This document shows, in pieces, positions 1 through 63,206 of a stretch of DNA of 63,206 nt. The stretch lies in the NCBI GenBank assembly GCA_019192455.1, contig JAHCML010000003.1, positions 311,244 to 374,449 of the forward strand, in the 5' to 3' direction. This DNA comes from Alphaproteobacteria bacterium SS10 (GTDB taxonomy: Bacteria; Pseudomonadota; Alphaproteobacteria; TMED2). A program made the position numbers and the translations under genes. Position 1 is the stretch's first letter; the number at the start of each line of letters is the position of its first letter. The notes below the pieces were generated by a model. That model searched no databases and was not told where the DNA came from. It was given only the letters and a program-made list of their open reading frames with translations.

Positions 1-1296
1 CGCGGCATCGACATGGCTGTTGAGCAAGTCGTTGCTGACCTTAAAGGTCGCGCTAGCAAAGTTAGCGAGAACGCTGAGATCGCCCAGGTTGGCACCATCT
101 CCGCTAATGGCGACACCGAAATCGGTGGCATGATCGCTGAAGCGATGGAGAAAGTTGGCCATGAGGGTGTCATCACCGTTGAGGAAGCCAAGTCCCTCGA
201 GACCGAGCTGGAAGTCGTTGAAGGTATGCAGTTCGACCGCGGCTACCTGTCCCCTTACTTCGTCACCAACGCTGACAAGATGGTCTGCGAGCTGGAGAAC
301 CCATACATTCTCTATCACGAGAAGAAGCTCTCCAACCTGCAAGCTATGCTGCCAATCCTGGAAGCTGTTGTTCAGTCCAGCCGTCCGCTGCTGATCATCG
401 CTGAGGATGTTGAAGGTGAAGCGCTGGCGACCCTCGTCGTCAACAAGCTGCGCGGTGGCCTGAAGGTTGCTGCTGTTAAAGCCCCAGGCTTCGGTGATCG
501 TCGTAAGGCGATGATGGAAGACATGGCGATCCTGACCAAAGGTGAGCTGGTTTCCGAAGACCTTGGCATCAAGCTTGAGAACGTCTCCCTCGAGATGCTC
601 GGCACCGCTAAGAAGGTCCGCATCACCAAAGACGAAACCACCATCGTTGATGGTGCTGGTGAGAAAGCTGACATCGAAGCGCGCGTCAGCCAGATCAAAC
701 AGCAAATCGAAGCGACCTCTTCTGACTACGACAAAGAGAAGCTGCAAGAGCGTCTGGCCAAGCTGGCTGGCGGTGTTGCCGTGATCCGCGTCGGTGGTGC
801 TACCGAAGTGGAAGTGAAAGAGAAGAAAGACCGCGTTGACGATGCCATGCACGCTACCCGCGCTGCAGTTGAAGAAGGCGTTGTCGCTGGCGGTGGTTCC
901 GCTCTTCTGTACGGCATCAAGGCTCTGGACACCACGTCCCCAGCCAATGACGACCAGCGCACCGGCGTTGAAATCGTTCGCCGCTCACTGGAAGCACCGA
1001 TCCGTCAGATCGCTGAAAACGCTGGTACTGATGCGTCCATCGTTGCTGGCAAAGTCCGCGACGCCAACGACGCTAAGTTCGGCTACAACGCTGCTGTTGG
1101 CGAATATGGCGACATGTTCAAATTCGGCGTGATTGACCCAGCTAAAGTTGTGCGTGTTGCCCTGCAAGACGCCGCTTCTATCGCTGGTCTGCTGATCACC
1201 ACCGAAGCAATGGTTGCTGAGCTGCCAGAGAAGAAAGAAGCCGGTGGCGCCCCTGATATGGGCGGCATGGGCGGCATGGGTGGCATGGACTTCTAA
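1..1296 (+). CDS. groEL: 60-kDa chaperonin GroEL, 5' end cut by the window
   Basis: GroEL is the ATP-driven folding chamber of the cytoplasm. It assembles as two heptameric rings and works with the GroES lid. The reading frame is open from base 1; the first codons read RGID, which in the E. coli protein lies near residue 118, so about 117 N-terminal residues and groES lie outside the window. Visible family signatures are the apical-domain stretch [25 protein letters not shown], the [12 protein letters not shown] block that precedes the C-terminal equatorial domain, and the Gly-Met-rich tail [11 protein letters not shown]. Codon use favours GCT, GTT and CCA, as in the ribosomal S1 gene further on, fitting high expression. 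A strong intrinsic terminator follows. Identification is secure. Confidence 0.98.
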
Positions 1297-1329
1297 GAAG
1301 TCTGGCACCAAGCCTATAGAATTGAGAGA

Positions 1330-1356
1330 GGGGTCAGCATCCGCTGGCCCCTTTTT
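1330..1356 (+). terminator. intrinsic terminator of groEL
   Basis: A nine-base-pair stem (GGGGTCAGC at 1330-1338 with GCTGGCCCC at 1343-1351, one T-G pair) with an ATCC loop is followed directly by five T residues. It sits 34 bases after the groEL stop and separates it from the next gene. Confidence 0.9.
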
Positions 1357-1502
1357 CTTTGCCGCCACATGGGGCAAACCACTCAGACGTTGCCGATTCG
1401 CCAGCCGATTCGTTTTTGGCTATGAAGGGCCAGCCTTAAGATTTTCCCAATGTGCTAATGTTAGGGTAACGTGACCGGCAGGTTATTGAGGAATCACAAC
1501 AA

Positions 1503-2663
1503 ATGATCGCTTCTGTCCGCTCATCGAAGACTTCCGGGCGCGCCGACCGCTTCCTGCGTTATACGCTGGATTCCGGCTCGGCCCGTGTCTTCAATTGTAT
1601 GAAGATTTCAGCCCAGATCAGTAAAGCGGCTGAAGGTGAAATGGCGGATGGTTCGGATGCGACCCAGCCAAATCTTCTGTTCAGGTTTAAGGACCTGAAT
1701 GACGTGATCTTCATCAAGGAAGCAGCGGAAACAGAGGTGGCCGCCGCACCAGGGCAGGTGACCTATCAGGTCAATACCAAGCTCTATTTTCCTTATGATA
1801 ACAACAACATCTACGCTGGTGGGCAATCGATCTTCTTCAATGAAGAGACGTTCCTAGACACGCTCAAAGAGCATATTGGCTGGGATGCCAATCTGAACCC
1901 GGATGATTACGCGGCGGATCTGAAGATCCTCGACATCATCAATTCAATGCCGACCCTCGATCCTTTCCTCGTGCGCGATAAGATGCAGAAGGAAGGCGTC
2001 GAATGCGATGATCGCTACTTTGCGATCCAGCCGGAAGAATGGGCCGAAATCCAGCTGCATATCCGTGCCAAGCTAGAGCCGATGATCATGTTGGCCCTGC
2101 AAGGTCAAAAGGGTGGTCAGGACCAGGTCAAAAAGTTCGTCGATAAGATTTGGCACATGGAGGATATGTCCGACATGGTGCCGTTGATCCAGGCTTTCCG
2201 CCTGCCGATCGATAAGACCGAAGACATCTTCTATGCCTGGAAGGGGCTCGCCTATTACGAGTTCCAATATGCCCGCAACCAGGACCGCATTAAGCGCATC
2301 GCCGAATGGCTCGCCACGGCTGCTGAGCCGCTGGACCATGTGAAGCCAGAGCAGAAACAGCTGCTGAAAGAGTATAAGCAGCTGACCAAGGACAAGATCA
2401 AAAAGGGTTGGTCCCGCTCGGCCCGGATTTTTGGCGAGTACAACGAATCCTATGACGAGTTATTCGTTCGTAAGGGCAGCCCAGCGCCGTTTGCCACCTT
2501 CATGGGGAACGCGCCGCAATATTTCTGGTCGCTCGGTGATGTGATCACCAAGCTCTACCAGTCGGTGGAAATCTGGGACAAGCTAACCCACCGTTTGCCT
2601 GGGCGACGCATGAAGGGTGAGCCCCTTCTCGATCTTTACATGATCTTAGACGATTTGCTGTAA
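1503..2663 (+). CDS. protein of unknown function, 386 aa
   Basis: I do not recognise this protein. It is soluble-looking, with no signal peptide or membrane helix, rich in charged and aromatic residues, and has no obvious nucleotide-binding or catalytic motif. Residues about 65-125 look beta-rich (LLFRFKDLNDVIFIKE, then YQVNTKLYFPYDNNNIYAGGQ). The rest looks helical, with a Lys-rich stretch near residue 285 (EQKQLLKEYKQLTKDKIKKG). The ATG at 1503 has GAGG about 12 bases upstream; a start at the Met of MKISAQ (1596) is possible. It is a single-gene unit: the groEL terminator lies before it and about 210 non-coding bases follow. Codon use resembles that of its neighbours, so it looks resident rather than recently acquired. 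Confidence 0.8.
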   Translation: MIASVRSSKTSGRADRFLRYTLDSGSARVFNCMKISAQISKAAEGEMADGSDATQPNLLFRFKDLNDVIFIKEAAETEVAAAPGQVTYQVNTKLYFPYDNNNIYAGGQSIFFNEETFLDTLKEHIGWDANLNPDDYAADLKILDIINSMPTLDPFLVRDKMQKEGVECDDRYFAIQPEEWAEIQLHIRAKLEPMIMLALQGQKGGQDQVKKFVDKIWHMEDMSDMVPLIQAFRLPIDKTEDIFYAWKGLAYYEFQYARNQDRIKRIAEWLATAAEPLDHVKPEQKQLLKEYKQLTKDKIKKGWSRSARIFGEYNESYDELFVRKGSPAPFATFMGNAPQYFWSLGDVITKLYQSVEIWDKLTHRLPGRRMKGEPLLDLYMILDDLL

Positions 2664-2874
2664 GGCCTTTGGGGTCGGGTATCTGCGCGCAAGGGATGAA
2701 AACCCTGCTGCGCCGCAGCACCGACAATGATTGAGATTGGGCCCCAGACCGGGCATGGTGCGCCTGCCTTAACCGCCGATCACAAGGCGAAACGCGAGCA
2801 TCTTAGCCTTAAGGGTTTTGGGTACCGCGCCCTGGAAACAGCGCGCCCCAGACACTGCCCTTGAAAGGTCGCCA

Positions 2875-5800
2875 ATGACACCGCCTGATACCCCTCTGAA
2901 CGATCCTATTCCTCGCCCACGCAGTAATCTGCAAATGCGCGACCGAATTAACCGAGACGATGGGATGAAGGCCGCGCTGCTAGACCGGATTATTGAGGTC
3001 CAGGCCGATTTCGTGCCAGAGGCGAGCCGCGACGGCATTGCCGATTTTACCCGCAAGACCTTCGCCCATGTGGCGCCCGATGACCTGTCTCGCCGGTCGG
3101 TTGGGCATCTGGCCCATGCGGCCCTGTCACTATGGCAGTTCTCACAAGAACGCGGCGGCCCCGGCGCCAAGATCCGCATCTTCACCCCCGAGACCGAGGA
3201 TGCCGGCTGGACCGCACGGGCTAGTCTGATCCAGATCGTTAACGCCGACATGCCGTTCCTGGTCGACAGTGTAACGGCGGCCCTGCAACGCATGGGGCTG
3301 ACGCTTAAGCTGGTTGTGCACCCGGTGCTGCGGGTAACCCGCGATGATACCGGGCTGCTGCAAGAGGTGGCACCGGCACTTGAGGGGGAGATCACCGGCC
3401 CCGGCGAAGATCTCGGCCTTGAATCGATCATGCACATCGAGATCAACCGCACCACGGATCAAGAGCGCCAGGACAGCATTATCCGACGCCTCCGCTCCGT
3501 TCTCGATGATGTGCGGGCGGCGGTAAATGACTGGAGCGCCATGCGTGAGCTCTGCGTTGAGATCGCGGAGCGTATTGGCACTGACGAGGATGATGACCAT
3601 ATCGCCGAGGCGCAGGCCTTCCTGAAATGGGCGGCTGACAACCACTTCACCTTCCTCGGCTATCGCCATTATCAGTTTGAGGGTGATGGCGATGGCATGA
3701 TGCTGAAGATCAACCATGCCGATGGCCTGGGTATCCTGGCTGATCAGGCCTATTCCGTCTTTGACGGCCTGCGGAACTTCCAGCAGCTGCCAGTAAACGC
3801 CCAAGAACTATTCCGGCGCGAGAACCCGCTATTCCTGACCAAATCCAATCGCCCGGCGACGGTTCACCGCTCGGTGCCGATGGATGCGATCATCGTGAAA
3901 GAGCGGGATGCCGAGGGTAAGACGATTGGCGAGCACCTACTGCTCGGCCTGTTCACCTCCATCGCCTATAACCGCAGCGCCCGGGACATCCCCTATCTGC
4001 GCGCCAAGGTACAACGCGCGATTGCCGCTGCTGGCCTGCCAGAGCAAAGCCACACCGGTAAAGCACTCGCCCATATTCTGGACACCTATCCGCGAGATGA
4101 GCTGTTCCAGATGACGGATGATGAGTTGCTGGACATCGCCACGGGCGTCCTGCACCTCACTGAGCGACCTCGCGTTGCCCTGTTTATCCGGCGTGACCCA
4201 TTTGATCGCTTTGTTTCCTGCATGGTCTATGTGCCGCGCGATCGCTACGACACCAGCCTGCGCCAACGTTGGCAGCGGCTGCTGGAGACAGAGTTTGGCG
4301 CCGAGGTATCAAGCTATTTCGTCACCCTCGACGCGACGGTACTTGCCCGTATTCAGTTCATCCTGACAACCCAGGATCCGCTGGATGACGTCAATGTTGA
4401 AGAGGTTGAGAAGCGCCTCGCCGAGGCTGCGCGGGTCTGGGAAGACCGCCTCCAGGACGCATTGATTGAAGCGCATGGTGAGGAGGAGGCCGAGCGTCTG
4501 CTCGAACTCTATGGCGTTGCGTTCCCAGCTGGTTACCGGGAGCGTGAGACAGCCCGCCAGGCGATTATGGATATCGCCCGGATCGAAAACATTCTGTCTG
4601 GCTCACCCTTAGCGATGAGCCTCTACAAGCCGGTCGATGCCGAGGCTGGGCAGCTGCATTTCCGCCTATGCCATCCTGGTCGTCCGCTCTCACTATCCAA
4701 GGTGCTGCCGACCCTGGATAATCTGGGGCTGCAAATCACGACGGAACGGCCGTTTGAGATCCGGCCCAAGGATCATGACAACAGCATCTGGCTGCATGAT
4801 TTCGAAGGTCGCCTCGCCGTAGATTTCGATGGAGATCTGGAAAGTCGCCGTGAAGCCTTCCACGACGCCTTTGCCGAAATCTGGGCCGGGGCGGCGGAGA
4901 ATGATCCGCTAAACCGTCTAATTCTATCGGCAGGCCTTACCTGGCGTGAGGTCGCGCTGTTGCGCGCCTATTCCCGCTATTTGCGTCAGCTGCGCTTCCC
5001 GCTCAGCCAGTTGGCCTTGGCCAAGATTTTGGCGGCTAATCCCAAGATTACCAAAGAGCTGGTATCCCTCCACCACGCCATGCATGACCCGGCGGGCCCA
5101 GAGGATAAGGCCGCGCGTGACAGTGCGGTTGGTGGCCATCTGGTGGCCCTAGACCATGCGTTGGAGGATGTGAACAGCCTCGACGATGATCGGGCCATCC
5201 GCGCCTTCATCAGCGTGATCCGTGAGACCTTGCGCACCAACTACTTCCAGCGGGACAAGGCTGGCGGCATCCGCCCATGGATCGCCTTCAAGTTGAATGC
5301 CGCCGCGATTGATGAGGTGCCATTGCCGCGCCCGCAGCGTGAGATCTTTGTCTACAGCCCACGCTTTGAGGCGGTGCATCTGCGTGGTGGCTTGGTGGCC
5401 CGTGGCGGCCTGCGTTGGTCAGACCGTAATGACGATTTCCGTACCGAGGTCCTGGGCCTGATGAAAGCCCAGATGGTTAAGAACGCGGTGATCGTGCCGG
5501 TTGGCGCCAAGGGTGGCTTCGTTTTGAAGCAGCCACCGACCGAAGGTGGTCGCGACGCGTTCCAAGCCGAAGGGGTGGCCTGCTACAAGCTCTTCATTCG
5601 GGCGCTGTTAGAGATAACAGACAACATCATTGACGGCGCCATTGTGGCGCCGCAGGACGTGGTACGTCACGATGATGACGACCCCTATATGGTGGTCGCC
5701 GCCGATAAGGGGACGGCAACCTTCTCCGATATCGCCAATGGCGTCGCAGCTGAGCATGATTTCTGGCTCGATGATGCCTTCGCCTCTGGCGGTTCGGCAG

Positions 5801-7809
5801 GCTACGACCATAAGGGCATGGGCATTACCGCCAAAGGCGGTTGGGAGAGCGTGAAGCGCCACTTCCGCGAGATTGGTAAAAACATCCAGGAAGAGCCCTT
5901 CACCTGTGTCGGTGTGGGTGACATGTCCGGTGATGTGTTCGGCAACGGCATGTTGTTGAGTGAGCAAACCAAGCTCATTGCCGCGTTCAACCACCTGCAT
6001 ATCTTCATCGATCCCGATCCGGATCCGCCCAAGAGTTTCGCTGAGCGTAAGCGGATGTTTGAGCTGCCGCGCAGTGCCTGGACCGATTATGACGAGGCGG
6101 TGATGTCAAAGGGCGGTGCCGTCTATGACCGCAGCGCCAAATCCCTGACCATTACCCCAGAGATCCAAGAGCTCTTAGGCCTGGACCGGGATAAGCTGAC
6201 ACCGACGGAGCTTATCCGCGCAGTCCTGCTGGCGGAAACCGAGCTGCTGTGGTTCGGTGGTATCGGCACCTATATCAAGGCCGCTGACGAGAGCCATGGC
6301 GATGTGGGCGACAAGGCCAATGACCAAATCCGCATCGATGGCCGTGAGCTGCGTGCCAAGGTGATCGGTGAGGGCGCCAATCTGGGTGTGACCCAGGCTG
6401 GCCGTATTGAGGCGGCTGAATATGGCGTGCGTCTCAACACCGACTTCATTGATAACTCGGCCGGTGTCGATTGCTCTGACCATGAGGTGAATATCAAAAT
6501 TCTCCTACGTCAGGTTATGGCCGAAAACCGCCTGAACCGTGAGGATCGAAACACCCTTCTGGCCGATATGACCGATGAGGTTTCCGATCTGGTCCTGATG
6601 GATAACTACCTCCAAACCCAGGCGATTAGCCTCGCCTTGGCCGAGGGGCCAAAGCGGTTTGAGGATCATGTCCGCCTTATGCGGCAGATGGAGCGGCAGG
6701 GTATCCTGAACCGCAAGATCGAGGGGCTGCCTGACGATGAGGCGGTATCCCAACGATCCCGCGATGGCCGCGGGATGACCCGGCCTGAGTTCTCTGTCCT
6801 GCTCGCTTACAGCAAGATCAAACTCTATGACGAGTTGCTGGCGAGCGATTTGCCGGATGATGATTACCTCGTTTCTGATTTGGTGAAGTACTTCCCACGT
6901 CCAATCCGCAGGCAGTACCGCGACGATATTCTAAGCCACCAGCTGCGCCGGGAGATCATTGCCACAGTTGAGGCGAACTCCATCGTCAACCGCGCGGGCC
7001 CAACCTTCGCGATTGAGCTGGCGGACAAGACCGGCATGGGGGCATCGGAGATTGCCCGCGCCTATGCCGTGGTTCGTGAGTGTTTCAGCCTGCGGGAGAT
7101 GTGGGGCCAGATCCAGGCTGGCGACAACTACATCAACGCCGCCGATCAGTGCGACATGATGCGCTGGACCATCCGGTTGATTGAGCGGGGCAGCGCCTGG
7201 TTCTTGAACAACCTGCCGCAGCCGCTGGACATCGCCGCAACCGTCGAACGGTTTAAAGAGCCGCTGGAGGTTGCTGTTGGTTGCCTTGAGACTATGGCGC
7301 CAGAACCGGAGCTCGAGGGTATTAAGCAGCGGCGTGAGGCCTTTGAGGCGGCTGGTGCTGCCCCTGAGCTGGCGCGCCGCGTGGCCCGTATCCCGGTGCT
7401 GTTCGGTGCTTGTGATATTGCCCGTACGGCAGAGCATGCCGAGGTGCCTGTTGCAGTTGCTGCCAAGCTTTACACGGAGATTGGTGATTACTTCGGCACG
7501 TCCTGGCTGCGACTGCAGGCTATTGGCCTCCCGCGCGCCAATCACTGGCGTAAGCAGGCGGTGATCGCCATTCTTGATGACCTCTATGCCCTGCAGGCCA
7601 AGATGACCCGTGAGATCCTGACCGGTGTTGAGGGTGAGTTCAGCCCAGAGGCTAGCAATCTGCACCTCATTGAGAAGTGGACGGCCAACCGGACCCAGCA
7701 GGTAGCACGGCTGCATAGCCTGCTCGCCGAGTTCCGATCCTCGCCAGAGGTTGGTTTGTCCATGCTCGCCATTGCCAACCGACAGCTGCGTAGCCTCTCA
7801 GAAGTCTAG
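2875..7809 (+). CDS. large NAD-specific glutamate dehydrogenase
   Basis: This protein oxidatively deaminates glutamate to 2-oxoglutarate and ammonium using NAD, in the cytoplasm. Its 1644 residues match the very long bacterial type (Bac_GDH family), which carries long regulatory N- and C-terminal extensions around the catalytic core. The core is recognisable by RGGLRWSDRNDDFRTEVLGLMKAQ, the substrate-lysine region PVGAKGGFV (near residue 875) and the dinucleotide-binding region VGVGDMSGDVFGNG (near residue 1013). I chose the ATG at 2875 because GAAAGG lies just upstream; an in-frame TTG at 2818 would add 19 residues of unlikely sequence. The transporter gene starts 8 bases after the stop and is probably co-transcribed. 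Several long open frames on the other strand are shadows of this gene. Confidence 0.96.
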   Translation: MTPPDTPLNDPIPRPRSNLQMRDRINRDDGMKAALLDRIIEVQADFVPEASRDGIADFTRKTFAHVAPDDLSRRSVGHLAHAALSLWQFSQERGGPGAKIRIFTPETEDAGWTARASLIQIVNADMPFLVDSVTAALQRMGLTLKLVVHPVLRVTRDDTGLLQEVAPALEGEITGPGEDLGLESIMHIEINRTTDQERQDSIIRRLRSVLDDVRAAVNDWSAMRELCVEIAERIGTDEDDDHIAEAQAFLKWAADNHFTFLGYRHYQFEGDGDGMMLKINHADGLGILADQAYSVFDGLRNFQQLPVNAQELFRRENPLFLTKSNRPATVHRSVPMDAIIVKERDAEGKTIGEHLLLGLFTSIAYNRSARDIPYLRAKVQRAIAAAGLPEQSHTGKALAHILDTYPRDELFQMTDDELLDIATGVLHLTERPRVALFIRRDPFDRFVSCMVYVPRDRYDTSLRQRWQRLLETEFGAEVSSYFVTLDATVLARIQFILTTQDPLDDVNVEEVEKRLAEAARVWEDRLQDALIEAHGEEEAERLLELYGVAFPAGYRERETARQAIMDIARIENILSGSPLAMSLYKPVDAEAGQLHFRLCHPGRPLSLSKVLPTLDNLGLQITTERPFEIRPKDHDNSIWLHDFEGRLAVDFDGDLESRREAFHDAFAEIWAGAAENDPLNRLILSAGLTWREVALLRAYSRYLRQLRFPLSQLALAKILAANPKITKELVSLHHAMHDPAGPEDKAARDSAVGGHLVALDHALEDVNSLDDDRAIRAFISVIRETLRTNYFQRDKAGGIRPWIAFKLNAAAIDEVPLPRPQREIFVYSPRFEAVHLRGGLVARGGLRWSDRNDDFRTEVLGLMKAQMVKNAVIVPVGAKGGFVLKQPPTEGGRDAFQAEGVACYKLFIRALLEITDNIIDGAIVAPQDVVRHDDDDPYMVVAADKGTATFSDIANGVAAEHDFWLDDAFASGGSAGYDHKGMGITAKGGWESVKRHFREIGKNIQEEPFTCVGVGDMSGDVFGNGMLLSEQTKLIAAFNHLHIFIDPDPDPPKSFAERKRMFELPRSAWTDYDEAVMSKGGAVYDRSAKSLTITPEIQELLGLDRDKLTPTELIRAVLLAETELLWFGGIGTYIKAADESHGDVGDKANDQIRIDGRELRAKVIGEGANLGVTQAGRIEAAEYGVRLNTDFIDNSAGVDCSDHEVNIKILLRQVMAENRLNREDRNTLLADMTDEVSDLVLMDNYLQTQAISLALAEGPKRFEDHVRLMRQMERQGILNRKIEGLPDDEAVSQRSRDGRGMTRPEFSVLLAYSKIKLYDELLASDLPDDDYLVSDLVKYFPRPIRRQYRDDILSHQLRREIIATVEANSIVNRAGPTFAIELADKTGMGASEIARAYAVVRECFSLREMWGQIQAGDNYINAADQCDMMRWTIRLIERGSAWFLNNLPQPLDIAATVERFKEPLEVAVGCLETMAPEPELEGIKQRREAFEAAGAAPELARRVARIPVLFGACDIARTAEHAEVPVAVAAKLYTEIGDYFGTSWLRLQAIGLPRANHWRKQAVIAILDDLYALQAKMTREILTGVEGEFSPEASNLHLIEKWTANRTQQVARLHSLLAEFRSSPEVGLSMLAIANRQLRSLSEV

Positions 7810-7817
7810 GGATCACC

Positions 7818-9116
7818 ATGGTAGAGGCGGCTGAAGCGCCAGCTACGGACCGGCCACGCTGGCCCGCGATCGGTGCCTGGTGCCTTTATGATTGGGCGAA
7901 TTCTGCCTTCAATACGGTGGTGCTGACCTTTGTGTTCAGCGTCTATTTCGCCAAGGGCGTTGTGGGGGATGAGGCAGCAGGCAGCGGCCAATGGGGCATT
8001 GCCATTGGCCTGGCCGGTTTGATTGTTGCCTTCACCAGCCCGGTCTTGGGGGCCATTGCCGACCATGCCGGTGCCCGCAAACCGTGGTTGGCTCTGTTCA
8101 CTGCCATCACCGTTCTTGCCACCGCTGCCCTTTGGTTTGCGGAGCCTGATCCCGGTTTCGCCCTTTATGTTCTGGCACTTGTGATCATTGCCAGCGTGAC
8201 CTTTGAGTGGGGACAGGTGTTTTACAACGCCATGCTTACCGGGGTGGCGCCGACCGCCATGACGGGCCGTATCTCCGGCTGGGGATGGGGCCTGGGCTAT
8301 TTCGGTGGGCTCGGCTGTTTGGCGCTTTGCCTAACGCTGTTGATCCAGCCTGACCCGCCCATGTTCGGGTTGGATAAGGGAGCGCAAGAGCCGGTTCGGG
8401 CGACGGCCCTGCTGGTGGCGGTTTGGTTTGCCCTATTCTCCCTTCCGCTATTCCTTGCGCCAGTAGAGCGGCGTGGCGACAGCGTTGGGTTGGGTGACGC
8501 TGTGGCGCGTGGGCTTAAGCAGTTGCGGGCTAGCCTGGTTGAGCTGTGGCAGCAGCGAAACCTGCTCCGTTTCTTGATTGCGTCAGCACTCTACCGCGAT
8601 GGTCTGGGCACGCTTTTTGCCGTTGGTGGCCTCTATGCCGCGGGCACTTTTGGGATGGAGTTCGATGAGATCCTGATCTTCGCCATTGGGCTCAATGTAA
8701 CCGCTGGCCTGGGTGCTGCTCTCTTCGCCTGGGTGGATGATTGGGTTGGGCCGAAACCAACAATCTTGTTGGCCTTGGCTGGTCTGATTGGCCTTGGCAC
8801 CGCAACGCTCTTGGTGACGGATAAGACCGTCTTTATGGCCCTTGCCCTTGGCCTCGGCATCTTCGTCGGGCCGGCCCAGGCGGCCAGCCGATCAATGCTG
8901 GCGCGGTTAAGTGATCCCGCCCAGGTAACCGAGATGTTTGGCCTCTACGCCCTGACCGGCAAATCAATTGCCTTTCTGGGCCCGCTCCTATTCGGGGTGG
9001 TGACCACCGCCACGGATAGCCAGCGCTGGGGCATGGCGACCATCATCGTCTTCCTCGCCGCCGGTGCGCTGCTACTGCTCACCGTCCGCCCACCTGCAAA
9101 GCAGACTTCCCAGTAA
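7818..9116 (+). CDS. UMF1-family MFS transporter
   Basis: This is an inner-membrane permease of the major facilitator superfamily. The N-terminal CLYDWANSAFNTVVLTFVF is the signature of the UMF1 family, the bacterial relatives of yeast Atg22, which is a vacuolar amino-acid effluxer. About twelve hydrophobic segments are visible over 432 residues, with a cytoplasmic central loop near residues 215-235. The ATG at 7818 is 8 bases behind the glutamate dehydrogenase stop, suggesting one transcript. An amino-acid substrate, perhaps glutamate-related, would fit that pairing, but this is inference only. Confidence 0.88.
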   Translation: MVEAAEAPATDRPRWPAIGAWCLYDWANSAFNTVVLTFVFSVYFAKGVVGDEAAGSGQWGIAIGLAGLIVAFTSPVLGAIADHAGARKPWLALFTAITVLATAALWFAEPDPGFALYVLALVIIASVTFEWGQVFYNAMLTGVAPTAMTGRISGWGWGLGYFGGLGCLALCLTLLIQPDPPMFGLDKGAQEPVRATALLVAVWFALFSLPLFLAPVERRGDSVGLGDAVARGLKQLRASLVELWQQRNLLRFLIASALYRDGLGTLFAVGGLYAAGTFGMEFDEILIFAIGLNVTAGLGAALFAWVDDWVGPKPTILLALAGLIGLGTATLLVTDKTVFMALALGLGIFVGPAQAASRSMLARLSDPAQVTEMFGLYALTGKSIAFLGPLLFGVVTTATDSQRWGMATIIVFLAAGALLLLTVRPPAKQTSQ

Positions 9117-9197
9117 ACTCTTAGCGTGGGCGCTTGCGTTCCGGGCAGTCGGGGGCTATGCCGGGCACCAGATTACCAATGCCAGAGGAATGGCCCC

Positions 9198-10361
9198 ATG
9201 TCGCCGCAGCAGCAGATCACCCAAGCCGCGCAAATGACGCCCCAGCAGGTGCTGGATAAAGCCGCCGAACTTGAGAGCAAAGGCGATGTTCAACAGGCCA
9301 TCGCCTTCTACCGGTTCTTGATCTCCATGGACCCGGGCGATGGCCGCGCGCTGTTCCGCCTCGGTAACCTTCTGCTCAGTAACAACATGCCGAAGGAATG
9401 CCTGCCCTATTACCGGGTGTTGGTTGAGTTGAACCCGAATTACGCGCCGGGGCGCATCAATTTCTCGATCGCTTTCAAGAAGCTTGGCCGTCTGAATAAG
9501 GCGATTGAGCAACTGCAAGCTGTTGTCGATCAGGATCCCGATAACCTTGCCGCCTGGCAGCAACTGGCTGACAGTCAACGCACGGCTGAAAACCTGCCTG
9601 AGGCCTTGGTGGCCTTTAAGCGATGGTTGGAGCTGGCGCCCGATGACGCCAAGGCTGCCCATATGGTGAAGTCAGTTGAGGCCTTCCTCGACGGTAACAA
9701 TGCCGGTCCTGACCGCGCCGATGACAAATACGTGGCGAGCTATTTCGACCAATATGCCAAGACATTCGACAGCCATACGGCGTCTGTCCTGCGCTACCAG
9801 GGGCCTAAGATCCTGAAGCAGGTGTCAGCTCAGGCTGGTCTGCTCGATGGTGATAAGCGTGATGTGCTCGACCTCGGCTGCGGTACCGGGCTTTGCGGCG
9901 AGTTTCTGGCGCCAAACGCCAGCCGGTTGGACGGCATCGATCTATCGCCAGTGATGCTGGAAGAGGCCGGCAAGAAGGGCATCTATAACGAGCTAATCGA
10001 GGGCGAGCTGGTCAGCGCTATGGAAGGGCTGGAAGAGAACAGCTACGACCTCGCGGTTGCCGGTGACGTCTTCTGCTATATCGGTGCGCTTGAGGATACC
10101 TTTGCCCAGGTTGCACGCCTGGTGCGGCCACAGGGTGGTTTCCTCTTCACCGTTGAATCCATGACCTATAACGAGGTTGATGCTGGCGCGGTGGACCACA
10201 TCCTCCGTCACTCCGGCCGCTATGCGCAGCACCGCGATTACATTGAGCGGTTGGCCGCTGAACATGGGTTCGATGTGATGCAGATCACCAATGAGACCCT
10301 GCGCCTAGAATATGGCAAGCCGATTGCGGGCTGGATGGTGCTGCTGCAGCGCTTGGCTTAA
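9198..10361 (+). CDS. TPR-repeat class I SAM-dependent methyltransferase
   Basis: This is a two-domain cytoplasmic protein of 387 residues. Residues about 15-165 form tandem tetratricopeptide repeats (for example KGDVQQAIAFYRFLISMDPGDGRALFRLGNLLL). Residues about 180-385 form a class I methyltransferase with the SAM-binding motif VLDLGCGTGLCGEF and the acidic loop LDGIDLSPVMLEEA. The substrate is unknown; the TPRs suggest a protein partner. The ATG at 9198 has AGAGGAA nine bases upstream; an in-frame GTG at 9126 is less likely. The gene ends 3 bases before the convergent NDUFA9-like gene. Confidence 0.88.
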   Translation: MSPQQQITQAAQMTPQQVLDKAAELESKGDVQQAIAFYRFLISMDPGDGRALFRLGNLLLSNNMPKECLPYYRVLVELNPNYAPGRINFSIAFKKLGRLNKAIEQLQAVVDQDPDNLAAWQQLADSQRTAENLPEALVAFKRWLELAPDDAKAAHMVKSVEAFLDGNNAGPDRADDKYVASYFDQYAKTFDSHTASVLRYQGPKILKQVSAQAGLLDGDKRDVLDLGCGTGLCGEFLAPNASRLDGIDLSPVMLEEAGKKGIYNELIEGELVSAMEGLEENSYDLAVAGDVFCYIGALEDTFAQVARLVRPQGGFLFTVESMTYNEVDAGAVDHILRHSGRYAQHRDYIERLAAEHGFDVMQITNETLRLEYGKPIAGWMVLLQRLA

Positions 10362-10364
10362 GCC

Positions 10365-11360
10365 TTAGCTGTCTGAGGTCGCTGCCTCAGTTGTGGTGCC
10401 TGCTGCCTTGCGCGGTGCAAAGCGACCACCTTTGCGGAAGCGATAGAGATAGGTCGGTGCGATCACCTCTAGCGTGGTCGCCTCGATATCCAAATCAGCC
10501 AGGGTCTTGGCGTCATCCGCCACCACATTATCGCTCTTCAAAAGCTCAACCTGATCACGGGTCAGCATCTGGCCTGGTAGGCGCTCAAACACGGCGCCCT
10601 GCAGTTTTGCAACGCCAAATGGCAGATTGACCAGGCGGCGATGACGCCCCGTCTCCTCATTGATGTAGTCGAGGATCTGCTTCAAGCTGTAGCGGCGCGG
10701 CCCGCCCAGCTCATAGGTCTGTCCTGCAGCCTCACGCCGGGTGATGGCGGCCATCACGGCATCGGCGACATCACCCACATAAACTGGCTGGAACCGGGTA
10801 TGGCCACCACCGATTAGCGGTAGGGCAGGGGCCAGCATCGCCATCTCGCCAAAGCGGTTGAGGAACTCATCCTCCGGTCCAAACACCACGCTGGGGCGCA
10901 GGATGGTGGCGTTTGGGAACGCCGCCAAGATGGCCTCTTCACCCAGGGCCTTACTGCGAGCATAGGCAGCCTTGCTGTTCTTATCGGCGCCGATGGCAGA
11001 GATATGAACCAGCTTCTCAACCCCGGCGGCGGCCGATGCCTTGGCAATCCGCTCGGGTAGGTCAGTATGGACGGCCGGGAATTTCTGGCGCCGGTTCTCG
11101 GCAAGGATACCAACTAGGTTTACAACAACCTGCGCGCCCTCAACCAAGCGATGGACCGTCGCGTCATCTTTGATGTTGGCGGTGATCGGCACCACCTGGC
11201 CAACCACACCGCTAACCCGAAGGCGGTTAGCACGGGCCGCCGCGCGGGTTGGGATGCGCACCTCATAACCGGCGCGGGTCAGGGCCTGCACCACGTAGCG
11301 ACCAAGAAAACCGGTGCCACCAAAGACGGTGGCGGTCTTGCCAGACTGATTGAGGGTCAT
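10365..11360 (-). CDS. NDUFA9-like NAD(P)-binding protein (atypical SDR)
   Basis: This is a 331-residue Rossmann-fold protein of the atypical short-chain dehydrogenase group related to NDUFA9, the accessory subunit of complex I. The N-terminus carries the dinucleotide-binding motif TVFGGTGFLGRYVV, followed by VVNLVGILAENRRQKF and the HISAIGADKNSKAAYARSKALGE block, in which the usual active-site Tyr-Lys is replaced by a YARSK arrangement. In alphaproteobacteria such proteins are usually annotated as complex I NDUFA9 family; a role as a ubiquinone-biosynthesis or complex I factor is inferred. The start is the ATG at 11360, immediately before the glycine motif. An upstream in-frame start at 11429 would add a non-conserved leader. 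Confidence 0.88.
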   Translation of the reverse strand: MTLNQSGKTATVFGGTGFLGRYVVQALTRAGYEVRIPTRAAARANRLRVSGVVGQVVPITANIKDDATVHRLVEGAQVVVNLVGILAENRRQKFPAVHTDLPERIAKASAAAGVEKLVHISAIGADKNSKAAYARSKALGEEAILAAFPNATILRPSVVFGPEDEFLNRFGEMAMLAPALPLIGGGHTRFQPVYVGDVADAVMAAITRREAAGQTYELGGPRRYSLKQILDYINEETGRHRRLVNLPFGVAKLQGAVFERLPGQMLTRDQVELLKSDNVVADDAKTLADLDIEATTLEVIAPTYLYRFRKGGRFAPRKAAGTTTEAATSDS

Positions 11361-11571
11361 GATGTCCGCCGTTTGGCTGGTGTGATCAAATGATGAAGCA
11401 GTGATATGGCGCGGTTGGGCGCAAGCCAACCCCTAAATCCATTATCAAACGGCCAATACCATGCTGTTAACATGGCGAATGCACGCATGTTATGCGCAAC
11501 GGTGATTGACAACGGCGCGCCCCGGTTCTAAGTCAACCGCTCGCTCTCCGACGGCAACCCCGTTGGATTGT

Positions 11572-11658
11572 GCCCAGGTGGCGGAATTGGTAGACGCGCA
11601 GGTTTCAGGTACCTGTGGCCGCAAGGCCGTGGAAGTTCGAGTCTTCTCCTGGGCACCA
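11572..11658 (+). tRNA. tRNA-Leu, anticodon CAG
   Basis: The acceptor arms GCCCAGG and CCTGGGC pair completely. The D-arm reads GCGGAATTGGTAGACGC, the anticodon stem is CAGGT/ACCTG with loop TTCAGGT (anticodon CAG at 11606-11608), a class II variable arm (TGGCCGCAAGGCCG) follows, and the T-arm has GTTCGAGTC. The 3' CCA is encoded. It decodes CUG leucine codons. The RNase D-like gene begins 20 bases downstream. Confidence 0.97.
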
Positions 11659-11678
11659 TTACAAGCAGCACTCAAATC

Positions 11679-12293
11679 ATGACAATTCATCTGCATCAAG
11701 ACGACCTGCCTGACGATTTCGATCCGGGCAAAGCTGTCGCTATCGATAGTGAGACCACTGGCCTGCACCCTGGCCGTGACCGCCTCTGCCTGGTTCAGGT
11801 CTCCTCCGGCGATGGCGATGCGCATTTGGTGAAGGTGGGCAAAGAGATCGCGCCAGCCCCCAACCTGACCCGCATCCTGGCGGACGAGAAGGTGCTGAAG
11901 CTCTATCACTACGCCCGGTTTGATATTGCCATGCTGTTCGACAGCTATGGGGTGATGAGCGCACCGAACTACTGCACCAAGATCGCCTCACGCCTGGTGC
12001 GCACCTATACCGACCGGCATTCGCTTAAGACCCTGTGTCAGGAACTGTTGGGCGTTAGCCTGTCGAAAGAGCAGCAAAGCTCCGACTGGGCAGCGGAGGA
12101 GCTGACCAAAGAACAGATGGGCTACGCTGCCAGTGACGTCCTCTATCTGCATCAGCTTTGTGAGCGTTTGAATGAGATGCTGGAGCGTGAAGGGCGGCTC
12201 GATTTAGCGCTCTCTTGCTTTGATTTTCTGCCAACCCGATGCCAGTTAGACCTAGCCGGTTGGCCGGAAGTGGACATTTTCAGCCACTCATAA
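11679..12293 (+). CDS. RNase D-like 3'-5' exonuclease, short form
   Basis: This is a DEDD-superfamily 3'-5' exoribonuclease of 204 residues. Motif Exo I is AIDSETTGL (Asp and Glu, near residue 23), Exo II is LYHYARFDIAML (Asp near 81), and Exo III is MGYAASDVLYLHQL (Tyr and Asp near 150), so the full DEDDy set is present. It lacks the C-terminal HRDC domains of full-length RNase D. The ATG at 11679 starts 20 bases after the tRNA-Leu CCA end. A longer open frame begins at 11568 but would translate the tRNA, so it is rejected. Trimming of tRNA 3' ends is the family role, and the linkage to a tRNA gene fits. Confidence 0.9.
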   Translation: MTIHLHQDDLPDDFDPGKAVAIDSETTGLHPGRDRLCLVQVSSGDGDAHLVKVGKEIAPAPNLTRILADEKVLKLYHYARFDIAMLFDSYGVMSAPNYCTKIASRLVRTYTDRHSLKTLCQELLGVSLSKEQQSSDWAAEELTKEQMGYAASDVLYLHQLCERLNEMLEREGRLDLALSCFDFLPTRCQLDLAGWPEVDIFSHS

Positions 12294-12490
12294 GTGTTGG
12301 CTAATCCATGCCGAATTTAAGTGATGTGGTGGTTGACCGGCACCCGTCCCGTCCCCATACTCTTTGACGTTTGGCACGTATTCTGCATGCAGACACATGT
12401 CTCGCCTGCCGGTCGCCATTATTTTTGCCCGATATTTCAATGGCTTTTGCCCTTGTGACCCTCGGGCCCTCGGTTAAGGGGCGGTTACGC

Positions 12491-13549
12491 GTGAGCACCC
12501 AACCCGCAGCAGTAAATCCAGCAGCCACCGATGCCGGTGATGCTACCGATAAGCCCGTCGACGTCGTGGCCGTCGCCCGCAAGACGCTCGGCCTTGAGGC
12601 TGAGGGGCTGGAGGCGCTCGCGGCATCAATCGATGACGTCTTTGTCTCTGCTGTTGATTTGATCTTCAAGGTAACCGGCGGTGTTGCTGCCCCTGGACAG
12701 GCGCCAGGTCAAGCGCAGGGCCGCGTTGTTGTGACCGGGATCGGGAAAAGCGGTCACGTCGCCAATAAGATTACCGCCACCTTGGCCTCAACCGGTACGC
12801 CAGCCCTGTTTGTTCACCCCGCTGAGGCCCAGCATGGCGACCTTGGCATGATCACGCCGAATGATGTGATCCTGGCGCTCTCAAACTCTGGCCGTATGGC
12901 CGAACTGGCGACCCTGGCCCCATACGCTAAGCGGTTCCAGATCCCACTAATTGGGATGACTAAGGATGCTGCCTCACCTTTGGCTGAGCAGTCGGATATT
13001 GCGCTTATCCTGCCAAGTTTTGAGGAAGCCTGCCCGCTGCATCTGGCGCCGACCACCTCAACCACCATGATGATGGCTCTCGGCGATGCGCTGGCCATGG
13101 CGCTGCTTGAGCGTCGTGGCTTTTCAGCGGATGAGTTCCGCATCTTCCACCCTGGTGGCGCACTGGGGCAGAAGCTTCTGCGGGTTGCTGACCTGATGCA
13201 CCAGGGGGATGCGCTGCCACTGCTGCCAGAAGATGCCTCCATGGCTGATATCCTGGTGATGATCAGTGAGAAGAGCTTTGGTTGTGCTGGCCTCATCGAC
13301 GGGGCCGGTAAGCTGCTCGGCATTATCACCGATGGTGATTTGCGCCGCCATATGGCGCCCGACCTGCTGACCCGCCCGGCCTTGGACATCATGACCAAAG
13401 GGCCGAAGACGATCCGGCCGCAGGCGCTGGCCGCTGAGGCACTGGCTGTGATGAATGAGAAATCGATCACCAGCCTGTTCGTTCTGGAAGATGGCAAACC
13501 GGTTGGCATCATCCATGTCCATGATCTGCTGCGTTCGGGTGTTGCCTAA
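12491..13549 (+). CDS. kdsD: D-arabinose 5-phosphate isomerase (KdsD/KpsF)
   Basis: The enzyme interconverts ribulose 5-phosphate and arabinose 5-phosphate, the first step toward Kdo for lipopolysaccharide. An N-terminal SIS sugar-isomerase domain (VVVTGIGKSGHVANKI, then THPAEAQHGDLG-like FVHPAEAQHGDLGM, and SNSGRMAEL) is followed by two CBS domains (from about residue 225: DLMHQGDALPLL, and DIMTKGPKTI). The GTG at 12491 has AAGGGG nine bases upstream and gives 352 residues. An in-frame ATG at 12440 would add 17 residues without a good ribosome site, so the start is uncertain. It heads the cluster kdsD-lptC-lptA-lptB-rpoN, whose members touch or lie within about 50 bases. Confidence 0.94.
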   Translation: MSTQPAAVNPAATDAGDATDKPVDVVAVARKTLGLEAEGLEALAASIDDVFVSAVDLIFKVTGGVAAPGQAPGQAQGRVVVTGIGKSGHVANKITATLASTGTPALFVHPAEAQHGDLGMITPNDVILALSNSGRMAELATLAPYAKRFQIPLIGMTKDAASPLAEQSDIALILPSFEEACPLHLAPTTSTTMMMALGDALAMALLERRGFSADEFRIFHPGGALGQKLLRVADLMHQGDALPLLPEDASMADILVMISEKSFGCAGLIDGAGKLLGIITDGDLRRHMAPDLLTRPALDIMTKGPKTIRPQALAAEALAVMNEKSITSLFVLEDGKPVGIIHVHDLLRSGVA

Positions 13550-13552
13550 CCC

Positions 13553-14653
13553 ATGACAGACCTGCGCGACCCAACCACCAAAGAGAGAGGCAAAGGCGCC
13601 GAACGGCAGCCAACCCTCGACCTTGCTGGCGGTGCCGTTGGGTTGAGTGGGTTTGAGGCGGGCTCAGAATACTATGCTGGCCGCCCAAGCTATCTTGGGC
13701 CAAACCCAGCTACATCAGCGGTGCCCGAGGCTTTGGCCGAGGATGTTTCATCCCAAGAGCTGTTCGAAGCTGAAGCAATCCATATCGCCGCCGCCGAGCC
13801 GGAGATGGTCGAGCCACCGGTGGCTGAGGCCGTTTTTGAGCCATCGCCGCCAGCGCAACCTGACCCCCCACCTGCACCAGAGCCTGAACCCGAGCCGCTT
13901 TTGGAGGCCGCTGCGCCTGTCGTTGACGAGGTTGTTGAGCAGGCACCGCCCGAGGCTCTACGCCCCGCCACGCTGCAAACCACACCGCGCGCCGATGCCA
14001 AGCCGTTGAGCATTCAGGCTGCCCCCGGTGCCAAGGGTAGTGATTGGTACAGACAGCGCGCCGCCGACCGGGTCAATCCGCGTCGCTCTGTTGTGATCCG
14101 AATGCTGCGGGTGGCAGTGCCATCATTGGCAGCGGTCCTGTTGATCGGGACGCTGGTTTGGCCGCTGATCAATGCAGATCAGAATGGCCTCCGGCAGTTG
14201 GGACGTGGTGAGAGCGCCATGTTGAATGCCCGGTTTGAGGGGTATGACGATGCTGACCGTCTGGTCTCGATCACCGCTGACCAGGTCACCCGATCGACTG
14301 GCGACACCAACCTCATCGACCTAGAGCAGCCACTGGCCGACATCACTTACGATGACGGCTCCCGCGTTGCGATCCGTGCCAATCAGGGCCGGTTTGACGA
14401 AGAACGACAGCAGCTGTTGCTTCAGGGTGATGTGAATATGTTCCAACCCAACGGGTTTGAGTTCACCACGTCACGCCTACAGGTGGATACAAGCCAACGC
14501 GCCGCCTGGTCCGATCAGCCAGTTACCGGCACTGGCCCCGGCGGCAGTATCGCCGGTAGTGCCGTTCAGATTTTGGAAAATGGCCGTTTTCTGGTCTTTC
14601 CGGGTCCGGGTCGCCTGACCTTGGATCAAGTTGCAACCAATGGGGGCGGCTGA
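13553..14653 (+). CDS. lptC: LPS export protein LptC with long N-terminal extension
   Basis: LptC is the bitopic inner-membrane subunit that passes lipopolysaccharide from LptB2FG to LptA. Here a single membrane helix (VAVPSLAAVLLIGTLVWPLI, about residues 187-206) is followed by a periplasmic beta-jellyroll domain (LNARFEGYDDADRLVSITAD to the end). At 366 residues it is much longer than the usual 190-230, because about 180 residues rich in Pro, Glu and Ala precede the helix on the cytoplasmic side. Its stop TGA shares one base with the lptA start, implying coupled translation. The function call rests on the helix, the jellyroll sequence and the context. Confidence 0.92.
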   Translation: MTDLRDPTTKERGKGAERQPTLDLAGGAVGLSGFEAGSEYYAGRPSYLGPNPATSAVPEALAEDVSSQELFEAEAIHIAAAEPEMVEPPVAEAVFEPSPPAQPDPPPAPEPEPEPLLEAAAPVVDEVVEQAPPEALRPATLQTTPRADAKPLSIQAAPGAKGSDWYRQRAADRVNPRRSVVIRMLRVAVPSLAAVLLIGTLVWPLINADQNGLRQLGRGESAMLNARFEGYDDADRLVSITADQVTRSTGDTNLIDLEQPLADITYDDGSRVAIRANQGRFDEERQQLLLQGDVNMFQPNGFEFTTSRLQVDTSQRAAWSDQPVTGTGPGGSIAGSAVQILENGRFLVFPGPGRLTLDQVATNGGG

Positions 14654-15507
14654 TGCTGGTCCGTGCTTTCGCTCTCAGCTCAATTGCGGCGGTCGCTGGC
14701 TTGGCGATGATTGGCCATGCCGTTGCGCAGAACGCAGCACCGTCTGGCCCTGCTGTGAACCTGCCGGGTACTGATGGTGGCGGGCCGATTGAGATCATTG
14801 CCGATGGCGCGCTCGAATGGCAGCGCGATGCTCAGGCCTATGTGGCCCGGGGCAATGCGGTGGCGGCGCGTGGTGATCTTGAGGTCGCCGCTGATATCCT
14901 AATCGCCTATTACCGGCCCGATGATGGCGGCGCTAACCAGATCTACCGCCTCGATGCCCGTGGCAATGTACGCCTGACCTCTGCTGATGCCGTGGTTGAG
15001 GGGGCGGAGGCCGCCTATGACGTGGCACAAGAGGTTGCGGTCATTACCGGCGATACGCTGGTGCTGCGCACTGAAACCGACCAGATCACCGCTGAGGACA
15101 GCCTAGAGTTTTGGCAGGCCCGCAACCTTGCGGTGGCGCGTGGGAATGCCGAGGCAACCCGTGCCGAAAATGTCTTACGGTCCGACAATCTTATTGCCCG
15201 CTTTGTCAAAGATGAGGGCGGTGAGTTGGCCATGCGTATGGTGGATGCAACGGGTGGTGTGGTGATCCAGACCCCCACGGAATTGGTGCGGGGCAGCCAG
15301 GGATGGTTCGACGTGGACAGCAATATCGCGACGCTTACCGGCGATGTACGCCTGACCCGGGGTACAACGCAGCTGAATGGTGATCGCGCCGAGGTTGATA
15401 TGGAGACGGGTGTTTCCCGGCTCTTCACCCTGCCCGGCCCAGATGGCCAGCGCCGGGTGCGCGGTGTACTGACACCGTCAGAACTTGAACAGGATGGGGG
15501 CAATTAA
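14653..15507 (+). CDS. lptA: LPS transport periplasmic bridge protein LptA
   Basis: LptA forms the periplasmic beta-jellyroll bridge that carries LPS to the outer membrane. A Sec signal peptide is visible (MLVRAFALSSIAAVAGLAM, cleavage after AVA-Q near residue 26). The OstA-type repeats follow, with typical phrases GPIEIIADGALEWQRDAQAYVARGNAVA, DLEVAADILIAYYR and GDVRLTRGTTQLNGDRAEVDMETG. The start overlaps the lptC stop by one base and the stop overlaps the lptB start by one base (TAATG), a tightly coupled operon. Confidence 0.94.
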   Translation: MLVRAFALSSIAAVAGLAMIGHAVAQNAAPSGPAVNLPGTDGGGPIEIIADGALEWQRDAQAYVARGNAVAARGDLEVAADILIAYYRPDDGGANQIYRLDARGNVRLTSADAVVEGAEAAYDVAQEVAVITGDTLVLRTETDQITAEDSLEFWQARNLAVARGNAEATRAENVLRSDNLIARFVKDEGGELAMRMVDATGGVVIQTPTELVRGSQGWFDVDSNIATLTGDVRLTRGTTQLNGDRAEVDMETGVSRLFTLPGPDGQRRVRGVLTPSELEQDGGN

Positions 15508-16361
15508 TGGTCTTTGATCGTCGTCCCCCAGCACGTCCTGCCGAAGTGCCCCCCGGCCCACGCTTGGTTGGCCCCGATGGCCAGCCGGTTGATCACGCGC
15601 CTGAAGATTACAGCGCTGGCCCACAGCTGGTGCACAGCAATGCCGGCCTTCAAGCCATGCATCTGGGCAAGCGCTATCGCGGTCGCCCGGTTCTGCGGGA
15701 TGTGTCGATTGCTTTGCAGCGTGGTGAGGCTGTTGGCCTGCTGGGCCCCAACGGTGCCGGTAAGACAACATCGTTCTACATCATCACCGGCCTGATCCGG
15801 CCCGATTATGGTCAGATCCTATTGGATGGTGAGGACATCACCAGCTTACCGATCTATCGGCGTGCCCGGATGGGCATCGGCTACCTGCCGCAGGAGGCCT
15901 CGATCTTCCGGGGCATGACGGTGGAGAACAATATCCGCGCCGTGCTTGAGGTGGTTGAGGAAGATCCCTCGGTCCGTGAGTTGATGTTGGATGAGCTGCT
16001 GGCCGAATTCTCGATCAGCCATTTGCGCCATACACCGACGGTTGCACTGTCCGGTGGTGAGCGCCGCCGGGTTGAGATTGCCCGGGCGCTGGCCTCCCAA
16101 CCGCATTTCATCCTGCTTGATGAGCCGCTGGCCGGCATTGACCCCATCGCCGTTTCCGAAATCCGGGATTTGATCGCGCATCTAAAGGATCGCGGCATTG
16201 GCGTACTGATCACCGACCACAATGTGCGCGATACGCTGGTGATCGTTGATCGCGCCTATATCCTCCACGATGGCAGCGTCCTGATGGAGGGCGCGCCAGA
16301 TGAGATCGTGGAAAACGAAGATGTCCGCCGGGTTTATCTAGGTGAGAGGTTCCGTTTATGA
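15507..16361 (+). CDS. lptB: LPS export ABC transporter ATP-binding protein LptB
   Basis: LptB is the cytoplasmic ATPase that powers LPS extraction with LptF and LptG. Walker A is GLLGPNGAGKTTSFY (near residue 75), the Q-loop region is GYLPQEASIFRGM, the signature is LSGGERRRVEIARAL, Walker B is FILLDEPLAGIDP and the H-loop is LITDHNVRDTL. The family normally has about 240 residues; the extra 45 N-terminal residues here are Pro-rich and probably disordered, so an internal start cannot be excluded. lptF and lptG are not in the window. Confidence 0.96.
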   Translation: MVFDRRPPARPAEVPPGPRLVGPDGQPVDHAPEDYSAGPQLVHSNAGLQAMHLGKRYRGRPVLRDVSIALQRGEAVGLLGPNGAGKTTSFYIITGLIRPDYGQILLDGEDITSLPIYRRARMGIGYLPQEASIFRGMTVENNIRAVLEVVEEDPSVRELMLDELLAEFSISHLRHTPTVALSGGERRRVEIARALASQPHFILLDEPLAGIDPIAVSEIRDLIAHLKDRGIGVLITDHNVRDTLVIVDRAYILHDGSVLMEGAPDEIVENEDVRRVYLGERFRL

Positions 16362-16413
16362 CGGTGACCCACCAGGTGACCACGGTCGCACAGCCATGGC
16401 GGGGTAGGTAGCC

Positions 16414-17982
16414 ATGTCTTCGGTAGGACAACGCCTCGAACTTCGGCTTGGCACATCGCTGGTGATGACGCCGCAATTGCAGCAGGCGATTAAGCTGCTG
16501 CAACTCTCGGCGGTCGAACTTCAGGACTATGTGGATCAAGAGTTAGAAGGCAACCCACTGCTGGAACGGGCCGAGCAGGGTACCGGCGATGACGCGCCGG
16601 TGACCGAAGAGGCGCAGAGCGGCCTCGAGGCCGTGGCCGTTAATGGCACCGATGCGACGGCTGAGAAGCCGGTGGAGAGCGAGACACCGGCGGAGGCGCC
16701 CGACCTTACCGAACAATCATCAAGCAGTGAGGCGTTTGAATCTGCCTTTGATGACGAATACGAGAATGTCTGGACCAACGCGGATGCCGAGATGCCAACC
16801 CCATCCATGCCCAGCTGGGAGCAGGCGGGCAGTGGTGGCGGTGGTTCCCAGCGCTTTGATGAGGATGATGAGGCGTTAGAGCAGCGCTATAGCCGTCCGC
16901 CAGATCTGCGCGAGCATCTAAACGAACAAATTCCGCTAGAGATTCCAGACCCGCAGGCGCGGATGATCGCCCTGTCCTTGCTCGATCATTTGAATGAGGC
17001 AGGATATCTCGACATAGATTGCGCTGGGATGGCCGAACAACTCGGCTGCGAGCCAGCACAGGTTGAGGATGTCCTAGGCCTACTGCAACGCTTGGACCCG
17101 CCGGGTATCTTTGCCCGGGACCTGCCCGAATGCTTGAAACTGCAGCTGATTGATCGGAATCGGTTTGATCCGGCGATGGCTGCTCTGCTCGATAATCTCG
17201 ACCTCCTCGCGGCCCGGGAGTTTGGCAAGCTTCGTAAACTTTGCGAGGTCGATGACGAAGACCTGTCCGAGATGATCGGTGAGATCCGTGCCCTCGACCC
17301 CAAGCCGGCGGCCAGCTTTGACATCCCAGCGGCGGCGCCGGTTATTCCTGACATCTTTGTCCGGCCAAACCCGCGCGGTGAATGGTTGGTTGAGTTGAAC
17401 CCAGATGCCTTGCCACGGGTTCTGGTCAACCAGGCCTACCATGCCGAGGTAAGCGCTAAGCTGACCGATAAGACGGATAAGGAATATGTCAGCGAGCAGT
17501 TCCAATCCGCCAACTGGCTGGTGAAATCACTTCACCAACGCGCCTCAACAATCCTGAAGGTCTCGATTGAGCTGGTGCGGCAGCAGGATGGCTTTTTCCG
17601 CCATGGGGTGCAGGCATTGAAACCGCTTGTCCTACGTGACATCGCCGAGGCGGTGGACATGCATGAGAGCACCATCAGCCGGGTCACGACGAACAAGTTC
17701 CTATCCTGCCCGCGCGGGATTTTTGAACTGAAGTACTTCTTCACCGCAGCCATTGCAGGTGCTGATGGTGAGGCCTCGCACTCAGCCGAGGCGGTTAAGC
17801 ACCGGATCAAAACCATGATCGATGCGGAGCCAGCGGACAAAATCTTGTCGGACGACAAGATCGTGAGCCTGCTGCGTGATGACGGTGTCGATATCGCGCG
17901 CCGGACGGTGGCGAAATACCGTGAGGCCATGCGGATCCCGTCCTCCGTACAGCGTCGACGTGAGAAACGCCTTAATCTGTAA
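16414..17982 (+). CDS. rpoN: RNA polymerase sigma-54 factor
   Basis: RpoN directs RNA polymerase to -24/-12 promoters of nitrogen, motility and other regulated genes and needs AAA+ activators. Region I is the Gln/Leu-rich N-terminus (LVMTPQLQQAIKLLQLSAVE), region II is acidic (about residues 55-155), and region III contains the core-binding and DNA-binding parts. The diagnostic RpoN box ARRTVAKYRE lies near the C-terminus (DNA about 17898-17927). At 522 residues it has normal length. It lies 52 bases after lptB, in the standard proteobacterial order lptB-rpoN-hpf-ptsN. Confidence 0.97.
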   Translation: MSSVGQRLELRLGTSLVMTPQLQQAIKLLQLSAVELQDYVDQELEGNPLLERAEQGTGDDAPVTEEAQSGLEAVAVNGTDATAEKPVESETPAEAPDLTEQSSSSEAFESAFDDEYENVWTNADAEMPTPSMPSWEQAGSGGGGSQRFDEDDEALEQRYSRPPDLREHLNEQIPLEIPDPQARMIALSLLDHLNEAGYLDIDCAGMAEQLGCEPAQVEDVLGLLQRLDPPGIFARDLPECLKLQLIDRNRFDPAMAALLDNLDLLAAREFGKLRKLCEVDDEDLSEMIGEIRALDPKPAASFDIPAAAPVIPDIFVRPNPRGEWLVELNPDALPRVLVNQAYHAEVSAKLTDKTDKEYVSEQFQSANWLVKSLHQRASTILKVSIELVRQQDGFFRHGVQALKPLVLRDIAEAVDMHESTISRVTTNKFLSCPRGIFELKYFFTAAIAGADGEASHSAEAVKHRIKTMIDAEPADKILSDDKIVSLLRDDGVDIARRTVAKYREAMRIPSSVQRRREKRLNL

Positions 17983-18326
17983 CGGTTTCCCGGGGTTACC
18001 ATCCTTTGAGCCAGGTCAATTATCGGTCAGGAGAGGGTTAATCTCTCCCGGTTACTATTGACCCCGGGCATGATCCGTCGCAGGGTTATAGGACAAACCT
18101 GTAATGCGGTGGCCGGTCTTCCCGGCCAGCCTGTCCGCAATGGCTAACGGCTTGTAATGACACGGCAATCCCGCGCGAATAAGCGGCAAGAAAATCGGTT
18201 TTTTGGTTGTCTTCAACCAGTGGGACCAGCGTTGGTTTAGGGCGTTAGATCGGTTTAACGCCCGGCAACGGGGTTATCCGCCAGCGCTTGAACAGCCATC
18301 GCCGCAACAACATTAGGGGCATAACT
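17983..18326. other. intergenic region between rpoN and hpf
   Basis: About 340 bases hold no credible coding frame. There is a short hairpin (GGTTG-TCTT-CAACC at 18205-18218) without a following T-run, so it is not a convincing terminator. The region presumably carries the hpf promoter; I could not pick clear -35/-10 boxes. Confidence 0.5.
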
Positions 18327-18932
18327 ATGCAACTCAGCATCATTGGCAAGAACATGGATATCGGGGAAGCACTCCGGGAATACGTTGAGGAGAACCTCAG
18401 CGCATTGACCGAGAAGTACTTTTCCAACCCACTCAACGGTAAGGTTATCGTTGCCAAGGATGCCAATCAGTATATGGTCGATATCTCGGTTCATGTAGGC
18501 CGCAATATCCTGCTGCAGGCGAGCGCCCGTGCCCATGAGCCATACCCAGCCTTCGACGCGGCTGGTGAGCGGATTGAGAAGCGCCTGCGCCGCTATAAGC
18601 GTAAGCTGCGCGACCACAACCGTGATGCGGTTGAGGAGATTAAGGCCAGCCAGTATGTGATCGACCATAGCGAGGCGTCAGAGCCCGATAGTGAGGTCAC
18701 CGAGGGTGAGCCCACAATCGTCGCGGAAATGCCGATCATGATTGAAGAGCTAACCGTGTCTGAGGCGGTTATGCGCCTGGATCTGGGTGAGCTACCAGCG
18801 GTTATGTTCCGTAACCGTGCCCATGGCGGCCTGAACGTGATATACCGCCGCGCTGATGGCCATATCGGATGGATTGATCCTGACGCCATCGAAACCAAAT
18901 CTAAACAACCCGAAGCGGTGCCGGCTGAGTAA
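18327..18932 (+). CDS. hpf: ribosome hibernation promoting factor, long form
   Basis: This protein binds the decoding centre of resting ribosomes and, in the long form, dimerises them into 100S particles. The N-terminal RaiA/HPF domain (MQLSIIGKNMDIGEALREYVEENL to about residue 105, with the basic stretch RIEKRLRRYKRKLRDHN) is joined by an acidic linker to the C-terminal dimerisation domain (EELTVSEAVMRLDLGELPAVMFRN...IYRRADGHIGWIDP, about residues 140-190). The ATG at 18327 has AGGGG nine bases upstream; the open frame continues upstream to 18288 without conservation. It is followed by ptsN. Confidence 0.95.
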   Translation: MQLSIIGKNMDIGEALREYVEENLSALTEKYFSNPLNGKVIVAKDANQYMVDISVHVGRNILLQASARAHEPYPAFDAAGERIEKRLRRYKRKLRDHNRDAVEEIKASQYVIDHSEASEPDSEVTEGEPTIVAEMPIMIEELTVSEAVMRLDLGELPAVMFRNRAHGGLNVIYRRADGHIGWIDPDAIETKSKQPEAVPAE

Positions 18933-19017
18933 GCCAGCCGCTTTATCTGTGCTTGATACCGGTCGCGCTGGGGCAGCGCGTTGGGCAAAACCGTAACGTC
19001 TCACCAGGGGTACATTC

Positions 19018-19479
19018 ATGGGCGCACCACACTTGACCGCCGATACGATCTGCGCGGACTTGAAGGTGACCAGCAAAAAGCAGGCCTTACAGGAGATCGC
19101 CGCGGTTTTCGCGAAGGTCCACGGCCTGGCTGAGCGGGAAGTCTTTGACACCCTGTTGGAACGTGAACGCCTTGGCTCGACCGGCGTTGGCCGTGGGATT
19201 GCGATACCCCATGGCAAGCTGCAGGATCTGGATGAGGTTGTCGGGGTTTTTGCGCGGCTTGAGCGTCCGGTTGATTTCGACGCCCATGATGATCAGCCGG
19301 TTGATCTCATCTTCGCCATGCTGGCCCCAATGGGCGCTGGCGCTGATCATCTAAAATCGTTGGCGAAGGTTTCACGTCTGCTGAAAGAACAGGCGCTGTG
19401 TGAGAAACTGCGCGGCGCTGAAGGGTCAGATGCGATTGAGGCCCTGTTGAGCCAGCACGCGGATAGCCGCGCAGCCTGA
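19018..19479 (+). CDS. ptsN: PTS IIA-like nitrogen regulatory protein PtsN
   Basis: PtsN (EIIA-Ntr) is the terminal phosphoryl acceptor of the nitrogen phosphotransferase chain and regulates potassium, carbon and nitrogen functions by protein contact. The phosphorylatable histidine is H65 in GRGIAIPHGKL, preceded by the family block LLERERLGSTGVG. The length of 153 is normal. The ATG at 19018 follows AGGGG. It lies 85 bases after hpf in the conserved rpoN-hpf-ptsN order. An HPr kinase-like gene lies at 53.1 kb, but no HPr or enzyme I gene is in the window. Confidence 0.96.
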   Translation: MGAPHLTADTICADLKVTSKKQALQEIAAVFAKVHGLAEREVFDTLLERERLGSTGVGRGIAIPHGKLQDLDEVVGVFARLERPVDFDAHDDQPVDLIFAMLAPMGAGADHLKSLAKVSRLLKEQALCEKLRGAEGSDAIEALLSQHADSRAA

Positions 19480-19537
19480 GTATTCCATCCCTGTGGAAGC
19501 GAGTTGTTGGGTCTAATCAAGTCCCAGCGAGGGCGCC

Positions 19538-19774
19538 CTAGTGAAGGCTAACTGGCTCCATCTCATGATGGCGGATCGCAGCCACGGCCGCTTCCTTATG
19601 TTCCATCATCACAATCTCAGTGCCATCGGCCGCGTAAATCGCGAATTGCCGCTCACCCTGCTCATCCTTCACGCATTTGATGTAGGCAACGTCATCCATG
19701 CCGAACATCAGAAAATCGCTTCGGGAGATTGGGGCCTTGAAGGCGCCTAACTTATCTTCGTTTGTGTCGTTCAT
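19538..19774 (-). CDS. DUF1150 family small protein
   Basis: This 78-residue protein belongs to a conserved alphaproteobacterial family of unknown function usually found beside a small heat-shock gene. Recognisable parts are FLMFGMDDVAYIKCV and FAIYAADGTEIVMMEHKEAAVAAIRHHEMEPVSLH. The ATG at 19774 begins the family-like sequence; the open frame runs upstream to 20023 only because the intergenic DNA lacks stops. It follows hsp20 on the same strand, 115 bases downstream, and is probably co-transcribed with it. Confidence 0.88.
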   Translation of the reverse strand: MNDTNEDKLGAFKAPISRSDFLMFGMDDVAYIKCVKDEQGERQFAIYAADGTEIVMMEHKEAAVAAIRHHEMEPVSLH

Positions 19775-19889
19775 AGTTTTGACTTTCGGTCGTTCTGACC
19801 CTCTAGGCCAGCACATAAATATTAAATTAGGTCTACAACACGATTTTTCTTGTCTTAGAAGCATGCAAGAAACGTGCATAAACCTCAAC

Positions 19890-20366
19890 TCACGATGCCT
19901 GCGCTTCGTCGATTGTGACGGTGGCTTTTCCACTTTTCTGGCTCTTATCCCCATCACGGATCTCAATATTGCGAACCTTGGTGGTGATTTCGGGCTGGCG
20001 CAGGTCGACATGCAGCAAACCATTGCTCAAATGGGCGCCATCAACCTCAATACCGTCGGCTAAAAGGAACGCGCGCTGGAACTGACGTGCCGCGATTCCC
20101 CGATGCAGGAACACGCGCTCTTGCTCGGCGGCGCTCTGTTGTTTGCCGCGAATGACCAGCTGGCGGTCCTCCAACTGGATCGATAAATCATCCATGGTGA
20201 AGCCAGCGACCGCGATGCTGATGCGCAGATCACCGGTGCTCAATTGTTCGATATTGTAAGGGGGGTAGCCATCCGCACCGGCCTTACTCAACCGGTCCAG
20301 GGTCTGCTCCAAATGGTCAAAACCCAGCAGAAATGGGCTGCTAAAGCCTGATAGGCGTCCACTCAT
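19890..20366 (-). CDS. Hsp20/alpha-crystallin small heat-shock protein
   Basis: This is an ATP-independent holdase that keeps unfolding proteins soluble under stress. The alpha-crystallin domain spans about residues 35-130: YPPYNIEQLSTGDLRISIAVAGF, DLSIQLEDRQLVIRGKQ and FLHRGIAARQFQRAFLL are typical of the IbpA-like bacterial class. The ATG at 20366 has GGGAG eight bases upstream. A sigma-32-like promoter lies about 90 bases upstream on the same strand, so heat induction is likely. Confidence 0.94.
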   Translation of the reverse strand: MSGRLSGFSSPFLLGFDHLEQTLDRLSKAGADGYPPYNIEQLSTGDLRISIAVAGFTMDDLSIQLEDRQLVIRGKQQSAAEQERVFLHRGIAARQFQRAFLLADGIEVDGAHLSNGLLHVDLRQPEITTKVRNIEIRDGDKSQKSGKATVTIDEAQAS

Positions 20367-20743
20367 TACCGTCACTCCCGTTCTCAAGATCAGCGAGCGG
20401 CCCATGAAAGGGCAGATGTTGGCCAGCCCTGCATTAGGCACCAGCCACATCTTCTATGTGGGGAGTGGTTTTGTGCCATCAAGCGGAATCAATCGGCGGC
20501 CGAGGACTATGATATCGGGGCCAATCACGCAGTATTTGGCGATGCCAGAGATGTTGCTGGACCGGGTTTAATGCTACACTGCACAAATTGGTGACAAATG
20601 CAGTGGATTGCCCGGTTACCCCAACCAGTTCTGGTTGCCCAATACCGGCTGTCTTTCCTGCTTGCCCGGGCTTCGCGGATGGGGCTGTCGCCAGGAATTG
20701 GGCCCGTATCCTCCTGATGCGGGTTTGGGGATAGGTTTTTGCC
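20367..20743. other. divergent intergenic region between hsp20 and the cyclase-like gene
   Basis: These 377 bases separate two divergent genes. The left part holds the hsp20 leader and its RpoH-like promoter, with a perfect inverted repeat (CCACAT/ATGTGG, 20445-20461) overlapping the -10 box. The right part (about 20490-20743) presumably promotes the cyclase-like gene. I see no coding potential. Confidence 0.6.
20456..20483 (-). promoter_or_regulatory. sigma-32 (RpoH)-like promoter of hsp20
   Basis: On the minus strand CTTGATG (20483-20477), a 13-base spacer and CCCCACAT (20463-20456) closely match the heat-shock promoter consensus CTTGAAA/CCCCATNT. The predicted start near 20449 leaves a leader of about 80 bases before the hsp20 ATG. 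Confidence 0.7.
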
Positions 20744-21862
20744 ATGTCGATGCTGGAGCACAGCGCCATCGGCTCGGTAGACGAGCTGAATGCGTTCCTT
20801 GCCAAGCAATGGGGTTACGGCCGCAACCTGGTGGTTGGCTGGTCACTCATGCGGGTGGGCTTGCGCCTGATCATCGCCCCGCGCTCTCGCATTTTCCATG
20901 TCGCTGGCACTGACCCACGTATCGTGCGTGGTGAACGGTTGATGAGCCAGGATGAGCTGCATCGCCGTGCCCGCCAGCTGAATGTCGAAACCATTAGCCT
21001 GTCGGTCTCCAAACAGTTTGGTGAGGGGCCCGGCCGGATCAGCCTGTCGGCGGTTGAGGTGCTGATGCGCCGGTACTCAATTATTGAGACCGAGCATCGC
21101 GGCGTTCTCTTGTTCGACATCACCAGCTTTGGCCGTTTGCCACCGCTGGGTCAGGTGGCACAGCTGAGCTATCTCGACCACGCCATCAATGTGGCGCAGC
21201 GGGTTGTCTCGGATGCCCGTATCCATGTTGAGATCAGCCGTTCGACAACGGGTGATGGTTTCTACTGCTGGAACCGGCGGGAGGGCTTTGACGCTGATGC
21301 CAGTATCTTTGCCTTTAAGGCGATTACCCTCTGTTTGCTGAAATACATGATGCAGCACGAGACAGAGAAGTTCATCCCGACCATCAAGACCTGCGCCTCC
21401 ATCGGATCGCACTACACCTATTTCTCGGTTGAGCGGCTTAACCCGCGTGGCTCCAACTACATTGTTGGCGATGTGACGATTGAGCTGGCCCGCCTGATGG
21501 AAGCTGCCGATCCTGGTCAGATTCTGATCGGCAATTTCATGCGCCCAACACCGGGTGGTGAGATCTTCACGCCAAAGGATTTCGTCGAGATTGTGAATGA
21601 CAAGCTGCGGGCATTCTGTGGCCGTAAGCTCTTTGGATCGAAACTGCGCGAGGCGAAATTCTATCTGACCGGTCGGCAGGTGGATCGCACCTATATGGTC
21701 GATCGTTTCGCCGTCGAGGATAAGCACGGCTTCAAGCACATTGCCTTCAACGGCAAGATCAACTTCCACTTCGATGATGGCAGTTCAATCTATCTCGGCC
21801 TTCCCACCGCCGATGCGCGTAACAACCGGGCCTTCGATGAAGTGCCAATGAACGAGCTCTAA
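20744..21862 (+). CDS. diverged class III nucleotidyl cyclase-like protein
   Basis: This is a 372-residue cytoplasmic-looking protein whose middle resembles an adenylate/guanylate cyclase homology domain. The first metal-binding position is in VLLFDITSFGRL (D125), the second in STTGDGFYCW (D171), and the block NYIVGDVTIELARLMEAADPGQILI matches the VGDxVNxAARL...A.PGQIL region. There the catalytic Asn appears to be replaced by Ile, while the Arg (R250) is kept. Residues 1-110 have no recognised domain; a Val/Leu/Ile-rich stretch near 30-46 may be a weak membrane or amphipathic segment. It could be a low-activity cyclase, a cyclase-fold binding protein, or an unrelated fold with chance similarity. 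It appears to be a single-gene unit. Confidence 0.6.
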   Translation: MSMLEHSAIGSVDELNAFLAKQWGYGRNLVVGWSLMRVGLRLIIAPRSRIFHVAGTDPRIVRGERLMSQDELHRRARQLNVETISLSVSKQFGEGPGRISLSAVEVLMRRYSIIETEHRGVLLFDITSFGRLPPLGQVAQLSYLDHAINVAQRVVSDARIHVEISRSTTGDGFYCWNRREGFDADASIFAFKAITLCLLKYMMQHETEKFIPTIKTCASIGSHYTYFSVERLNPRGSNYIVGDVTIELARLMEAADPGQILIGNFMRPTPGGEIFTPKDFVEIVNDKLRAFCGRKLFGSKLREAKFYLTGRQVDRTYMVDRFAVEDKHGFKHIAFNGKINFHFDDGSSIYLGLPTADARNNRAFDEVPMNEL

Positions 21863-22301
21863 TACGCGCCGTTAAGTGCCACTTTTGTCGGAACAAGTGG
21901 CGAACAAATCAGTTAAATCGGAAAATAGGGGCGGACCGCCGGGCCGGTGAAGTCTGGGGTAGGGGGGCAAGGGACTTCAGCCAAGTTCCCGTTGAAGGGA
22001 AGGGGGACATCCCGACGGTCCGGACTTACATATAAAAATAAAAATTGCGTTCACAATAGGGCAATCGCTTAAAAACCAAGGGTTTTGAGAGAAAAAACGA
22101 CTTGGCCATGCGTTCTGCGAGATTTTCTGCGGCGGTAACGCATTGTGCGAATGCCGAGCATCCTTTCGCCCGTGATGCGTAAGCATTGGATTTTAAACAT
22201 TAAAGCACGTTTAGCGAACATCATGGTATGGGTTGCTAGGCTGCCAAAATGCAATGGTCAGCTCTGATGTTTGGGGCCTCTCACCAGATGCGGTGTTGGG
22301 A
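21863..22301. other. intergenic region with an AT-rich core
   Basis: About 440 bases without a convincing gene lie between two genes that converge on it. It contains an imperfect hairpin just after the cyclase-like gene (GCCACTT at 21878-21884 with AAGTGGC at 21895-21901, no T-run), a G-rich patch (about 21950-22010) and an AT-rich core (about 22025-22110). Short minus-strand frames here lack ribosome sites and conserved sequence. Confidence 0.5.
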
Positions 22302-22832
22302 TTAAGCTGCTGCTGCTTGCTGACGTGCCAGGCCCGCCTTCTTGGTGCCATCCACCTTCAGTTTGCGGGGATGTTTCTCCCCGGTTTCGATGAAGTGTTT
22401 GAGCTCTTCTAAGCTCTCATCGATGGCCTTCTTGAACTGCATCCGCATCATCCACCCCATCAGAATGTTGAAGGGTGGGGCGATATCTGCGTTCAGGGTC
22501 ATGCGCACATTGGTGCCGTTAACGTTGTTTGGCGCTAGGGACCATGACGCCACCATTGAGCGCATGAAGCCAGGCATTTTGGCGCCAGTTGCCGCATAGG
22601 CCAGGCGATACCGGCTGGGGTCATAGCCAACAATCGTCTCGTTAAACGGGCCCATGCTGGTTTCGCAGATGCGGCCAGCACAGGGGGCGGCTGCTACCCT
22701 CGCTTTACCAGGGCGTGGGGTGGAGGCGTAGACATTGCTGGCCCAGTCGCCAGCATGCACAAAGTTCGGGCCCAGCACGTCCCAAACGCTCTCAACCGGC
22801 GCATCAATTGCCAGCACATTGGTAATCTTCAT
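22302..22832 (-). CDS. SRPBCC-family polyketide cyclase/START-like protein
   Basis: This 176-residue protein has the hydrophobic-ligand-binding SRPBCC fold. Typical features are the opening MKITNVLAIDAPVESVWDVLG, the strand segment FNETIVGYDPSRYRLAYAATG, and the long C-terminal helix around MRMQFKKAIDESLEELKHFIETGE. The C-terminus is Lys/Ala rich. The ligand is unknown. The ATG at 22832 has AAGGA about ten bases upstream. It lies about 140 bases downstream of the LysR gene on the same strand and may be co-transcribed with it. Confidence 0.82.
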   Translation of the reverse strand: MKITNVLAIDAPVESVWDVLGPNFVHAGDWASNVYASTPRPGKARVAAAPCAGRICETSMGPFNETIVGYDPSRYRLAYAATGAKMPGFMRSMVASWSLAPNNVNGTNVRMTLNADIAPPFNILMGWMMRMQFKKAIDESLEELKHFIETGEKHPRKLKVDGTKKAGLARQQAAAA

Positions 22833-22973
22833 GGTCACGTCATCCTTCGCAATGTTGGTGCGGCCTCTTGATCCGTGCCGCTTCACTAGCGCCGATGATG
22901 GGACGCAGCTTAGAGCCCGCTCAATGGAGGGTTGCGCATGCTGATCTGCAAGGATGCAGGTTGGGAGGCGCGG

Positions 22974-23894
22974 TTACTGGCCGCCCCGGGCTTGGCTGGC
23001 TGGTTCTGCCGTCTCATTCCCATTGGCTTCAAGTACGTGCTTGGTCGCCCGGGTCAGCATATCCATGGCCACCCTGATGCGGGGCACATGGCGAAGTTCC
23101 TCATGGGTCAGCAGCCAAAGGCTAATCCAGAAAGAGTGGCCCAAGGAGCGGAGGTTGGTGAGGTCGGTCCGGTACTCAATATAAGCGTCAGAGGACGCAC
23201 CAATCGCTAGCCCCGGGTTAATCGCGGCTGTCTGAGTGATGATAGAGGTGGTTCGGGCAATGATCTTGGCCCCCGGGTCAATGTCATTAATCCAACGATC
23301 ATGGACCGAATGGGCGTGCGGTTGCATGTATGACATCCAGGGCGACGTTCCCAACTGCTGGTCCGGTTGATCGGCGGCACCAAAGACCGAAAACTTTGCA
23401 TAACCCAGTCGGCGGCCAAACAGTCCTGGGCTGGGGGTTTCGGTGAACCGCAGAACGATATCGGCCTCGCGTTGATCCAGGCTTACATTCTCGTAGCTTT
23501 CCCGAAGCTCCAGATGGATGCCTGGATTTGCCTTCATGATCGGGACCAACTTTGGGGCCATCAATTCAAACAGAAAATCGAGGCTGGAGACCCGGACCGT
23601 CCCTTCTATCTGATCCTGCCCATCAAGATTGGGCAGCAGATCCTCCATTGTCCGCTCTAGCTGCCTGGCGGCCAGGACCAGGTCATCGCCCTCGGTTGAG
23701 AATTCAATCCCACCCTTGATCCGCTCAACCCGCTTGATGCCGATATCAAGCTCTAGGCGGCGCAAGCGCCGGGTCACGGTGGTCGGATCAATGCGCAGTA
23801 GCTTGGCAGCCAGGGACACTTGCCTCGTTTCTGCCATGGCAGAGATAAGGCGCAGATCATTCCAGTCGATCTGATCTATCAGGCGGTTAACCAT
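22974..23894 (-). CDS. LysR-family transcriptional regulator
   Basis: This is a 306-residue regulator with an N-terminal winged helix-turn-helix (LRLISAMAETRQVSLAAKLLRIDPTTVTRRLRRLELDIG, about residues 14-52) and a C-terminal periplasmic-binding-protein-like effector domain (from about residue 95: GTVRVSSLDFLFELMAPKLVP, then READIVLRFTETP). Its effector is unknown. It is divergent from the tetR-like gene, separated by 192 bases containing three inverted repeats. LysR regulators often control the divergent neighbour, so the operators there might be shared. Confidence 0.92.
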   Translation of the reverse strand: MVNRLIDQIDWNDLRLISAMAETRQVSLAAKLLRIDPTTVTRRLRRLELDIGIKRVERIKGGIEFSTEGDDLVLAARQLERTMEDLLPNLDGQDQIEGTVRVSSLDFLFELMAPKLVPIMKANPGIHLELRESYENVSLDQREADIVLRFTETPSPGLFGRRLGYAKFSVFGAADQPDQQLGTSPWMSYMQPHAHSVHDRWINDIDPGAKIIARTTSIITQTAAINPGLAIGASSDAYIEYRTDLTNLRSLGHSFWISLWLLTHEELRHVPRIRVAMDMLTRATKHVLEANGNETAEPASQARGGQ

Positions 23895-24030
23895 TCCTAA
23901 TTCTCTTTCTTGCGCGACGTCCTGGCGGGAACTTGATAGTCACCGTTTGCGGTTCGGGAATTCAATCGGCGCCACGGCAGGCAGGCCTGCATGGTTGCAG
24001 ATTTCCCTAACATTTTTTCAAACAGGGCTT

Positions 24031-24044
24031 AGAATGACCATTCT
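24031..24044. promoter_or_regulatory. putative TetR operator, copy 1
   Basis: AGAATGACCATTCT is an inverted repeat (AGAAT/ATTCT arms) 43 bases before the tetR-like start. It shares the pattern AGAAYRAMCRTTCT with copies at 24067 and 24860. It probably binds the TetR-type regulator encoded next to it. Confidence 0.65.
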
Positions 24045-24060
24045 GAAAACTATTTTCAGA
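24042..24060. promoter_or_regulatory. perfect 8+3+8 palindrome in the LysR/TetR intergenic region
   Basis: TCTGAAAACTATTTTCAGA has 8-base arms around a 3-base centre. It overlaps the end of TetR operator copy 1 and precedes copy 2. The sequence differs from the AGAAY...RTTCT motif, so it may be the site of another regulator such as the divergent LysR protein. Confidence 0.5.
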
Positions 24061-24066
24061 TTAGGT

Positions 24067-24080
24067 AGAACAACCGTTCT
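24067..24080. promoter_or_regulatory. putative TetR operator, copy 2
   Basis: AGAACAACCGTTCT is an inverted repeat (AGAAC/GTTCT) ending 6 bases before the tetR-like ATG. Binding here would block the gene's own transcription or translation initiation region, fitting autorepression. Confidence 0.7.
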
Positions 24081-24086
24081 TGAGCA

Positions 24087-24797
24087 ATGATGGTTTCTTC
24101 GCCCCCAGATCAGGCTATCTCAACGCCGATGACCCAAGTGACTTCCGATAAGCGGCACCATGCCATCATGGCCGCCCGCGATGTGTTTTGGCGCAATGGC
24201 TATGAAGAGGCCTCAATGACCGAGCTGGTCGAGGCGACCGGCCTGAACCGCTATGCCATTTATTCAATCTTTGGCAGCAAGCGTGATTTATTCCTGGCAA
24301 CGCTGGAATCATACTTCGCCCATGGCGAGGCGCTGTTCTATCCAATCATCAACGACACCAGCCGGCCCGCGCTGGAGCGGATTGAGCATGGCCTCTACAC
24401 GATGATTGAGCTGACCCTCCATCAGGGGCAGGGCTGTTACATCTGCCATGTCGCGGTGAAGGAGAGTGACCGCGACCAGACCGTCTGTGCCGCGGTGAAT
24501 GAATTCTTCGATCGCATCCTGGAGGCCATGTCCATGCCTATGCGGGATGCGATGGAGGCTGGGCATCTGAACCCCAACCTGACGCCCGAGATGGCGGCAC
24601 GCATCGTCTTTGCCGCTGAGATGAGCATGGGGCTCTACATTCAGGCGGCAGCGCCCCGCGAGACCCTGCAGAGCATTGCCCATGCGGCGATGGCGGCAAT
24701 CTCAGCACCTGGTGCCTGGTCACCAATTGATCCGCCAAAGATCGTCCTGCCTGAAGAGATGATCGCCTCATTTCCAAAGGCTCCGGTACCCAATTGA
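24087..24797 (+). CDS. TetR/AcrR-family transcriptional regulator
   Basis: This is a 236-residue one-component repressor. The helix-turn-helix lies at about residues 25-70 (AIMAARDVFWRNGYEEASMTELVEATGLNRYAIYSIFGSKRDLFLATLESYF). The C-terminal ligand-binding domain includes CYICHVAVKESDRDQTV, characteristic of the TetR_C group of AcrR-like proteins. Starts at 24087, 24090 or 24132 are possible; none has a strong ribosome site. It is the first gene of a likely efflux/lipid-export regulon: two operator copies precede it and a third precedes the pump gene. Confidence 0.93.
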   Translation: MMVSSPPDQAISTPMTQVTSDKRHHAIMAARDVFWRNGYEEASMTELVEATGLNRYAIYSIFGSKRDLFLATLESYFAHGEALFYPIINDTSRPALERIEHGLYTMIELTLHQGQGCYICHVAVKESDRDQTVCAAVNEFFDRILEAMSMPMRDAMEAGHLNPNLTPEMAARIVFAAEMSMGLYIQAAAPRETLQSIAHAAMAAISAPGAWSPIDPPKIVLPEEMIASFPKAPVPN

Positions 24798-24859
24798 TCC
24801 GCTGACAGCGTGTCGATCACGGCGAGTTGACGACAAATTTTCGTAATCTATCTAAAAAC

Positions 24860-24873
24860 AGAATGAACGTTCT
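24860..24873. promoter_or_regulatory. putative TetR operator, copy 3, before the MMPL gene
   Basis: AGAATGAACGTTCT, extended to CAGAA/TTCTG arms at 24859-24874, repeats the operator seen twice upstream of the tetR-like gene. It lies about 100 bases before the pump start and links regulator and pump. Confidence 0.7.
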
Positions 24874-24970
24874 GGTCATCTGTTTGGAAAGTCTGTAAGA
24901 GAGCCTCAACTCTGAAATTTTCTCGCCGCAGGCTGCCCATGCCGCGCGGTTGTCCAAAAGGAACCTCTCG

Positions 24971-27352
24971 ATGAAAGAGACAATTAAGGCGCTGGACGGC
25001 TTTGCTGTCGCGTTGGCTGAGTTCGTCATCCGTTGGCGCTATCTGACCATTTTGGCCTGTATTGGCCTTGCCTTTGGTATGGCTACCTTCGCCGCCAATC
25101 TGGGCATCGCGAATAACTACCGGGTCTTTTTCTCCGCCGATAATCCTGAGCTAACGGCGTTTGAGGAGTTCCAGACCACCTACACCAAGAATGACAACAT
25201 CCTCTTTGTGATCCGCCCTAAGAGCGGTGAGAGCTTCGACAACAGTACCCTTGCGGCCGTTGAGGCGCTGACCGCCGAGGCCTGGAAAATCCCCTTCGCC
25301 ATCCGCGTTGATAGCATCACGAATTTCCAATCAACCCGGGCAATTGAAGACGATTTGATCGTCGAAGACCTAGTCATTGATGGTGCGGGGCTCAATGCCC
25401 AAACCCGGGCGGAGAAGCAGCAGATCGCTTTAGCGGAGCCGCTGCTGCGCAATCAGCTAATCACCCCATCGGTCGATGCCACCGCTGTTAATGTGGTGCT
25501 CCAATTCCCTGAGAAGGATTTGACCGAGGTGCCCTCGGCGGTGAATGCCGCGCGTGAGCTGCGAGCGGAGATTGCGTCTCAATTCTCAGATCTTGAGATC
25601 AAGCTGACCGGCGTGGCCGTGTTGAACAACGCGTTCTCAGAGGCTGGTTTGGGCGATATGAGCTCTCTCGTGCCGCTGATGTATCTAGTTGTCCTCTTGG
25701 CATCGATTGTCGCCTTGCGCTCACTCTCGGCAGTGTTTGCAACCCTTATGGTAATCACCCTGTCGGTGATGTTTGCCATGGGTGCGGCTGGTCTCATGCA
25801 TATCGACATGACGCCGATCTCATTCAGCGCGCCGACCGTGATCATGACCCTAGCGGTGGCAGATTCCATTCACATCATGATGTCGATGCGATCGAATATG
25901 CGGCGTGGCATGGCGAAGCGTGAGGCGCTGGTCGATGCGATCCGGATCAACTTCCTGGCGGTCTCAATCACCTCGCTGACCACGATAGTTGGCTTCCTTG
26001 CGCTCAACTTCTCTGATGCCCCACCGTTCTGGCATCTGGGCAATATCACCGCGAGTGGCATCTTCGCCGCCTGGCTGTTCTCAATCACCCTGCTACCGGC
26101 CCTGGTCAGCCTGCTGCCGATGAAGGTGAAGGTTGCGGATCAGGATGGTCGCGACCCGGTGATGCGCCGGTTTGCCGATTGGGTGATCGAACGGCATCGT
26201 AGCTTGGCCGTTATCTGCATTCTGGTGGTCACTGGTCTGATCGCGATGATCCCGACCATCACCTTCAACGATCAGTGGGTTGAGTATTTCGATGAGCGGG
26301 TGGAATTCCGCCGCGATACCGACCAGGCTGTTAAGCACTTTGGCGTTTATCCGATTGAGTTCTCAATCCCAGCCGGGGCGCCGGGCGGTATCTCAGAGCC
26401 CGACTTCCTGAACCGGCTTGAGGCCTTCACGATCTGGCTGCGTGAGCAACCAAACGTCACCCATGTCTATTCGCTGTCTGACATCTTCAAGCGGCTGAAT
26501 ATGAACATGCATGCCGATGATCAGAGCTACTTCCGCACACCACAGGACCGTGAGCTTTCGGCCCAGTATCTCCTGCTTTATGAGCTGTCGCTACCCTATG
26601 GCCTGGACCTCAATGACCGTGTGAATATTGATAAGTCGGCGACCCGGGTCACCGTGACCTTTGGCAATATCACCACGGCGGAAACCAAGGAGTTTCTGGC
26701 AGCGGCGAATACCTATATCGCAGAGAACTTCCCACCCGAGCAGCAGGCCAAGCCAACCTCTGCCCAGGTGATGTTCACCTATATCACCGACCGGAATGTG
26801 CAGCAGATGATCCTGGGCACCACCATCGCCATTTTGGCAATCTCGGTGATCATGATGTTCAGCCTGCAGAGTTTCTCACTCGGACTGCTGTCATTGATCC
26901 CGAACGGGCTGCCGATTTTGGTGACCTTTGGTATCTGGGCGCTGTTGGTCAACACGGTTGGCTTCTCGGTTGCGACGGTTGCCTCGATCTCGCTTGGTAT
27001 CATTGTTGATGACACGGTCCACTTCTTGACCAAGTATCAACGTGCTCGGCGAGAGAAGGCGCTCGAGCCGCCGGACGCGATCCGCTATGCCTTTGAAACC
27101 GTGGGCTCTGCTCTAATCGTCAATACAATTGTCTTGGCGCTCGGCTTCTCGGTTCTGGCTTACTCAAGCTTCAAGATGAATGTGGATATGGGCCTGATGA
27201 CCATCATCGCGATCGTTGTTGCCCTGATCCTCGACTTCTTACTGCTGCCGGCCCTACTGCTGTTCGGCCATGGCCGTGGTGAGAAGACCTCTGATAAAGC
27301 GGTCGACACGGCAAGTAAGCCGGTGGATGACACCGCCGCCCAACCCGCTTAA
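24971..27352 (+). CDS. MMPL/RND-superfamily inner-membrane transporter
   Basis: This is a 793-residue proton-driven exporter of the RND superfamily, MMPL type. It has two repeated halves, each with one helix, a large periplasmic loop and five helices (first helix YLTILACIGLAFGMATFAA). The membrane acidic signatures are AVADSIHIMMSMR in the first half and GIIVDDTVHFLTKYQR in the second, positions that carry proton-relay aspartates in this family. Family members move lipids, hopanoids or other hydrophobic molecules to the outer leaflet. The ATG at 24971 has AAGGAA eight bases upstream; an upstream in-frame TTG at 24950 is rejected. It is followed within 30-40 bases each by a LolA-like protein and an outer-membrane barrel. 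Confidence 0.93.
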   Translation: MKETIKALDGFAVALAEFVIRWRYLTILACIGLAFGMATFAANLGIANNYRVFFSADNPELTAFEEFQTTYTKNDNILFVIRPKSGESFDNSTLAAVEALTAEAWKIPFAIRVDSITNFQSTRAIEDDLIVEDLVIDGAGLNAQTRAEKQQIALAEPLLRNQLITPSVDATAVNVVLQFPEKDLTEVPSAVNAARELRAEIASQFSDLEIKLTGVAVLNNAFSEAGLGDMSSLVPLMYLVVLLASIVALRSLSAVFATLMVITLSVMFAMGAAGLMHIDMTPISFSAPTVIMTLAVADSIHIMMSMRSNMRRGMAKREALVDAIRINFLAVSITSLTTIVGFLALNFSDAPPFWHLGNITASGIFAAWLFSITLLPALVSLLPMKVKVADQDGRDPVMRRFADWVIERHRSLAVICILVVTGLIAMIPTITFNDQWVEYFDERVEFRRDTDQAVKHFGVYPIEFSIPAGAPGGISEPDFLNRLEAFTIWLREQPNVTHVYSLSDIFKRLNMNMHADDQSYFRTPQDRELSAQYLLLYELSLPYGLDLNDRVNIDKSATRVTVTFGNITTAETKEFLAAANTYIAENFPPEQQAKPTSAQVMFTYITDRNVQQMILGTTIAILAISVIMMFSLQSFSLGLLSLIPNGLPILVTFGIWALLVNTVGFSVATVASISLGIIVDDTVHFLTKYQRARREKALEPPDAIRYAFETVGSALIVNTIVLALGFSVLAYSSFKMNVDMGLMTIIAIVVALILDFLLLPALLLFGHGRGEKTSDKAVDTASKPVDDTAAQPA

Positions 27353-27381
27353 ACCCAACGCAATACGACCGGAGTAATACG

Positions 27382-28191
27382 ATGAAGAAACTACTCGCGA
27401 CGCTGGCCGTTACGGCCCTCATCGCCTTGCCAGCTGAGATGGTTTGGGCCGTCGATGCCAGTCAGGAAGCGAAGGAGAAGGGCTTTGAGATTGCGGCCCG
27501 TTCCGATCGCTCCGACCGTGGCTTTGGTGATAGCCGGGTTGAGTTGAAGATGGTGCTGCGCAATGCCGCCGGCGCTGAAACCAGCCGGGACATGGAAATC
27601 TCCACCTTGGAGCTGCCCGATGAAGATATCGGTGACCGCAGTCTGCTAACCTTCTCCTCCCCACGGGATATCGAAGGCACGGCGCTGTTGTCCCATGCTC
27701 GCATCTTGGATCCCGATGATCAGTGGCTTTATCTGCCAGCGCTGAAGCGGGTGAAGCGCATCTCCTCAGCCAACAAATCTGGCCCGTTCGTCGGGTCTGA
27801 ATTCGCGTTTGAGGACATCACCTCGCAAGAGCTGAACAAGTTCGACTATGTCTGGCTGCGTGAAGAGGCCTGCGGTGATCTGAACTGTGACGTGGTCGAG
27901 CGGTACCCGCTTTACGAAAACTCTGGCTATACCCGTCAGGTTGCCTGGATTGACCAAACCGACTTCCAGGTCCGTAAGGTTGAGTACTACGACCGCAAGG
28001 ATGATCTGCTGAAGACCCAGACTTTTGAGGATTACCGCCTCTATAACGACAAGTTCTGGCGTGCCCAGGTGTTCCGGATGGTGAACCACCAAACCGGTAA
28101 GAGCACCGATCTAATCTTTGGCGATTACATCTTTGAGGTGGGCCTCGACGATGGTGACTTTGTGAAAGGTGTGCTGCGCCGTCAGCGTTAA
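27382..28191 (+). CDS. LolA-like outer-membrane lipoprotein-sorting family protein
   Basis: This is a 269-residue exported protein. A Sec signal peptide is clear (MKKLLATLAVTALIALPAEMVWA, cleavage near residue 23). The mature part has the LolA/LppX-type half-barrel sequence: RVELKMVLRNAAGAETSRDMEI, LLTFSSPRDIEGTALLSH, DDQWLYLPALKRVKRISSANKSGPFVGSEFAFEDI and VRKVEYYDRKDDLLKTQTFEDY. This subfamily is regularly encoded beside MMPL pumps and is thought to ferry hydrophobic cargo across the periplasm. No lipobox cysteine is present, so it is probably soluble. The start is the ATG at 27382, 29 bases after the pump stop. Confidence 0.88.
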   Translation: MKKLLATLAVTALIALPAEMVWAVDASQEAKEKGFEIAARSDRSDRGFGDSRVELKMVLRNAAGAETSRDMEISTLELPDEDIGDRSLLTFSSPRDIEGTALLSHARILDPDDQWLYLPALKRVKRISSANKSGPFVGSEFAFEDITSQELNKFDYVWLREEACGDLNCDVVERYPLYENSGYTRQVAWIDQTDFQVRKVEYYDRKDDLLKTQTFEDYRLYNDKFWRAQVFRMVNHQTGKSTDLIFGDYIFEVGLDDGDFVKGVLRRQR

Positions 28192-28227
28192 GGCTGGGGG
28201 CTTGGGCTTTAAGGGGTAGGCAAGCTT

Positions 28228-29457
28228 ATGCGTTGGTTTACGAGAGGCAGTGCGGCCTTGCTGGCACTGATTGCGACGCCTGCCCTGGCCCAGGAACTTG
28301 ATCTGGGTGGGGTGTGGGAGAACACGGATATCAGCACCCAGCTCGCCTTTGAGCCGCGCTGGTTCCCCAGTGACCCGGCCTTCCCCGATCAGTTTGATGG
28401 CATTCAGTTCTCGGGCTTCATTCAACCTGAAATCTTCTGGGAGAATGATGACAGGGATGCCCAGGTTGCCTTGACCCCATTCCTGCGCCTCGATGCCCAG
28501 GATGATGAACGCACCCATTTCGACATGCGGGAAGCCTACTTCCGCCGCATCATTGATGATTGGGAAGTGTTGGTGGGCCTGAACCAGGTTTTCTGGGGCG
28601 TTACGGAATCCCGCCACCTAGTCAACATCATCAATCAGATCGATACGCTGGAAGACACGGCTGAGGAGGATTTCCTCGGCCAGCCCATGGTGCAGGTAGG
28701 GCACCAAACCGATATCGGTCGCTTTGATGCGTTCCTAATGCCGTATTTCCGGGAGCGGACCTTCGCCGGTCCTGACGGGCGCCTGCGTGGTCCCTTGCCG
28801 GTTGATACCGACCGGGCAGAGTATGAGAGCGATTTGGAAGAGCTGCGCCCTGATATTGCGCTCCGCTATGCCCATTTCATCGGTGATTTCGATGTCGGCC
28901 TGCACTACTTCCACGGCACTGGGCGGGAGCCTGACTTCCGCCTATCCGCCGATGGCACACGCCTGATCCCCCGCTATGTGGTGATCAATCAGGTTGGCGC
29001 TGATCTCCAATACACAACCGATGCCTGGCTTTGGAAATTTGAAGGCCTGGTGCGTGAGGGGCAGGGCGATACCTTTGCCGCCGCCGTTGCCGGGTTTGAG
29101 TACACGCTGTTCCAGGTATTGGAGAGTGATGCCGATCTCGGTTTTCTCGGTGAGGTGCTTTATGACGGCCGGGATGATGATGACCCGTCGGTCTTCCCCT
29201 CCGTGCTTGAGCGTGATGTCTTCATGGGCACGCGTCTGACCCTCAACGATATCCAAGACACCGCCATGTTGTTTGGTGTGACGGTTGATACTGAGGATGG
29301 CCTGGGCGGCTTCCGGTTAGAGGCTGAGCGCCGATTTGGCGATAGCTGGTTCGTTGAACTTGAGGCGCAGGCCTTCCTTGAAGATGATCCGGATAATCCT
29401 GCCTCGGTCTTTGACCGGGACAGCTTTGTCACCCTGCGCATTTCCAAGTATTTCTAA
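28228..29457 (+). CDS. outer-membrane beta-barrel protein of the MMPL cassette
   Basis: This is a 409-residue outer-membrane protein with a signal peptide (MRWFTRGSAALLALIATPALAQE, cleavage after ALA near residue 21). It has many alternating amphipathic strands and a C-terminal phenylalanine (FVTLRISKYF), the BAM recognition end. The central phrase EVLVGLNQVFWGVTESRHLVNIINQID recalls porin-like proteins encoded with RND/MMPL pumps and LolA-like partners. It is probably the outer-membrane exit or docking component of the cassette. It lies 36 bases after the LolA-like gene and ends 2 bases before the convergent MscS gene. Confidence 0.82.
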   Translation: MRWFTRGSAALLALIATPALAQELDLGGVWENTDISTQLAFEPRWFPSDPAFPDQFDGIQFSGFIQPEIFWENDDRDAQVALTPFLRLDAQDDERTHFDMREAYFRRIIDDWEVLVGLNQVFWGVTESRHLVNIINQIDTLEDTAEEDFLGQPMVQVGHQTDIGRFDAFLMPYFRERTFAGPDGRLRGPLPVDTDRAEYESDLEELRPDIALRYAHFIGDFDVGLHYFHGTGREPDFRLSADGTRLIPRYVVINQVGADLQYTTDAWLWKFEGLVREGQGDTFAAAVAGFEYTLFQVLESDADLGFLGEVLYDGRDDDDPSVFPSVLERDVFMGTRLTLNDIQDTAMLFGVTVDTEDGLGGFRLEAERRFGDSWFVELEAQAFLEDDPDNPASVFDRDSFVTLRISKYF

Positions 29458-29459
29458 AC

Positions 29460-31595
29460 TTACCCGGCGCCGGAACTAGAGCCTGAACCGCCTGTTGAGC
29501 CCTGTTGCTCCGCTGCTTCTTGGCGCAGCTGATGCTTGAGGGCGGCAGCTCCGGCGGCCTGTTTCTCGGCGCGCTGGTTGCGGCTCTCTTCATCCTCATC
29601 CTCAATGGCGACACGCACCTCGGGAGTTGAGAACTCGATGCCATTCTCAGCGAAGGCAGCCTGCACGGCGGCATAGGCATGACGCCGGATCAGGAACTGT
29701 TTGCCAGGTTTACACATGAACTTGGTGCTGATGACGAGGCCGTAATCATCCACCTCAATCACACCCTGGGATTTAAAGGGTTGGATGAAATCCTCCCCCA
29801 CATCCGGGTGGTCCAACAGCTCTTGCCCGGTACGCTTCAGCAGCTTGCGCACCTTCTCCAAATCCGTGTCGAAGGCGAGGCGGAAGCGCAGCTTCATAAT
29901 CGCCCAATCGCGGCTGTAATTCTGGATGGTCGCAATCTCACCAAACGGCACGGTGTTCAGTGCCCCACGGTGGTGGCGGAGTTGAAGGGAACGGGCATTG
30001 ATCTTCTCAACTGAGCCCTTCACCGAGCCCAGATCGATGTACTCACCCTGCCTAAAGGCATCATCGATGAGGAAGAACGCACCGGAGACGATATCCCGGA
30101 CAAGGGTCTGGGAGCCGAAGCCGATGGCGAGGCCCACAACACCAGCACCGGCTAGAACCGGACCGATATCTACACCGAGGGAGGACAGGATCATCATGCT
30201 GACGATCACCAGGATGATGGCTTGGCCGGTCCGTTTGATTAGCGGCAATAGGGTGCCAAGGCGGGACATGCCGGCGCCGCCGATCTCCATCTCAGCCAGA
30301 TCTCCTTGTTCAGCGGCGAAGGCCTCGTTCTCATCGGCGATCTTCTTATCAAGCCAGATCCGCAAGCTCTCCCAGGTCGCGTAGGCGAGCAGCACAACGA
30401 CCGCCACCTCAGTCAGTGCCCGCATGATCAAGGCGCCAACACTGGCATCATCAGCGGCACCTAAGAAGTTCACCCGCCAAGCGACGGTGAGGGCAAAGAT
30501 GGCAGCCACCCAAAGGCCAAGGCGAACCACACGGGTGATGGCCGCCGGAATTGGCTCCTCAAGCCCGCGCACCTCACGCCCTAACACCGCATCCACAGGC
30601 GGCAGGGTGAGGCCCAGAACCACGGTGAATAGGGCAGCACCAAATAGCGGGACAAAACCCAGCAGGCCACTCACCAACGCGGCCAGCCAGAGCACAATGG
30701 CGGCAGTGGCCAGAAGCCAAGGATAGGATCGCGCGATGCGCCCCCGGTAAGAGCGAGGATCATCGGCCAACAGCGCCTCACTCAACGCACCACGATTGAT
30801 AACGAATGCGGCGGCGAGGCCACCGGCGAGTGCTAAGCCGACCGAGGTCAGGAACAGGTAATGGGCATCACCGGTAACTCCCAACACGCCGAACAGTGAG
30901 CAGGTGAAGAAGCCAAAGGCGCCAAGGGCGGTGGCAAACAAGATTGTCGTGTTCAACCGCCGGGCCGATGGATCGTCAAAGGCCGGAATGCGGTAGGCCG
31001 GGGCCGGTAGGCTTAGATAGGCGCGCATACCGCCAGAGACGACGCGCATGATCAGGATGGCCGCCAGATAGAAGGCAAAGGCCACGCGGTCCCGCGGGTC
31101 CGCACCGCCCAACAGCATGAAGACAGTGGTCGCGATAACGGCAAAGATCACCATCTCAGCGCCATCACGGCTCAGGCTTAGCGCCATCACGCGTAGTTTG
31201 CGTGATAGGGGCACCGCGGCGTCATTAGCGCCAGCGGGTGGTGGGCGCCGTCGGGGCGAGGCGAAATGGGCAGCAGCCCAGCCAATACCGACCGAGAGCA
31301 GGAATAGCAGGACAAACTGCATCAACCCGCCGTCCTCGCGGCCCTGGGTCAGGGCGGTGGTGGCGGCGGTAAGGGCGTCACCCAGCTCGCCATAGCTGCC
31401 AAAGATATCGCCAAGGCGGGTCTGGACCGTGGTGAAGGCTTGTTGGAACTGATAGGCGAGATCGGCCGGGGTCCAGGCGGCACCCTGGTTGGCGGTTTCC
31501 TCGGTCAGCCGGTCAACAAACAGGGTGCGCAGCTCACCATCTGAGAGGCGCGCCAAATCCTCGGCGGTCAATTGATCCGTGTTGGTATCGGCCAT
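29460..31595 (-). CDS. MscS-family mechanosensitive channel, large form
   Basis: This is a 711-residue inner-membrane channel that relieves hypo-osmotic pressure. An N-terminal extension (residues 1-70) precedes about eleven membrane helices. The pore helix and cytoplasmic start read VDIGPVLAGAGVVGLAIGFGSQTLVRDIVSG, followed by the beta domain (EYIDLGSVKGSVEKINARSLQLR and NTVPFGEI) at about residues 495-570, then the alpha/beta domain and a Gly/Ser-rich tail. It belongs to the long MscS group (YbdG/MscM-like size) rather than the 280-residue type. The ATG at 31595 is preceded by a purine-rich GGGAG. Confidence 0.93.
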   Translation of the reverse strand: MADTNTDQLTAEDLARLSDGELRTLFVDRLTEETANQGAAWTPADLAYQFQQAFTTVQTRLGDIFGSYGELGDALTAATTALTQGREDGGLMQFVLLFLLSVGIGWAAAHFASPRRRPPPAGANDAAVPLSRKLRVMALSLSRDGAEMVIFAVIATTVFMLLGGADPRDRVAFAFYLAAILIMRVVSGGMRAYLSLPAPAYRIPAFDDPSARRLNTTILFATALGAFGFFTCSLFGVLGVTGDAHYLFLTSVGLALAGGLAAAFVINRGALSEALLADDPRSYRGRIARSYPWLLATAAIVLWLAALVSGLLGFVPLFGAALFTVVLGLTLPPVDAVLGREVRGLEEPIPAAITRVVRLGLWVAAIFALTVAWRVNFLGAADDASVGALIMRALTEVAVVVLLAYATWESLRIWLDKKIADENEAFAAEQGDLAEMEIGGAGMSRLGTLLPLIKRTGQAIILVIVSMMILSSLGVDIGPVLAGAGVVGLAIGFGSQTLVRDIVSGAFFLIDDAFRQGEYIDLGSVKGSVEKINARSLQLRHHRGALNTVPFGEIATIQNYSRDWAIMKLRFRLAFDTDLEKVRKLLKRTGQELLDHPDVGEDFIQPFKSQGVIEVDDYGLVISTKFMCKPGKQFLIRRHAYAAVQAAFAENGIEFSTPEVRVAIEDEDEESRNQRAEKQAAGAAALKHQLRQEAAEQQGSTGGSGSSSGAG

Positions 31596-31720
31596 GGCCG
31601 TCTCGATGCTCCCGCTTTTTCTTTTCAGTTTAGGCGGTTAGCCACGGTCACGCCAACTCACAACCACAATATGGCTGTGTGAGCATCGGTTGATGGTCGA
31701 AATGTTGGGAAGATTAAGAC

Positions 31721-31796
31721 TGGTGGAGCTAAGCGGGATCGAACCGCTGACCTCCACAATGCCATTGTGGCGCTCTCCCAGCTGAGCTATAGCCCC
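31721..31796 (-). tRNA. tRNA-Ala, anticodon GGC
   Basis: Read on the minus strand, the acceptor arms GGGGCTA and TAGCTCC pair (one G-U). The D-arm ATAGCTCAGCTGGGAGAGC, the anticodon stem CCACA/TGTGG with loop ATGGCAT (anticodon GGC at 31763-31761), the T-arm GCGGTTCGATCCCGC and an encoded CCA are all present. It is 76 bases long. It decodes GCC and GCU alanine codons. Confidence 0.97.
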
Positions 31797-31847
31797 GCAC
31801 CAGTCTGAGCGGAGGTATTTAGGCGGTTAGCACCGGCCTGGCAAGCC

Positions 31848-32921
31848 TCAAAATTTCGCTGAGATGCTAAAGGCACCGAATTGCTGGCGACCACCCTGGG
31901 TCATGAATTCCTCAGTGCGGGTGACATAGGTGTAAGCCAGCTGCACGCCTCGAACCTGCATGGCGACACCAACCTGAAAATCAGCGACCAACGGACGTCG
32001 ATCAACGCTGGGCCCGCCACTGCGTAACAGGTTGCCATCCAGGAAGATGTTGTAGCCAACAGCGCGTCCCACAACGCCGCCAAACACATACCAGCTGAAA
32101 TCATCCTTTGGATCAAAGAAGCCGCCGCCCGCAAGCGCTGGCCTTACCCGCGGCGGGCCAAAATCATTGCGGAGATCTTGGCCAAACCGGAAGGTGACGC
32201 CGAGCTGCGCCTGGGTAAGCACATTACCGACGGAGAAGCCCGCACTGGGCGTGATGTCAAAGCCGTAACCGTCAAACAGGTCGTCTTCAGCGCCCTGCCA
32301 GTCGAAGACGCTGCGGAAGCTTCGGTCATAGCTGATCAGCAGCGCTGGTTCGTTTGCCAGTTGGTTGTCCCAGCCATTCGCCTCATCGACACCGATCAGT
32401 TTGTGGAAGTTGTTCTGAACCTGCTCGCCCAGTGCGGCATCGCCGACGATGCCCAATTGCAGGGTTAGGGTATCCAGCGCCTGTGGTCGCTCAACCTGCA
32501 GTGCAACCTCACCATAGAGATAACCAGCATAGGGATGCTGGTCGGGCAGGGGTTGGGTCGCCTCGATATCTTCTGGCGTGAAGATGCTATGCCCGGCGGC
32601 GAGGCCAAAGCGGATGTTGTCTGTGCCGTCGGCATCCAACAGCAGTCGCGCCGCCTTTGACGCGTCAGCGCCCAACCTCTGTGTTGGTGACAGGTACGAG
32701 ATGCGGTTGCCGTTGGTGTAGTTGCGATCCGTCCCGCCGAAGGTGTCGTTCTCCCAGATGAAGGTGAAGGTGCCTTTCTCATCCGGCATCAGGTTGCGGC
32801 GGTCGCTATCATCGAGGCGCTGTGCCACCTCATCTGCAAGGGCGCTGAGGGATGGCAAGCAAAAGGCCAGGGCGGTGATTACCACCGCCACTGGCCCCAA
32901 TGCTTTTCGGATTTTAGTCAT
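31848..32921 (-). CDS. LpxR-like lipid A 3'-O-deacylase family protein
   Basis: This is a 357-residue outer-membrane protein with a signal peptide (MTKIRKALGPVAVVITALAFCLPSLSALA). The mature N-terminus FTFIWENDTFGGTDRNYTNGNRISYLSP matches the LpxR (DUF2219) signature, ENDxF...DxxYTNG. LpxR is a 12-strand barrel that removes the 3'-acyloxyacyl chain of lipid A with calcium. A C-terminal Phe (FGAFSISAKF) supports a barrel. Start: the ATG at 32921 gives a clean signal peptide; an in-frame GTG at 32960 would overlap the upstream gene's end. Whether this homologue is active is not shown by sequence alone. Confidence 0.9.
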   Translation of the reverse strand: MTKIRKALGPVAVVITALAFCLPSLSALADEVAQRLDDSDRRNLMPDEKGTFTFIWENDTFGGTDRNYTNGNRISYLSPTQRLGADASKAARLLLDADGTDNIRFGLAAGHSIFTPEDIEATQPLPDQHPYAGYLYGEVALQVERPQALDTLTLQLGIVGDAALGEQVQNNFHKLIGVDEANGWDNQLANEPALLISYDRSFRSVFDWQGAEDDLFDGYGFDITPSAGFSVGNVLTQAQLGVTFRFGQDLRNDFGPPRVRPALAGGGFFDPKDDFSWYVFGGVVGRAVGYNIFLDGNLLRSGGPSVDRRPLVADFQVGVAMQVRGVQLAYTYVTRTEEFMTQGGRQQFGAFSISAKF

Positions 32922-32946
32922 CCGTCCGGTGACGTAGCTGGGTGAC

Positions 32947-33450
32947 TTATTCGTCGTCACCGCCGCGCCGTTTCACATCGCCGAGGTCTTCGTCACCATC
33001 CATGTCGTCATCACTGACGAGGACGTCATCATCATCGATGTCATCGCCGAGGTCGCTATCAAGATCGTCGGCGTCATCATCGCCATCGTCATCTTCGTCT
33101 TCGTCCTTGGCGCCAGCGGCAACTGCGTCGTCATCGCCGTCGAGCTCATCAATCTCTTTGATGTTCTCGTCTTCCTCTTCCTCGAGCTCGTCCTCGTCGG
33201 TTTCAGCCGCCGTGGTTTCGAGATCTTCTTCCTCTTCTTCGACCTCCGCCTCTTTAGCCTTCTTCTTGGAAGCCTTCTTCGGTGCAGGTTTGTCGTCCGG
33301 TGCGGTCCGGCTGCGGCGTGACTTCAGCAGCGCCTCAGGGTCGTATTCGGTGCCACATGATGGGCAAACCGGTGGATTTTTCGCCATGTCGTAATAGCGA
33401 GTGCCGCAGTTAGGGCAGATGCGTTTGATGCCAAGGTCAACCTTGCTCAC
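32947..33450 (-). CDS. TIGR02300-type zinc-ribbon protein with long acidic tail
   Basis: This is a 167-residue protein with an N-terminal two-CxxC zinc ribbon (DLGIKRICPNCGTRYYDMAKNPPVCPSCG), a basic patch (KKASKKKAKEAE) and an almost uninterrupted Asp/Glu tail from about residue 80. The FYDLN-type ribbon and the location beside aroA are typical of alphaproteobacteria; the function is unknown. I place the start at the GTG at 33450, which has AGGAG nine bases upstream and begins right before the conserved block. The open frame extends to an ATG at 33537, which would add 29 unconserved residues. A Ser-rich frame on the other strand is an artefact of the acidic codons. Confidence 0.85.
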   Translation of the reverse strand: MSKVDLGIKRICPNCGTRYYDMAKNPPVCPSCGTEYDPEALLKSRRSRTAPDDKPAPKKASKKKAKEAEVEEEEEDLETTAAETDEDELEEEEDENIKEIDELDGDDDAVAAGAKDEDEDDDGDDDADDLDSDLGDDIDDDDVLVSDDDMDGDEDLGDVKRRGGDDE

Positions 33451-33636
33451 GGGGTCAAGCTCCTGATCGGATAAGGCTTTATGGGCCGAAACGGGGATGT
33501 TTCGGATAAATCGGTAGGTGATTAGGGCGTTTGCCATGGGCGGGACGCCTTGTCAAAGTCAAATTGGCGGTTTAATCCGGGGGTACATCTCGGTCGCGCA
33601 AAACGCGTCGCTTTTACGACATGATCCACGAAAACC

Positions 33637-35025
33637 ATGGCCTCGAATGCCACAATGAAGCGCCCAATGGTGGCGCGCCGTTCCGATGCGCTAACCGGCA
33701 CTATCCGGGTACCTGGCGACAAATCGATTTCCCACCGCTCTCTAATCTTCGGCGGATTGACCGTTGGTCGAACCGAAGTCACCGGCCTTTTGGAGGCGGA
33801 AGACGTCCTAAATACCATGGCTGCCATGCAAGCGCTCGGTGCCCGCATTGAGTACCGCAAGGGCCGTGGCGGGATGAGCAGCGAGGGCGGCTCGGTCAGT
33901 ATTGACGGTGTTGGTGTTGGTGCACTCGCCGAACCTGACCGTGTGCTCGATATGGGCAATAGCGGTACCGCCGCCCGGCTGTTGGTTGGCCTGGTTGCCA
34001 CCCATCCAATCACCACCTTCTTCACCGGCGACGCATCGCTGGTGAAGCGCCCCATGGCCCGGGTTACCGTGCCGCTGGGTCAGATGGGGGCGAACTTCCT
34101 CACCCGCTCAGGTGAGTTGGGTACGGGGCGTTTGCCCATGTCGGTTATTGGTGCCGAACTACCAATCCCGATTGAGTATCGCCTGCCGGTTGCCTCGGCG
34201 CAGGTCAAGTCAGCGGTTCTACTGGCCGGTCTGAACACGCCAGGTGAGACCAGCGTGATTGAGGATGTGCCAACCCGTGACCACACGGAAAACATGCTCA
34301 AGCATTTCGGCATTCCAGCCAGCATCACCGAGCTTGATGACGGTGCGTCCAAGATCACGGTCACAGGGCAGCAAGAGCTGGTTCCCGCCGCGATCCAGGT
34401 GCCGAGCGATCCATCCTCGGCTGCTTTCCCATTGGTTGCAGCGCTGCTGCGGCCTGGGTCGGATGTGACGATTGAGGCGGTGGGCATGAATGAACGCCGG
34501 ACCGGCTTGTTCATCACGCTGCAGGAAATGGGTGCTGATATCACCATCCTGAACGAGCGGGTTGAGGCCGGCGAGCCTGTCGCTGATCTGCGGGTTCGCT
34601 ATAGCAAACTTGAAGGCATTGAGGTGCCAGCCGAGCGCGCGGCAAGCATGATTGATGAATATCCCGTGCTGATGGCGGCGGCGTCCTGTGCCAAGGGCAC
34701 AACCTATATGCCGGGTCTGCATGAGTTGCGGGTGAAGGAGAGTGATCGTCTGGCGATGATGGCCAAGGGTCTGGCCGCTTGCGGTGTTGATCTCACCGAG
34801 GGTGAAGAGGACCTTACCATTCGCGGAACGGGAGAACCGCCACGCGGCGGTGCAGAGGTGGAAACGGCTTTAGACCACCGAATTGCAATGAGTTTTCTCA
34901 TTTTGGGTCAATCTACTGCAGAACCGGTCACTGTCGATGATGCCAGCCCAATCGCCACCAGCTTCCCAAACTTCACGAGTTTGATGGAAGGGCTAGGGGC
35001 GAAACTGCAGCGCGCGCCGATTTAG
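33637..35025 (+). CDS. aroA: 3-phosphoshikimate 1-carboxyvinyltransferase (EPSP synthase)
   Basis: This enzyme joins phosphoenolpyruvate and shikimate 3-phosphate in the sixth step of chorismate synthesis. Conserved blocks are [17 protein letters not shown] (near residue 25), the LGNSGT-like [22 protein letters not shown] and [11 protein letters not shown]. The length of 462 is a little long at the N-terminus, so the ATG at 33655 is an alternative start. The sequence is of the class II-like alphaproteobacterial type. The stop codon TAG interlocks with the TAA of the convergent zinc-ribbon gene. It is transcribed divergently from the TIGR02300 gene. Confidence 0.96.
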
Positions 35026-35324
35026 CGGTACCACTGCTTCCCGCTTGAGTTGATGATCAGCTCAATGCTGAGTTTCAGCGCGAAAATCGCTGAAAAAGCC
35101 AGCATAGGCAGCACCATCATCGACACATACGCGTCTTCCATGCCGAAGCCGTAGACCGCCAAAGCTATTGTTAAACCAACGAAAATAGCGATTGGCTTGG
35201 CATGTAGTGATGATTGCACGCCGAAATAGCTGCGGTAGCCGTATTTCGCGCCGCAGCCTCGGCAATGGGTTGCAACTGCCGGTATTCTTGTCTGGCAGTG
35301 CGGACAATTGATCATGTCGGTCAT
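35022..35324 (-). CDS. small zinc-ribbon membrane protein, unknown function
   Basis: This 100-residue protein has an N-terminal zinc ribbon ([22 protein letters not shown], two CxxC pairs) and two hydrophobic segments (about residues 45-60, [16 protein letters not shown], and 70-85, [15 protein letters not shown]). No specific family is recognised. The ATG at 35324 has an excellent GGGAGG seven bases upstream, which supports it being a real gene. Its TAA stop (35024-35022) overlaps the aroA TAG, leaving no intergenic space. Confidence 0.82.
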
Positions 35325-35403
35325 GCAAAAACCTCCCTGATGCCTCACACCAAAAGGTCTGCCCGATATGACCGAACAAGCAATCCGCGTACCGATTGCG
35401 GGT

Positions 35404-35949
35404 TTAGGTTAGCAGTTGATCGAGTAAGGTGTTGGTTTCGCTGATGAAATCATCCAAATCGCCATGGTTGTGGATGTAGTGTTCAGCGATGGCGATAGGC
35501 CCGCCCTTTTCTAGCTTCTCAATCTCGGCAATATCTCGCTGCCGGGCCTCATCAAAGGTGAGGGGGCGCACTTCCCGTTCCGCCAGGCGTTGGTGGCGTA
35601 GGCTGCGGGGTGCCACGATCCCTACCAGAACCAGATGCTCACCAAACTCAGCGCGCAGGGTTTTGTACTCTGAGAAGCTATAGAGCCCGTCAATGCCAAC
35701 CCCCTTCTCGGTTGAGAGGTGAGTGCGCAGCTTTGGCAGGGCTAGCTGTGCCATGGCATCCATACCGTGCTTTTCCCGCAGTTCTTCGCGCACCGCGCGC
35801 TCATTCTCCGGCGTTGCGGGTAGGCCGCGATCACGCACCTCTTGCAGGACCAAGCCGCCGAAATAGACGATCGGCAAGCCGCGACGGCGAAGCTCTTCAG
35901 AAAACACGGATTTGCCCGAACCGGGCATGCCTACAGCTGCGATGATCAT
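35404..35949 (-). CDS. UPF0200-like P-loop nucleotide kinase
   Basis: This is a 181-residue AAA/NMP-kinase-fold protein. Walker A is at the N-terminus (MIIAAVGMPGSGKSVFSEELRRRG), followed by VYFGGLVLQEVRDRGLPATPENERAVREELREKHGMDAMA, GVGIDGLYSFSEYKTLRAEFG, VGIVAPRSLRHQRLAERE, DIAEIEKLEKGGPIAIAEHYIHNHGDLDDF. This order is that of the archaeal UPF0200 family, related to dephospho-CoA and cytidylate kinases. The substrate is unknown. The ATG at 35949 begins the P-loop strand but has a weak ribosome site; the frame is open to 36078. It occupies, in reverse orientation, the aroA-rpsA interval where cmk is usual in alphaproteobacteria. Confidence 0.82.
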   Translation of the reverse strand: MIIAAVGMPGSGKSVFSEELRRRGLPIVYFGGLVLQEVRDRGLPATPENERAVREELREKHGMDAMAQLALPKLRTHLSTEKGVGIDGLYSFSEYKTLRAEFGEHLVLVGIVAPRSLRHQRLAEREVRPLTFDEARQRDIAEIEKLEKGGPIAIAEHYIHNHGDLDDFISETNTLLDQLLT

Positions 35950-36301
35950 GGTGGTAAGTAACCAGTGATTGGGGTGGATCTGGGCCGGGGTTGTAGCACC
36001 AGGAATTCGCGCCCGCCAGCATGGCCGCCACGATGCTTGCAATTCGCCAGCGTGACGCCTATAACCCGCGGCGTTCAATGGTTTGGCTTACACATCCTGC
36101 TCTGCTGCTTGCCGGCGCGCGAGGTGTGATCTGACCCTCGGGCGTTTTTCATTTTTGAAGCGCTGGCAGGGACGCCGCTGAACACAAACGACCTTAAAGC
36201 CGTTGAAGACGCGCCGCTTACGCGACCGGTGCGGGACTTTGATGGTTTTGCCAACGGGTCTCCATCAACCTCTTACCCGTCGCGTGATAACTGGAGTTTT
36301 C
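35950..36301. other. divergent region upstream of rpsA
   Basis: About 350 bases lie between the UPF0200-like gene and rpsA. No coding frame is convincing. A weak hairpin (CGAGG/CCTCG, 36120-36140, then GGCGTTTTT) lies 160 bases before the rpsA start and could belong to the S1 leader. S1 is known to control its own mRNA through leader structure in enterobacteria, but nothing here proves the same. Confidence 0.45.
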
Positions 36302-38035
36302 ATGGCTAAAGCTGCCGCTGCTGCGCAAGAAGAAAAGCTTTCTTTTGCGGATATGCTGGATGAGTCCCTCGGGGATTCTGAAGGTTTTGAGGGTACCGTT
36401 ATTAAGGGTGTTGTGATCGCCCTGGATAGCGACGCCGCCCTGATCGATGTGGGCTTGAAATCCGAAGGGCGTGTGCCGCTTCGTGAATTCGCTGCACCAG
36501 GTCAAAAGGCTGATCTGAAGGTCGGTGACACCGTTGAGGTGTTCGTCGAGCGGATGGAAGACAAGAATGGCGAGGCCATGCTGTCGCGCGAGAAAGCTCG
36601 CCGCGAAGAAGCTTGGCAGCAGCTTGAGACTGCCTTCAACGACAACAACCGCGTCACCGGCACCATCTTTGGCCGCGTGAAGGGTGGTTTCACCGTTGAT
36701 CTGAACGGCGCTGTTGCGTTCCTTCCAGGCAGCCAGGTTGATATCCGCCCAGTGCGCGATGTCTCCCCACTCATGGGTACGCCACAACCATTCCAAATCC
36801 TCAAAATGGATCGCAGCCGCGGCAACATCGTTGTCTCACGTCGTGCTGTCCTCGAGGAAAGCCGCGCCGAGGCACGGTCCGAGCTGGTCTCCAGCCTCAA
36901 AGAAGGCCAGGTCCTGCAAGGTGTGGTCAAAAACATCACCGATTACGGAGCGTTCGTTGATCTGGGTGGTGTGGACGGCCTGCTGCACGTCACCGATATC
37001 TCTTGGCGTCGCATCAACCACCCATCGGAAGCCCTGCAAATCGGCCAGTCGGTTGAAGTTCAGGTCATCCGCTTCAATGCTGAAACCCAGCGTATCTCGC
37101 TTGGCATGAAGCAGCTGGAAGCTGATCCATGGGATGGCGTTGAAGCCAAATACCCAGTCGGTGCCAAGTTCTCTGGCCGCGTTACCAACATCACCGACTA
37201 CGGTGCGTTCGTTGAGCTGGAAGCCGGTATCGAAGGTCTGGTCCACGTCTCTGAGATGTCCTGGACCAAGAAGAACGTCCACCCCGGCAAAATCGTGTCC
37301 ACCAGCCAGGAAGTCGATGTGGCTGTCCTGGATGTCGACCCGAACAAGCGTCGTATTTCCCTCGGCCTCAAGCAGACCATGGAAAACCCATGGGACAGCT
37401 TCTCCGCCAACTTCCAAGCTGGCGCAGAGATCGATGGCGATGTCCGCAACATCACCGAGTTCGGCCTGTTCGTTGGCCTGCCTGGCGATATCGAGGGCAT
37501 GGTCCACATCTCCGATCTGGACTGGGAGCGGTCCGGTGAAGAAGCGATCAAGGACTACAACAAGGGCGATGCCATTAAGGTTAAAGTCCTTGAGGTCGAC
37601 ACCGAGAAAGAGCGTATCTCCCTCGGCGTGAAACAACTTTCTGACGATCCGTTCGAAGGTGCCGCTGGCTCCGTTAAGAAGAACGCAGTCGTTACCTGTA
37701 CGGTTACCAAGCTCGAAGACAACGGCATTGAAGTCGAAGTCAGCGAAGGCGTCACCGGCTTCATCCGTAAGGCTGAGCTGTCCCGCGATCGCTCTGAGCA
37801 GCGTCCAGACCGCTTCGCCGTTGGCGAGAAGGTCGACGCGTTGGTCACCAATGTTGATCGCAGTGGTCGTAAGATCACCCTGTCGATCAAGCAGCGCGAA
37901 GCCGCTGAAGAGAAGCAAGCCATGGCTGAGTTCGGTTCTACCGACAGCGGCGCTTCACTCGGCGACATTCTCGGTGCCGCCATGGCGAAAGCCGAGGGCG
38001 CCGGCGAAGACGACGCTGAACAGGCCGACAAGTAA
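36302..38035 (+). CDS. rpsA: 30S ribosomal protein S1
   Basis: S1 brings mRNA to the 30S subunit and unfolds structured leaders. The 577-residue protein contains six S1/OB-fold repeats; clear examples are VLQGVVKNITDYGAFVDLGGVDGLLHVTDISW (third), FSGRVTNITDYGAFVELEAGIEGLVHVSEMSW (fourth), IDGDVRNITEFGLFVGLPGDIEGMVHISDLDW (fifth) and VTCTVTKLEDNGIEVEVSEGVTGFIRKAELS (sixth). The ATG at 36302 has GGAG seven bases upstream; the longer frame from 36203 runs through the leader. Codon bias is strong, as in groEL. A terminator follows at 38048. Confidence 0.97.
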   Translation: MAKAAAAAQEEKLSFADMLDESLGDSEGFEGTVIKGVVIALDSDAALIDVGLKSEGRVPLREFAAPGQKADLKVGDTVEVFVERMEDKNGEAMLSREKARREEAWQQLETAFNDNNRVTGTIFGRVKGGFTVDLNGAVAFLPGSQVDIRPVRDVSPLMGTPQPFQILKMDRSRGNIVVSRRAVLEESRAEARSELVSSLKEGQVLQGVVKNITDYGAFVDLGGVDGLLHVTDISWRRINHPSEALQIGQSVEVQVIRFNAETQRISLGMKQLEADPWDGVEAKYPVGAKFSGRVTNITDYGAFVELEAGIEGLVHVSEMSWTKKNVHPGKIVSTSQEVDVAVLDVDPNKRRISLGLKQTMENPWDSFSANFQAGAEIDGDVRNITEFGLFVGLPGDIEGMVHISDLDWERSGEEAIKDYNKGDAIKVKVLEVDTEKERISLGVKQLSDDPFEGAAGSVKKNAVVTCTVTKLEDNGIEVEVSEGVTGFIRKAELSRDRSEQRPDRFAVGEKVDALVTNVDRSGRKITLSIKQREAAEEKQAMAEFGSTDSGASLGDILGAAMAKAEGAGEDDAEQADK

Positions 38036-38047
38036 GCCTTAAACACT

Positions 38048-38088
38048 CAACCGGCGGATCGCTAAGCAGCGCTCCGCCGGTTGTTTTT
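38048..38088 (+). terminator. intrinsic terminator of rpsA
   Basis: An 11-base stem (CAACCGGCGGA at 38048-38058 with TCCGCCGGTTG at 38073-38083), a 14-base loop and five T residues follow the rpsA stop by 12 bases. Confidence 0.92.
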
Positions 38089-38156
38089 ATGCCTTTGGTG
38101 ATTGGCCGTTCTGGCCGTTACCCACCCCCACACATTCCATATAGCGGACTGACGCC

Positions 38157-38987
38157 ATGCTTCGTCGTGTTTGGTTTCGTTTGACCCGGCCTTTCCGACC
38201 CGCCCCACCACCGCCGCCTGCGGCTGAGGAAGCTGAGGCAGAGGGTGATGGCACGCCTGCCCGCCATTTTGTGTCGGACTATCGGAATTACGTAAGCCAC
38301 CTGAAATCAGCGACCGACGAGAAGACCGCCATGGCGCTCGCTATCGGTGGTCAGTTTGAGGGCTTCGGTCAGATCCAGCTCGACCTGCTGCGGATGTTCG
38401 GCCTGAAGGACGGCATCTCGTTTGTTGATCTGGCCTGCGGGTCAGGGCGCACAGCCTCTGCAATCGCAAAGCATCATGAGGTTGAGTATCTCGGCGTTGA
38501 TGTGGTGCCGGATCTGATCGCCTATGCCGCCAAGATCACGCCTGAGCATTTCCGTTTCGTGATCTCTGAGAATTTTGACATCGATGCACCCGATAACTCG
38601 GTCGATCTGATCTCCGCTTTCAGCCTGTTCACCCATTTGCAGCATGAGGAAACCTACCTCTACCTGGAAGAGGTGGCGCGGGTTCTGAAGCCGGGCGGCC
38701 GGATTGTTTTCTCATTCTTGGAATTCTCAATGCTGTCGCATTGGAATGTGTTCACCGTCACCAAGGACCAGGCGAAGGCCAACACCCGAACCCACCTCAA
38801 TGTCTTTATTGAGCGTCCGGTTCTGGAGCTTTGGGCCGAGCATCTGGGGCTGACCATCCATCAGATTGTGCCGGGGAATGAGGAGGCAATCATGCTATCC
38901 GCACCCGCCAAACTGGATGATGGCACGGTTCTGAAAGAGAGCGCCGCCTTTGGTCAGACCGTCTGCGTGTTGGAGAAACCGGCTTAA
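38157..38987 (+). CDS. class I SAM-dependent methyltransferase
   Basis: This is a 276-residue methyltransferase of the Methyltransf_11/25 type. The SAM-binding motif is ISFVDLACGSGRTASAIA (about residues 87-104), the acidic ribose-binding residue is in YLGVDVVPDLIAYA, and motif post-I is the VDLISAFSLFTHLQHEETYLYLEEVARVLKPGGRIVFSF block. An N-terminal Pro/Ala/Glu-rich segment (residues 14-33) is probably disordered. The substrate is unknown. It stands alone between two terminators. Confidence 0.88.
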   Translation: MLRRVWFRLTRPFRPAPPPPPAAEEAEAEGDGTPARHFVSDYRNYVSHLKSATDEKTAMALAIGGQFEGFGQIQLDLLRMFGLKDGISFVDLACGSGRTASAIAKHHEVEYLGVDVVPDLIAYAAKITPEHFRFVISENFDIDAPDNSVDLISAFSLFTHLQHEETYLYLEEVARVLKPGGRIVFSFLEFSMLSHWNVFTVTKDQAKANTRTHLNVFIERPVLELWAEHLGLTIHQIVPGNEEAIMLSAPAKLDDGTVLKESAAFGQTVCVLEKPA

Positions 38988-39020
38988 AAATCATTGAAAA
39001 AGTGATTGGTTCGGGTGGTG

Positions 39021-39044
39021 TCGCCCCAATTTGGGGCGATTTTT
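39021..39044 (+). terminator. intrinsic terminator of the methyltransferase gene
   Basis: The stem TCGCCCC (39021-39027)/GGGGCGA (39033-39039), extendable by AT pairs, is followed by five T residues, 33 bases after the methyltransferase stop. Confidence 0.88.
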
Positions 39045-39125
39045 CCGATGCAACCGCTTTTTTGCTCAAAAACCCCCAACGCCACGCTTGACGCCCCATG
39101 GCCCGCTTTGGCACTCTGCCAACGC

Positions 39126-39141
39126 TATGATTTAAATCATA
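39126..39141. promoter_or_regulatory. perfect 16-base palindrome, FNR/FixK-like
   Basis: TATGATTTAAATCATA is a perfect inverted repeat. Its core TGAT-TTAA-ATCA resembles the FNR/FixK site TTGAT-N4-ATCAA except at the outermost positions. It lies 225 bases before the ihfB start in the 378-base gap after the methyltransferase gene (38988-39365). The rest of that gap has a terminator at its left end and no gene. Confidence 0.5.
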
Positions 39142-39365
39142 AAATTCTGGCTATTGGATAAATCCTCACTGGGTCCCCGAAACGGTTTTCCAACACGGAT
39201 TGTCTGATCAACTGGTTCAGTAACAAGCAGCCATCGCAAGTGGCCATCAAGGGCAATAAGCCTGACGGCATTTAAGATGAGACCGGTCGCTGGTGAACCA
39301 GATGGCCATCACGGGCCCGCCGCCTAATCAGGGGCGCCCGTAATTTTTAGGAGGAAGCGACCCGC

Positions 39366-39647
39366 ATGACCAAATCCGAACTCATTCTTCGGCTGGCCGA
39401 ACGCAATCCACATCTGTTCCAACGCGATGTTGAGCGCTTGGTTGCATGCGTTTTCGATGAAATCACCGATGCCCTGTCACGTGGTGACCGGGTTGAACTT
39501 CGCGGTTTTGGTGCCTTCTCAGTAAAGCATCGTGAGGCCCGTACCGGCCGTAACCCACGCACCGGCGCCAGCGTCGATGTGGAAGCGAAGTCCGTTCCAT
39601 TCTTCAAAACCGGTAAGCAGCTGCGCGAGCGTCTGAACACCGATTAA
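39366..39647 (+). CDS. ihfB: integration host factor subunit beta
   Basis: IHF-beta is a small DNA-bending protein that pairs with IHF-alpha, sharply bends specific sites, and helps sigma-54 promoters and recombination. The 93 residues carry the family signature [20 protein letters not shown] (about residues 48-67) and the N-terminal [17 protein letters not shown], typical of the beta subunit. An AGGAGG lies eleven bases before the ATG. The order rpsA-ihfB-lapA is standard in proteobacteria. Confidence 0.95.
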
Positions 39648-39673
39648 GCCAGAAACCGTTACGCTGGAAACCA

Positions 39674-40075
39674 ATGACCGAGAGTAAGAAAAGCAGCTTC
39701 TTAGGGCGCGTTATCGGCATGCCGGTTATCGCGATCTGTTCGCTGGTTCTGATCTCCTTTGCCCTTAGCAACCGAGGGCCAGTTGAGCTGTCGCTGTTCC
39801 CGCTGCCGGGTGCGGTGGCAATGCCGATGTTCTTGCCCTTGCTCGTCTTCATGCTTTTGGGCGCCTTCATTGGTGGCTTTGTCTCCTGGCGTAACGGGGC
39901 TGCAGCCCGCAAGGCAAAGCGGGCCGCTGAACGCCGGGTGCGTGAGCTGGAAGACGATACCAAACGCTTAAACGCCGAGCTGGCTAAGCGGCCACCGCCA
40001 CCGGCACCGCAGGCTGTGCTCAGCCCGCCGAACCCACTATTGGTTCAAGAGCAGCCAGAGGCCAAAGCCTCTTAA
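39674..40075 (+). CDS. lapA: LapA-domain (DUF1049) inner-membrane protein
   Basis: This is a 133-residue protein with two membrane helices (about residues 10-28, VIGMPVIAICSLVLISFAL, and 48-70, MFLPLLVFMLLGAFIGGFV) followed by a cytoplasmic coiled coil (RKAKRAAERRVRELEDDTKRLNAELAKR) and a Pro-rich tail. In E. coli LapA works with LapB in assembly and control of LPS synthesis; here the LapB partner is not visible. It follows ihfB by 26 bases in the conserved rpsA-ihfB-lapA order. Confidence 0.85.
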   Translation: MTESKKSSFLGRVIGMPVIAICSLVLISFALSNRGPVELSLFPLPGAVAMPMFLPLLVFMLLGAFIGGFVSWRNGAAARKAKRAAERRVRELEDDTKRLNAELAKRPPPPAPQAVLSPPNPLLVQEQPEAKAS

Positions 40076-40113
40076 ACCCAAGCAGCTAAAGATCAGGGAG
40101 CGAACACTCAGCC

Positions 40114-41061
40114 ATGCGCATTATTTCCGCCGCTGAGGTTGAGGCCGCCCTGGACTACCCCATGCTAATCGAGCGGTTGCGTCAGGCGTTTCGGTCTGGC
40201 GCTGAGGTGCCGTTGCGCCAGCATCTAACCATCCCCACCCATGGTGAGAATGACGGCAATCTGCTGATCATGCCAGCCTGGCAGGTTGGGCGGCATATTG
40301 GTGTGAAACTCGTCTCAGTCTTTCCTGACAATGCGAGCCAGAGCCTGCCAGCGGTAATCGGCAGCTACATGCTGATGGATGCTAAGACCGGTAAGCCTAA
40401 GGCGCTGATTGATGGCTCGGCGTTGACTGTTAAGCGCACCGCCTGTGCCTCTGCCTTGGCATCGGCCTACCTGTCCCGTAGTGACGCAACCCGGCTCTTA
40501 ATGGTGGGAACGGGCGCACTTGCGCCACATCTGATCCTCGCCCACGCCGCCGTGCGTCCGATTAATGAGGTGCTGATCTGGGGTCGCTCCCAGGATAAGG
40601 CGAAGAGCCTAGCAAAGAAGCTAACCCGGTTCGTTGGCAAGCGTGGGCTCAGTATTCAAGCAACCGATGATTTGGAGGCTGCCGTGGGCGGCGCCCATAT
40701 CGTCTCCTGTGCCACCCTATCCGCCGCGCCGTTGATCTATGGTGATTGGCTGGAAGATGGGGTGCATGTGGATTTGGTAGGCGCGTTCCGGCCGAATATG
40801 CGGGAATCTGATGATCGGGTCGTGGAGCGTGCGCGGGTCTTTGTCGACACCCGCGACGGTGCCTTAAGTGAGGCGGGCGACATCATGCAGCCGATAGAGA
40901 GTGGTATCCTTAGCGAGGATGATATCGCCGGTGATCTGTTTGACCTGACCCGCGGGGATCGCGGTGGCCGTCGCTTTTACGACCAGATCACCATGTTCAA
41001 ATCTGTTGGCACGGCGCTGGAAGACTTGGCCGCCGCCGAACTCGCTTTTGAGCGCGCCTAA
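40114..41061 (+). CDS. ornithine cyclodeaminase/mu-crystallin family protein
   Basis: This is a 315-residue NAD(P)-binding enzyme of the OCD/mu-crystallin family, whose members deaminate ornithine to proline or reduce cyclic imino acids. Characteristic blocks are the substrate loop LMDAKTGKPKALIDGSALTVKRTACASALASAYLSR (about residues 90-125) and the Rossmann motif LLMVGTGALAPHLILAHA. It forms a likely pair with the FAD amine oxidase 17 bases downstream, suggesting an amino-acid or imino-acid catabolic step. The exact substrate is unknown. Confidence 0.88.
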   Translation: MRIISAAEVEAALDYPMLIERLRQAFRSGAEVPLRQHLTIPTHGENDGNLLIMPAWQVGRHIGVKLVSVFPDNASQSLPAVIGSYMLMDAKTGKPKALIDGSALTVKRTACASALASAYLSRSDATRLLMVGTGALAPHLILAHAAVRPINEVLIWGRSQDKAKSLAKKLTRFVGKRGLSIQATDDLEAAVGGAHIVSCATLSAAPLIYGDWLEDGVHVDLVGAFRPNMRESDDRVVERARVFVDTRDGALSEAGDIMQPIESGILSEDDIAGDLFDLTRGDRGGRRFYDQITMFKSVGTALEDLAAAELAFERA

Positions 41062-41078
41062 CCGGCGGAGGAGACCTC

Positions 41079-42248
41079 ATGTCATCAAAGCCAAAGATCA
41101 GTGTTATCGGCGCCGGCATTATGGGTATCTCGACTGCCTGGGCCCTGCATCGGCACGGGGCTGAGGTGCAGGTGTTTGAGCAGGGGCCGGTGCCAAACCC
41201 GAAAGGTAGCTCAATCGATGAGACTCGCCTGATCCGGTACCCCTATGGCGGTGAGCTTGGTTACACCCGAATGGTGGCTGATGCCTTTGCCGCCTGGGAC
41301 CGGCTGTTTGGCGATTTGGAGAGCGTTGCACCGGGCGAGCAGCTCTATCATGAGACGGGTGCACTGGTGCTGGACACCGCCGCCGCTGATGGGCGCGGTA
41401 GTGGCAGCCAATGGGCGGTGCAGGCCCGTGAGTGTCTAAGCAAGCTCGATATCCCCTTTCAGGATTTGACCGGTGCGCAATGCGCCGAGCTAGTGCCAAA
41501 CCTGAAGCCAGACATTGTGTTGGATGCCTTCTACCAACCCGCTGGCGGTGTGCTGAATGCGGGCCGGATTGTTGAGTTGGCGAGCCATTATTTGATGAAG
41601 GCAGGTATCGGTATTCACCCGCATCGCCAGGTGAAGTCTGTGGATGTTGAACGCGCGATCGTCGATTTTGGTGATGGCACGAGTGAGGGCGCCGATGCCG
41701 TGGTGATCGCGGCTGGTCCATGGGTCGGCCGCTTGCTTCCCAACCTCAATCAGCGGGTGACGCCATCAAGGCAGATGGTCGTCTATGTCGACCTTACGAC
41801 TGAGGAGTTGGCAACCTGGCGCGACGGGCCAATGATCCTTGATATTGACCCAGAGAATGGCTTCTACACCGTGCCGCCCAGAACTTCTGACCGGCTTAAG
41901 ATTGGCGATCACAAATTCACCATGATCGGTGACCCCGATGACGACCGCGAAGTGGCGCTTGAACAGGCCGAGAATGTGCTGCATTGGGCCGGGCGACGGA
42001 TCAATGATTTGGGTCCAGAGCGCTTGAACGCGGCAAAGGCATGCTTCTACACCGTCCAGCCGGAAGAGCGGTTCCTGCTTGAACCGATTGGTGGTGCTGG
42101 CTTTGTCATGTCCGGCTTCTCCGGCCACGGGTTTAAGTTTGGCGCGGTGATGGGGGAAACCATGGCTGATCTGGTGCTAGGCAAGACCGCGCGTCAGGAC
42201 GCCGATGCGGTCGCACGTTGGGCGGCTGGGCTAGCCGCCGCCGCCTAA
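41079..42248 (+). CDS. FAD-dependent amine oxidase, sarcosine/N-methyltryptophan oxidase type
   Basis: This is a 389-residue flavoenzyme of the DAO family. The N-terminal FAD-binding motif is ISVIGAGIMGISTAWALHRHGAEVQVFEQ. SSIDETRLIRYPYG resembles the region that precedes the covalent-flavin site in monomeric sarcosine oxidase and N-methyltryptophan oxidase. The C-terminal KACFYTVQPEERFLLEP and GFSGHGFKFGAVMGETMADLVLG carry the covalent-FAD cysteine position and the last FAD contact. It acts on an N-methylated or secondary amino acid; the substrate is inferred only. It follows the OCD-type gene by 17 bases with AGGAG before the ATG. Confidence 0.88.
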   Translation: MSSKPKISVIGAGIMGISTAWALHRHGAEVQVFEQGPVPNPKGSSIDETRLIRYPYGGELGYTRMVADAFAAWDRLFGDLESVAPGEQLYHETGALVLDTAAADGRGSGSQWAVQARECLSKLDIPFQDLTGAQCAELVPNLKPDIVLDAFYQPAGGVLNAGRIVELASHYLMKAGIGIHPHRQVKSVDVERAIVDFGDGTSEGADAVVIAAGPWVGRLLPNLNQRVTPSRQMVVYVDLTTEELATWRDGPMILDIDPENGFYTVPPRTSDRLKIGDHKFTMIGDPDDDREVALEQAENVLHWAGRRINDLGPERLNAAKACFYTVQPEERFLLEPIGGAGFVMSGFSGHGFKFGAVMGETMADLVLGKTARQDADAVARWAAGLAAAA

Positions 42249-42297
42249 AGGCGATACATACGGGGCCATCCTTCCCCGTCTGATGAATGAGATCGCC

Positions 42298-43041
42298 ATG
42301 GCCCGCGACCTGACCCCCGCCCAACGTATCCTCTGCGCTGTCGATACCCCGGAACTCGATAAGGCCCAGACCTTGGTGAACACCCTGACGCCGGAGGGTG
42401 AGCCCTTGGTTGGTGGGATTAAGCTGGGGCTGGAATTCCATAGTGCGCTTGGCACCGATGGTGTCCGTGCGATTGCGGGTTTGGGTCTGCCGATCTTCCT
42501 CGACCTTAAATTTCACGATATTCCCAACACGGTGGCCGGTGCCGTTCGTTCTGCGATGGAGCCGACACCGGCCTTCATGACCATTCATGCCAGCGGTGGC
42601 CCGGCGATGATCCGCGCTGCCAGCGATGCCGCCGCAATTTCAGCGGAAGGCCAAGGTGTTGCGACGCCAATTCTCTTGGCGGTTACCGTGCTGACCAGCC
42701 TGGACCAGGGTGATTTGGAATCCGTTGGCCAAGACAGCGATGTGGCCAGCCAGGTCAAGCGCCTCGGTGAGTTAGCGGTTGAATCTGGTGCGACCGGCCT
42801 TGTTTGTGCGCCGTTTGAGGTTGGTTTCCTTCGTGATGCTTTGGGCCCCGATGTGGTGTTGGTCGTGCCTGGCGTTCGCCCCAGCTGGGCTGCGAAGAAT
42901 GACCAGAAGCGGGTGATGAGCCCAGCTGAGGCTGTTGAGGCCGGTGCTGACTATCTCGTCATCGGCCGCCCAATCACCGCCGCTGATGATCAGGCGGCAG
43001 CGGCAAAACGCATCGCTGAAGAGATTGCCGCTGGCGTTTAA
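42298..43041 (+). CDS. pyrF: orotidine 5'-phosphate decarboxylase
   Basis: PyrF decarboxylates OMP to UMP, the last step of de novo pyrimidine synthesis. The active-site block FLDLKFHDIPNTVAGAVRSAM (Asp-x-Lys-x-x-Asp, near residue 68) is intact, and the phosphate-binding end reads GADYLVIGRPITAADD. I place the start at the ATG at 42298, which gives the usual N-terminus ARDLTPAQRILCAVDT and 247 residues; an ATG at 42283 is the alternative. It precedes trpF by 50 bases. Confidence 0.95.
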   Translation: MARDLTPAQRILCAVDTPELDKAQTLVNTLTPEGEPLVGGIKLGLEFHSALGTDGVRAIAGLGLPIFLDLKFHDIPNTVAGAVRSAMEPTPAFMTIHASGGPAMIRAASDAAAISAEGQGVATPILLAVTVLTSLDQGDLESVGQDSDVASQVKRLGELAVESGATGLVCAPFEVGFLRDALGPDVVLVVPGVRPSWAAKNDQKRVMSPAEAVEAGADYLVIGRPITAADDQAAAAKRIAEEIAAGV

Positions 43042-43091
43042 GGCGGAAGGCCCTACCTTCAAAACAGAAGCCAAGCCAAGGAACTAACGAC

Positions 43092-43790
43092 ATGCCGGTC
43101 GATGTAAAAATCTGCGGGATTAACGAGCCTAACTCACTGCGTGCGGCGGTGGATGGTGGTGCCCGCTATGTCGGCTTTGTGTTCTATGAGCCGTCGCCAC
43201 GCTTCGTCCCACCACAACAGGCGAGCCAGCTGGCCTGGCAAGTTGGCACGACGAGCCGGATTGTCGGCCTATTCGTTGAGCCATCGGATGACTTCCTCGA
43301 TGAGGTGGTTACCCAGATGCCGCTCAACATGATCCAGCTGCATGGGGATGAGCAACCGGGCCGTGTGCGCGAGATCCGTGAGAAGTTCTCAATCCCCCTT
43401 ATGAAGGCATTTCCGGTCGGGTCTGCTGCCGACCTTGATGTGGTGCCGGATTATGAGGCGGTGGCCGATTGGCTGTTATTTGATGCCCGCCCGCCAAAGA
43501 ATGTTGCCTCACTCCCCGGTGGCAATGGCATTGCCTTTGATTGGCAACTATTGGCCGGGCGTAGTTTTGGCCGTCCATGGATGCTGTCTGGCGGTCTAAA
43601 CGCCGATAATCTGGCCGAGGCCGTCGCGGCGACGGGTGCCACAACCATTGATGTGTCCTCCGGCGTTGAGGATCATCCCGGCCGCAAAAGCCCTGAGAAG
43701 ATTGAGGCGCTGCTTGCTGCCGCGCGGGAGGCTGGCAAATCGCCGCTCCCAGGTGCCGCTTTGCTTGGCTTAGGCGCTGCTGACCGTTAA
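43092..43790 (+). CDS. trpF: phosphoribosylanthranilate isomerase
   Basis: TrpF performs the Amadori rearrangement of phosphoribosylanthranilate in tryptophan synthesis. The catalytic Cys is in VKICGINEPNSL (residue 8) and the Asp in LLFDARPPKN. The phosphate-binding WMLSGGLNADNLAEAV and TIDVSSGVEDHPGRKSPEKI blocks are typical. The length of 232 slightly exceeds the norm because of a 20-residue tail after the last conserved helix. It is followed by trpB after 72 bases. Confidence 0.95.
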   Translation: MPVDVKICGINEPNSLRAAVDGGARYVGFVFYEPSPRFVPPQQASQLAWQVGTTSRIVGLFVEPSDDFLDEVVTQMPLNMIQLHGDEQPGRVREIREKFSIPLMKAFPVGSAADLDVVPDYEAVADWLLFDARPPKNVASLPGGNGIAFDWQLLAGRSFGRPWMLSGGLNADNLAEAVAATGATTIDVSSGVEDHPGRKSPEKIEALLAAAREAGKSPLPGAALLGLGAADR

Positions 43791-43862
43791 GGTCGCGACC
43801 CGCGTGGGCTTTGCCCTTAGCGCCTAACTTCAATCGCGCATCACAACACCAACACGACTGCC

Positions 43863-45104
43863 ATGAACATTAATTCATATCGTGCTGGGCCAGGTGAAGA
43901 TGGCCATTTCGGCATCTTTGGTGGCCGCTACGTCGCTGAAACCCTCATGCCGCTTATTCTGGCGGTTGAGGAAGCCTATACGGCGGCCAAGCTGGACCCT
44001 GAGTTTCAGGCCGAGTTTGAATATTATCTGAAGCATTATGTTGGTCGGCCGAGCCCACTGTTCCATGCGGCGCGCCTTACCGACTATCTGCGCAAAGATG
44101 CCGACCCGGATAAAGGGGCGAAGATCTATTTCAAGCGGGATGAGCTGAACCACACCGGCGCGCATAAGATTAATAACTGCGTTGGCCAAATCTTGCTCGC
44201 CAAACGCATGGGTAAGACCCGGATTATCGCCGAAACTGGCGCTGGGCAGCATGGCGTTGCGACGGCCACGGTTTGTGCCCTGTTTGACCTGCCCTGCGTT
44301 GTTTATATGGGCAAGACCGATATTGAACGGCAGGCCCCGAACGTATTCCGGATGAAGCTTCTAGGTGCCGAAGTGCGGCCCGTGACCAGCGGTTCTGCCA
44401 CCCTAAAGGATGCGATGAATGACGCGCTCCGTGACTGGGTCACCAATGTGGAAGACACCTTCTACCTGATTGGTACGGCGGCTGGCCCGCACCCCTATCC
44501 CGCCATGGTGCGCGACTTCCAGTCGGTGATCGGCGATGAAACCCGTGCACAGATCATGGAAGCGGAAGGTCGCCTGCCTGACAGCCTGGTTGCTTGTATT
44601 GGTGGTGGCTCGAACGCGATTGGCTTGTTCCACCCCTTCCTTGATGACCGTGATGTCAAAATGATCGCGGTTGAGGCAGGTGGTGAGGGGATTGATACCG
44701 ACAAGCATGCGGCCTCCCTAACCGGTGGCGCGCCTGGTGTTCTGCACGGTAACCGCACCTATCTGCTGCAGGATGATGATGGGCAGATCACCGAAGCCCA
44801 CTCAATTTCCGCTGGTCTCGACTATCCCGGCATTGGGCCAGAGCATTCCTGGCTCCATGATCAGGAGCGGGTTGAGTATGTGCCCGCAACTGACACTGAG
44901 GCTCTTGAGGCGTTCCAGGTCTGCGCCAAAACCGAGGGCATTCTGCCTGCCCTGGAACCCTCACATTGCCTGGCTGAGGTGATTAAGCGCGCACCAACCC
45001 TGCCGCGTGACCACCTGATGGTGATGAATATGTGCGGTCGGGGCGATAAGGATATCTTCACCGTCGCCGATGCCCTGGGTGTTGAGATTGGGGCAGGCGA
45101 ATGA
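43863..45104 (+). CDS. trpB: tryptophan synthase beta chain
   Basis: TrpB condenses indole with serine, using pyridoxal phosphate, to make tryptophan. The PLP lysine lies in [16 protein letters not shown] (near residue 97) and the phosphate cup is [13 protein letters not shown]. The N-terminus [18 protein letters not shown] is typical and the length is standard. Its last four bases overlap the trpA start (ATGA), so the alpha and beta chains are translationally coupled. Confidence 0.97.
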
Positions 45105-45952
45105 GCGCGGTACCAGAAGGACAGGCACAAATGGTCAGCGGTCAAGCACGGATTGACGCGAAATTCGCAGCCCTGAAGGCGGAAGGGCGTTCCGGGCTCG
45201 TCACCTTTATCACCGCTGGTGACCCAGAGCCGGGTGTGAGCCAGGCCGTATTGGACGGTTTGCCAGCTGCAGGCGCCGATATCATCGAACTCGGCATGCC
45301 ATTTACCGACCCCATGGCTGATGGTCCCGCCATTCAGGCGGCAAGCCAGCGGGCCCTAAAGGCTGGTATGACCCTCGCCAAGACCCTGGATATGGTGTCG
45401 GCCTTCCGGACCAAGGATCAAACCACGCCGATTGTGCTGATGGGCTACTACAACCCAATCCATCATTTCGGCGTCAGTGCGTTTCTAGAGGCGGCAACCA
45501 AGGCCGGCGTTGATGGTCTTATCGTCGTTGATCTGCCACCGGAAGAGGATGAGGAGCTTTGCCTGCCCGCGCTTGAGGCTGGTTTGAGCTTTATCCGTCT
45601 GGCCACACCGACCACTGATGCGGCGCGCTTGCCAGCGGTTTTGGCCAACACCTCTGGCTTTGTGTATTACGTCTCGATTACCGGCATCACCGGTACGGCT
45701 TCTGCCGATATGGGGCGCGTACAGGCAGCCGTTGATGGCCTGCGTCAATCCACCGATCTGCCGATCGCCATCGGTTTTGGCATCAAAACACCGGCGCAAG
45801 CGGGTGACATGGCCGATGTTGCAGATGCAGTTGTTGTCGGCTCCGCTATTGTGGATCGGCTGCAAAACGCCTATGAAAGCGATCCAGCAGGTGCTGCAGG
45901 CACCACGCTTGAGTTTGTCCGTACGCTGGGTGACGCGGTACGTCAGCGCTAA
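45101..45952 (+). CDS. trpA: tryptophan synthase alpha chain
   Basis: TrpA splits indole-3-glycerol phosphate into indole, which is channelled to TrpB. The catalytic Glu is in [23 protein letters not shown] and the Asp in [17 protein letters not shown]. The phosphate site [12 protein letters not shown] and VGSAIVDRL complete the TIM barrel. The first 15 residues before the conserved [13 protein letters not shown] are extra, so a start at 45131 is possible, although the overlap with trpB favours 45101. Confidence 0.96.
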
Positions 45953-46024
45953 CCCCTTTGGAATTTTGATTTTGACACGTACGGCTGGGTTGTCCTGGCC
46001 GTTGTGGGACGAGGATTTCCGCCA

Positions 46025-46969
46025 ATGAACTGGCTTAGCAACTATGTACGTCCGCGTATTCGCGCTCTGGTTGGTGCCCAGCGTGATGTGCCTGAAGACC
46101 TCTGGGATAAGTGCCCGTCCTGCGATGCGATGATCTTCCGCAAAGACCTGATCGCCAATATGAAGGTCTGCACCCAATGTGATCACCACATGCGCCTGCG
46201 CGCTGAAGAGCGCCTGGAGATGGTGTTCGACGATGGTGAGTATGAGCGGATTGAGCTGCCAAAAAACCCAGTTGATCCGCTGAAATTCCGTGACAACAAA
46301 CGCTATGTCGACCGGTTGCGTGATGCCCAGTCGAAAACTGGCCAGGATGATGCAATTGCCGTGGCCCATGGGTCCATCGGTGGCAACAACGCGGTTGTTG
46401 CGGCCTTTGACTTTGCCTTTATGGGCGGCTCGATGGGTATCGGTGTTGGTGAGGGTATCGTTGCCGCTGCCAAGCTCGCCGTGGCGCAAGATGCCGCCTT
46501 AATCGTTATCCCAGCCTCCGGTGGTGCGCGCATGCAGGAGGGGATTCTATCCCTCATGCAAATGCCCCGCACCGTGGTGGCAACCCAGCAGGTCAAAGAA
46601 GCTGGCTTGCCCTACATCGTTGTTTTCTCTGACCCAACCACCGGTGGTGTTAGCGCCAGCTTTGCAATGCTGGGCGATATCCATATCGCGGAGCGTGGTG
46701 CTCAGATCGGTTTTGCCGGTGCCCGGGTAATCGAGGAAACCATGCGCCAAACCCTGCCAGACGGCTTCCAGCGTGCGGAGTTCCTGCACAGCCACGGCAT
46801 GGTTGATATCGTCGTGCACCGCCGTGAACTGCGTAAGACCCTCGGCCAGGTTTTGACCCTGCTGCGTCAACCGGTTCGCAAGCTGACGGCCGAGCCGGAA
46901 GAAGCGCCCGTTGAGGTTACTGCTGAACCAGCCGAGACGGCTGAGGCTGAAACCGCCGATAAGGCTTAA
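46025..46969 (+). CDS. accD: acetyl-CoA carboxylase carboxyltransferase subunit beta
   Basis: AccD, with AccA, transfers the carboxyl group from biotin to acetyl-CoA to make malonyl-CoA. An N-terminal zinc finger (DKCPSCDAMIFRKDLIANMKVCTQC) precedes the crotonase-fold domain (MGGSMGIGVGEGIVAAAKLAV, PASGGARMQEGI, DPTTGGVSASFAMLGD). The C-terminal 30 residues are Glu/Ala-rich. The ATG at 46025 has GAGG ten bases upstream. Placement between trpA and folC is the usual proteobacterial order. Confidence 0.96.
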   Translation: MNWLSNYVRPRIRALVGAQRDVPEDLWDKCPSCDAMIFRKDLIANMKVCTQCDHHMRLRAEERLEMVFDDGEYERIELPKNPVDPLKFRDNKRYVDRLRDAQSKTGQDDAIAVAHGSIGGNNAVVAAFDFAFMGGSMGIGVGEGIVAAAKLAVAQDAALIVIPASGGARMQEGILSLMQMPRTVVATQQVKEAGLPYIVVFSDPTTGGVSASFAMLGDIHIAERGAQIGFAGARVIEETMRQTLPDGFQRAEFLHSHGMVDIVVHRRELRKTLGQVLTLLRQPVRKLTAEPEEAPVEVTAEPAETAEAETADKA

Positions 46970-46971
46970 AT

Positions 46972-48279
46972 GTGATGGCCGGGCCAGGGACACCGGACCA
47001 TCCGGTCGACGCGATCCTTGCCAGGCTTTTGACCCTGCACCCCAAGTTAATCGACCTGTCTTTAAGCAGGATCGAGCGGCTGCTTGATGCTCTAGGGCGT
47101 CCGGATCAACAGCTGCCACCGGTAATCCATGTGGCGGGTACGAATGGCAAGGGCTCAACAATTGCCTTCATCGCCGCACTGGCCGCCACCCATGGGCTGC
47201 GGGTTCACTGCTATACCTCGCCACATCTAACCCGGTTCAACGAACGGATCGCACTCTCACCCGGCGCGGGACAGTTGCCGCAACCAATTGATGACGCGCC
47301 GCTTGAGGCCTATCTCGCCAAGGTAGAAGCAGCCAATGGCGGTGAGCCGATCACCTTTTTCGAAATCACCACAGCGGCCGCATTCTTGGCCTTTGCCGAT
47401 AATCAGGCTGATTTGCTGTTGCTGGAGACGGGTCTAGGTGGCCGTGTCGATGCAACCAACGTGCTGCTCGCCCCGGCGGTGACGGCCATCACCCCGGTTG
47501 GGATGGACCATATGGGCTTCCTGGGCGAGACCTTGGCCGCGATTGCGGGTGAGAAGGCCGGCATTATCAAGCCCGGACGCCCCGTGGTCATCGGCCCACA
47601 AGCGCCCGAGGCGCTTTCGGTCATCCAGGCGCGGGCGGCGGAGCTTCAGGCCCCCATCGTTGCCCTACCAGATGAGTTACCAGGTGAGCCTGGCCTGACA
47701 GGTGCTCACCAACAAGATAATGCCCGCACGGCCCTGGCGGCGTTTAAGCAGTTTGCCGCGGACCGTTCGGTCCCTCTCACTGATGACAAGCTGTCAGCAG
47801 GGCTCGCGATGGCCAAATGGCCGGGTCGTTTGCAGCCGGTCACGCTGACGACCGACGGCACTCATAGGCAAGCTCATCTCGATGGTGCCCATAACCCTGA
47901 GGGGATGCGTGCGGTGATGGGCGCATGGGATCAGATGACAGCTGGCCAGCCTAAGGGTGATTTGGTGATCGGCGTGATGGCCAATAAGGCCTTGGATCCT
48001 ATGCTGGATGCGATTGTCGGCCGCTTTGCCCGGATCGTTGCTGTGCCGGTGCCGGACACCGATGCTGGCCTGCCAGCCGAAGATTTGGCGCATGCGATTA
48101 GTCAGCACCTAGCTGGCCACGACATTCCGACTCGAGTGGCCAGTGGCTGGCAAGACGCCCTAGCCCAGCTTGGCCAGACTGAGGCGCCATTATTGATCGC
48201 CGGATCGCTTTATCTGATCGGCGGCATCCTTCGCGATCAAGATGATCAAAATCAACGGCTTGCCCTGGTCGGCACGTAA
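46972..48279 (+). CDS. folC: folylpolyglutamate synthase / dihydrofolate synthase
   Basis: FolC adds glutamate to dihydropteroate and extends the glutamate tail of folates. It is a Mur-ligase-fold ATPase: the P-loop is HVAGTNGKGSTIAF (near residue 55), followed by CYTSPHLTRFNERIAL, FEITTAAAFLAF, LLETGLGGRVDATN and the C-terminal LDGAHNPEGMRA. The GTG at 46972 or the ATG at 46975 is the start, within 5 bases of the accD stop, so the two are coupled. Confidence 0.94.
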   Translation: MMAGPGTPDHPVDAILARLLTLHPKLIDLSLSRIERLLDALGRPDQQLPPVIHVAGTNGKGSTIAFIAALAATHGLRVHCYTSPHLTRFNERIALSPGAGQLPQPIDDAPLEAYLAKVEAANGGEPITFFEITTAAAFLAFADNQADLLLLETGLGGRVDATNVLLAPAVTAITPVGMDHMGFLGETLAAIAGEKAGIIKPGRPVVIGPQAPEALSVIQARAAELQAPIVALPDELPGEPGLTGAHQQDNARTALAAFKQFAADRSVPLTDDKLSAGLAMAKWPGRLQPVTLTTDGTHRQAHLDGAHNPEGMRAVMGAWDQMTAGQPKGDLVIGVMANKALDPMLDAIVGRFARIVAVPVPDTDAGLPAEDLAHAISQHLAGHDIPTRVASGWQDALAQLGQTEAPLLIAGSLYLIGGILRDQDDQNQRLALVGT

Positions 48280-48366
48280 GCGGCAGATCGACTGTTCACA
48301 ACCTATAACGCAGCTGTGACGCCGCTTGGGTTGCGTCAGGCTTCGAGATTCCCTTCATTATAGGGC

Positions 48367-49164
48367 ATGACATCGCAAAGCCCCCAAATTCGCCCGGTTG
48401 GGCGTCGATCCCTTTTGGCAGGTGCCGCCGCCGGTCTCGGTGGTTGGTTGCTTGGTGCCAAGGGCAGCCACGGTGACGCGCAAGCGCAGTTCCGTGGCGC
48501 CCCCGTTGATTATCCTGTGGTTGTGGAGTTGTTCACCTCCCAAGGGTGTTCATCCTGTCCGCCAGCGGATGCCTTCCTGGCTGAGCTTTCCAAACGCCAG
48601 GACGTGATCGCCCTTGCCTATCATGTGGACTATTGGGACCGGTTGGGGTGGAAGGATCCATTTTCCTCAAGCTGGGCAACACAGCTGCAATCCAGCTATA
48701 GCCGCCGGCATAACCGCCGGAACAACTATACCCCGCAGATGATTGTGGATGGTGAGGTCGATGTGATCGGCTCCCGCCGCAACATGGTGCTGCGCGCGGT
48801 TGAGGACGAGCTGGCAAAAGCCCAGCATCAGCCAAGGGTGAAGGTTGCCTTCATACCCAATGGTGAGAAGGTGACCGTCGACCTCAGCGGCATGGCGAAC
48901 AATGTCGAGGCTGAAGTACTGCTGATGCGTTACGACGAACTGCATCAAACCAAGATCGGTCGTGGTGAGAATGGTGGCCGGACCCTCAACTATCACCATG
49001 TGGTGCGCGAACGCCGTGTGCTGGGTCGTTGGCGCGGTGAGCCTGTGCAGTTCAAGGTGCCAAAGCCAGGCTACGACAATGCCGGTCTTGCCGTATTGGT
49101 GCAGGAGCGGAATTACGGCCCGATTATTGGGGCTGGTCAGCTGCGACCCGACGCCATCATTTAA
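48367..49164 (+). CDS. DUF1223 thioredoxin-like exported protein
   Basis: This is a 265-residue protein with a twin-arginine type signal (RPVGRRSLLAGAAAGLGGWLLG) and the DUF1223 domain: VVELFTSQGCSSCPPADAFLAEL (CxxC pair in a thioredoxin-like fold), VIALAYHVDYWDRLGWKDPFSS, YTPQMIVDGEVDVIGSRR. The biochemical role of the family is unknown. Its TAA stop shares a TTAA with the convergent hugZ-like gene. Confidence 0.86.
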   Translation: MTSQSPQIRPVGRRSLLAGAAAGLGGWLLGAKGSHGDAQAQFRGAPVDYPVVVELFTSQGCSSCPPADAFLAELSKRQDVIALAYHVDYWDRLGWKDPFSSSWATQLQSSYSRRHNRRNNYTPQMIVDGEVDVIGSRRNMVLRAVEDELAKAQHQPRVKVAFIPNGEKVTVDLSGMANNVEAEVLLMRYDELHQTKIGRGENGGRTLNYHHVVRERRVLGRWRGEPVQFKVPKPGYDNAGLAVLVQERNYGPIIGAGQLRPDAII

Positions 49165-50018
49165 GGCGCGTCATCCGTCAAATCGATCCCGCGTGCCAGA
49201 TTGGTCAGCCTTGCAAAAACGGCCCTGGCCCCGGCTGGGTTCCGCAACGGCTGCTCAAACGTGCCACGCGCCCAACCTCGATTACCGTCAACCAGATCAT
49301 AGCCTTCGCAATCTACGCCGGTCATCCGCCAGGTGCCTTTAGGCAGGTTTAGCAGGCCGGTCGCCATATCGGCGATGGCATCGGCATGGTCGGCATTCAT
49401 ATGGTCGATCATGCCTGGTTCCGCTGCTGCCAGGGCCTGTGCCCGTTCCTCCGCGATTAGTAGTTGTTCGGCGGTCAGGTCGTTAATGGCGCCGAAACCG
49501 GCGACCAGATGCCCTTCTTCAACCACCAATCTGTACAGGTTGAAGTCACTGAAATGAGCATAGCGCTGGGCGTCCGGATGGCGGGCCAAAAAGCGTTCTT
49601 GATCAGCGGCACGTAACTCGGCCGGCACGGCCTCTACCCGGCCAGTTAAGGTCACCCGTGCCAAGGTCAGCGGGTCTGCTTGGTCCGCCCGCTGGGGTGT
49701 TGGGAGGCCGTTATTGAACGGGTCTCCGACATCCTGGATCACGCCAGGTTGCGCCACCTCAATCAGGACGGAGGCGCGGACATCCCGGCCGATATTCTGG
49801 GTATGCTTCGCCAGATCAGAGATCAGCATTAGGGGCTGGCCACGTTGATCGGATGCAACTGCGATCAGGGAGACATGGGGGTGACCATGATCTGCGGTAC
49901 CAAGGGCGCCGAAGCGGGCCCGCCGGATCAGCAGTCTGGCCAGACGGGCTGGCTGGGTTGTGGCATCGCGGTGTTTTCGCGGCTTGTTTGTTTCCGGGCT
50001 GGAACCTGGTTCTGCCAT
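49161..50018 (-). CDS. HugZ-like heme-binding protein (PNPOx-like fold plus DUF2470)
   Basis: This is a 285-residue protein. The N-terminal half has the split beta-barrel of pyridoxamine-phosphate-oxidase-like proteins (FGALGTADHGHPHVSLIAVASD, QNIGRDVRASVLIE, ARVTLTGRVEAVP). The C-terminal DUF2470 domain (PGMIDHMNADHADAIADMA) follows, with the His-rich motif that binds heme in HugZ-type heme oxygenases. It may degrade or carry heme. The ATG at 50018 is preceded by GGGAA; upstream Met codons at 50063 and 50093 lack ribosome sites. Confidence 0.85.
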   Translation of the reverse strand: MAEPGSSPETNKPRKHRDATTQPARLARLLIRRARFGALGTADHGHPHVSLIAVASDQRGQPLMLISDLAKHTQNIGRDVRASVLIEVAQPGVIQDVGDPFNNGLPTPQRADQADPLTLARVTLTGRVEAVPAELRAADQERFLARHPDAQRYAHFSDFNLYRLVVEEGHLVAGFGAINDLTAEQLLIAEERAQALAAAEPGMIDHMNADHADAIADMATGLLNLPKGTWRMTGVDCEGYDLVDGNRGWARGTFEQPLRNPAGARAVFARLTNLARGIDLTDDAP

Positions 50019-50341
50019 CGCTGAGAATTCCCGAAATTGCCTAATCACCGCCCTGTCACCCATAATATGGCAGGGAAGGGGCAGCATTGCCATGAAACGA
50101 CCATGGGATATTGCCCTAGATGCCCGAAATTCCGCCGAATTGCCGCCATAATGGCGCTCAACACTAGCAATCGTGACGGTTTCGGGGCATCACCGGAAAA
50201 ACACGCGTTTATTCGCCTAGAATAACTCGGCAAAAACGCGGTTGGTCTGCGGATGACCCTGGCAATGACAGGTGTTTTTAAGGATCAATCGTGATGAGTA
50301 TGGCTTTAGCCGCAACCGCCGGCAGCATTGAGGATGAAATC
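50019..50341. other. divergent intergenic region between hugZ-like gene and chvI
   Basis: About 320 bases upstream of chvI (270 if its ATG at 50294 is used) are largely AT-richer than the genes and contain a TAGAAT element (about 50217-50222) that could be a -10 box for chvI, but no matching -35 is obvious. There is no coding frame of note. Confidence 0.4.
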
Positions 50342-51088
50342 ATGGACCAAGCCACGGTCGCCCTGGTGGATGATGATCGGAACATCCTGACCTCGGTCTC
50401 GATGGCCTTAGAGGCTGAAGGGTTCCTCGTGGATACCTATGGCGATGGTGATGAGGCCCTACGCGGCCTTGCCGAAAAGCCTGTTTCCCTTGTTGTGCTC
50501 GACATCAAGATGCCGCGTCTGGATGGAATGGAAACCCTGGCTCGGCTACGTCAGACAAGCCAAGTGCCGGTGATCTTCCTAACCTCTAAGGATGACGAGG
50601 TTGATGAGTTACTCGGCCTTCGCATGGGTGCCGATGACTACATCAAGAAGCCATTCTCACAACGTCTGCTGATTGAGCGTATTCGCGCCCTGCTGCGCCG
50701 GGAAGCAGCCCGTGGCCAGTCTTCCAAGAAGGAAGAGAACGCCATGGTGCGTGGTGAGTTGGTCCTCGATATGGACCGACACTTCTGCACCTGGAAGGGC
50801 ATTGAGGTGCCGCTAACCGTGACGGAGTTCCTGTTGGTTAAAACCCTCGCCGACCGACCCGGCCATGTTAAGACCCGGAACCAGTTGATGGATGCCGCCT
50901 ACGGCGAGCACATCTATGTGGATGATCGGACGATCGACAGCCATGTGAAGCGAGTTCGTAAGAAGTTCAAATCCATCGATGACGACTTCGCGGGCATTGA
51001 GACGCTGTACGGTGTGGGGTACCGGTATCGTCAGGCGGGCGATCAGCTTGATGATGCACCTGGTGATGAGCCAGAGTCCGTCGCTTAA
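50342..51088 (+). CDS. chvI: two-component response regulator ChvI
   Basis: This is an OmpR-class regulator controlling envelope, acid and host-interaction genes in alphaproteobacteria. The receiver domain ([22 protein letters not shown], phosphorylatable Asp in [12 protein letters not shown], Lys in [13 protein letters not shown]) spans about residues 5-120. The winged-helix DNA-binding domain ([51 protein letters not shown]) spans about 140-240. The start at 50342 (GAGG eight bases upstream) matches the family N-terminus; starts at 50291/50294 would add 16 to 17 residues. It is followed by chvG after about 120 bases. Confidence 0.94.
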
Positions 51089-51211
51089 GGGCAATTCTTA
51101 CCAGCACAAATGAATCGCTAGCACCGCAGGCCGCGCTGGTTTGTGGTGCTGGCTTGCTGTGCGGTATACTTCACCCCATAAGGGTTATCGCGATTAACCC
51201 ATCCTGGCGCG

Positions 51212-53137
51212 ATGCCGCCAGGGCTGTGGTTTGGAAGGGCAGCGGTCTTGAACGAGATTAAGCGGGATTTGGGCCAAGATGGTGGCGCAGGCTCAGCCAG
51301 CGCCGCACGTCCGCTTGCCGCCGCTGGTCCGTTCAACCCAAACACCCGCCTGAATGTTGGCCCGGCGCCGGGCGATGTGTTGCCCGAGCTAGAGAGCCCG
51401 AGCGCTGACAATCGCCCAGCCGACGCAGAGCCGGTTAAAGGCAACCGACAGCGGGCTTTCTCAACACTGACGCTGCGCATCCTCGCGGTTAATCTAATGG
51501 CGCTTTTGGTGCTGGTCGGCAGCGTGATGTTCCTCGACCAATACCGTCGTCAGTTGATTGAGCGGGAGCTGACAAACCTTGCCACGGAAGCACAGATCTT
51601 TGCCGCGATGGTCGGTGAGGGTGCGGTGGTTGAAGATGTTGATAACGAGATTGTCCTGTCGCCACCGCTTGGCCGACAGATGGTCCGCCGTCTTAACGAA
51701 ACCACGCAAACCCGCTCAAGGTTATTCCTAGGCAATGGCCAGGTGGTTGCGGACAGCCACATGCTGCGCGGTGGCCTAGGCATTGTTGAGATTGAGGAAC
51801 TGCCACCCCTTGTTAATGATGAGACGGCGGTTTGGAACAATTCCTGGCACCTCTCTGATCGCTGGGCAGATCTGCTCGGCATGCCAGCCCCGGCCGAAGA
51901 TGATGGTGGACGGCAGTTAGCCAGGGGAACCGCCATCACCCAATCGGCGATGGAGAATGTTAACCGCGCGCTGGTTGGCCATGTAAGCTCCACCGCTTGG
52001 GCATCTGATGGCGATGATGTTGCGTTCACCGCCGCCGCGCCAGTGCAGCAGTTTAAACAAGTGCTGGGCGCCGTTCTGCTAATCCGTGATGGTAGCCAGT
52101 TAAAAGCGGCGATGACCGAGGTTCGGCGCTCGATCCTCTATATTTCTATGATCGCCTTGTCGGTCACCGTGCTGCTCTCGCTATACCTGGCTGGTACGAT
52201 TGAGCGGCCGTTACGTCGCCTTGCGCGGGCCGCTGACCGTGTCCGCAACAGCCCCGGCCGAACCAGCCAAATTCCCGACTTTACAGCCCGTCGGGATGAG
52301 ATTGGCGATCTGTCTCTCGCCCTGCGCGAGATGACCGAAACGCTTTGGCAGCGGCTAGACTCGATTGAGGCTTTTGCCGCCGATGTAGCCCATGAGATTA
52401 AGAACCCGCTGACGTCGCTTAGATCGGCGGTCGAGACCGCCTCGCGGGTCACGGATCCGGTGCAGCAACAGAAACTGATGGCGATTGTTCAGGATGATGT
52501 TCGCCGTCTTGATCGCCTTATCACTGATATCTCCAATGCCTCACGTCTGGATGCGGAGTTGTCCCGTGCGAATGCTGAGGTTATTGATCTATCCCAGATG
52601 CTTGGGATGCTTGCGGATATGTATCGCCATACGATCGCCAGCGATGGTGAGGATGAGGCGCCGGTTGAGTTCATTCTCTCGCTCCCGCAAGCCGGTAAGC
52701 TGCATGTGTTGGGCCTTGAGGGGCGTTTGGTACAGGTGCTTCAGAACCTGATCACCAACGCGATGTCATTCTCCCCCGCCGGTGGGCGCATCATATTGAC
52801 CGCCACCCATCACAGTGAGCGGGCGATTATCACAGTTGAAGATGATGGTCCTGGCATTCCAGAGGGTAAGCTCGATGCCATCTTTGACCGCTTCTATTCA
52901 GAGCGACCAAAGACGGAGAAGTTCGGCACTCATTCTGGCCTCGGCCTTTCGATCTCAAAGCAGATCATCGAGGCCCATAACGGCACCATCCGTGTCGAAA
53001 ACCGGTATAGCGGCAAGGATGTGATTGGCGCCCGGTTCATCATCGACCTACCTGCGGCCGACCCAAGTGTCACCCGCGCTGCCCGCCGTGATCGTCCCGT
53101 TGAGAAGGGGCGCGGCAAGCGCAAGAGCGCGGCCTGA
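51212..53137 (+). CDS. chvG: two-component sensor histidine kinase ChvG
   Basis: This is a 641-residue membrane kinase. A disordered N-terminus of about 85 residues precedes helix 1 (ILAVNLMALLVLVGSVMFL); a periplasmic sensor domain extends to helix 2 (ILYISMIALSVTVLLSLYLAG), then HAMP, the HisKA helix with the H-box FAADVAHEIKNPLTSLRSAVETAS, and the ATPase domain (NLITNAMSFSPAGGRI, VEDDGPGIPEGK, GLGLSISKQIIE). The H-box is characteristic of ChvG/ExoS. Start: the ATG at 51212 has no clear ribosome site; the TTG at 51248 has AAGGG nine bases upstream and may be the real one. The stop overlaps the hprK-like start by one base. Confidence 0.95.
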   Translation: MPPGLWFGRAAVLNEIKRDLGQDGGAGSASAARPLAAAGPFNPNTRLNVGPAPGDVLPELESPSADNRPADAEPVKGNRQRAFSTLTLRILAVNLMALLVLVGSVMFLDQYRRQLIERELTNLATEAQIFAAMVGEGAVVEDVDNEIVLSPPLGRQMVRRLNETTQTRSRLFLGNGQVVADSHMLRGGLGIVEIEELPPLVNDETAVWNNSWHLSDRWADLLGMPAPAEDDGGRQLARGTAITQSAMENVNRALVGHVSSTAWASDGDDVAFTAAAPVQQFKQVLGAVLLIRDGSQLKAAMTEVRRSILYISMIALSVTVLLSLYLAGTIERPLRRLARAADRVRNSPGRTSQIPDFTARRDEIGDLSLALREMTETLWQRLDSIEAFAADVAHEIKNPLTSLRSAVETASRVTDPVQQQKLMAIVQDDVRRLDRLITDISNASRLDAELSRANAEVIDLSQMLGMLADMYRHTIASDGEDEAPVEFILSLPQAGKLHVLGLEGRLVQVLQNLITNAMSFSPAGGRIILTATHHSERAIITVEDDGPGIPEGKLDAIFDRFYSERPKTEKFGTHSGLGLSISKQIIEAHNGTIRVENRYSGKDVIGARFIIDLPAADPSVTRAARRDRPVEKGRGKRKSAA

Positions 53138-53649
53138 TGCGAACCAACAAACACGGCACTGCCCTACGGGTGCCGCTCTCTGGCACCGATGCTGCCTTTG
53201 GCGCCTTGATCGTCGGGGCGAGCGGTACTGGCAAATCGACCCTAGCATTAACCTTGATTGAGCAATCTGACGCCCTCCTGATTGCCGATGATCAAGTTAT
53301 TGTTTCTAAAACATATAATGGTAGTGTTTGGTCGGATTGTCCGGCAAATATAGCTGGATTGCTAGAGGTGCGTGGTGTCGGTTTGGTGCCTTACCCGTAT
53401 GTTGGGAAGCCGCATCCCATCGATCTGGTTATTGAGTTAGTACGGGGCGGACCGGATCTGGTTGAACGGCTGCCAGAACCAACCTTCGCCGAGGTGCTTG
53501 GTGTTCGAGTGCCATCCCTGACCCTGCCCACAGATATTGATGCCCTGGGCCTACGGGTTATTGCCGGGTTGCGATTGCTTGCCGCCGGGCATTGGTCCAA
53601 GATCGCATCGCAATCTGACCCGCGAACCGCGCCGATAGGTGCGGACTGA
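53137..53649 (+). CDS. hprK: HPr kinase/phosphorylase C-terminal domain protein
   Basis: This is a 170-residue protein equivalent to the C-terminal catalytic domain of HPr kinase, the usual short alphaproteobacterial form. The Walker A motif is LIVGASGTGKSTLALTL (near residue 32), the following acidic pair is in LLIADDQVIV, and the LLEVRGVGLVPY stretch matches the HprK signature (IEVRGxGI). It phosphorylates HPr on Ser in response to metabolite level in the PTS-Ntr system. It overlaps chvG by one base and precedes rapZ by 12 bases. Codon use between 53290 and 53365 is distinctly AT-richer than elsewhere. Confidence 0.9.
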   Translation: MRTNKHGTALRVPLSGTDAAFGALIVGASGTGKSTLALTLIEQSDALLIADDQVIVSKTYNGSVWSDCPANIAGLLEVRGVGLVPYPYVGKPHPIDLVIELVRGGPDLVERLPEPTFAEVLGVRVPSLTLPTDIDALGLRVIAGLRLLAAGHWSKIASQSDPRTAPIGAD

Positions 53650-53661
53650 TAGCCCCACCCC

Positions 53662-54531
53662 ATGCGCGACCAGGCGGATACCCCACAATTTGTCATTGTC
53701 TCCGGCCTGTCTGGCGCTGGCCTGTCCAGCGCGCTTAAGGCCCTGGAGGATGTGGGTTTTGAGGCGATTGATAACCTGCCGCTGCCTTTGCTAGCGGGGT
53801 TGATCGCCCAGGGCGATTTTCTCCGCCGTCATGTGGCGGTTGGCATTGATACCCGAACCCGTGGTTTCGAGGTGCCAACCTTGATCAGTGCTAGGGATGA
53901 GTTGATGGCGCAAAGCGGTGTTAAAGCAGCGCTCTTGTTCCTAGATTGCGGTGATGAGGTGTTGACCCGGCGCTTTACAGAGACACGCCGCCGCCATCCC
54001 TTGGCCTTGGACCGGCCCGTCGCTGATGGCATTGCCCATGAGCGGCAGTTGCTTGGCCCGCTTCGGGATGCCGCCGATCTCACCATCGATACGAGCGACC
54101 TCTCAATCCATGATCTTCGGCGCCTTGTGGCCGGGCATTTTGGTGAGGAGGGGCGCGGTGGTCTCTCGATCTTTGTTACCTCCTTCTCGTTTAAGCGTGG
54201 GGTGCCGAGAGAGGCTGATCTGGTCTTCGATGTCCGGTTCCTTAAGAACCCACATTACGACCCAGAGCTGCGGCCACTAACTGGCTTGGACCAGGCCGTG
54301 GCCGATGCCGTACAGGCCGACCCCGGCTTTGAGGATTTTGAGGCGCATTTGCTGGGCCTGCTGCGGCCGCTGCTGCCCCGCTATCGCGCTGAGGGCAAGC
54401 GATACCTGACCATTGCGATTGGCTGCACCGGCGGCCGTCACCGGTCGGTTTTCCTGGCTGAGAGGCTGGGTGCCGCACTCAATGATGGGGAGTTCACGCC
54501 CCAGATCGCCCATCGGGACTTACCGAAATAG
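53662..54531 (+). CDS. rapZ: RapZ-family nucleotide-binding RNA adaptor protein, altered P-loop
   Basis: RapZ in E. coli guides RNase E to the GlmZ small RNA and controls amino-sugar supply; the family is widespread. The N-terminal P-loop domain starts VIVSGLSGAGLSSALKALEDVGFEAIDNLPLPLL. The Lys or Arg of the Walker A motif is Leu here (L21). The C-terminal domain has the family motifs FVTSFSFKRGVPREADLVFDVRFLKNPHYDP and TIAIGCTGGRHRSVFLAERLG, intact. The length of 289 is normal. It belongs to the chvG-hprK-rapZ run. No EIIA-Man or HPr gene follows. Confidence 0.93.
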   Translation: MRDQADTPQFVIVSGLSGAGLSSALKALEDVGFEAIDNLPLPLLAGLIAQGDFLRRHVAVGIDTRTRGFEVPTLISARDELMAQSGVKAALLFLDCGDEVLTRRFTETRRRHPLALDRPVADGIAHERQLLGPLRDAADLTIDTSDLSIHDLRRLVAGHFGEEGRGGLSIFVTSFSFKRGVPREADLVFDVRFLKNPHYDPELRPLTGLDQAVADAVQADPGFEDFEAHLLGLLRPLLPRYRAEGKRYLTIAIGCTGGRHRSVFLAERLGAALNDGEFTPQIAHRDLPK

Positions 54532-54542
54532 GTCGGGTTTGA

Positions 54543-55457
54543 TTACGGCCAGGCGGTGTCGGGCGGCAGGCTCATCAAGATCGCCTCAATATTCCCGCCG
54601 GTTTTTAGGCCAAACAGCGTTCCGCGGTCGTAGAGCAGGTTAAATTCAACATATCGGCCCCGTTTAGCCCTCAAAGCCTCGCGCTGCTCGTCCGTCCAGG
54701 GCTGGTTCATGTGTCGCCGCACGATTTCTGGATAAACCTCGGCAAAGGCGCGGCCTACATCCTGGGTGAACGCAAAATCCGCAGCCCAATCGTCGGTATC
54801 CAGCTGATCGTAGAAAATGCCGCCAATGCCGCGCGGCTCTTGCCGGTGCGGCAGATAGAAATAGCGATCACACCAGGCCTTATAGTCCGGATAATAGCTC
54901 GGATCATGGGCATCACAGGCCGACTTCAACGCGTTGTGGAAAGCCGCCGTATCCGCCTCATCCGGGAAGGTGGGGGTCATATCAGCGCCGCCGCCAAACC
55001 ACCCGACAGATGTCGCGATATGCCGTGTGTTCATGTGCACGGCTGGCACGAGTGGGGAGTGCATATGGGCGACTAGACTGATGCCGCTAGCCCAGAACTG
55101 ACCATCTTCACCAGCACCGGTGATCTGGCCTCGAAACTCAGGGGAAAACTGGCCATGAACCGTGGAGATGTTGACGCCGACCTTCTCAAACACACGGCCT
55201 CGCATGATCGACATGGTGCCACCGCCGCCGGGCTCACCCGATACTTGGTCCGTGCGCTGCCAGTCTTTGCGCCCGAACCGACCAGCCGGTTTGTCGGCAA
55301 AGGTTCCGGTCAGCTCATCCTCGAGCCGTTCAAAGCTCTCACAGATTTGGTCGCGCAGCGTTGCAAACCAGGTTGCGGCTTGCTGCTTCTGCGCGTCGCT
55401 TGGTTTGGTGGTGGGCTGCCGTCGCTCTGGCGTATCCGGTGTGGCTCCATCCGGCAT
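54543..55457 (-). CDS. hemF: oxygen-dependent coproporphyrinogen III oxidase
   Basis: HemF oxidatively decarboxylates coproporphyrinogen III to protoporphyrinogen IX in aerobic heme synthesis. The family blocks [56 protein letters not shown] and [11 protein letters not shown] are all present over 304 residues. The ATG at 55457 has AAGGA eleven bases upstream; an in-frame GTG at 55484 would overlap the upstream trmL gene. It is probably co-transcribed with trmL and lies near petABC, whose products need heme. Confidence 0.96.
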
Positions 55458-55470
55458 CGAATTTCGGTCC

Positions 55471-55962
55471 TTAACTGACGGCACTATTGCTGGCGGGCGC
55501 GTTCACCGGCCAGGCGTTCAATTGGTTGACCGCATGACCTAAGGCAAGGGCCGCCGTTGTTGCAACATTGAGTGACCGCGCCGCCGCCGGAACACGAAGC
55601 CTAGCGTCAGCGGCTTGGTGCACCTCTTCCGGCGCCCCGGCACTCTCCCGGCCAAGAATGATCAGATCGCCCTCTGACCATGTGAAGTCAGGAAGGGCGC
55701 CGTCACCCTTGGTGGTCAGGAGAATCAGCCGTGATTTAGGGAGGTTTTCTTCGCGCCAGCGACCGAATGCCGCCCAATCGGTGTGAAATCGGTAATCGGT
55801 CTGGTCGATGTAATCCATGCCGGCACGCCGCAATCGGCGGTCATCCCAAGGAAATCCGCAGGGACCAATCACCTCGCAAGGCACGGCCAAACAGGCGGCG
55901 AGCCTAAGCATGCTGCCAACATTACCGGCGATATCGGGCTGAAACAGACACAGTCTGGGCAT
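55471..55962 (-). CDS. trmL: tRNA (cytidine(34)-2'-O)-methyltransferase TrmL
   Basis: TrmL methylates the wobble ribose of leucine tRNAs, using SAM. This is a minimal SPOUT (trefoil-knot) enzyme of 163 residues: [74 protein letters not shown] and [16 protein letters not shown] follow the family order. The start is the ATG at 55962; a TTG at 55968 is also in frame. It precedes hemF by 13 bases. A tRNA-Leu(CAG) gene is in the window; the usual TrmL substrates are the CAA and UAA leucine isoacceptors. Confidence 0.93.
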
Positions 55963-56267
55963 GATCAAATCGTTTTTGGTGAGCCGCCCACTGGCAATGC
56001 AGACGTAGCTTTTGTATAGAGCTTCCTACGCGAGATTTGGCAAGGATTTGCGTTGTCGGGTGGGCGGTCTTGAAACGCTGTTATCTCTGGCCCTTGGGAT
56101 TTGACCGGGCTTTCTGTTAACGGCTTTTAAATCCAGGTTTTATGCGGCCCCGCGCCGCATTCACGCTGCGTCCCGGCATGATATGAGTTATTTACCGATG
56201 ACCAAGCTTTTGGCCTCACTCTCGAGGCAGCTTAGCGGTCTTAAGGTTGACGAGCAGGTATTGAGTA
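55963..56267. other. divergent region upstream of petABC
   Basis: About 305 bases separate trmL and petA. A possible sigma-70 promoter for petA is TTGACC at 56101-56106 and TTTTAA/TTTAAA about 18 bases further (56125-56131), giving a leader near 130 bases. No coding frame is convincing. Confidence 0.4.
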
Positions 56268-56852
56268 ATGACCGACACGAATGTCACGGATGATGGCTGG
56301 AAAACCAGCGCGGCCGATGATCCCCACCACAATGAAACCGCTGGTTCCCGGCGCGATTTCTTGTTTCTGTCTGCGGGCGCTATGGGCGCGGTTGCAGCGG
56401 GTGGCGTGGCGTGGCCACTGATCGATAGCATGAACCCAGCGGCTGATACCCTGGCGCTGGCATCGATCAATGTGAACCTATCCAGCATCACCGAAGGTCA
56501 GGCGATCACCGTTACCTGGCGTGGTAAGCCGGTCTTTATTCGCCACCGGACGGCGGAAGAAATCGAAGAGGCGCGCGCCGTCAATCCTGACGAGCTTCGC
56601 GATGCCCAGACCGATGAGGATCGGGTCCAGAAACCTGAGTGGTTGGTCATGGTTGGCGTTTGTACGCACCTTGGCTGCGTCCCGCTTGGCCAGAAGGCCG
56701 CTGACAACAAGGGCGACTACGATGGTTGGTTCTGCCCGTGCCACGGTTCGCACTACGATACGTCTGGTCGCATCCGAAAAGGCCCTGCGCCAACTAACTT
56801 AGAAGTTCCTGAGTACGTTTTTGAGAACGATACGACGATCAAGATTGGCTAA
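56268..56852 (+). CDS. petA: ubiquinol-cytochrome c reductase Rieske iron-sulfur subunit
   Basis: This is the Rieske subunit of the bc1 complex. Residues about 25-50 form a twin-arginine membrane anchor ([26 protein letters not shown]). The 2Fe-2S cluster ligands are in CTHLGC (near residue 131) and [13 protein letters not shown] (near 152), and the [10 protein letters not shown] block is typical. The length of 194 is normal. It is the first gene of petABC. Confidence 0.97.
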
Positions 56853-56866
56853 ATCATCGTCAGATG

Positions 56867-56889
56867 ACCGGGGCATTGACCCGGTTTTT
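56867..56889 (+). terminator. terminator-like hairpin between petA and petB
   Basis: ACCGGG (56867-56872) and CCCGGT (56880-56885) form a 6-bp stem with a 7-base loop, followed by four more T residues. It lies 14 bases after the petA stop and 50 before the petB start, inside an operon, so it may be an attenuator, an mRNA-stability element or a partial terminator. Confidence 0.55.
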
Positions 56890-56939
56890 GATTAACCCCA
56901 GCGGATTTACCGCTGAGAGAAAACGCAGAAGAGGTTGCC

Positions 56940-58217
56940 ATGGCTGGCGGCGAACGCGCGAAGTTTGAAAATCCGGTGATTGAGTGGGTGGATAGCCGCC
57001 TGCCTATTTTCACCCTGATGCAACGCGAGTATGGGGTTTTCCCAACACCGCGGAACTTCAACTATTTCTGGAACTTTGGCGCCCTCGCCATGTTCGTCCT
57101 GGTGACCATGATCATCACCGGCATATTGCTGGCGATGAACTACACCGCCCATGCCGACTACGCTTTTGAGAGCGTTGAGCGGATTATGCGCGATGTGAAC
57201 CATGGTTGGCTGCTCCGCTATGTTCACCAGAACGGCGCCAGCATGTTCTTCATCGTGGTCTATATCCACATGTTCCGTGGCCTCTATTACGGTTCCTACA
57301 AAGCGCCGCGTGAGCTGCTTTGGATGCTGGGCGTTGTGATCCTGCTCCTCATGATGGCCACCGCCTTCATGGGTTACGTCCTACCTTGGGGCCAAATGAG
57401 CTTCTGGGGTGCCACGGTGATCACCAACCTATTCTCGGCCATCCCGATATTCGGGGAGCAGATTGTGATCTGGCTCTGGGGCGGCTTCTCGGTTGATAAC
57501 CCAACGCTGAACCGGTTCTTTGCGCTGCATTACCTGCTGCCATTTGTGATTGTCGGTGTTGTGGTTCTTCACGTTGCCGCGCTTCACATCACGGGTTCTA
57601 ACAACCCGCTGGGCGTTGAGCCGAAGTCTGAGAAAGACACCCTGCCATTCCACCCCTACTACACGTCGAAGGACATCTTCGGTCTTGGGGTGTTCATGAT
57701 CTTCTTCGCTGGGTTTGTCTTCTTCGCGCCAAACTTCCTCGGCCACCCAGACAACTACATCCCGGCCAACCCGCTGGTGACGCCGGCGCATATCGTCCCT
57801 GAATGGTACTTCCTGCCGTTCTACGCGATCCTGCGTGCCGTGCCGGACAAGCTTGGCGGCGTGGTGCTGATGTTCGCCGCGATTGCTGTGCTGTTCATCC
57901 TGCCATGGCTTGATACGTCTAAGGTTCGCTCAACCACCTTCCGTCCGATCTACAAGTTCTTCTTCTGGCTGTTGGTCGTGACCTGCCTGGTTCTCGGCTA
58001 TGTCGGTGCTAAGCCTGCTGAAGGCTGGTATGTGATCGTTGGTCAGCTGGCGACCGTTTACTACTTCGCCCACTTCCTGGTGGTGCTGCCGGTTCTCGGT
58101 AAACTCGAGAAACCGCTGCCCTTACCGGCGAGTATTAGTGAGGCCGTTCTTAAAGGTGGTGGATCCCACGGCGTTGCCGGGGCTGCACCTGCTACAAAAC
58201 CGATGGAGAAACCCTGA
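56940..58217 (+). CDS. petB: cytochrome b of the bc1 complex
   Basis: This is the membrane heme subunit that oxidises ubiquinol. The 425 residues contain about eight helices. The heme-ligand segments are [25 protein letters not shown] and [20 protein letters not shown], and the Qo-site motif [18 protein letters not shown] is of the PEWY type found in alphaproteobacteria and mitochondria. It is of full length, not split into b6 and IV. The stop overlaps the petC start by one base. Confidence 0.97.
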
Positions 58218-59011
58218 TGGGCTTTGCGCGACACTTCCTTGCGGCAGCCGCCCTGGCCACTGGCTTGCTAATCACCAGCATGGGCACCGCCCAGGCTGCG
58301 GGTGAGCAGGTTACCCCGCCCGATGTTGATTTCTCCTTTGAGGGGCCTTTCGGCGTCTATGACCGGGTTCAACTACAGCGCGGTTTCCAGGTCTATAAAG
58401 AGGTTTGCTCCGGCTGCCACGCCATGGACCTCCTGGCCTATCGTAACCTCGCTGATCTTGGCTTCTCAGAAGCAGAGGTCCGTGCTCTAGCATCCCAGTA
58501 CACGGTGGTTGATGGCCCGAATGACGAAGGTGAGATGTTTGAGCGGGCAGGCCTGCCAAAAGATCGCTTTGTAAACCCATTTGCGAATGAGCAGGCCGCT
58601 CGTTTTGCCAATGGCGGTGCTTACCCCCCAGACATGTCACTCCTCGCCAAGGCCCGTCCTTATGGCGCTGAGTACATCTACGGTGTGCTGGTCGGTTACC
58701 ACGACGCGCCTGAGGGCAAGGATGTGCCAGAGGGCATGCACTATAACGAGTATTACCCAGGTCACCTGATCGCCATGGCTAACCCAATCGTTGAGGGTCT
58801 GGTCACCTATAAGGGCCTAGATGGCGAGGCTGATTTTGAGCCAACCCCAGAAGAGATGGCGGCCGATGTGTCTGCCTTCCTGATGTGGTCAGCTGAGCCG
58901 CACCTTGAGGAGCGAAAGCAAACTGGCGTTAAGGTTATCCTTTTCCTGATCGTCTTCACCGGCATCATGTACGGTGTGAAGCGTCGGATCTGGGCAGACG
59001 TCGCCCACTAA
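58217..59011 (+). CDS. petC: cytochrome c1 of the bc1 complex
   Basis: This membrane-anchored c-type cytochrome passes electrons from the Rieske protein to soluble cytochrome c. A signal peptide is visible ([27 protein letters not shown]). The heme-attachment motif CSGCH lies near residue 70 (YKEVCSGCHAMDLLAYRNL), an axial-ligand Met is probably in YPPDMSLLAKARPYG-type sequence, and a C-terminal helix (VILFLIVFTGIMYGVKRRI) anchors it. It is the last gene of the operon; a terminator lies within the convergent neighbour. Confidence 0.96.
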   Translation: MGFARHFLAAAALATGLLITSMGTAQAAGEQVTPPDVDFSFEGPFGVYDRVQLQRGFQVYKEVCSGCHAMDLLAYRNLADLGFSEAEVRALASQYTVVDGPNDEGEMFERAGLPKDRFVNPFANEQAARFANGGAYPPDMSLLAKARPYGAEYIYGVLVGYHDAPEGKDVPEGMHYNEYYPGHLIAMANPIVEGLVTYKGLDGEADFEPTPEEMAADVSAFLMWSAEPHLEERKQTGVKVILFLIVFTGIMYGVKRRIWADVAH

Positions 59012-59030
59012 GCTGGGCGTAGCGGCGGTT

Positions 59031-59648
59031 TTAACCGTTCGCGACAGACATCATGGATAAAGCCGGCGGCACCTGCTCGTCGGCTTTTTTCATGGGTGCA
59101 TGGCGGCCTGCAATGGCAACGGCGCGCATGATGATGCTGGCACCCTCTTCAGGCCCGATAGCCTCCCGGAGGCCAATCAAGAGGCGCACAGCGGCCAGGG
59201 ACGCCGTCAGCACCCGATCCTCAAAACCGAGATCCCGGCTCTCCATCAACCGGTTGATGGAGGGGCGCAGCTCATTGGCAAGCTGAGCTGGCTCATAAGC
59301 GGGGTTGATACCCTCAATCCCACCACGGGCCTGGTCATTTGAGGGAAAGCCAGGTGGCAGGACCTTAAGCCCCTGGGCCGTCAGCCAACCCGCCATTAGG
59401 ATGCTAAGCCGTTGGCCATTGGCATCGATCCACGGGTTCTCAACCGGTGTGCCCGGCTCATACTCGTCCAGATCCTGGCCGGACACCCGCAATAGGGTGT
59501 CGCCGAGGACGAAGCCGATACCGGCCAGAATGGTCGATGGGTCAAACTTGCTGGCAGCCCGGAGGTGAGACAGCACAAGGTTGGCGAGTGCCGCCGATCC
59601 CTCATTTATTGCCTCATAGGCGCGATGGTCGATTTCGAACTGATCCAA
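59031..59648 (-). CDS. protein of unknown function, 205 aa
   Basis: I do not recognise this protein. It appears soluble and helical, with no signal peptide, no metal-binding motif and no P-loop. The N-terminal MDQFEIDHRAYEAINEGSAALANLVLSHL and the LASLAAVRLLIGLREAIGPEEGASIIM-like segment near residue 165 suggest a helical bundle. It converges on petC with 19 bases between stops. The petABC terminator is contained in its 3' coding end. Confidence 0.65.
   Translation of the reverse strand: MDQFEIDHRAYEAINEGSAALANLVLSHLRAASKFDPSTILAGIGFVLGDTLLRVSGQDLDEYEPGTPVENPWIDANGQRLSILMAGWLTAQGLKVLPPGFPSNDQARGGIEGINPAYEPAQLANELRPSINRLMESRDLGFEDRVLTASLAAVRLLIGLREAIGPEEGASIIMRAVAIAGRHAPMKKADEQVPPALSMMSVANG
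59059..59090 (+). terminator. intrinsic terminator of petABC, inside the convergent gene
   Basis: AAAGCCGGCG (59059-59068) pairs with CGTCGGCTTT (59078-59087) in a 10-bp stem with one G-U pair and a 9-base loop, and the T tract runs to 59090. It is 47 bases after the petC stop and lies within the last codons of the minus-strand gene 59031-59648. Confidence 0.85.
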
Positions 59649-59826
59649 AGCCTAGCTGCCGGTCGTTAAATGCCTGCCATTTAGGCCATGCTTAATGCGA
59701 GGAACGGGCCAAAGCACCCTAAAACCTGCCTGCATGAACCAAAAAGTATAGGCGATTGGCGGGTTTTACCCAAACACCGTGCCATCAACCATTGGTATTT
59801 TGGCAGCTTTGGTTCAAATAGGGGGC

Positions 59827-60423
59827 ATGCAGACCTTCCCACCCGACCCCCGTTTCCGTGCCTTGCTGTCGTTCTGGTTCGATGAGCTAACGATGGAGGA
59901 TTGGTTTAAACGCAGCGATGCGGTGGATGATGAAATCCGCCGACGGTTTACCCCATTACTGCCATTTGCCCAGAAAGGCTCGCTGCATAGCTGGCGCGAC
60001 AGCCTGGACAGTGTGCGGGCGCTTTTGATTCTGTTGGACCAGGTGCCACGCAATTGCTTCCGCGATGATGCAACGGCCTTTGCCTATGATCGGCTGGCGC
60101 AGTCCTTGGCGCTGTTTACGTTGGAGCGTTATGCCGATGAGCTGGCCAGTCTTGGCCCGTTTGAAATGCTGTTCGTCCTACTGCCACTAGAGCATGCGGA
60201 GGATCTAGACCTGCAGAACCGCTGTGTGCAGCTATTTGATCAGTTCGCTGACCGGTATAGCGGCGAGGATGCGGAGCATTGGGTGGAGCTGACCGAATAT
60301 GCCCGGCGTCACCACGCACCGATTGAGAAGTTTGGCCGCTTCCCCCACCGCAACGCGGTTTTGGGTCGAGAGACGACCAAGGCTGAAGCTGCTTGGTTGG
60401 AAGAGAAGCCCGGTGGCTTCTAA
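59827..60423 (+). CDS. DUF924 family protein
   Basis: This is a 198-residue helical protein of the DUF924 family, distantly TPR-like and of unknown role. Typical phrases are LSFWFDELTMEDWFKRSDAVDDEIRRRF near the N-terminus, LLILLDQVPRNCFRDDATAFAYDRLAQ in the middle and FGRFPHRNAVLGRETTKAEAAWLEE near the end. The ATG at 59827 is preceded by AGGGGG; an in-frame start at 59779 is less likely. The VOC-family gene follows after 5 bases. Confidence 0.9.
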   Translation: MQTFPPDPRFRALLSFWFDELTMEDWFKRSDAVDDEIRRRFTPLLPFAQKGSLHSWRDSLDSVRALLILLDQVPRNCFRDDATAFAYDRLAQSLALFTLERYADELASLGPFEMLFVLLPLEHAEDLDLQNRCVQLFDQFADRYSGEDAEHWVELTEYARRHHAPIEKFGRFPHRNAVLGRETTKAEAAWLEEKPGGF

Positions 60424-60428
60424 ACCCC

Positions 60429-61289
60429 ATGCTTAGCTCTGGTTTCGACCACACCTTGGCCATCTCCAGTGATCTTGAGGCGACTGCCGGGACCTACCGG
60501 CGGCTCGGCTTTACCCTGACGCCCCTTGGCCGTCATGTGGGGTGGGGCACGGCAAACTACTGTGTGATGTTTCCAGAAGATTATCTGGAGCTGCTGGGCA
60601 TTGTTGACCCGAGCCAGCCACTCAATGGTTTTGACCAGAAGCTGGAGGGACGGGGGCCTGGTCTGCTTGGCCTCGCTTTCGCCACCCATGATGCCCAGCG
60701 GGTGTTTGAGGGGTTAGGGCAGGGTGGTTTAGCTGACCGGCAGGCCGAATTGTCCAGATTGCTTGAACATCCCGACGGCACCCGTGATGTCTCTTTCCGC
60801 CTTGCATATGGGACCACCGACGCCACTCCGGGGCTAAGTTGCTTCTGGTGCCAGCATCTATCCCGTGACCTGATCCGTGAGGCCGATTGGTTGGAGCATC
60901 CCAACGGGGCCTACGGCATTGAAGGGGTAACACTCCTCCACCCTGATCCCGCCTCACTAGAGGTGCCGTATCGCCGGCTGTTGGCGACGCTGAACATGCC
61001 GGATAATGAGATGTTGGCCGGTCAGGGGCGCCTTGATGTGCCCGTTGGTGATGGTTGCTGGCTTCGCTTCCTAAGCCCGGACCGGGCGGCGCGTCGATAT
61101 CGGGGGCTTGATCCCAAATGGTTGGACCGGGAAGGCCCCCTGGTCACCACCATCCTGGTCAGTGATCTGTCCGAGACCGAACGTTATCTATCCGCGCAAG
61201 GCATCGCAATCATCCCGGAGCAGGGGTTGCGTCTGGTTGTTGGGCCGGATGATGCCGATGGCACCGTCATTGAATTTGCGATGAGCTGA
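60429..61289 (+). CDS. VOC (glyoxalase-like) family protein
   Basis: This is a 286-residue protein of the vicinal-oxygen-chelate superfamily, glyoxalase_3-like. The first module reads FDHTLAISSDLEATAGTYRRLGFTLTPLGRHVGWGTANYCVMFPEDYLELLGI, with the possible metal-binding His near residue 7 and Glu near 53; a second module starts near residue 145. The substrate is unknown. It follows the DUF924 gene by 5 bases, suggesting co-transcription, although the ATG at 60429 lacks a strong ribosome site and may depend on coupling. Confidence 0.85.
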   Translation: MLSSGFDHTLAISSDLEATAGTYRRLGFTLTPLGRHVGWGTANYCVMFPEDYLELLGIVDPSQPLNGFDQKLEGRGPGLLGLAFATHDAQRVFEGLGQGGLADRQAELSRLLEHPDGTRDVSFRLAYGTTDATPGLSCFWCQHLSRDLIREADWLEHPNGAYGIEGVTLLHPDPASLEVPYRRLLATLNMPDNEMLAGQGRLDVPVGDGCWLRFLSPDRAARRYRGLDPKWLDREGPLVTTILVSDLSETERYLSAQGIAIIPEQGLRLVVGPDDADGTVIEFAMS

Positions 61290-61407
61290 TTGCGAGTCCG
61301 GGCCTGATAGCAGCGTTGATCTGAGCGGGATAATTCCGGCGCCTATTCGATTGCAGATGGGGCGGGCAGGGCGCACACTCGGTATTCACGTAATCAAGGA
61401 TAGGGTT

Positions 61408-62607
61408 ATGACGGCCAGGCATTGGACCATCATCATATGCGGCTCAATCATCGTCATGGTGGCGATGGGTGTGCGGCAGAGCTTTGGCTTGTTTGTGCAG
61501 CCCGTGGGCATGGACCTTGCCGTCGGTCGTGATGTGATGGGCCTAGCGATCGCCATCTCTAACCTGGTGTTTGGTTTGGTCCAGCCCTTGGTTGGTGCCA
61601 TCGCTGACCGATATGGCGCCGGCCGGGTCATTGTTGGCGGTACGGCACTCTATATTGCTGGCTTGCTGCTGATGGCGGTAAGTGCCGACCCGCTGGGCCT
61701 TCATCTAACACTTGGGGTGCTGACCGGTCTTGGTCTTGCGGGCACAACCTATGTGGTGGTGTTGGGGGCCATTGGACGTGCTGTGCCGTTGGAGCACCGG
61801 TCCCGGGCCTTTGGTGTGACCACGGCGGTTGGCAGCTTTGGCATGTTTGCCCTTGTCCCTGGTACCCAAGCGCTGATTGAGCAGGTGGATTGGCAGGGCG
61901 CGTTGGTTGGCCTCTCAATCCTACTCTCAATTATGGCGGTCTTGGCCTACAGCCTGTCAGGTAAGCCGGTAGCGGCCGCGGATGCCGGGCGTGATCAGAG
62001 CCTCAGTGATGCGGTTCGGGAGGCGTTTCGGCATCGCGGCTATTGGTTGCTGAATGCCGGGTTCTTTGTCTGCGGCTTCCACGTCACCTTTATGGCGGTT
62101 CACTATCAGCCCTATTTGTTGGATCAGGGGGTCACGGCCTTCGACGCGGCCATTGGCTTTGCCATGATTGGCCTGTTCAACATCTTTGGCTCCTTCTTAT
62201 TCGGGGAGCTGGGCGGCCGGTTCCGGAAGAAGTATTTGCTGAGCTTCCTTTACATGGCGCGGGCGGTGGCGATTGCCGTCTTCCTGATGCTGCCGGTTAC
62301 CGCGACCAGTGGGATTGTGTTTGGCGCTGTCATTGGCTTCCTGTGGCTTGCCACGGTGCCACTGACCAGCGGGTTGGTCGGCCAGATCTTCGGCACCCGC
62401 TACCTATCCACCCTTTATGGCGTGGTCTTCCTTTGGCACCAGGTTGGTAGCTTCTTTGGTGCCTGGCTGGGCGGGGAGGCGTTTGAACGCTTTGGTTCTT
62501 ATGAGCCGATTTGGCTGGCGAGCATCGCGCTTGGTATCATTGCGGCGGTTCTGCATTTCCCGATTGAGGACAAACCAGTGCATAAACCGGTGGGTCAGGC
62601 CGCATGA
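61408..62607 (+). CDS. MFS transporter
   Basis: This is a 399-residue permease of the major facilitator superfamily with about twelve helices and a loop near residue 190-210 (KPVAAADAGRDQSLSDAVREAF). The DRYGAGRV motif between helices 2 and 3 matches MFS motif A. RQSFGLFVQPVG at the start and GTRYLSTLYGVVFLWHQVGSFFGAWLGG near the end recall the monocarboxylate/oxalate-formate-type group. The ATG at 61408 has AAGGA about 11 bases upstream; the longer frame from 61351 is rejected. Its stop overlaps a small downstream frame. Confidence 0.9.
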   Translation: MTARHWTIIICGSIIVMVAMGVRQSFGLFVQPVGMDLAVGRDVMGLAIAISNLVFGLVQPLVGAIADRYGAGRVIVGGTALYIAGLLLMAVSADPLGLHLTLGVLTGLGLAGTTYVVVLGAIGRAVPLEHRSRAFGVTTAVGSFGMFALVPGTQALIEQVDWQGALVGLSILLSIMAVLAYSLSGKPVAAADAGRDQSLSDAVREAFRHRGYWLLNAGFFVCGFHVTFMAVHYQPYLLDQGVTAFDAAIGFAMIGLFNIFGSFLFGELGGRFRKKYLLSFLYMARAVAIAVFLMLPVTATSGIVFGAVIGFLWLATVPLTSGLVGQIFGTRYLSTLYGVVFLWHQVGSFFGAWLGGEAFERFGSYEPIWLASIALGIIAAVLHFPIEDKPVHKPVGQAA

Positions 62608-62738
62608 TGACAAGTAATCTAATAAAAAAATCGATGCTGATTCTTGCGCTGGGCCTGCCCTTAATGGGCGCCAGTTACCTCTGGTCGATACACGGGGTGA
62701 CCATCCTACTGGCCGGCATCGCCCAGTACTGCTTCTAG
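62604..62738 (+). CDS. small putative membrane peptide, 44 aa, coupled to the MFS gene
   Basis: An ATG at 62604 overlaps the MFS stop as ATGA, the classical translational-coupling arrangement. The 44-residue product starts MMTSNLIKKSMLILALGLPL and has two hydrophobic stretches (about residues 11-22 and 30-40) with a basic N-terminus, consistent with a small membrane protein. No homologue is recognised. The chance of a spurious short frame is real, but position and hydrophobicity support it. Confidence 0.5.
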   Translation: MMTSNLIKKSMLILALGLPLMGASYLWSIHGVTILLAGIAQYCF

Positions 62739-62945
62739 TGCGGCCAAAAACTATTGTTTTAAATCAGTATCTTGAGTTGCTTTAAGTTGTGGCCGCATAC
62801 GGCGCCTGATGGCGCCATTTGGGCTGAAAAAATAGCGGCAAATTTTATCCATATTCGCCGCAACATTTCCCTAAAGTAATTCCGATTTTTATGCTTGTAT
62901 AAGCTAAATAAAAATATTTGCGGCTCAATAAAAACTGGCCAATTA

Positions 62946-63196
62946 TTCACCTATCAGCAGTGAGGGCGGCCATCCCAACACCCCCCGAGAAGCCTCCTTC
63001 AGCGCTGATATGTGAACAAGGCCGACACGTTCCGTGCCCACTGTACGTCGAGGCCCCATAGTTCGAGATTTGGGTTACCAATTCATCGGCTTTCCTGCCT
63101 CACACGGCCGATGATCCTGCCCGACCCCTGGTGGTCCAGGTCTCGAAGTGACGAACGGGAGTGACCAAGTTACCGGTCACTCCCGTTCTTTATTCT
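62946..63196 (+). ncRNA. candidate structured non-coding RNA, family not recognised
   Basis: This stretch of about 250 bases contains several separate helices: TTCAC-C-TATCAGC (62946-62958) with GCTGATA-T-GTGAA (63004-63016), twelve pairs with one mismatch; CACG-TTC-CGTG (63026-63036); CATCGGC/GCCGATG (63084-63090 with 63107-63113); CCTGG-TGGT-CCAGG (63127-63140); and a 14-bp terminator stem at 63153. It lacks the signatures of tmRNA, RNase P RNA, SRP RNA and 5S rRNA. It could be a small regulatory RNA or a leader that attenuates a gene beyond the window. Confidence 0.4.
63153..63196 (+). terminator. strong intrinsic terminator near the right edge
   Basis: GAACGGGAGTGACC (63153-63166) and GGTCACTCCCGTTC (63175-63188) form a perfect 14-bp stem with an 8-base loop, followed by TTTATTCT. 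Only the plus-strand orientation has a T-rich tail. Confidence 0.88.
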
Positions 63197-63206
63197 CTAA
63201 CACTTA

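Follow-up and report, generated by a model that had tools for sequence, protein, structure and literature searches.

Related transport systems

The AmeABCD system of Castellaniella defragrans carries out efflux of apolar monoterpenes, and its deletion lowers monoterpene tolerance and raises the influx of Nile Red (PMC6394551). It consists of an RND pump of the HAE3/MMPL type, a periplasmic protein of the LolA superfamily and an outer-membrane barrel, as does the cassette described here. The two differ in that AmeABCD includes a YCF48-like protein, AmeC, along with DUF1329 and DUF1302 proteins, and has the gene order barrel-carrier-AmeC-pump, whereas the present cassette has the order pump-carrier-barrel, lacks AmeC, and has a PF17131 carrier and a barrel that is not recognised as DUF1302.

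In Thalassolituus oleivorans, the genes TOL_3187 and TOL_3188 are induced by n-C28, and a role in the export of outer-membrane proteins together with alkane uptake was proposed for them (PMC6304351). Their described architecture is similar to that of the cassette: a fused MMPL and LolA-like protein, with a porin-like protein that lacks recognisable domains encoded directly after it. An operon of the TetR-MMPL-LolA-like type, induced by limitation of iron or hemin, is present in the oral Bacteroidetes Porphyromonas and Prevotella. Judged from its description, it brings like gene types together next to a TetR gene, and its copies include ABC transporter genes. HpnN and the mycobacterial MmpL transporters have the pump fold and family in common with the pump of the cassette; we know of no PF17131 carrier or barrel gene that is their fixed operon partner.

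Two further systems were considered and rejected as counterparts. Tripartite efflux of the HAE1 (AcrAB-TolC) type does not correspond, as the cassette has no membrane-fusion gene and its barrel is not TolC-type. In the AupAB alkane uptake system AupA, the partner of AupB, is FadL-like, and the paper describing it mentions neither MMPL nor LolA.

Organization of the locus

The window is a stretch of 63,206 nucleotides from Alphaproteobacteria bacterium SS10. Four open reading frames, all on the + strand, are confirmed at 24087-29457 (Table 1). The original prediction had described a TetR-linked row of four genes with one component for each compartment of the envelope, and the reading frames, the Pfam matches and the barrel model bear this out. 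Intergenic gaps of 30 to about 170 bases had been noted; those measured are 152 bp between tetR and the pump gene (173 bp when counted to the ATG), 29 bp between pump and carrier and 36 bp between carrier and barrel. The listed pump frame, 24950-27352, starts with a TTG. This start is probably wrong and the ATG at 24971 better placed, because a better Shine-Dalgarno sequence (aaagga) precedes the latter.

Table 1. Genes and candidate operator sites of the cassette, in window coordinates
Feature	Position	Strand	Evidence
tetR, TetR-family regulator, 236 aa	24087..24797	+	PF00440 (TetR_N) 2.1e-11
pump, MMPL/HAE3-type RND, inner membrane, 793 aa	24971..27352	+	PF03176 1.8e-36
carrier, LolA_like, putative periplasmic hydrophobic carrier, 269 aa	27382..28191	+	PF17131 4.6e-56
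barrel, outer-membrane beta-barrel, 409 aa, ends ...SKYF	28228..29457	+	fold model; terminal Phe
palindrome AGAATGACCATTCT, candidate TetR operator 1, tetR promoter	24031..24044	.	AGAAYNNNNRTTCT pattern match
palindrome AGAACAACCGTTCT, candidate TetR operator 2, just before tetR	24067..24080	.	AGAAYNNNNRTTCT pattern match
palindrome AGAATGAACGTTCT, candidate TetR operator 3, pump promoter	24860..24873	.	AGAAYNNNNRTTCT pattern match

The flanking genes, LysR and SRPBCC upstream and an MscS-like gene downstream, are on the opposite strand and thus delimit the four-gene unit. The LysR regulator and the SRPBCC-fold protein (22302-23894, - strand) are divergent from the cassette, and the pair was not found beside homologous cassettes. 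An outer-membrane protein of the LpxR family (lipid A 3-O-deacylase family; PF09982, 3.9e-102) is encoded at 31848-32960 on the - strand. A scan for sigma-70 promoters and terminators gave nothing above chance, and no YCF48/AmeC-like gene is present among the frames of the cassette. Elsewhere in its genome the host has a complete AmeABCD-type set (L029:1650-8513, G000:C6), in which DUF1302, DUF1329 and YCF48-like proteins and an HAE3 pump are followed by a TetR gene. The pumps of the two sets are about 20% identical.

Conservation of gene order

Among 299 Pseudomonadota genomes, 68 have a carrier-like match. The PF17131 matches fall into two score classes, and gene order was checked in the upper one, a high-scoring subfamily found in about 30 of the 299, so that counting PF17131 alone would overstate the spread of the system. 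All 29 loci fetched from this survey, each belonging to the high-scoring subfamily, have the order pump-carrier-barrel. With a profile built from seven carriers (A1), related stretches were recovered from named genomes, at least 588 in all. Among the best 80 of these, which were kept, a same-strand pump is present in 72, a same-strand barrel in 72, and both, in the order pump-carrier-barrel, in 67. The exceptions include three loci that stop at a contig edge (L080, L081, L089). Co-occurrence of the gene order in other genomes had been named beforehand as a check, and the order is clearly not unique to this host. Since it is kept on one strand in both sets of homologous loci, far beyond chance, pump, carrier and barrel form a real unit. 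The genes are tightly packed, with median gaps between listed frames of -4 and +5 bp in the homologous loci.

The hosts include Alpha- and Gammaproteobacteria, Nitrosomonas, Desulfobulbaceae, Nitrospinaceae, Acidobacteriota, Zixibacteria and one planctomycete. These groups are intermingled in the pump tree, which suggests transfer between classes and phyla; the nearest relative of the window pump, 68% identical, is from Rhodospirillaceae UBA4479. In two loci (L066:8872-14027 and L078:8929-14127) a carrier and a barrel without an MMPL pump lie beside a convergent gene for an AcrB-type (PF00873) pump. A search for recurrent neighbours in the homologous loci found TetR clusters as the sole consistent ones, and the genomic context therefore gives no hint of the substrate.

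The regulator and its candidate operators

A TetR gene adjoins the pump gene in 35 of the 60 loci with enough upstream sequence, on the same strand in 27 and divergently in 8, and is missing from this position in the other 25. Elsewhere in the homologous loci there are only two TetR genes among about 1028 genes. The 14-bp palindrome AGAAYNNNNRTTCT occurs at five places in the 3.19-Mb host genome, three of which are in the tetR and pump promoters of the cassette. This motif was derived from the window, so its independent support comes from three relatives, L043, L049 and L057, in which it recurs in the promoter of tetR, of the pump gene or of both. The TetR thus appears to be dedicated to the cassette and would bind these operator-like palindromes.

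The second palindrome ends 6 bp before the listed ATG of tetR, and translation may in fact begin at an in-frame ATG at 24129. Many of the same-strand adjacent TetRs have a 'GC' cysteine motif, which the divergent ones do not have.

The pump and its fusions with the carrier

The best NCBIfam match of the pump is to the HAE3 subfamily TIGR00921, below the cut-off. Identification of the pump as the hopanoid transporter HpnN was rejected, as the HpnN profiles TIGR03480 (129.6 bits, cut-off 751.85) and NF052374 (60.5 bits, cut-off 1100) score under their cut-offs. Residues His301, Asp680 and His684, in two transmembrane motifs, are identical in 66 of 66 pumps, a pattern consistent with proton coupling of the RND type.

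In six loci (L037, L040, L046, L048, L051, L065) pump and carrier are a single reading frame of 1053-1089 residues, an arrangement that parallels the TOL_3187 fusion. L039 is a truncated further case, bringing the total to six or seven. The fusions fall in at least two separate clades of the pump tree and are evidence, from gene structure, that pump and carrier work together. At the junctions a hydrophobic signal-like stretch is retained after the last pump helix and before the carrier; the fused carrier would for this reason still face the periplasm, either tethered or released. An internal Met is kept at several junctions, making separate initiation of the carrier possible. The model of the fused protein of L037 (pLDDT 87, pTM 0.73) has a linker of low confidence and an ambiguous placement of the carrier relative to the pump. 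Its best structural matches are MmpL4, MmpL5, MmpL3, NPC1L1 and HpnN.

The carrier

The carrier scores 189.8 bits for PF17131, where the cut-off is 30, and has a weaker match to DUF1329. The two families are connected by Pfam cross-matches; alignment of the carrier to the host DUF1329 protein with hhalign, in which the template was a single sequence, gave no support. Both carrier and barrel have evident N-terminal signal peptides, as judged by eye, and the carrier has no lipobox. Its homologues of solved structure are 3bk5 from Vibrio parahaemolyticus (1.1e-75) and 9TP6, the LolA3 of Porphyromonas gingivalis (2.4e-27).

Proteins of the PF17131 family do not seem to act in the Lol pathway. The P. 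gingivalis LolA3 (LolA3-PG) barely binds LolB (PMC13103446), and deletion of lolA3 in Flavobacterium johnsoniae leaves gliding and T9 secretion intact, with no lipoprotein-type phenotype (PMC11885536). On account of these results a Lol role is disfavoured. The original view of a system distinct from Lpt and Lol gains support.

The barrel

No Pfam family was found for the barrel. An AlphaFold2 model calculated with 62 homologues as input has a mean pLDDT of 93.2, and a C-terminal Phe is present in 67 of 71 homologues, in agreement with the earlier assignment of an outer-membrane barrel with a terminal Phe. The best solved matches are OccD2 (Z 23.4) and AlgE (Z 22.9), each over about 300 residues with about 10% identity, and they speak to the fold only; the predicted fold is OprD/AlgE-like. 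A TolC-type conduit was rejected because barrels of the OprD/AlgE type match over the whole length. As the barrel is not TolC-like, a carrier would have to bridge the periplasm.

Only one of the 62 barrel homologues touches DUF1302 (7.6e-6). Comparison of the barrel with the host's own DUF1302 protein by hhalign, again with a single sequence as template, gave no profile match, and Toluene_X/FadL was matched by neither the window barrel nor its homologues. Some homologues carry an added SPOR or AMIN domain (L098:9769-11436, L076:6134-8011, L100:4483-6276), which suggests contact with peptidoglycan and possible tethers.

Proposed mechanism

The gene identities, the conserved order, the pump-carrier fusions, the operator-like palindromes and the predicted barrel fold form the basis from which we infer regulator binding, energy coupling, carrier function, cargo and direction. 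The cassette probably exports a hydrophobic compound, either a small molecule or a lipid, in a process driven by protons and switched on by release of the TetR. The TetR would occupy the three candidate operators, repressing itself and the pump operon, and would release the DNA once a hydrophobic ligand builds up. The pump would then draw the compound from the inner membrane at the expense of protons and pass it to the LolA-fold protein, which would shield it through the periplasm and hand it over to the barrel, to be freed at or past the outer membrane. Inducible export is the best reading of the anatomy of the cassette and of its likeness to AmeABCD. Substrates may differ among relatives, some possibly being imported, since these relatives respond to an n-C28 alkane or to iron starvation.

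Transport in the opposite direction, with the barrel admitting alkanes or esters, the LolA-like protein carrying them inward and the pump driving or clearing the carrier, is unlikely, though not far-fetched. TOL_3187 is raised 42-fold and TOL_3188 is found only on n-C28, and in Pseudomonas putida DUF1302, DUF1329, RND and periplasmic genes are required for the use of Tween 20, with contacts predicted between their products (PMC10866462). Such growth phenotypes are, however, equally explained by detoxification, as in AmeABCD. The host genome was checked for AlkB-type proteins and P450s and encodes none of the former (PF00487) and one of the latter, so that alkane oxidation by AlkB is unlikely in this organism; the regulator is a TetR, a type common for efflux. 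To our knowledge, RND/MMPL pumps of known direction are exporters, which also counts against uptake.

It is quite improbable that pump and carrier bring an endogenous hopanoid- or glycolipid-like lipid to its place in the outer membrane, in the manner of HpnN or MmpL/LppX. The pump does resemble HpnN and the lipid-exporting MmpLs in sequence and fold, and LolA-fold carriers are typical lipid shuttles. Nevertheless, no lipid-biosynthesis gene is conserved as a linked gene in the homologous loci, and an accessory role under particular conditions is suggested by the patchy spread, the apparent transfer and the dedicated TetR. Delivery of the barrel or of lipoproteins to the outer membrane, as the Thalassolituus authors proposed, is scarcely credible: the LolA fold of PF17131 and its family name, 'outer membrane lipoprotein-sorting protein', speak for it, but the LolA3 results stand against this role, outer-membrane barrels use Sec and BAM, and the present barrel has a Sec-like signal and a C-terminal Phe.

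Implications

The general design of HAE3 pump, LolA-fold protein and barrel is already described, in AmeABCD and TOL_3187/3188. The present cassette departs from AmeABCD in its gene order, the absence of AmeC, its different carrier family and its uncatalogued barrel family, and the original interpretation as a whole is partly supported. It is a three-gene variant of such HAE3/LolA-fold/barrel transporters that is widespread and largely uncharacterised, and no functional tests of it were found in the literature searched. More tentatively, export by the cassette may exemplify a general and transferable route in which a LolA-fold shuttle between pump and barrel, tethered to the pump in some cases, takes the place of the fixed periplasmic tube of AcrAB-TolC and serves to expel hydrophobic toxicants past the outer membrane.

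The cassette would account for many genes that are misleadingly annotated as 'lipoprotein-sorting'. It has its own regulator, operator-like sites and natural fusions of pump and carrier, and both a solved homologue of the carrier and a high-confidence model of the barrel are at hand, which makes directly testable the question of how hydrophobic cargo of Gram-negative MMPL/HAE3 pumps travels past the periplasm.

Follow-up and report, generated by a model that had tools for sequence, protein, structure and literature searches.

We investigated how a P-loop kinase gene came to lie between aroA and rpsA in Alphaproteobacteria bacterium SS10, at the place where the cytidylate kinase gene, cmk, is usual. 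CMP freed during the turnover of lipids and RNA is recycled by CMP kinase, an enzyme that, to our knowledge, nearly all free-living bacteria possess. In the window (the whole 63,206-nucleotide stretch of DNA that was analysed), aroA (33637..35025, plus strand) and rpsA (36302..38035, plus strand) flank the usual cmk slot upstream and downstream, and a gene which, from its translation, we take to be ihfB or similar to it (39366..39647, plus strand) completes the usual gene order. The gap between aroA and rpsA contains only two genes, both on the minus strand. One (35404..35949) encodes P0001, a UPF0200-like P-loop NMP kinase that we propose to be a CMP/dCMP kinase; downstream of it, the other (35022..35324) encodes a small zinc-ribbon protein with hydrophobic segments, a relative of which was found in none of the other loci compared.

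The P0001 gene is an intact open reading frame, running from ATG to TAA and encoding 181 amino acids. The Walker A motif (P-loop), GMPGSGKS, occupies residues 7–14 (codons at 35908..35931, minus strand), with G7, G10, G12 and K13 invariant in family alignments; overall, P0001 keeps 15 of the 15 columns that are invariant in these alignments (26 and 25 rows). Using phmmer against PDB sequences, we found that residues 2–180 align with SSO1041, named ‘UPF0200 protein’ (E 7.6e-14), giving end-to-end similarity to a named member of the family, and a profile of P0001’s own family recovered SSO1041 at E 6.6e-30. Thus, the preliminary description of this DNA was right to place a P-loop kinase of the UPF0200 kind on the opposite strand. 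P0001 also passes the Pfam cut-off for AAA_17 (E 2.6e-10), while none of its Pfam or NCBIfam matches is to a model named UPF0200. The Pfam search returned no match to PF02224 (Cmk) at E ≤ 1 and none to PF13189 (Cytidylate_kin2), and the match to PF01121 (CoaE), at 11.9 bits, falls short of the cut-off of 27. The protein consists of the kinase domain alone, with no C-terminal dCMP/dCTP deaminase domain, and is accordingly not an AvcD-like deaminase. No paper found in our literature search assigns a function to the UPF0200 family or to SSO1041. Since the GC3 of the P0001 gene (0.648) matches that of aroA (0.652) and rpsA (0.659), the gene is not obviously a recent insert or part of a foreign contig, and we rejected both a recent foreign insertion and a mis-binned contig on these grounds.

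We compared the slot across the class using 20 cmk loci from the 52 class genomes with a cmk match, L003 and L010 being incomplete loci. In these relatives cmk adjoins rpsA in 18/20, aroA in 13/20 and both in 12/20, so that the expectation of finding cmk in this slot, on which the preliminary description had relied, is sound for the class. The best plasmid-borne matches of AroA are mostly alphaproteobacterial (among them Tritonibacter, Shinella, Thioclava and Sphingomonas), plus one from Herbaspirillum, and on this basis we treat the class as Alphaproteobacteria. A tblastn search of the aroA–rpsA interval with the cmk proteins of 18 class relatives (E ≤ 1) detected neither cmk nor a cmk remnant, confirming that the interval lacks the gene; a decayed copy in the gap was thus rejected.

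The preliminary description had offered, as an alternative, that cmk has moved elsewhere. Profile searches of the whole source genome (G000; 16 contigs totalling 3.19 Mb, with completeness rated at 100% and contamination at 2.26%) gave zero matches to PF02224, zero to PF13189 and a single ADK match. A relocated cmk is thereby excluded as far as profile searching goes, and a second, Adk-family UMP-CMP kinase was rejected on the single ADK match. Within the class, 52 of 58 genomes have a PF02224 match; the 6 without a match over the threshold are G000 and five genomes of 0.8–1.7 Mb, none of which contains a P0001 relative. By row count, every other class genome of 2.0 Mb or more, 33 in all, has a cmk match.

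The relationship between the family and cmk could be examined in a contrast set of 327 Chloroflexota genomes from the class of an Anaerolineales record (G385), in which the family and PF02224 were called at E ≤ 1e-10 with the best 9–11 candidates per genome scored. The family was identified in 20 of these genomes and PF02224 in 283. cmk is missing from 18 of the 20 genomes with the family versus 26 of the 307 without it (Fisher p 9e-16), a p value that overstates independence, as the family-bearing rows form a single clade. For this reason the number of independent cmk losses among them may be small, perhaps one or a few, to which the lineage of the window adds at least one. Two Chloroflexota genomes, G653 and G428, contain both genes. 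The family match of G653 is distant (76 bits), and the comparison without this genome becomes 18/19 versus 26/308; G428, a true member of the clade, keeps cmk on a contig of similar GC. Missing data are an unlikely reason for the absence of cmk from the 18 genomes, because Adk was found in all 18. PF13189 is strong in five of the 18 and borderline in a sixth (G713), which leaves the P0001 family as the sole recognised CMP kinase candidate in 12 or 13 of them. Of the Chloroflexota genomes that lack both PF02224 and the family, 14 were listed; 6 of these have PF13189 at ≥88 bits, and Cytidylate_kin2 may therefore be a second cmk substitute in this phylum.

Across 385 class genomes, a convincing P0001 relative was found only in the SS10 genome itself, three others giving partial matches of 20–22 bits. 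A scan of named genomes yielded 25 loci with the family, from Chloroflexota, Planctomycetota, Patescibacteria, Nostoc, Oscillospiraceae, a deltaproteobacterium, Caldisericia, DPANN archaea, a Methanopyri archaeon and three genomes titled only ‘bacterium’. PF02224 exceeded the cut-off in 5 of the 25 scanned family genomes, these being two Nostoc and three archaeal genomes. We built a maximum-likelihood tree with 73 rows, leaving out Halobaculum, G653 and two Rhizobium rows as long or distant. In it, the sister group of P0001 is a clade formed by 20 Chloroflexota rows (bootstrap 95, SH-aLRT 87), namely those of the 18 cmk-less genomes, of G428 and of G386, a named genome. P0001 and these Chloroflexota nest within a larger clade whose members are bacterial apart from a few from DPANN archaea; the archaeal UPF0200 proteins, represented by SSO1041 (Sulfolobus) and the Methanopyri row, form the outgroup. 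The term ‘archaeal-type’, used in the preliminary description, is thus apt in that the UPF0200 family was named from archaea, but the nearest relatives of this gene are bacterial and the archaeal proteins are a distant outgroup. Because the family is nearly absent from the class and the sister rows are Chloroflexota, the tree makes it most likely that the P0001 gene was acquired laterally, with bacteria as its nearest kin.

Spread by phages or plasmids was considered and rejected: phage records contained no P0001 relative, plasmid records contained four, all at <46% identity and with Nostoc as the best, and at least two viral contigs gave partial matches. The Nostoc homologue (L025:1939-8099, L034 and L036) lies on a plasmid or in an accessory region. 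In L025 it lies between a DNA methyltransferase gene and one for a radical SAM protein of the B12 type, the latter matching the candidate defence model PDC-M51A (E 2.8e-8).

Among the bacterial family genomes whose titles name neither a Patescibacteria lineage nor Nostoc (G000 and 11 others), PF02224 was found in 0/12 and CoaE in 9/12. The latter count bears on the idea that P0001 is a second dephospho-CoA kinase, to which we give almost no credence. CoaE proteins have a related fold and a similar C-terminal region, reflected in a weak match of P0001 residues 105–176 to the CoaE model NF002879 (E 0.0031) and in the recovery of 2if2 by the family profile at E 2.4e-5, and CoaE is missing from the Patescibacteria members and from G396 and G399 (both titled only ‘bacterium’) and G391 (Oscillospiraceae). 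However, an ordinary, separate CoaE is present in G000 (G000:C9, 128 bits) and in 8 of the 11 comparable genomes, which makes a second such enzyme unlikely; P0001 itself falls under the CoaE cut-off, and CoA-pathway genes were not recognised among the neighbours.

In Patescibacteria, the surroundings of family genes point to pyrimidine monophosphates. A gene for dCMP deaminase, dUTPase, GlyA or Tmk lies within 1.5 kb in 13 of 30 Patescibacteria family loci, or 18 of 30 if Adk is also counted as a pathway neighbour, with the queries drawn from the loci themselves and with L079 and L084 coming from the same genomes as L038 and L048. None of 20 control stretches, taken from 20 of these genomes, contained a pathway gene, and in the matched set the comparison is 6/20 versus 0/20 (p 0.02), or 11/20 with Adk included (p 1.5e-4). 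A single Nealsonbacteria protein (L038:2375-3934) is a trifunctional UPF0200–dCMP deaminase–dUTPase fusion, and its gene is followed by those for GlyA, ThyX and Tmk, forming a compact dTMP-synthesis gene cluster. In L040, L041, L044, L045 and L047, a dCMP deaminase gene lies directly downstream of the family gene. No dTMP-pathway neighbours were found at the window locus or at the 20 Chloroflexota loci.

A link to adenylate kinase was also observed, in Patescibacteria loci L046, L048–L051, L081, L093, L094 and L099. It takes the form of Adk–UPF0200 fusions in L048:5416-6546, L049:5419-6543, L050:831-1958 and L051:5410-6540, and in L050 a second, stand-alone family copy comes right after the fusion. 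The fusions of L048–L051 lie in what we take to be a ribosomal-protein gene cluster. The Adk-fused members form a separate clade in the tree and coexist with PF13189-type kinases, and may have a different role.

cmk is rare in Patescibacteria whether or not the family is present. Among 295 genomes, for each of which the best 9–11 candidates were scored, PF02224 was found at E ≤ 1e-8 in 16 and a strong family member in 37, most genomes having neither; cmk is present in 1/37 genomes with a strong member versus 15/258 without one (p 0.70), and the phylum was thus uninformative as a second contrast set. The figure of 37 leaves out 75 of 112 matching genomes (E 1e-10 to 1e-30), whose weaker kinases may include divergent family members.

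On the basis of these observations, we consider it probable, at roughly two chances in three, that P0001 was acquired laterally and that, as a CMP/dCMP kinase, it then displaced cmk non-orthologously. P0001 would be an NMP kinase of the bacterial UPF0200 clade that phosphorylates CMP and dCMP with ATP to the diphosphates. The ancestral recipient of the gene, in what appears to be an alphaproteobacterial lineage, would have gained it laterally from a source shared with the Chloroflexota (Anaerolineae) clade; P0001 would have taken over the job of Cmk, cmk would have been lost afterwards, and the P0001 gene would now sit in the former aroA–rpsA slot of cmk, on the opposite strand. Three points here are inferences: which substrate is used, in what order the events took place, and that the slot reflects replacement rather than coincidence. 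Phosphorylation of CMP and dCMP appears the most likely activity because this step is missing from the genome and because the neighbours of family genes handle dCMP, dUMP and dTMP. The pattern of cmk absence in Chloroflexota and the pathway neighbours in Patescibacteria together support such a role and, with it, the earlier suggestion that the kinase may have replaced cmk.

We used AlphaFold2 to generate a predicted structure for P0001 (pLDDT 94.5). The best structural match is 3lw7, an ‘adenylate kinase-related protein bound to AMP’ (Foldseek E 2.7e-13; VIA Z 24.4, with an rmsd of 1.8 over 170 residues). Adenylate kinases of the AK1 type (Z ~17) and UMP/CMP kinases (~16) come next. The predicted model thus has the fold of solved UPF0200 members, and supports an NMP kinase while leaving the base (CMP versus AMP or other) unseparated. 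The likeness to SSO1041 (PDB 3h0k, 3lw7) extends over the full-length sequence and the fold, although identity is 28–30% and the archaeal members fall outside the clade of P0001. With Cmk, P0001 would share the reaction, and it shares the chromosomal slot of class relatives’ cmk and the P-loop kinase superfamily. The two nevertheless belong to different families: the Cmk motif DGRDxG corresponds to IDGLYS in P0001, and RDxRDxxR to RDxxEIEK. Profile–profile comparison of the P0001 family with Cmk gave a probability of 91.8 (E 7e-7) but, set alongside the comparison with CoaE, did not discriminate.

The AMP in 3lw7, the nearest solved relative, would fit a different history, in which P0001 is a kinase of another nucleotide or small phosphorylated molecule (AMP, dUMP, GMP or a broad range), cmk was lost independently, and CMP is used by another enzyme or degraded. 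We regard this as rather unlikely. The adenylate kinase link in several Patescibacteria is in keeping with it, but the Adk-fused proteins are the separate clade described above, found with PF13189-type kinases. Nostoc and some DPANN archaea keep the family and cmk together, and the five other cmk-less class genomes, which lack the family, indicate that a genome may lose cmk without requiring a replacement; those genomes, however, are the small ones of 0.8–1.7 Mb. Archaeal GMP kinase is described as having no assigned gene as of 2014 (PMC4177761), and the archaeal UPF0200 members could be this missing enzyme. Against a substrate of that kind, the cmk-absence pattern and the dCMP deaminase, dUTPase, Tmk and GlyA neighbours indicate pyrimidine monophosphates.

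The Nealsonbacteria fusion also connects the family to AvcD-like dCTP deaminases (PADLOC dCTPase, NF041025). It matches the PADLOC dCTPase model over residues 4–323 (E 7.7e-56), spanning both domains, with a partial match to NF041025; on this alignment, the P-loop half of anti-phage dCTP deaminases and the P0001-type kinase appear to be one lineage. P0001 itself matches the PADLOC dCTPase model at 27.6 bits which, with the plasmid setting of the Nostoc homologue between its methyltransferase and radical SAM neighbours, could suggest a protein with an accessory function such as phage defence, related to the AvcD-like P-loop half and found in the cmk slot by coincidence. We consider such a role very improbable: unlike the AvcD-like proteins, P0001 is a kinase domain without a deaminase, no defence genes were found among the neighbours examined, and most family members occur in housekeeping settings or in cmk-less genomes. 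Returning to displacement of cmk by P0001, a wider form of this reading is more tentative, with the odds slightly against it: the bacterial UPF0200 clade might be a further CMP/dCMP kinase family, spread laterally between phyla and able to displace cmk, here into its very slot, with the dCMP deaminase-fused kinase of Patescibacteria sharing its origin with the AvcD-type P-loop half.

If true, a lineage that has swapped Cmk for a UPF0200 kinase would provide the first function for that family, and would account for the cmk gaps in the Chloroflexota clade and in several other bacteria. It would also be relevant to the role of the archaeal UPF0200 members, the archaeal GMP kinase gene being still unassigned in 2014 (PMC4177761), and to the P-loop domain found in anti-phage deaminases.
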